Source: Opitutaceae bacterium
GTDB taxonomy: Bacteria; Verrucomicrobiota; Verrucomicrobiia; Opitutales; Opitutaceae
Direction of reading: 5' to 3'
DNA: 13,841 nt
NCBI GenBank assembly: GCA_031254955.1
Contig: JAIRTK010000205.1
Span: 1-13,841 of the forward strand
Shown piece after piece: positions 1 through 13,841 of the stretch. The position numbers were made by a program, and so were the translations under genes. Positions within the stretch are counted from its first letter, which is position 1; every line of letters starts with the position of its first letter. The notes beneath the pieces are model-generated. The model was not told where the DNA came from. It ran no database searches and worked only from the letters and a program-made list of their open reading frames with translations.

Positions 1-25
1 GGACAATTTAATGGTTCGGTTTTAT

Positions 26-96
26 TGAACAGAAGGGAACGAAGAATACCTTTCATGATTATTGTTTTCTTTGTGTTCTTCGTTTCCTTCTGTTCA
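26..96. repeat. Inverted repeat, module 1
   Basis: Arms 26-49 and 73-96 are 24 bp each with 22 matches, separated by a 23-base loop. The arm reads TGAACAGAAGG(G/A)AACG and continues AAGAA(T/C)AC. A transcript on either strand could fold into a hairpin. A degraded relative of the right arm (TTTTCTTCGGTTTACAATAA) is seen near 376-395. Confidence 0.8.
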
Positions 97-116
97 AAAT
101 AATGGTTCTGTTTTTT

Positions 117-206
117 AATCGCGGAAGCGCGGAAGGGCGGAAACGCTGAAAAAAGGAGTGAGATCGGCTTGTTTTCGTGTTTCCGCAATTCCGTGTTTCC
201 GCGATT
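117..206. repeat. Inverted repeat, module 2
   Basis: Arms 117-144 and 179-206 are 28 bp each with 24 matches. Each is built from variants of the short word GCGGAA(A/G)C, so the arm is itself internally repetitive. The loop (145-178) contains GAGATCGGCTTG, which recurs in module 3. Confidence 0.8.
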
Positions 207-227
207 ATTTTAATGGTTCGTTTTTTT

Positions 228-300
228 ATCACGGAAGCACGGAAGGGCGGAAACACTGAAAAAAAGGAATGAGATCGGCTTGTTTTCGTGTTTCCGCGAT
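228..300. repeat. Inverted repeat, module 3 (shortened copy of module 2)
   Basis: Left arm 228-241 and right arm 287-300 match at 12 of 14 positions. The body is a direct copy of module 2, but the second TTCCG block of the right arm is absent. Module 3 is therefore a shortened or less expanded version of module 2. Confidence 0.7.
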
Positions 301-314
301 TATTTTAATGGTTC

Positions 315-507
315 GTTTTTGTTCTCCACAGATTACACAGATTGAATGCATTTCATGGTTTTTCCGGTTTCTTTTGTTTTCTTCGGTTTACAATAAAGGC
401 CCGGTTTTAATAGTCACAAGAATGTGCTGTTTTTTATCTCACATGAAGGCACGGAGGCACAGAGTGCGCCATTGCAATTCATTTCTTTTTTTCTGATTGC
501 ATGAGGC
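315..507. other. Gene-free spacer with further repeat-like words
   Basis: No coding region is supported. The stretch contains CCACAGATTACACAGATTG (326-344) and GGCACGGAGGCACAGAG (449-465), both typical of dispersed intergenic repeats I associate with Verrucomicrobia-like genomes (from memory, not checked). A 6-bp stem TGCAAT/ATTGCA lies just past the autotransporter stop around an A-rich loop. It is too weak to call a terminator. Confidence 0.5.
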
Positions 508-3500
508 TCACCAGGCATAGCGGAGGGTGGCGTTGAAGGAGTGGCGCTCGCGACCGGCGGCGGATTCGTGGTCGTAGCCAAGCCCGAGGCCGAGCGAGTC
601 GGTGAGGGCGGCGCGCAGGCCGAGGCCGAGCACGCGGCTGCCGCCGGCGTAGCCGCCCGTCTCCACCATGAAGGGGTGGAGCGGGTCGCTGGCGAAGGCC
701 ATGCTGACGGAGCCGGTGTTGCCGCGCAGGGTTTGCTGCCAGCCGATGCGCGCGTCGAGAAACGCGGGCAGGCCCGATGAGAGGGTGAACCCGTGGACGA
801 GCCTCAGGCCGAGCATACTGAAGAGGCGGGTCTGGTTGAAGCCGGAGACCTGCATCGCGCCCTGGCCGCTTTCGGTGTAATCGTCGAAGCGCACGTCGAT
901 GTGGCGCAGCGCGGCGGTCGGGCTGAGGGAGCCGCCAGCCCATTCAAACAACCGGAAGCCGAGTTCGGCGCCCGCCGCGAAATAATCGCCGTCGTAGGCG
1001 CCGTAGGCGCGGCCAGTCTGCTCGTCGCGCGTGCTCCGGGTCTGGAGCAGGCCGGCGGCGGTGTCGGCGGCGAGGTGGAAGCGTCCGAGTTTGAGCGCGG
1101 CATAAACACCGCCGAGCTGGTGGTCGGCGTCGGCGTCGGCGTTGTTGGCGGTGTTGTTGAGGGTGTCGAGCGCGCTGGTGGCGAAACCGCCCCAGAGGCC
1201 GAGCAGCAGGCGTTCGCCGAGCACCCGGTCGCACCCGACCGCGATGCCGTAACTCCAGTCCTTGAAGCCGGAGCGCGCGGCGGACGGCTCATAGTTGGCG
1301 CTGGAGCCGAAGGCGCGCGTCCAGAATCCGCTCGCGGGGTCGCCGGACTGGCGGGAGAGGAACGGGCCGGCCAGCGATTCGCTCATGCGCCCGTGGATTG
1401 CGCCGAGGGAGGCGAGCACGGTGTCGAAGACCATCGCGGCGTCCTTGGCGGGATTGGCGGCGAGGTCCATGATGTCGAACACGAGCGCTTGGGCCGTCGA
1501 GTTTCCCCCGGCGCGCGTGACGACGACGCGTTTGCCGTGCTGGTAGGGCGCGTAGTCGGGGATGTTGCCGGCGTTGTCGCTGAGTAGTGACCGGGCGGAT
1601 ACAAAGGTGTAGCGGCCGGACGCGATCGAGCCGTCGGCCAGGCCGACGCGGGCGTGGTTCGCAAAGGAAACGGTGCCGGCGGCGGAAGTGAGCGCGGAGG
1701 CGGGGGAGGAGAACAACAGCGCGCCGCCGTCCACCTCCAGGCCGGCCACCGCGATGGAGACGGCGCCGATTTCCAGCGCGCCGCCGTCGCGGACGCTGAC
1801 GGAGCCGGAGCCGCCGCCGAACGCCCCGGCGGCGTTGACCCGCACGTGCGAGCGGCCGGAGATGGCGAAGGCGGCGATGTTGGCGTAGGCGCGGTCAAGG
1901 TTGATGACGCTGTCCACAAACGCGAGGGTGCCGCGGCGCGGGTTGCCGGCATTGATGACCCGGTCGAGCGTGCCGTCGGCGCCGTTGAATTCGAGCGTGG
2001 TCCCGGCGGCGATGGTCACCTCGCCGGAGCCGAGCGCATCGAGACGCGAGGCGCGAAGCGTGCCGCCGGAGATGACGGTGTCGCCGTGGGTGCCGGGGCC
2101 GCCGAGCGTGAGCGAGCCGGAGCCGGTCTTGGTGAGCGTGGCGGCGGCGGTGGCGTTGAGGGCGCCCGCGAAAACCGTGTCAACACCGGTGTCGTTTTCG
2201 AGCGTGAGCGCGGCGGCGGCGCCGAGGTTGAGGGCGCTGCCGGCGGCGCCGGAGAGGTTGCGCAACGTCTGGTTCCGGTCGCCGGCATCGAGCGCGGTGT
2301 TTTCCGCCAGCGTGACGGCTTCGCTGTTGGCGAGCGCATCGGCCTGGACAAGTTTCAACGCGCCGCGCGAAACCGTGGTCTCGCCGGTGAACCCGATGCC
2401 GCCGGACAGCGTGACGGTGCCCGACGCGCGCACCTCAATGCCGCCCGCGCCGCCGAGGTCGGCGGCGAGCGTGGAGGCGGCGGCGCCGGTGTTGTCGAGG
2501 ATGAGCGACTGGCCGGCGAGGATGTCGAGCGCGGTGACGCCGTAGCTGAGGTGGATGCCGTCAGTCCGGGCGACGGCGTTGTAATTGTAGGTGGCGGTGG
2601 CGGCCTTGTCGCCGTTTTGCGTGACATCGACGTAGAGGGGCGAGTTGATGGCCGTGCCGTCGAGCCGGGTCACGGCGAGAACCTCGCCGATGCCGGTGAC
2701 GTTTTCCGCGTCGATGAGTTTTATGCCGGTGGACAGGCCGAGGTCGAAGAGGTGGGCGGCGTCGGGCGAGGCGGGAGGGTTGACAATCGGGTCGGGGATG
2801 TCGGGGCCGTCGAGGTTGGCCGCGATGGTGCTGCCGGCGGCGACGGCGAGGTGCTTGACGGCGAGCGGCGCGGCGTGGTCCGCGCCGAGGATGACGCGCG
2901 CGGCGCCGCCGTCGAGCGCGAGGGCGTGGAGCGTGCCGGTGGCGGTGACATCGGCCAGGGCGCCGGAGTGGATGGCGAGCGTGCCGGTCGAAGCGGCGCC
3001 GAGCAGCGCATAGGCGTTTTCGTCAACAACGAGGGTGCCGCGATGCAGCGCGATGCCGCCGGCCCAGGCTCCGCCGGCGGCGGTTTCCGCGAAGCTGATT
3101 CTGCCGGCGCTGGAGGAGAGCGTGAGGTCGAGCGCACCGGCGCCGGCGAGTTGGCGGGTGAACTCCATGTCGGCGGCGGCGGTCTGGTTGATGGCGAGCG
3201 CGGCGCCGGCGGCGATGGTCGCGGCGGCGGTGGCGGAGAGGCCGAGGTTGTCGATGGAGGCAATGGCGAGCATGCCTTCGTTGATGTTGAGCGCGGAGTG
3301 GAAGGCGGTGTTTGCAGCGGTGAGGGCGAGGGTGCCGGAGCCGGTTTTTGTGAACACGCCGGCGGCGTCCCCGTCGAGCGCGCCGGAAAGGGCGGCGGCA
3401 TGGGTGCCGGTGTCGAACGTGACCGCGTGCGCGCCCATCGCGACGGCGTTGCCCACGGCGAGCGCGTCGGTGTCGAAACGCACGGTGGGCGCGCCGGCGC

Positions 3501-6500
3501 CGAGGAGGAGCGCGCCGGTGCCGAGGGCGTGGTCGTGCGCGAGGGCGAGGGTGCCGGCGTCGAGGCGGGTGCCGCCGGCATGGGCGTTGGAGCCGGTGAG
3601 GGCGAGCGTGCCCGCGCCGGTTTTGGCAAGCGTGCCGGAGCCGTTGACGCGGCCCACGAGCGTGGCGGTCGCGGCGGCGGCGGGCACATCGACGGCGAGG
3701 GTGGCGTCCGGGGCGATGATGTCGGCGGGATTGCCGAGATGGAAGCCGGCGGCGCCGGCGGCGCGCAGCGTTGCAGTCGTGCCGGTGATACGGAGCGTGC
3801 CGGAGCCGAGCGTGGCGGCGTCGCCGAGGGCGAGGACGCCGGCGTCGAAATCGACGCCGTCCTTGAAGTCGTTGGCGCCGTTGTTGAGCGTGAGCGCGCC
3901 GCTTCCGGTCTTGGTGAGTTTTCCGGTCGGGGTGGCGAGAGCGGCGCCGACGGCGCTGGTTTTGTCGGCGACGATGCGGCCGCCGTCGAACACATAGTCG
4001 GCGGTGCCGCTGACCTCCATGCCGGAAACCGTCACGCCGGATGCCTGAAGCGTGATGGTGCGGTTCGCGGCGTTGGCGGCGTCGGCGAGGCCGTCAAACA
4101 CGAGGGTGTCGCCGCGGGCGAAGCGCCGGTCGCCTTCGCTCCAGTTTTCCGAGGAGGAGTTGATCGCGGCGCCGTTCGAGCCGGTCCAGGTGCGCAAGGC
4201 GCTCTCGCCCGATTCGGTGACGAGCTTGAGGTAGCTGTTTTCGGTGGTGTCGAAGGCGGCCTGCTGGCGTCCGCCGGGGACAATCACCGCCCCTTCGATG
4301 AGGAGGGAGGTCGTCGCATCGGCGCCCAACGCGGCCAGCCCGGCGCCGAGGTTGAAGGCGCCGATTTCGTAGGTGGTCAGGTCGATGGTGTTGCCGCCGC
4401 CGTTGGTGAGCGCGCCGGTGACGTCGAGCCGGTCGCTGGCGTTGTCGGCGAAGAGGTCGTAGGTGAGCGTCGCGCCCGTAAGGCTGGCGGCGCCGTTCAC
4501 GGTCAGGGTCTGCGCGGACGCGCCGTTTTGCTCGCCGATGCGGATGCGGGAGCTGGTTTCCGCGGTGAGCGCGGCGAGGGTGCCCGAGGCGCCGAGGGTG
4601 GCGGAGGTCTTCAGCGTGAGCGTGGACTGGGCGAGGCCGGCGGGGAGCAGGAGCGCGCCGACGTTGACGGTGACGGGGCCGGTGAAGTCCGCACCGGCGG
4701 CGCCGAGTGCGAGGGTGCCGGCACCGTTTTTCACGATGCCGCCGGAGCCGGAGAGTTCGCCGTCGAAGGCGCTGTCCGCGGCGGCGTTGAGCGTGAGGGT
4801 GCCGGTGCCGAGTCGCAGCGCGCCCGCGCCGGCGAGGGCCTTGAGGGTTTGGTTGTGGTTGCCGGCGTCGAAGACCGCGCCGGCGGCGATGGCGAGCGTG
4901 GTGCTGTTGGCGAGGATGTTTTCCGTCCCCGCGCGCAACGTGCCTTCGGCCACCGTGGTCGTCCCCCAGTGCGCCGCCGCCGAGTCCAGCGTGAGGGTGG
5001 CGGAGCCGGTTTTGGTGAAGAGGCCGCCCTCGGTCGAATAGCTGGTGATCGAGCCGCTCCACGCGGTGTCCCTGTCGCCGGCGACCGTCAGGTGGCCATT
5101 GGTTATGACGATCAGACCGGAGCCGCCGAGGTTGTGCAGCGTGTGCGGCTGGCCCCAAAAGTGAATCGTGCCGCTGGCGCCGAGGTTGACCGCGCCGCTG
5201 GCATCAATCGCGCCGGCGGTCTGGAGGCGCAGGAGTCCTTCGTTGACCGTGGTCGTGCCCGTGTAGGTGTTGACGCCGTTCAACGCCAGGGTGTCGGCGC
5301 CGGTTTTGGCGAGGTTGCCCGCGCCGGTGATGACGCCGGCGTAGGTGCTGGCGCCGGCGGTGTTGTTTATCGTGAGGGTGGCCGCGCCCGCGCCGAGAGC
5401 GAGGGTGCCGGAGCCGGCGAGGTTTTTGAGGGTCTGGTCGTGGCCGTTCGCATCGAAGACCGCGCCGTCGGCGATGGACAGCGTGCTGCTGTTGGCAAGG
5501 ATGTCGGCGGCGGCGGCGCGGAGCACGCCGGCGGCGATGAGGGTCGCGCCGTAGTAATCGTTGCCGACCGCGGCCAGCGTGAAGGTCGCGCTCCCGCTTT
5601 TGGTGATCGCACCGTCGGTGGTGACATTGCTGGTGATGACGCCGGAAAACTCGGTGTCGGCGGTGCTTGCCACGGTGAAACTGCCGGCTCCCATCACGAT
5701 CCTGCCCGCCCCGCCGAGATTTTGCAGGGTTTGGCTGAGGCCCCAAGTGTTAAGCATGCCGCTCGCGCCCACGGTGACGGCGCCGCTGGCATTGATCGCG
5801 CCCGTGGTTTGCAGCCGGAGGACGCCGCCCTCGACCGCGGTGGTTCCCGTGTAGGTGTTGACCGCGCGCAACGCGAGCGTGTTGACACCCGTTTTGGTGA
5901 GCCCGCCCGTGCCGCCCATCACGGAAATGATGGCCGTCGCATAATCGCCGCCGAGCGCCACGGTGTCGATTTGCGAGGTGTCAAAGGTCACGCCGCCCGA
6001 ACCGAGGCTGATGCAGTTGGTGGCGGTGGTGTTGAAGCCGGTGATGAAATTATCCAGCCGCGTTCGCAACTGCGCTTGCGTGGGGACAACCGCCGTGCCG
6101 GCGGCGTCGGTGGACACGACGATGGTGACACCGTCGAGGTTCAATTCGGCGCGGACACTGCCGTGGGTTCTGATGTTGGTGGTGACGAGCGTGCCGCCGT
6201 TAAGATTGGCGACGCCGCCCTTGTAGGTGCTGTTATTTCCCGCGAAAAGGATTCCGCCGTAATTGGCGTCATTTGCACGGGCGTCGCCCAGCGCCACGAC
6301 GGTGCCGCTCGTGAGCGTGAACACCGAGTCGCCCGGCGCCGAGGCTGCCGTGAGCCCTCCGATCACGATGCCGAAACTGCGCCGCCAATCGTTGGCGAGT
6401 TCCGAGTAGCCGGCGTGCACGACGCCGCCATCGACCTCCAGCGTGCCGCTCTCGATGGCGATGCGGGAAAGGCCCGAAAACGCGTCGCCGATGGAGCCGG

Positions 6501-7161
6501 GGTCCTTGCCCACGCCCGCGTAAAGCGAGCCTTCGCCGAATATGATTTTCGAGCCGTTTCTGATCGCCAGCCTGACGTTGTCGGAATCGTTGCGCAGCCA
6601 TGCGCCGGACTTGAGCGACAACGTGCCGCCCGATGTGCCGGTGCCAATGAGCGCGATGCCGGCGAGGCTGGTGGCGGCATCATTATTGCCAAAGGCGGAC
6701 GTGACCCCGATCCGGTTTCCGTCGCCGCCCAGGGTGAGCTGTGCGGAAGAGGCAAGGTTGAAAACCACGCGCGAGAGCCGCCCGGCCAGCATGCCGGTGC
6801 CGCCGGAATTGCCAAGGAGGGTGTAGTTGCTGCCGGCCAGGAAACTGAGTGTAATTTCGCGACCGCTGGTATCCGCGAAATAACTGGTGTCGCTTTTGGT
6901 CAGCGTGCCGCCGCCCGTGAACGAAAGCGTGTCATTGGCGGAGGCGCCGAAGGGATTGGCGCTGGTGCCAAGCGCCGAGGACGCCTGCGCGACCGAATTC
7001 CACCAGTTCACGCCGGTGCTGCTCCAGACGCCGCTGCCGCCGGACTCGGCGCCCGCACCGCCACCATCGGGAGTCCATTGATAAGACACGGCAAAAAGCG
7101 CGTGGCAGGAGGCCGCGAGGGCGCATAGCGCGAAACGAAAAAGTGTCGGTGATGTTTTCAT
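508..7161 (-). CDS. Giant autotransporter with PATR-type beta-strand repeats
   Basis: A 2217-residue type V secretion protein, predicted to export its own passenger domain to the cell surface. Residues 1-24 look like a signal peptide (MKTSPTLFRF start, hydrophobic core, cleavage likely after ALFA). A Gly/Ser/Thr/Ala-rich passenger begins YQWTPDGGG. Nine passenger-associated repeats of the form K-(T/S/N)-G-x-x-T-L have their lysines at 423, 521, 619, 717, 811, 1084, 1180, 1272 and 1678. Residues from about 1944 (SGFWTRAFG) to 2217 form an autotransporter beta-domain of usual size, ending LRYAW; the aromatic last residue fits BAM-dependent insertion. The passenger should form a long beta-helix. 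No catalytic motif was seen, so adhesion or glycan contact is inferred. The start follows a -10-like box by about 40 bp; no Shine-Dalgarno is visible. It shares its upstream 40-bp element with the sulfatase and GH2 genes. Confidence 0.93.
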   Translation of the reverse strand: MKTSPTLFRFALCALAASCHALFAVSYQWTPDGGGAGAESGGSGVWSSTGVNWWNSVAQASSALGTSANPFGASANDTLSFTGGGTLTKSDTSYFADTSGREITLSFLAGSNYTLLGNSGGTGMLAGRLSRVVFNLASSAQLTLGGDGNRIGVTSAFGNNDAATSLAGIALIGTGTSGGTLSLKSGAWLRNDSDNVRLAIRNGSKIIFGEGSLYAGVGKDPGSIGDAFSGLSRIAIESGTLEVDGGVVHAGYSELANDWRRSFGIVIGGLTAASAPGDSVFTLTSGTVVALGDARANDANYGGILFAGNNSTYKGGVANLNGGTLVTTNIRTHGSVRAELNLDGVTIVVSTDAAGTAVVPTQAQLRTRLDNFITGFNTTATNCISLGSGGVTFDTSQIDTVALGGDYATAIISVMGGTGGLTKTGVNTLALRAVNTYTGTTAVEGGVLRLQTTGAINASGAVTVGASGMLNTWGLSQTLQNLGGAGRIVMGAGSFTVASTADTEFSGVITSNVTTDGAITKSGSATFTLAAVGNDYYGATLIAAGVLRAAAADILANSSTLSIADGAVFDANGHDQTLKNLAGSGTLALGAGAATLTINNTAGASTYAGVITGAGNLAKTGADTLALNGVNTYTGTTTVNEGLLRLQTAGAIDASGAVNLGASGTIHFWGQPHTLHNLGGSGLIVITNGHLTVAGDRDTAWSGSITSYSTEGGLFTKTGSATLTLDSAAAHWGTTTVAEGTLRAGTENILANSTTLAIAAGAVFDAGNHNQTLKALAGAGALRLGTGTLTLNAAADSAFDGELSGSGGIVKNGAGTLALGAAGADFTGPVTVNVGALLLPAGLAQSTLTLKTSATLGASGTLAALTAETSSRIRIGEQNGASAQTLTVNGAASLTGATLTYDLFADNASDRLDVTGALTNGGGNTIDLTTYEIGAFNLGAGLAALGADATTSLLIEGAVIVPGGRQQAAFDTTENSYLKLVTESGESALRTWTGSNGAAINSSSENWSEGDRRFARGDTLVFDGLADAANAANRTITLQASGVTVSGMEVSGTADYVFDGGRIVADKTSAVGAALATPTGKLTKTGSGALTLNNGANDFKDGVDFDAGVLALGDAATLGSGTLRITGTTATLRAAGAAGFHLGNPADIIAPDATLAVDVPAAAATATLVGRVNGSGTLAKTGAGTLALTGSNAHAGGTRLDAGTLALAHDHALGTGALLLGAGAPTVRFDTDALAVGNAVAMGAHAVTFDTGTHAAALSGALDGDAAGVFTKTGSGTLALTAANTAFHSALNINEGMLAIASIDNLGLSATAAATIAAGAALAINQTAAADMEFTRQLAGAGALDLTLSSSAGRISFAETAAGGAWAGGIALHRGTLVVDENAYALLGAASTGTLAIHSGALADVTATGTLHALALDGGAARVILGADHAAPLAVKHLAVAAGSTIAANLDGPDIPDPIVNPPASPDAAHLFDLGLSTGIKLIDAENVTGIGEVLAVTRLDGTAINSPLYVDVTQNGDKAATATYNYNAVARTDGIHLSYGVTALDILAGQSLILDNTGAAASTLAADLGGAGGIEVRASGTVTLSGGIGFTGETTVSRGALKLVQADALANSEAVTLAENTALDAGDRNQTLRNLSGAAGSALNLGAAAALTLENDTGVDTVFAGALNATAAATLTKTGSGSLTLGGPGTHGDTVISGGTLRASRLDALGSGEVTIAAGTTLEFNGADGTLDRVINAGNPRRGTLAFVDSVINLDRAYANIAAFAISGRSHVRVNAAGAFGGGSGSVSVRDGGALEIGAVSIAVAGLEVDGGALLFSSPASALTSAAGTVSFANHARVGLADGSIASGRYTFVSARSLLSDNAGNIPDYAPYQHGKRVVVTRAGGNSTAQALVFDIMDLAANPAKDAAMVFDTVLASLGAIHGRMSESLAGPFLSRQSGDPASGFWTRAFGSSANYEPSAARSGFKDWSYGIAVGCDRVLGERLLLGLWGGFATSALDTLNNTANNADADADHQLGGVYAALKLGRFHLAADTAAGLLQTRSTRDEQTGRAYGAYDGDYFAAGAELGFRLFEWAGGSLSPTAALRHIDVRFDDYTESGQGAMQVSGFNQTRLFSMLGLRLVHGFTLSSGLPAFLDARIGWQQTLRGNTGSVSMAFASDPLHPFMVETGGYAGGSRVLGLGLRAALTDSLGLGLGYDHESAAGRERHSFNATLRYAW

Positions 7162-7202
7162 AAGGGCGGGGGAGGATGCGTTTTGGTGGCGGGAACGGCC
7201 CT

Positions 7203-7232
7203 ATCATGCCAGAGACGGGGCGGCGTTGTCTT
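7203..7232 (-). promoter_or_regulatory. Predicted promoter of the autotransporter gene
   Basis: On the minus strand a -35-like AAGACA (7227-7232) is followed by 18 bp and a -10-like CATGAT (7203-7208). The expected transcript start is near 7196, giving a leader of about 35 nt. The -35 is poor against TTGACA, as expected for an activator-dependent promoter. The placement is supported by matching arrangements upstream of the sulfatase and GH2 genes. Confidence 0.55.
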
Positions 7233-7267
7233 TATTGAAAAAAGCAATAAAATTTTCTTTTTGGCCA
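7228..7267 (-). promoter_or_regulatory. Shared 40-bp operator, copy 1 (autotransporter)
   Basis: In the direction of the autotransporter gene this copy begins TGGCCAAAA and ends AATAAAGAC, 66 bp before the ATG. It has the same length as the other two copies. Twenty-seven of 40 positions are identical in all three, including both ends (TGGCCAAAA and TAAAGAC). This is the most diverged copy: the TTACC half-site seen in the others (plus-strand reading) is TTATT here. Binding by the adjacent XylR/AraC-type regulator is inferred. Confidence 0.75.
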
Positions 7268-7318
7268 AATGAATCAGGTGAGGGACAACCGGGAATGCGG
7301 GACGGGGGCTTTGATTTT

Positions 7319-8743
7319 TCAGCGTGGCGCGGCGGAGGCGCGCGCCCCCGCCGCCGGACGGACCCGGTCGCGCTCGACCCGTCCCGCCCATTCGGACAGG
7401 CTGCCGTTCATAAGGGCGACCCGGTCCGGGTTTCGGGTCGCCAGATCATTTTGCTCCCCCGGATCGTCGCGGAGATTGAACAGCATGGGCGGCTGCGTGG
7501 ACTCCGCCGTGATCGTCCTGGACGTGACGAACGGGCGGACCAGTTTCCAGTCGCCGTCAAGCATCGCGGCGTTGTGGGTGTAAAGCGGCAGGCCGCGGTT
7601 CCACTGCCAGAAGAGCATCCGCTCCGGGGGCCTTCGCGCATGGCAAAGCGCGTCGAGCAGGTTGATGCCGTCAAGGTCAAGCGCGCCGGGCAGTGTGATT
7701 TCACAGGCGGCGGCCAGCGTCGGCAGCAAATCAACGAAATGGATGAGGGTGTTGTCGCGCCCCGGTGTCAGGCGTCCCGGCCAGCGAATCATGAGCGGCA
7801 CATGGATGCCGCCGTCATAGACAGTGTATTTGGTGCCGCGAAACTGCGCATTGAAGCGTTTGCCGGTGTAGAGGTCCGGCCCGTTGTCGCTGGCAAAGAC
7901 AACGATCGTGTTGCCGGCCAGCCCCAGGGCGTCCAGCTCCCCCAGCAGGCGCCCAATGCCATGATCCATCACCTCAACCATGGCGTAAATGGTGGCGGTG
8001 TCGTTGTCGAAGCCCTTGTCCTTATAAGACTGAATCAGTTTTTCCGGAGCGTTAAGCGGACGATGGGGAGCATTATATGCCAGGTGCAGAAAAAACGGAC
8101 GGTCCCGGTGGCGGCGGACAAAGTCAACGGCCAGCTCGGTGAGATGATCCGTCATGTAGCGATCCTTGAAGGCGCGCTCCTCCCCCTGTATTTCAAGCGC
8201 GTAGTCGTAATAGCTCTTCAATTTCCCAAAAAGATCCTCGGTGAAGCCGGAGAACTCCCGGAATCCACGGCGCAACGGATGGCAGGCCGGTCCGTCGCCG
8301 CAATGCCATTTGCCAATCAAGCCGGTTGCATAACCAGTGGCCGCGAAGAGGTCCGCAATGGTGGTCTCGTCGGGATGGAGCCGGGTGCGTCCGGTGTTTT
8401 TGTTCAGCGCGGTCACACCGGTGCGATGAGGATACCGTCCGGTGAGCATGGCCGCCCGGGCCGGGGCGCACACAGGGGCGGCCGAGTATCCGCGATTGAA
8501 AAACATGCTTTGCAGGGCCAGCTGATCGAGACTCGGGGTGCGAGTCAGCCCGCCATTGACACAGGCGAGGTCGCCGTAGGCCATGTCATCGGCGAGGATC
8601 AGCAACACATTGGTTTTGGCGGGCGATGGCGGGGTTGCCTCCGATGCGCCTCCCGCCACAGGCAGGGATGAGGCCAGAACCGAGGATGTCATCAGGGCAA
8701 CGGTCGCGGAGGGGAGGAGGGCGGAGGGGACGATTGTCTTCAT
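7319..8743 (-). CDS. Secreted S1-family sulfatase (arylsulfatase type)
   Basis: Predicted formylglycine-dependent sulfatase of 474 residues that hydrolyses sulfate esters, probably on a glycan outside the cytoplasm. Residues 1 to about 24 form a signal peptide (MKTIVPSALL start, cleavage near VLA). The catalytic signature is CAPARAAMLTGR, with Cys92 as the formylglycine precursor and Arg96. Likely metal ligands are Asp52-Asp53 in LADDMAYGD and Asp286-Asn287 in SDNGPD. Other family-typical residues are Lys145 and His147 (GKWH), His227 (NAPHRP) and Lys305. The C-terminal subdomain contains DGDWKLV and LFNLRDDPGEQNDLA, typical of the fold. In-frame ATGs further upstream at 8872 and 8809 lie in the operator flank and in the predicted -10 box, so 8743 is preferred. 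No Shine-Dalgarno is visible. It needs a sulfatase-maturing enzyme, not encoded here. The substrate cannot be read from sequence; the neighbouring GH2 suggests a sulfated galactoside-type glycan. Confidence 0.93.
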   Translation of the reverse strand: MKTIVPSALLPSATVALMTSSVLASSLPVAGGASEATPPSPAKTNVLLILADDMAYGDLACVNGGLTRTPSLDQLALQSMFFNRGYSAAPVCAPARAAMLTGRYPHRTGVTALNKNTGRTRLHPDETTIADLFAATGYATGLIGKWHCGDGPACHPLRRGFREFSGFTEDLFGKLKSYYDYALEIQGEERAFKDRYMTDHLTELAVDFVRRHRDRPFFLHLAYNAPHRPLNAPEKLIQSYKDKGFDNDTATIYAMVEVMDHGIGRLLGELDALGLAGNTIVVFASDNGPDLYTGKRFNAQFRGTKYTVYDGGIHVPLMIRWPGRLTPGRDNTLIHFVDLLPTLAAACEITLPGALDLDGINLLDALCHARRPPERMLFWQWNRGLPLYTHNAAMLDGDWKLVRPFVTSRTITAESTQPPMLFNLRDDPGEQNDLATRNPDRVALMNGSLSEWAGRVERDRVRPAAGARASAAPR

Positions 8744-8804
8744 GGGCACATGCCGGGGCGGATGAGGTGGTTTGCGGGGATGGGACGCCGGGAATATCCT
8801 GACG

Positions 8805-8833
8805 ACCATACCGGAAGCCGGCGGAAACGTCTT
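8805..8833 (-). promoter_or_regulatory. Predicted promoter of the sulfatase gene
   Basis: Minus-strand -35-like AAGACG (8828-8833), a 17-bp spacer, then -10-like TATGGT (8805-8810). The expected start is near 8798, giving a leader of about 55 nt. The promoter lies wholly in the 147-bp gap between regulator and sulfatase, so the sulfatase need not depend on readthrough from the regulator. Confidence 0.6.
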
Positions 8834-8868
8834 TACCGAAAACGGCAATAATTTTATCGTTTTGGCCA
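8829..8868 (-). promoter_or_regulatory. Shared 40-bp operator, copy 2 (sulfatase)
   Basis: In the sulfatase direction it begins TGGCCAAAACG and ends GGTAAAGAC, 85 bp before the ATG. Read on the plus strand it holds the perfect inverted word CCGAAAACGG and the near-palindrome CAATAATTTTATCG. Identity with copy 3 continues beyond the 40 bp on the promoter side (GTTTC follows in both). It starts 22 bp from the 3' end of the regulator gene. Confidence 0.8.
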
Positions 8869-8890
8869 GCACCCCGCGCGCCGCATCCCG

Positions 8891-10084
8891 TCACTCGTGC
8901 CGGAACAGGGCGCGGTATTCGCCCGGCGTCTGGCCGGTGGTCTGGCGGAAAAGCACGTTCAGGCGCGGCGAACTCGGGAAATCGCAGGCCTCGGCAATCG
9001 CGGTCAGCTTCATGTCCGTGGTTCGCAAAAAATACTGCGCGCGCGCGATGCGCACGCGCTGGATTTCGCTGAGGATCGGGCGTCCGAGCGCCTGCCTGAA
9101 GCGCACTTTCAGGCCGCTGCGCGAAATGCCCGACGCGCGCACCACGTCCTCCACGTAAACGTTCTCCGAGGCGTGCTCGCGGATGAACGCCACCGCGCGC
9201 GCCACCGCCTCGTCCTCGACAAACAGCACGTCCGTCGAGCGGCGCGCGGACACCGCCGTCACCGGCAGATGCAGCTCGCCCGGCGTGCGGCGCGCGGACG
9301 CCGCCGGCTTCCGCCCGCCCATCAACTTGTGCAACAGCGCCGCCGCCTCGAAGCCGATCTGGCGCGCGGGCAGCTTCACGCTCGAAAGCGGCACGTTTTC
9401 AAAATCCACCCAAAATTCATCGTCGCCCGCGCCGATGATCGCGATGTCCTCCGGCACAGTGCGCCCGATCTCCTGGGCGGCGCGGATGAGGTGCAGGGCA
9501 AACGGGTCGAGCACGCCGAAAATCCCGAGCCGGCGGGGCAGTTTCCCCAGCCAGGCGCGCATGCGCGCGATGAGCGGCGCGCCTTCCTCGGACAGGAGGG
9601 CCGGGCCTTCGCCCACGACGCACTTCGCCCACGGCATCCGCCCGTGCAGCGTGTGGCGGAAGCCCTTGATGCGCTCCTGCGAGAAACGCGCGTTGCGCTG
9701 CCCCCAGCACGCGAAGGCCGTGCAGCCGCAGGCGAGCAGGTGCTCCGCCGCCAGCCGCCCCACCGCCTCGTCGTCCTGCGTGACCAGCGGCAGCCGCGTG
9801 GACGGCATGACGTTGGAGATGTTGACGCACGGCACGGGCAGCCGGAGCAGCTTTCGCTCGGCCGCCTTTTCGCGCACCAGCACGATCATGCCGTCGATGT
9901 GCTGCTCGCGCACCATGTCCGCAAGCTCCGCGCCGCGCTTGAGCGGGCTGTTGCTGAGCTTGATGCGCCCCGTGGTGAACGCGTAATGCCGCGCGCCGAG
10001 GATGATGTTGCGCGAATACTCCCAGCCGGTTTCGAGGTTGAGCAGGTGCATGTGGAACGACCGCCGGGGCGCCTTGTTTTTCAT
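8891..10084 (-). CDS. XylR-type transcriptional regulator (LacI-like sensor, AraC HTH)
   Basis: Cytoplasmic one-component regulator of 397 residues, close in size to E. coli XylR (392). Residues 12 to about 270 resemble the LacI/GalR periplasmic-binding-like sensor, without an N-terminal LacI HTH. The usual opening is seen as LLNLETGWEYSRN; also seen are VTQDDEAVGRLAAEHLL (101-117), the ERIKGFR segment (137-143), and GAGDDEF followed by PLSSV (232-236). Residues about 300-397 are an AraC-type double helix-turn-helix, with a first HTH around VEDVVRASGISRS and a second from LTAIAEACDFPSS to GQTPGEYR. It should bind a sugar and switch catabolic genes. The ATG at 10084 is preferred because it directly abuts the conserved operator and leaves a normal short N-terminus; an in-frame ATG at 10180 would place coding sequence across that operator. 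It sits divergently from GH2 and upstream of the sulfatase. The ligand is unknown. Confidence 0.92.
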   Translation of the reverse strand: MKNKAPRRSFHMHLLNLETGWEYSRNIILGARHYAFTTGRIKLSNSPLKRGAELADMVREQHIDGMIVLVREKAAERKLLRLPVPCVNISNVMPSTRLPLVTQDDEAVGRLAAEHLLACGCTAFACWGQRNARFSQERIKGFRHTLHGRMPWAKCVVGEGPALLSEEGAPLIARMRAWLGKLPRRLGIFGVLDPFALHLIRAAQEIGRTVPEDIAIIGAGDDEFWVDFENVPLSSVKLPARQIGFEAAALLHKLMGGRKPAASARRTPGELHLPVTAVSARRSTDVLFVEDEAVARAVAFIREHASENVYVEDVVRASGISRSGLKVRFRQALGRPILSEIQRVRIARAQYFLRTTDMKLTAIAEACDFPSSPRLNVLFRQTTGQTPGEYRALFRHE

Positions 10085-10123
10085 GGCCAAAACAATAATA
10101 TAATTACCTTTTATGGTAAAGAC
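10084..10123 (+). promoter_or_regulatory. Shared 40-bp operator, copy 3 (GH2 and regulator, divergent)
   Basis: In the GH2 direction it begins TGGCCAAAACA and ends GGTAAAGAC, the same orientation relative to GH2 as the other copies have to their genes. On the opposite strand its last base is the A of the regulator's ATG (TTTTGGCC then ATG). Read on the minus strand it holds a perfect inverted repeat TTACC-6 bp-GGTAA. Its position allows activation of GH2 and feedback control of the regulator from one site. Binding itself is inferred. Confidence 0.8.
10092..10120 (-). promoter_or_regulatory. Possible promoter of the regulator gene inside operator copy 3
   Basis: Minus-strand TTTACC (10115-10120) and TATTGT (10092-10097) are separated by 17 bp. 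A start about 7 bp on would fall at or next to the ATG, so the transcript would be leaderless or nearly so, and bound operator would occlude this promoter. A/T-rich DNA here makes chance matches likely. Confidence 0.35.
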
Positions 10124-10147
10124 GTTTCGCGCCGGGGTCTTTATAAT
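10119..10147 (+). promoter_or_regulatory. Predicted promoter of the GH2 gene
   Basis: -35-like AAGACG (10119-10124), a 17-bp spacer, and a consensus -10 TATAAT (10142-10147). The expected start is near 10154. This excludes the in-frame ATGs at 10113 and 10146 as translation starts, since they lie in the operator and in the -10 box. The leader to the GH2 ATG is about 225-250 nt, much longer than the leaders of the other two target genes. Confidence 0.7.
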
Positions 10148-10400
10148 GCCGCCGAATTTCCATCCAAGGGCACAATTCAAAGCGAGGACACGTCACCCTC
10201 CTTCTTCTTCCCTCTTTCCTCTTTCCTCGTTATCTTTCCTCTTTCTCCTCCGGACGGTGCCGGTGGCGGGAGAAAGAGGAAAGAAGAAAGAGGGCGGCTG
10301 TGTGTCCTCACTTTGGGGCGCGCCCTCCATCCGCCCCGCGGGTGAAGATGACTTTACAAGCGATTCAACCGACTTTCCCATGCCGTCGAATTTTCCATCC
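10146..10400. repeat. Near-direct repeat flanking the GH2 leader
   Basis: The 20-bp word at 10146-10165 (ATGCCGCCG then AATTTCCATCC) recurs at 10380-10400 as ATGCCGTCG then AATTTTCCATCC, with one substitution and one extra T. The copies bracket a 214-bp segment that contains the hairpin element. The first copy overlaps the -10 box; the second supplies an in-frame ATG at the GH2 start. Confidence 0.65.
10178..10315. repeat. Large imperfect inverted repeat in the GH2 leader
   Basis: Outer arms CAAAGCGAGGACAC (10178-10191) and GTGTCCTCACTTTG (10302-10315) pair at 13 of 14 positions. Inner arms 10233-10248 and 10269-10284 pair at all 16 positions. Between them the left arm is a C/T tract with repeated CTTTCCTC and the right arm a G/A tract; the left arm is about 20 bases longer. 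The composition and terminal symmetry recall a MITE-like insertion, but no target duplication directly flanks it. Confidence 0.7.
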
Positions 10401-10406
10401 GCCCCC

Positions 10407-13124
10407 ATGAGCCAGACTCCGTCTCCCGCGAGCGCCGCGCCCGGCCTGCCGCGCCACATTAAAAAATCCACGGCGCTCCTCTGCCTGCTGTCCGCGCCCG
10501 CGCTGGGCGCGGCGACGGACGCCGCCCCGGCGGTTTCGGACGCCGGTGACATCCGGCCCGCGCGCGAGCGCATCGCGTTCAACGACGGCTGGCTTTTCCA
10601 GCGGGGCGACCCCGCGCACATCGGCGGCGCGCTGGACTACGAGCGCGTGCGTGACTGGGTGCTGCCGACCGGCGACCACCTGCTGGCCGTCGCGCCGCGC
10701 CGCGTCCCCGCGGAGGCGCCGACGCCCGACACCCATCATGCGAACGGCACCACCTGGGCGCAGCCGGACTTCGACGATTCGGGCTGGCGCGCGCTGGACC
10801 TGCCGCACGACTGGGGCGTGGAGGGGGATTTTCAGCAAGACCTGCCCGGCGAGACCGGCAAGCTCCCGTGGTTCGGCGTCGCGTGGTATCGCAAGCACTT
10901 CGACTCGCCCGCCGGCGACGCCGGGCGCCGCGTCCAACTCGATATCGACGGGGCGATGTCCAACGCCCTCGTCTGGCTCAACGGCAGGCTCATCGGCGGC
11001 TGGCCCTATGGCTACACCTCGTGGCGCGTCGATCTCACGCCGCACCTGCGGCCCGGCGCGAGAAACACCCTCGCCATCCGCCTCGACAACGCCCGCGAAT
11101 CCTCGCGCTGGTATCCCGGCGGCGGGCTTTACCGCAACGTCTGGCTGGTGAAAACCCATCCCGTGCACGTCGCGCACTGGGGCGTGTTTGTCACCACGCC
11201 GTCCGTCACGCGCGAGAAAGCCACCGTCGATGTCGCCGTCACGCTGGACAACACGACCGCCACGGGCGCGAACGTCGAGCTGGCCCTGCGCGTCTTCGCC
11301 GCTGACGCGCAAGGCCGGCCCGCCGGCCCGCCCGTGGCGATCGGCAAACCCGCACGGGTAAAAGTGGACGCCGCGCGCCAGGCGAACTACTCGCACACCG
11401 TCACCCTCGCCGCCCCGCGCCTCTGGAGCCTCGACGCGCGCCACCGCTATGTCGCCGAGACGCTGGTCAGCGCGGGCGGCGCGCCCGTCGATCGCGTGGC
11501 GACGCCGTTCGGTATCCGCAAAACAGATACGACGGCGGACCGCGGGTTTTTGTTGAACGGCGAACGCGTGCCCCTTCGCGGCGTGTGCCTGCACCATGAC
11601 CTCGGCGCGCTCGGCGCGGCGCTCCATCTCCGCGCGATGGAACGCCAGCTCGAAATCCTGCGCGAGCTGGGTTGCAACGCCATCCGCACCAGCCACAACC
11701 CGCCCGCGCCCGAGCTGCTCGAACTCTGCGACCGCATGGGCTTCCTCGTCATGGACGAGGCGTTCGACTGCTGGGCGATGGGCAAGAAACGCGACGACTA
11801 CAGCCGCTTTTTCGCCGACTGGCACGAGAAGGACCTGCGCGCCCTCGTCCGCCGCGACCGCAACCACCCCAGCATCATCCAGTGGAGCATCGGCAACGAA
11901 ATCCGCGAGCAAGGACGCTCCGACGGCTGGAAACTCGCCGCCCGCCTCGCCGCCATCGTGCGCGAAGAGGACCGCACCCGCCCCATCGCCTGCGGCTTCA
12001 ACGGCGTGCGCGCCGGCTACAGCGGATTCCACGCCGTGGTGGACATCGTCGGCTACAACTACAAACCGCACGAATACGCGCGCTTCCGCGCCGCGCACCC
12101 GCACATCCCGCTGCTCGGCGCCGAGACGGCCTCGACCCTCAGCTCGCGCGGCGAGTATTTTTTCCCGGTCAGCGAAAACAAAAACGACGGACGCGCCGAC
12201 AACCAAGTCAGTTCCTACGACCTTTACGCCCCCCGATGGGCGACGACGCCCGACGACGAATGGCGCGCCCAGGATGAAAACCCCGCCGTGCTCGGCGAGT
12301 TCGTCTGGACGGGCTTCGACTACCTCGGCGAACCCACCCCCTACAACGACGACGCCACCAATCTCCTGAACTTTTCCGACCCCGCCGGACGCGCCCGCGC
12401 CGAAAAGGAACTGGCCGCGCTCGGGCGCATCCGCACGCCCGCGCGCAGCTCCTATTTCGGCATCGTCGATCTCGCCGGGTTTCCCAAAGACCGCTTCTAT
12501 CTCTACCAAGCGCGATGGCGCCCCGACCTGCCGATGGCGCACATCCTGCCGCATTGGAACTGGCCCGAACGCCTCGGCGAAATCACCCCCGTGCACGTTT
12601 ACACCAACGCCGACGAAGCCGAACTCTTTCTCAACGGAAAATCCCTCGGACGCAAAAAACGCGCCCCGCTCGAATACCGCTTCCGCTGGGACGATGTCAC
12701 CTACGAACCCGGCGAGTTGAAAGTCGTCACATGGAAAAACGGAAATCCGAAACCCTGGGCCGAAGCCGTCACGCGCACCGCCGGCCCCGCCGCGAAACTC
12801 GCGCTCGCCGCCGACCGCGCGCGCCTCCGCGCCGACGGGCGGGACCTCGCCTTCGTGACCGTGACCGTCGCCGACGCCGAAGGCCGTCCTGTCCCGCGCA
12901 GCAAAAACGCCCTCCGCTTCCGCGTGACCGGCCCCGCCGAAATCGCCGCCACCGACAACGGCGACGCGACCGACCACACCTCCTTCCAATCCCCCGCCCG
13001 CCGCGCCTACAACGCCCTCGCCCTCGTCATCCTCCGCACCCGGCCCGGCGAGAAAGGCGAAATCGCCCTTCACGCCGAAAGCGAAGGCTTGGCTCCCGCG
13101 CAAATCAAGGTGCAAAGCGAATAA
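10407..13124 (+). CDS. Secreted glycoside hydrolase family 2 enzyme (beta-galactosidase-like)
   Basis: A 905-residue GH2 enzyme from this start, predicted to release terminal beta-linked sugars by a retaining mechanism. A signal peptide with KKSTALLCLLSAPALGA (ends near residue 35) implies export. An N-terminal jelly-roll sugar-binding domain follows at about 54-250 (FNDGWLF, DLPHDWGVEGDF, GGLYRNVWL), then an Ig-like domain to about 375. A TIM barrel covers about 375-690, with SHNPP, the acid/base Glu498 in IGNEIREQG and the probable nucleophile Glu573 in LLGAETAST. Their spacing (75) matches LacZ-type enzymes (76). VWTGFDYLGEPTPY lies near 633. A DUF4982-like module (VYTNADEAELFLNGKSLG) is near 727-780 and a C-terminal Ig-like or Big domain ends the protein. 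ATG 10380 is an alternative start; it lies in a duplicated copy of the promoter-proximal sequence, so 10407 is slightly preferred. No Shine-Dalgarno is visible. Specificity (galactosidase, glucuronidase or other) is not settled. Confidence 0.92.
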   Translation: MSQTPSPASAAPGLPRHIKKSTALLCLLSAPALGAATDAAPAVSDAGDIRPARERIAFNDGWLFQRGDPAHIGGALDYERVRDWVLPTGDHLLAVAPRRVPAEAPTPDTHHANGTTWAQPDFDDSGWRALDLPHDWGVEGDFQQDLPGETGKLPWFGVAWYRKHFDSPAGDAGRRVQLDIDGAMSNALVWLNGRLIGGWPYGYTSWRVDLTPHLRPGARNTLAIRLDNARESSRWYPGGGLYRNVWLVKTHPVHVAHWGVFVTTPSVTREKATVDVAVTLDNTTATGANVELALRVFAADAQGRPAGPPVAIGKPARVKVDAARQANYSHTVTLAAPRLWSLDARHRYVAETLVSAGGAPVDRVATPFGIRKTDTTADRGFLLNGERVPLRGVCLHHDLGALGAALHLRAMERQLEILRELGCNAIRTSHNPPAPELLELCDRMGFLVMDEAFDCWAMGKKRDDYSRFFADWHEKDLRALVRRDRNHPSIIQWSIGNEIREQGRSDGWKLAARLAAIVREEDRTRPIACGFNGVRAGYSGFHAVVDIVGYNYKPHEYARFRAAHPHIPLLGAETASTLSSRGEYFFPVSENKNDGRADNQVSSYDLYAPRWATTPDDEWRAQDENPAVLGEFVWTGFDYLGEPTPYNDDATNLLNFSDPAGRARAEKELAALGRIRTPARSSYFGIVDLAGFPKDRFYLYQARWRPDLPMAHILPHWNWPERLGEITPVHVYTNADEAELFLNGKSLGRKKRAPLEYRFRWDDVTYEPGELKVVTWKNGNPKPWAEAVTRTAGPAAKLALAADRARLRADGRDLAFVTVTVADAEGRPVPRSKNALRFRVTGPAEIAATDNGDATDHTSFQSPARRAYNALALVILRTRPGEKGEIALHAESEGLAPAQIKVQSE

Positions 13125-13192
13125 CCGCCACCGCAAAGCATCGCCAAACACCTATCCCCGAGCATCGCCAATGCGCCTGTCCCCGGCTAGGA

Positions 13193-13357
13193 GGCACCTT
13201 GAAAAATGCCCAAAGGAGGTAGGGAGGCCTCTCCGAGGCCTCCGCGAAAACGCCTCGATGTCTCCCTGAAAATTCAAGCCCCCTTTCCGTCCGGCGGAGG
13301 CCTCGGAGAGGCCTCCCTACCTTGGCATCGGTAAAATTTGAATTTTTTCAAAGTGCC
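13193..13357. repeat. Nested inverted repeat with perfect 29-bp arms
   Basis: Inner arms 13217-13245 and 13294-13322 are perfect inverted copies (29 of 29). Each contains the smaller palindrome AGGCCTC-TCC-GAGGCCT in one orientation. An outer pair, GGCACCTTGAAAAA (13193-13206) and TTTTTCAAAGTGCC (13344-13357), matches at 13 of 14. The structure lies 69 bp past the GH2 stop and could stop transcription, with a T-run at 13343-13348, but it does not have the compact form of a standard intrinsic terminator. Confidence 0.8.
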
Positions 13358-13584
13358 CAAAACTAAACGCGAGCCAATGCGCTCCGGACGGCCCAGACGG
13401 GCCGCGAGGCGTGGGCGAGGACGCGGGTGGCATGGGTGGGTCGCGGGTGGCACGGGCGAGGATGCTTGTGCTACTCGAAGCGTCTGTGCCACACGGTTCG
13501 CACGGTCTCGGGTTAACCTTGGTGGCTCCCCGCTATTTTGAATGCCTGGAAAAGGATGAACCGAAAAGCGGAGCCTGCATCGTG
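13358..13584. other. Gene-free spacer with small hairpins
   Basis: No coding region is supported. Short inverted repeats are visible: GGCCC/GGGCC (13390-13394 and 13399-13403) and GTGGCAC/GTGCCAC (13447-13453 and 13486-13492). GGGTGGCA recurs around 13434 and 13446 as parts of a GC-rich degenerate tandem. Codon-like structure is absent in all frames inspected. Confidence 0.5.
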
Positions 13585-13810
13585 GCGCGCTGGCGCAAGG
13601 AGGGGCGGCGTCCCGCCGCCCGACGCGGGCAAAGCCCGCGCCCGTTTCGCAGGGATGCGGACGGATGCACACGGGTTTTCGGATTGCCTGCCGGCGGATG
13701 GACGAGGTGAGTGAGCGAGCGGACGGACGGGCGAGGTGAGCGAGCGGACGGGCGAGGCGCGTTGCGCCTCGTCGGGCGGCGGGACGCCGCCCCTCCTTGC
13801 GCCAGCGCGC
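13585..13810. repeat. Long inverted repeat with perfect 41-bp arms
   Basis: Arms 13585-13625 and 13770-13810 are perfect inverted copies (41 of 41), rich in G and C, beginning GCGCGCTGGCGCAAGG. The 144-bp interior holds two small hairpins close to the arms, GCGGGC-AAA-GCCCGC (13625-13639) and GAGGCGC-GTT-GCGCCTC (13755-13771, overlapping the right arm), plus the tandem motif below. Perfect arms imply recent origin or gene conversion. No transposase is present, so a non-autonomous element or an intergenic repeat is the best description. Confidence 0.8.
13701..13757. repeat. Short tandem motif inside the 41-bp inverted repeat
   Basis: GTGAGCGAGCGGACGG occurs at 13711-13726 and 13736-13751, a period of 25 bp, with flanking GCGAGG words before and after. 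Part of a G-rich, purine-rich strand. No function can be assigned. Confidence 0.6.
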
Positions 13811-13841
13811 GTCCGCCATCGAAAAGAGCGAGGAACCACCT

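Follow-up and report, generated by a model that had tools for sequence, protein, structure and literature searches.

A 40-bp promoter element in an Opitutaceae gene cluster as a probable operator of its XylR-type regulator

The window analysed here, a contig of 13,841 nt from an Opitutaceae bacterium, carries genes for an autotransporter-like protein, a sulfatase, a transcriptional regulator and a GH2 beta-galactosidase (Table 1). The regulator joins an N-terminal periplasmic-binding-protein-like domain (PF13377, residues 113-271, E 1.3e-23), the LacI/GalR-type ligand domain, to a C-terminal AraC-type double helix-turn-helix (PF12833, residues 316-392, E 6.7e-16). Its closest solved structure was E. 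coli XylR (4fe4/4fe7), which matched residues 55-392, spanning both domains, at E 7e-38 and 8e-38, and this similarity together with the two domains bore out the XylR-type class assigned by the original prediction. The neighbouring genes suggest that its ligand is a sugar other than D-xylose.

Table 1 Features of the window
Feature	Positions	Strand	Basis or remark
Autotransporter-like protein, PATR repeats, 2217 aa	508..7161	-	Pfam PF12951, NCBIfam TIGR02601
Putative -10 box CATGAT, autotransporter promoter	7203..7208	-	19 bp (not 18) after column 40
Putative -35 box, autotransporter promoter (columns 36-41)	7227..7232	-	column counts, 39 sites
Operator copy 1, columns 1-35	7233..7267	-	autotransporter promoter
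Sulfatase	7319..8743	-	Pfam PF00884, 4.3e-61
Putative -10 box TATGGT, sulfatase promoter	8805..8810	-	18 bp after column 40
Putative -35 box, sulfatase promoter (columns 36-41)	8828..8833	-	column counts, 39 sites
Operator copy 2, columns 1-35	8834..8868	-	sulfatase promoter
Regulator, 397 aa, XylR-type	8891..10084	-	Pfam; E. coli XylR structures 4fe4/4fe7
Operator copy 3, columns 1-35	10084..10118	+	common to GH2 promoter and regulator start
Putative -35 box, GH2 promoter (columns 36-41)	10119..10124	+	column counts, 39 sites
Putative -10 box TATAAT, GH2 promoter	10142..10147	+	18 bp after column 40
GH2 beta-galactosidase, GalB type	10407..13124	+	NCBIfam NF041463, 1180.9 bits (cut-off 900)

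The promoters of three neighbouring genes, two of which encode enzymes acting on sugars, have one element in common. We recovered it as predicted at 7228-7267 (-), 8829-8868 (-) and 10084-10123 (+), each copy being 40 bp long and ungapped, with 27 of the 40 columns the same across all three and with invariant ends, TGGCCAAAA at the promoter-distal and TAAAGAC at the promoter-proximal side, in every copy. Each copy also faces the target gene named for it. The third additionally adjoins the regulator, with its column 1 pairing with the A of the regulator ATG on the opposite strand.

Genome scans supported the claim that this likeness is far beyond chance. The pattern TGGCCAAAA-N20..28-TAAAGAC matched three times in the organism's own genome (G000), always inside the window, compared with no match for the backwards pattern, and a scan for the 27 fixed positions with up to three mismatches found three copies in G000, one in G001 and two in G002, with none for the controls. 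No further copy within three mismatches was present in the 3.58-Mb own assembly, which is 69% complete; since this assembly and G001 (72%, against 96% for G002) are incomplete, further copies could be missing there. One copy of the local form, again within three mismatches, was found in G007, and the copies of G000, G002 and G007 occurred only next to the regulator or elsewhere in its gene cluster. In a set of 57 genomes that included the organism's own, eight matches to the exact pattern were found, five in the gene cluster (three in G000, two in G002) and three elsewhere, against six for the backwards control, one of them in G002. We attribute the three matches outside the cluster (L004, L006 and L007) to chance, since neither their length nor their inner sequence agrees with the element. 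A degenerate scan covering 387 genomes from across the phylum returned five places in four genomes versus three for its backwards control, and it missed the window's own three copies and therefore says little about spread; no such regulator was present in the surroundings that were read, those of L015-L017. The regulon proposed around the regulator thus looks small and local in G000, G002 and G007, rather than genome-wide, while the part of that proposal which made the element the regulator's operator was supported, as set out below.

Related regulators from the window's family, from Spartobacteria LR76 and from a further Verrucomicrobia MAG also had the element at their start. With a matrix built from the three window copies only, 24 of 31 other regulators exceeded the 99th percentile of 3078 control windows, which were mostly coding and less AT-rich than promoters, and 19 of the 31 exceeded the control maximum. 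The remaining seven fell below the 99th percentile, and the sites given for them are no more than the positions where a wider matrix scores best, with a score near or below zero at some (0.7 at L023, -5.4 at L050). Among distant paralogues, none of the ten scored, out of 17 further regulator-like matches, passed the 99th control percentile. In 31 of 34 loci a regulator ATG was situated between -1 and +16 bp relative to the operator edge, and the genes facing outward in relatives were mostly glycoside hydrolases, aldolases, transport and autotransporter-like genes. The element differed among four paralogous regulators in G007, the variant at L046 being weak. Proline 373 in the recognition helix of the second helix-turn-helix went together with T at column 34 in 10 of 11 regulators, with T in none of the 23 others, a match that amounts on the tree to essentially a single switch. 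Because relatives retain the element where this same gene begins, it is most likely the regulator's own DNA switch.

A sigma-70-like layout was found at the promoter-proximal end, in which the operator abuts a putative -35 box, the spacer is 17 bp and a -10 hexamer follows at a fixed distance. The motif [TC]AnnnT stood exactly 18 bp past column 40 in 25 of 39 sites, with no other offset from 6 to 39 reaching more than three, and all three sites that had been found without using the -10 (L009b, L073 and L076b) had the hexamer at 18. It was absent from that position in 14 sites, including the autotransporter site, L045, L049 and L050. Column 36 was never T in the 39 sites, and the TT of TTGACA is absent everywhere. 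A -10 box within the element (columns 16-21) had been considered and was dropped because the hexamer 18 bp beyond the element is conserved. The 40-bp unit originally proposed as operator therefore needs dividing: columns 1-35 stand as operator, and the most fitting reading of columns 36-41 is a -35 box. Recurrence at relatives, absence at ten paralogues, this promoter geometry and the clade-wise match of helix and site together favour the embedded regulator as the protein that reads it.

Inverted-repeat symmetry marks the operator part in many relatives but is weak in the window's clade. Over 36 sites, pairing about column 18 within columns 1-35 averaged 8.64 of 14 pairs compared with 3.72 (sd 0.70) expected, a value reached in none of 2000 column permutations. 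L023 was a perfect inverted repeat (14 of 14), the three window copies had 7, 9 and 7 pairs, and a free search for the best dyad gave the same register in 7 of 11 loci (not L021, L022, L043 and L046). A direct repeat at 21 bp had been the first reading and was displaced when a scan of 28 sites favoured the inverted repeat; the 36 sites confirmed this, and the direct repeat was kept as a rival. According to it, the same regulator would bind two tandem half-sites 21 bp apart in an AraC-like manner, the inverted repeat being a by-product of similar boxes. This arrangement does exceed chance (5.81 of 14 versus 3.65, reached by 7 of 2000 permutations), the dyad leads it narrowly in the window's clade (6.9 versus 5.1 of 14 over 12 sites, the other 24 sites having 9.5 dyad pairs), and the E. 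coli xylE promoter, in the excerpt of PMC6375646 that describes it, carries a pair of XylR sites next to each other, of which the right one adjoins the RNA polymerase site. We nevertheless consider tandem half-sites rather unlikely, given how far the dyad outscores them over all sites and that site-by-site matching also prefers it (equalled in 2 of 2000 shuffles, against 67 of 2000 for the direct repeat). In the 28-site scan, direct-repeat offsets of 27 and 30 scored above 21 (z 2.95 and 2.55 versus 2.06), for which the only reading offered is A-rich runs and the likeness of GGCCAAAAC and GGTAAAGAC.

Our main reading, to which we give a probability of roughly three in four, is that the element is a 35-bp operator for the embedded XylR-type regulator fused to a -35 box, through which the regulator would activate its targets and regulate itself. 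Columns 1-35 would be occupied, at about -70 to -36, by a regulator dimer that is probably sugar-bound, with columns 36-41 as the putative -35 box and the putative -10 box beginning 18 bp after column 40. From this layout we infer that the bound regulator would touch RNA polymerase and activate the GH2, sulfatase and autotransporter genes. Through the copy at its own start codon the regulator would also control itself, probably as a repressor acting by occlusion, since a regulator promoter close by could only lie within the operator.

A ligand-released repressor at these sites is an unlikely alternative, though the ligand-binding half of the regulator is of LacI/GalR type, a class with many repressors. 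Activators tend to sit upstream of the -35 box, as the operator does here, and the lack of T at column 36 leaves no TT of TTGACA in any site; E. coli XylR, too, appears to be an activator at xylE in the excerpt of PMC6375646. Conservation of the -35 and -10 parts would also fit an element bound by another regulator or a merely conserved core promoter. We regard this as improbable, as the element tracks this regulator clade, is absent at the ten other XylR-type regulators tested in the same genomes, and, within three mismatches, was found in its local form only in the regulator's gene cluster in G000, G002 and G007. Dispersed repeats are common in the organism's genome, where a stretch of the GH2 leader (10160-10372) has 74 matches, itself included, but a small mobile or repetitive element is hardly credible for a sequence with just three copies in the genome, all at promoters, that recurs at one position in distant relatives. 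The same very low probability applies to an RNA hairpin, with the element lying upstream of the outward gene's proposed transcription start and nothing in the window matching Rfam at gathering scores.

The AraC site araI1-I2 is a direct repeat that spans about 40 bp and reaches the -35 box from upstream. The element resembles it in length, in this placement and in boxes about one helical turn apart, and differs in that the inverted repeat is the stronger across all sites. Operators of the LacI/GalR family are palindromic, offering a two-fold symmetric site to a symmetric dimer, as proposed here; the present operator is longer (35 bp), lies upstream of the -35 box and would be read by an AraC-type rather than a LacI-type DNA-binding domain. 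The regulator shares with E. coli XylR the combination of LacI/GalR-type ligand domain and AraC-type DNA-binding domain, and its putative site, like that described for xylE, is directly beside the RNA polymerase site. As far as the excerpt of PMC6375646 describes it, xylE has two adjacent XylR sites with differing preferences, unlike the single 35-bp inverted repeat of many relatives, and unlike the position here at the regulator's own start codon, a comparison made by description. A search of open-licence literature on XylR/AraC and Verrucomicrobia/Opitutaceae regulators found no description of such an operator, and we judge that the element is an operator variant not described before, for a regulator of known type.

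A wider joint reading, which we hold tentatively and at slightly less than even odds, is that a verrucomicrobial subfamily of LacI/AraC hybrids reads a 35-bp inverted-repeat operator of four boxes on one face, in place of the tandem sites typical of AraC proteins; that this operator is fused to an outward -35 box and terminates at the start codon of the regulator itself, whereby a single site would activate the target and shut the nearly leaderless regulator gene; and that operator and recognition-helix specificity changed together between clades and between the paralogues of one genome.

Verrucomicrobiota are known degraders of complex and sulfated sugars, and the element provides a concrete operator with a scannable promoter layout. 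The sulfatase gene has an operator copy of its own and sits between the genes for regulator and autotransporter, and relative G002 has no sulfatase gene at the corresponding place, which suggests how a sulfatase gene joined a regulon. Whether two AraC-type DNA-binding domains can act with two-fold symmetry once they are joined to a LacI-type dimer could also be put to the test in this system. With regulator and site side by side, and with paralogues of one genome carrying differing variants of the site, the targets and specificity of many XylR-type regulators across the phylum could be read from sequence.

The three 40-bp copies lie exactly where the original prediction had placed them, are ungapped and are identical in 27 of 40 columns. 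Searching for these 27 fixed positions with at most 3 mismatches recovered the three copies as the sole matches in their own genome (3.58 Mb, 69% complete), one match in the same-genus genome G001 and two in G002, and a backwards control at the same threshold gave zero matches. A chance origin of the three copies is ruled out. G002 carries one copy in the interval from GH2 gene to regulator and another before an autotransporter-like gene; in G001 the single copy precedes the regulator, with the contig stopping 26 bp beyond. The best solved relative of the regulator was E. coli XylR (4fe4/4fe7; E 7e-38 and 8e-38, residues 55-392).

Features of the locus and repeats in the window
Feature	Position	Strand	Details
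Element, autotransporter promoter	7228-7267	-	putative -10 box CATGAT, 19 bp after column 40; product PATR-repeat autotransporter-like protein
Element, sulfatase promoter	8829-8868	-	putative -10 box TATGGT, 18 bp after column 40; product sulfatase
Element, GH2 promoter	10084-10123	+	putative -10 box TATAAT, 18 bp after column 40; product GalB-type GH2 beta-galactosidase (NF041463, 1180.9 bits vs cut-off 900)
Regulator	8891-10084	-	periplasmic-binding-protein-like domain and AraC-type double HTH
GH2-leader stretch	10160-10372		long inverted arms
Imperfect 21-bp flanking copies	10139-10159; 10373-10393
Nested direct repeats within 4-320	e.g. 110-154 and 220-264; 149-190 and 260-301		91%; 95%
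Long inverted repeats within 4-320	116-155/168-207; 20-49/73-102
44-bp inverted repeat	13585-13628; 13767-13810		98% complementary

Regulator matches at E <= 1e-80 occurred in at least 23 of 250 family genomes (best 7 candidates per genome), and at E <= 1e-60 in at least 4 of 188 class genomes (best 10 per genome), self included in both counts. The element was found in the same place at regulators of 62-64% identity from Spartobacteria LR76, another Verrucomicrobia MAG and a Didemnitutus MAG. Sites upstream of 32 regulators (a set without locus L051) were taken as the best place of a matrix built from seven sites; two more came from L012 and L013, and a fourth regulator of the relative G007 (L073) was added later. 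A cleaner test used a matrix from the three window copies alone: of 31 other regulators, a set that includes two same-genus copies (L025, L026), 24 scored above the 99th percentile of 3078 control windows and 19 above the highest control, a contrast flattered by base composition because the control windows are largely coding. The seven regulators under the 99th percentile were L046, L030, L023, L037, L039, L041 and L050. Among distant paralogues from G000 (the window's genome), G001 and G002, none of 10 taken from 17 further regulator matches passed the matrix test.

Sequence suggests a promoter attached to the operator (columns 1-35). Of 39 sites, 25 have [TC]AnnnT exactly 18 bp past column 40, every other offset from 6 to 39 giving at most 3, and all three sites located without regard to the -10 (L073 and the second sites of L009 and L076) have the hexamer at 18. 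Columns 36-41, separated from the hexamer by a 17-bp spacer, read nnGACn (G at column 38 in 32 sites, A at 39 in 22, C at 40 in 28, T at 36 in 0/39), and look like a -35 box without its TT.

The strongest symmetry over 36 sites was an inverted repeat about column 18, with a mean of 8.64 of 14 pairs complementary versus 3.72 (sd 0.70) in permuted columns (reached by 0/2000 permutations, and by 0/200 when the best of every centre tried was compared). It is perfect in L023 (14/14), strong in L052, L038 and L048 (12/14) and weak in the window's clade (mean 6.9; 7, 9 and 7 in the window copies). Of 11 loci given a free best-dyad search near the start, 7 returned this register; L021, L022, L043 and L046 did not. 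A direct repeat at 21 bp was also above chance (7/2000 permutations) but weaker than the inverted repeat, and the first scan, which covered 28 sites, ranked offsets 27 and 30 above 21. Within-site matching likewise favoured the dyad (2/2000 shuffles versus 67/2000 for the direct repeat; 33/2000 for the dyad with 18 representatives only). Kinship among the sites inflates all of these symmetry figures. A side clade (L045, L049, L050) carries a different inverted repeat (TGGCGAAAACGC...GCGTTTTCGCC type in L045), and has neither the usual -10 at 18 bp nor an ATG at the operator edge.

Apart from those three, every one of the 34 loci (31 in all) has an in-frame regulator ATG at -1 to +16 bp from the operator edge. 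If this start is right, the regulator is almost leaderless and a nearby promoter must sit inside the operator; some reading frames are open further upstream, and at some loci the regulator may start inside or beyond the operator. Of 11 regulators with proline at position 373 (P of PRL in HTH2), 10 have T at site column 34, versus 0 of 23 with Q or H. In the tree the proline group forms one well-supported clade, with L046 the exception in site; this match is essentially one evolutionary switch and thus weak as independent evidence.

Pfam scans of 20 outward genes, those the promoter faces, gave 9 GH2, 3 GH130, 3 DHDPS-family aldolases, 2 PATR proteins, 1 sodium:solute symporter, 1 TonB plug and 1 without a match. 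The other 14 of 34 loci comprise the window itself (L020) and G002 (L025), both GH2; L013, L035, L041, L042, L043 and L050, left out of the scan; L026, whose gene is cut by the contig end; and L023, L029, L030, L037 and L044, for which no convincing outward reading frame came out of the script. The G007 operator points at a PATR protein; a DHDPS gene and a symporter come next. In the relative G207 a second operator (L076, 3210-3249), ~5 kb from the regulator's, precedes a BNR-repeat gene in a cluster also holding a sulfatase, with TAGGCT at 18 bp. A single cluster of the relative G494 contains two paralogous regulators, and each has an operator variant of its own (L075, 9527-9566 and 18146-18185) facing a DHDPS-family gene.

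The G002 operator before the autotransporter-like gene agrees with the window's sulfatase operator at 39/40 positions, the upstream flanks of the two copies match as well, and the -10 region of the G002 copy resembles that of the window's autotransporter. The best sulfatase matches in G001 (incomplete) and G002 are 35-39% identical, and no match at E <= 1e-40 occurs in G007. Operator and flank likeness, together with the absence of a close sulfatase, thus indicate that G000 gained, or G002 lost, a sulfatase with an extra operator at the place between regulator and autotransporter. The GH2-leader stretch, with 74 genome matches including itself (core ~query 38-134), looks like a dispersed hairpin repeat inserted between promoter and gene; the G002 leader is much shorter. 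Further repeats occupy the spacer past the autotransporter gene 3' end, and the 44-bp inverted repeat lies near the contig end and is possibly why the contig stops at that point.

AraC at araI1-I2 is a known counterpart. At the E. coli xylE promoter, according to PMC6375646, two XylR sites are adjacent, the right-hand one adjoins the RNA polymerase site, and XylR appears to act as an activator. Against that account, the position and presumed sign of our element fit, whereas its inverted-repeat layout looks different. A description of the operator was not found in open-licence literature on XylR/AraC and on Verrucomicrobia/Opitutaceae regulators.

The composite operator-promoter element is real and conserved, and the protein that binds it is most likely the neighbouring XylR-type regulator; what happens past binding (activation, autorepression, ligand) we infer. 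G007 holds four paralogous regulators (L070-L073), each start with its own element variant (weak in L072), and these paralogues and variants form a natural set for specificity tests.
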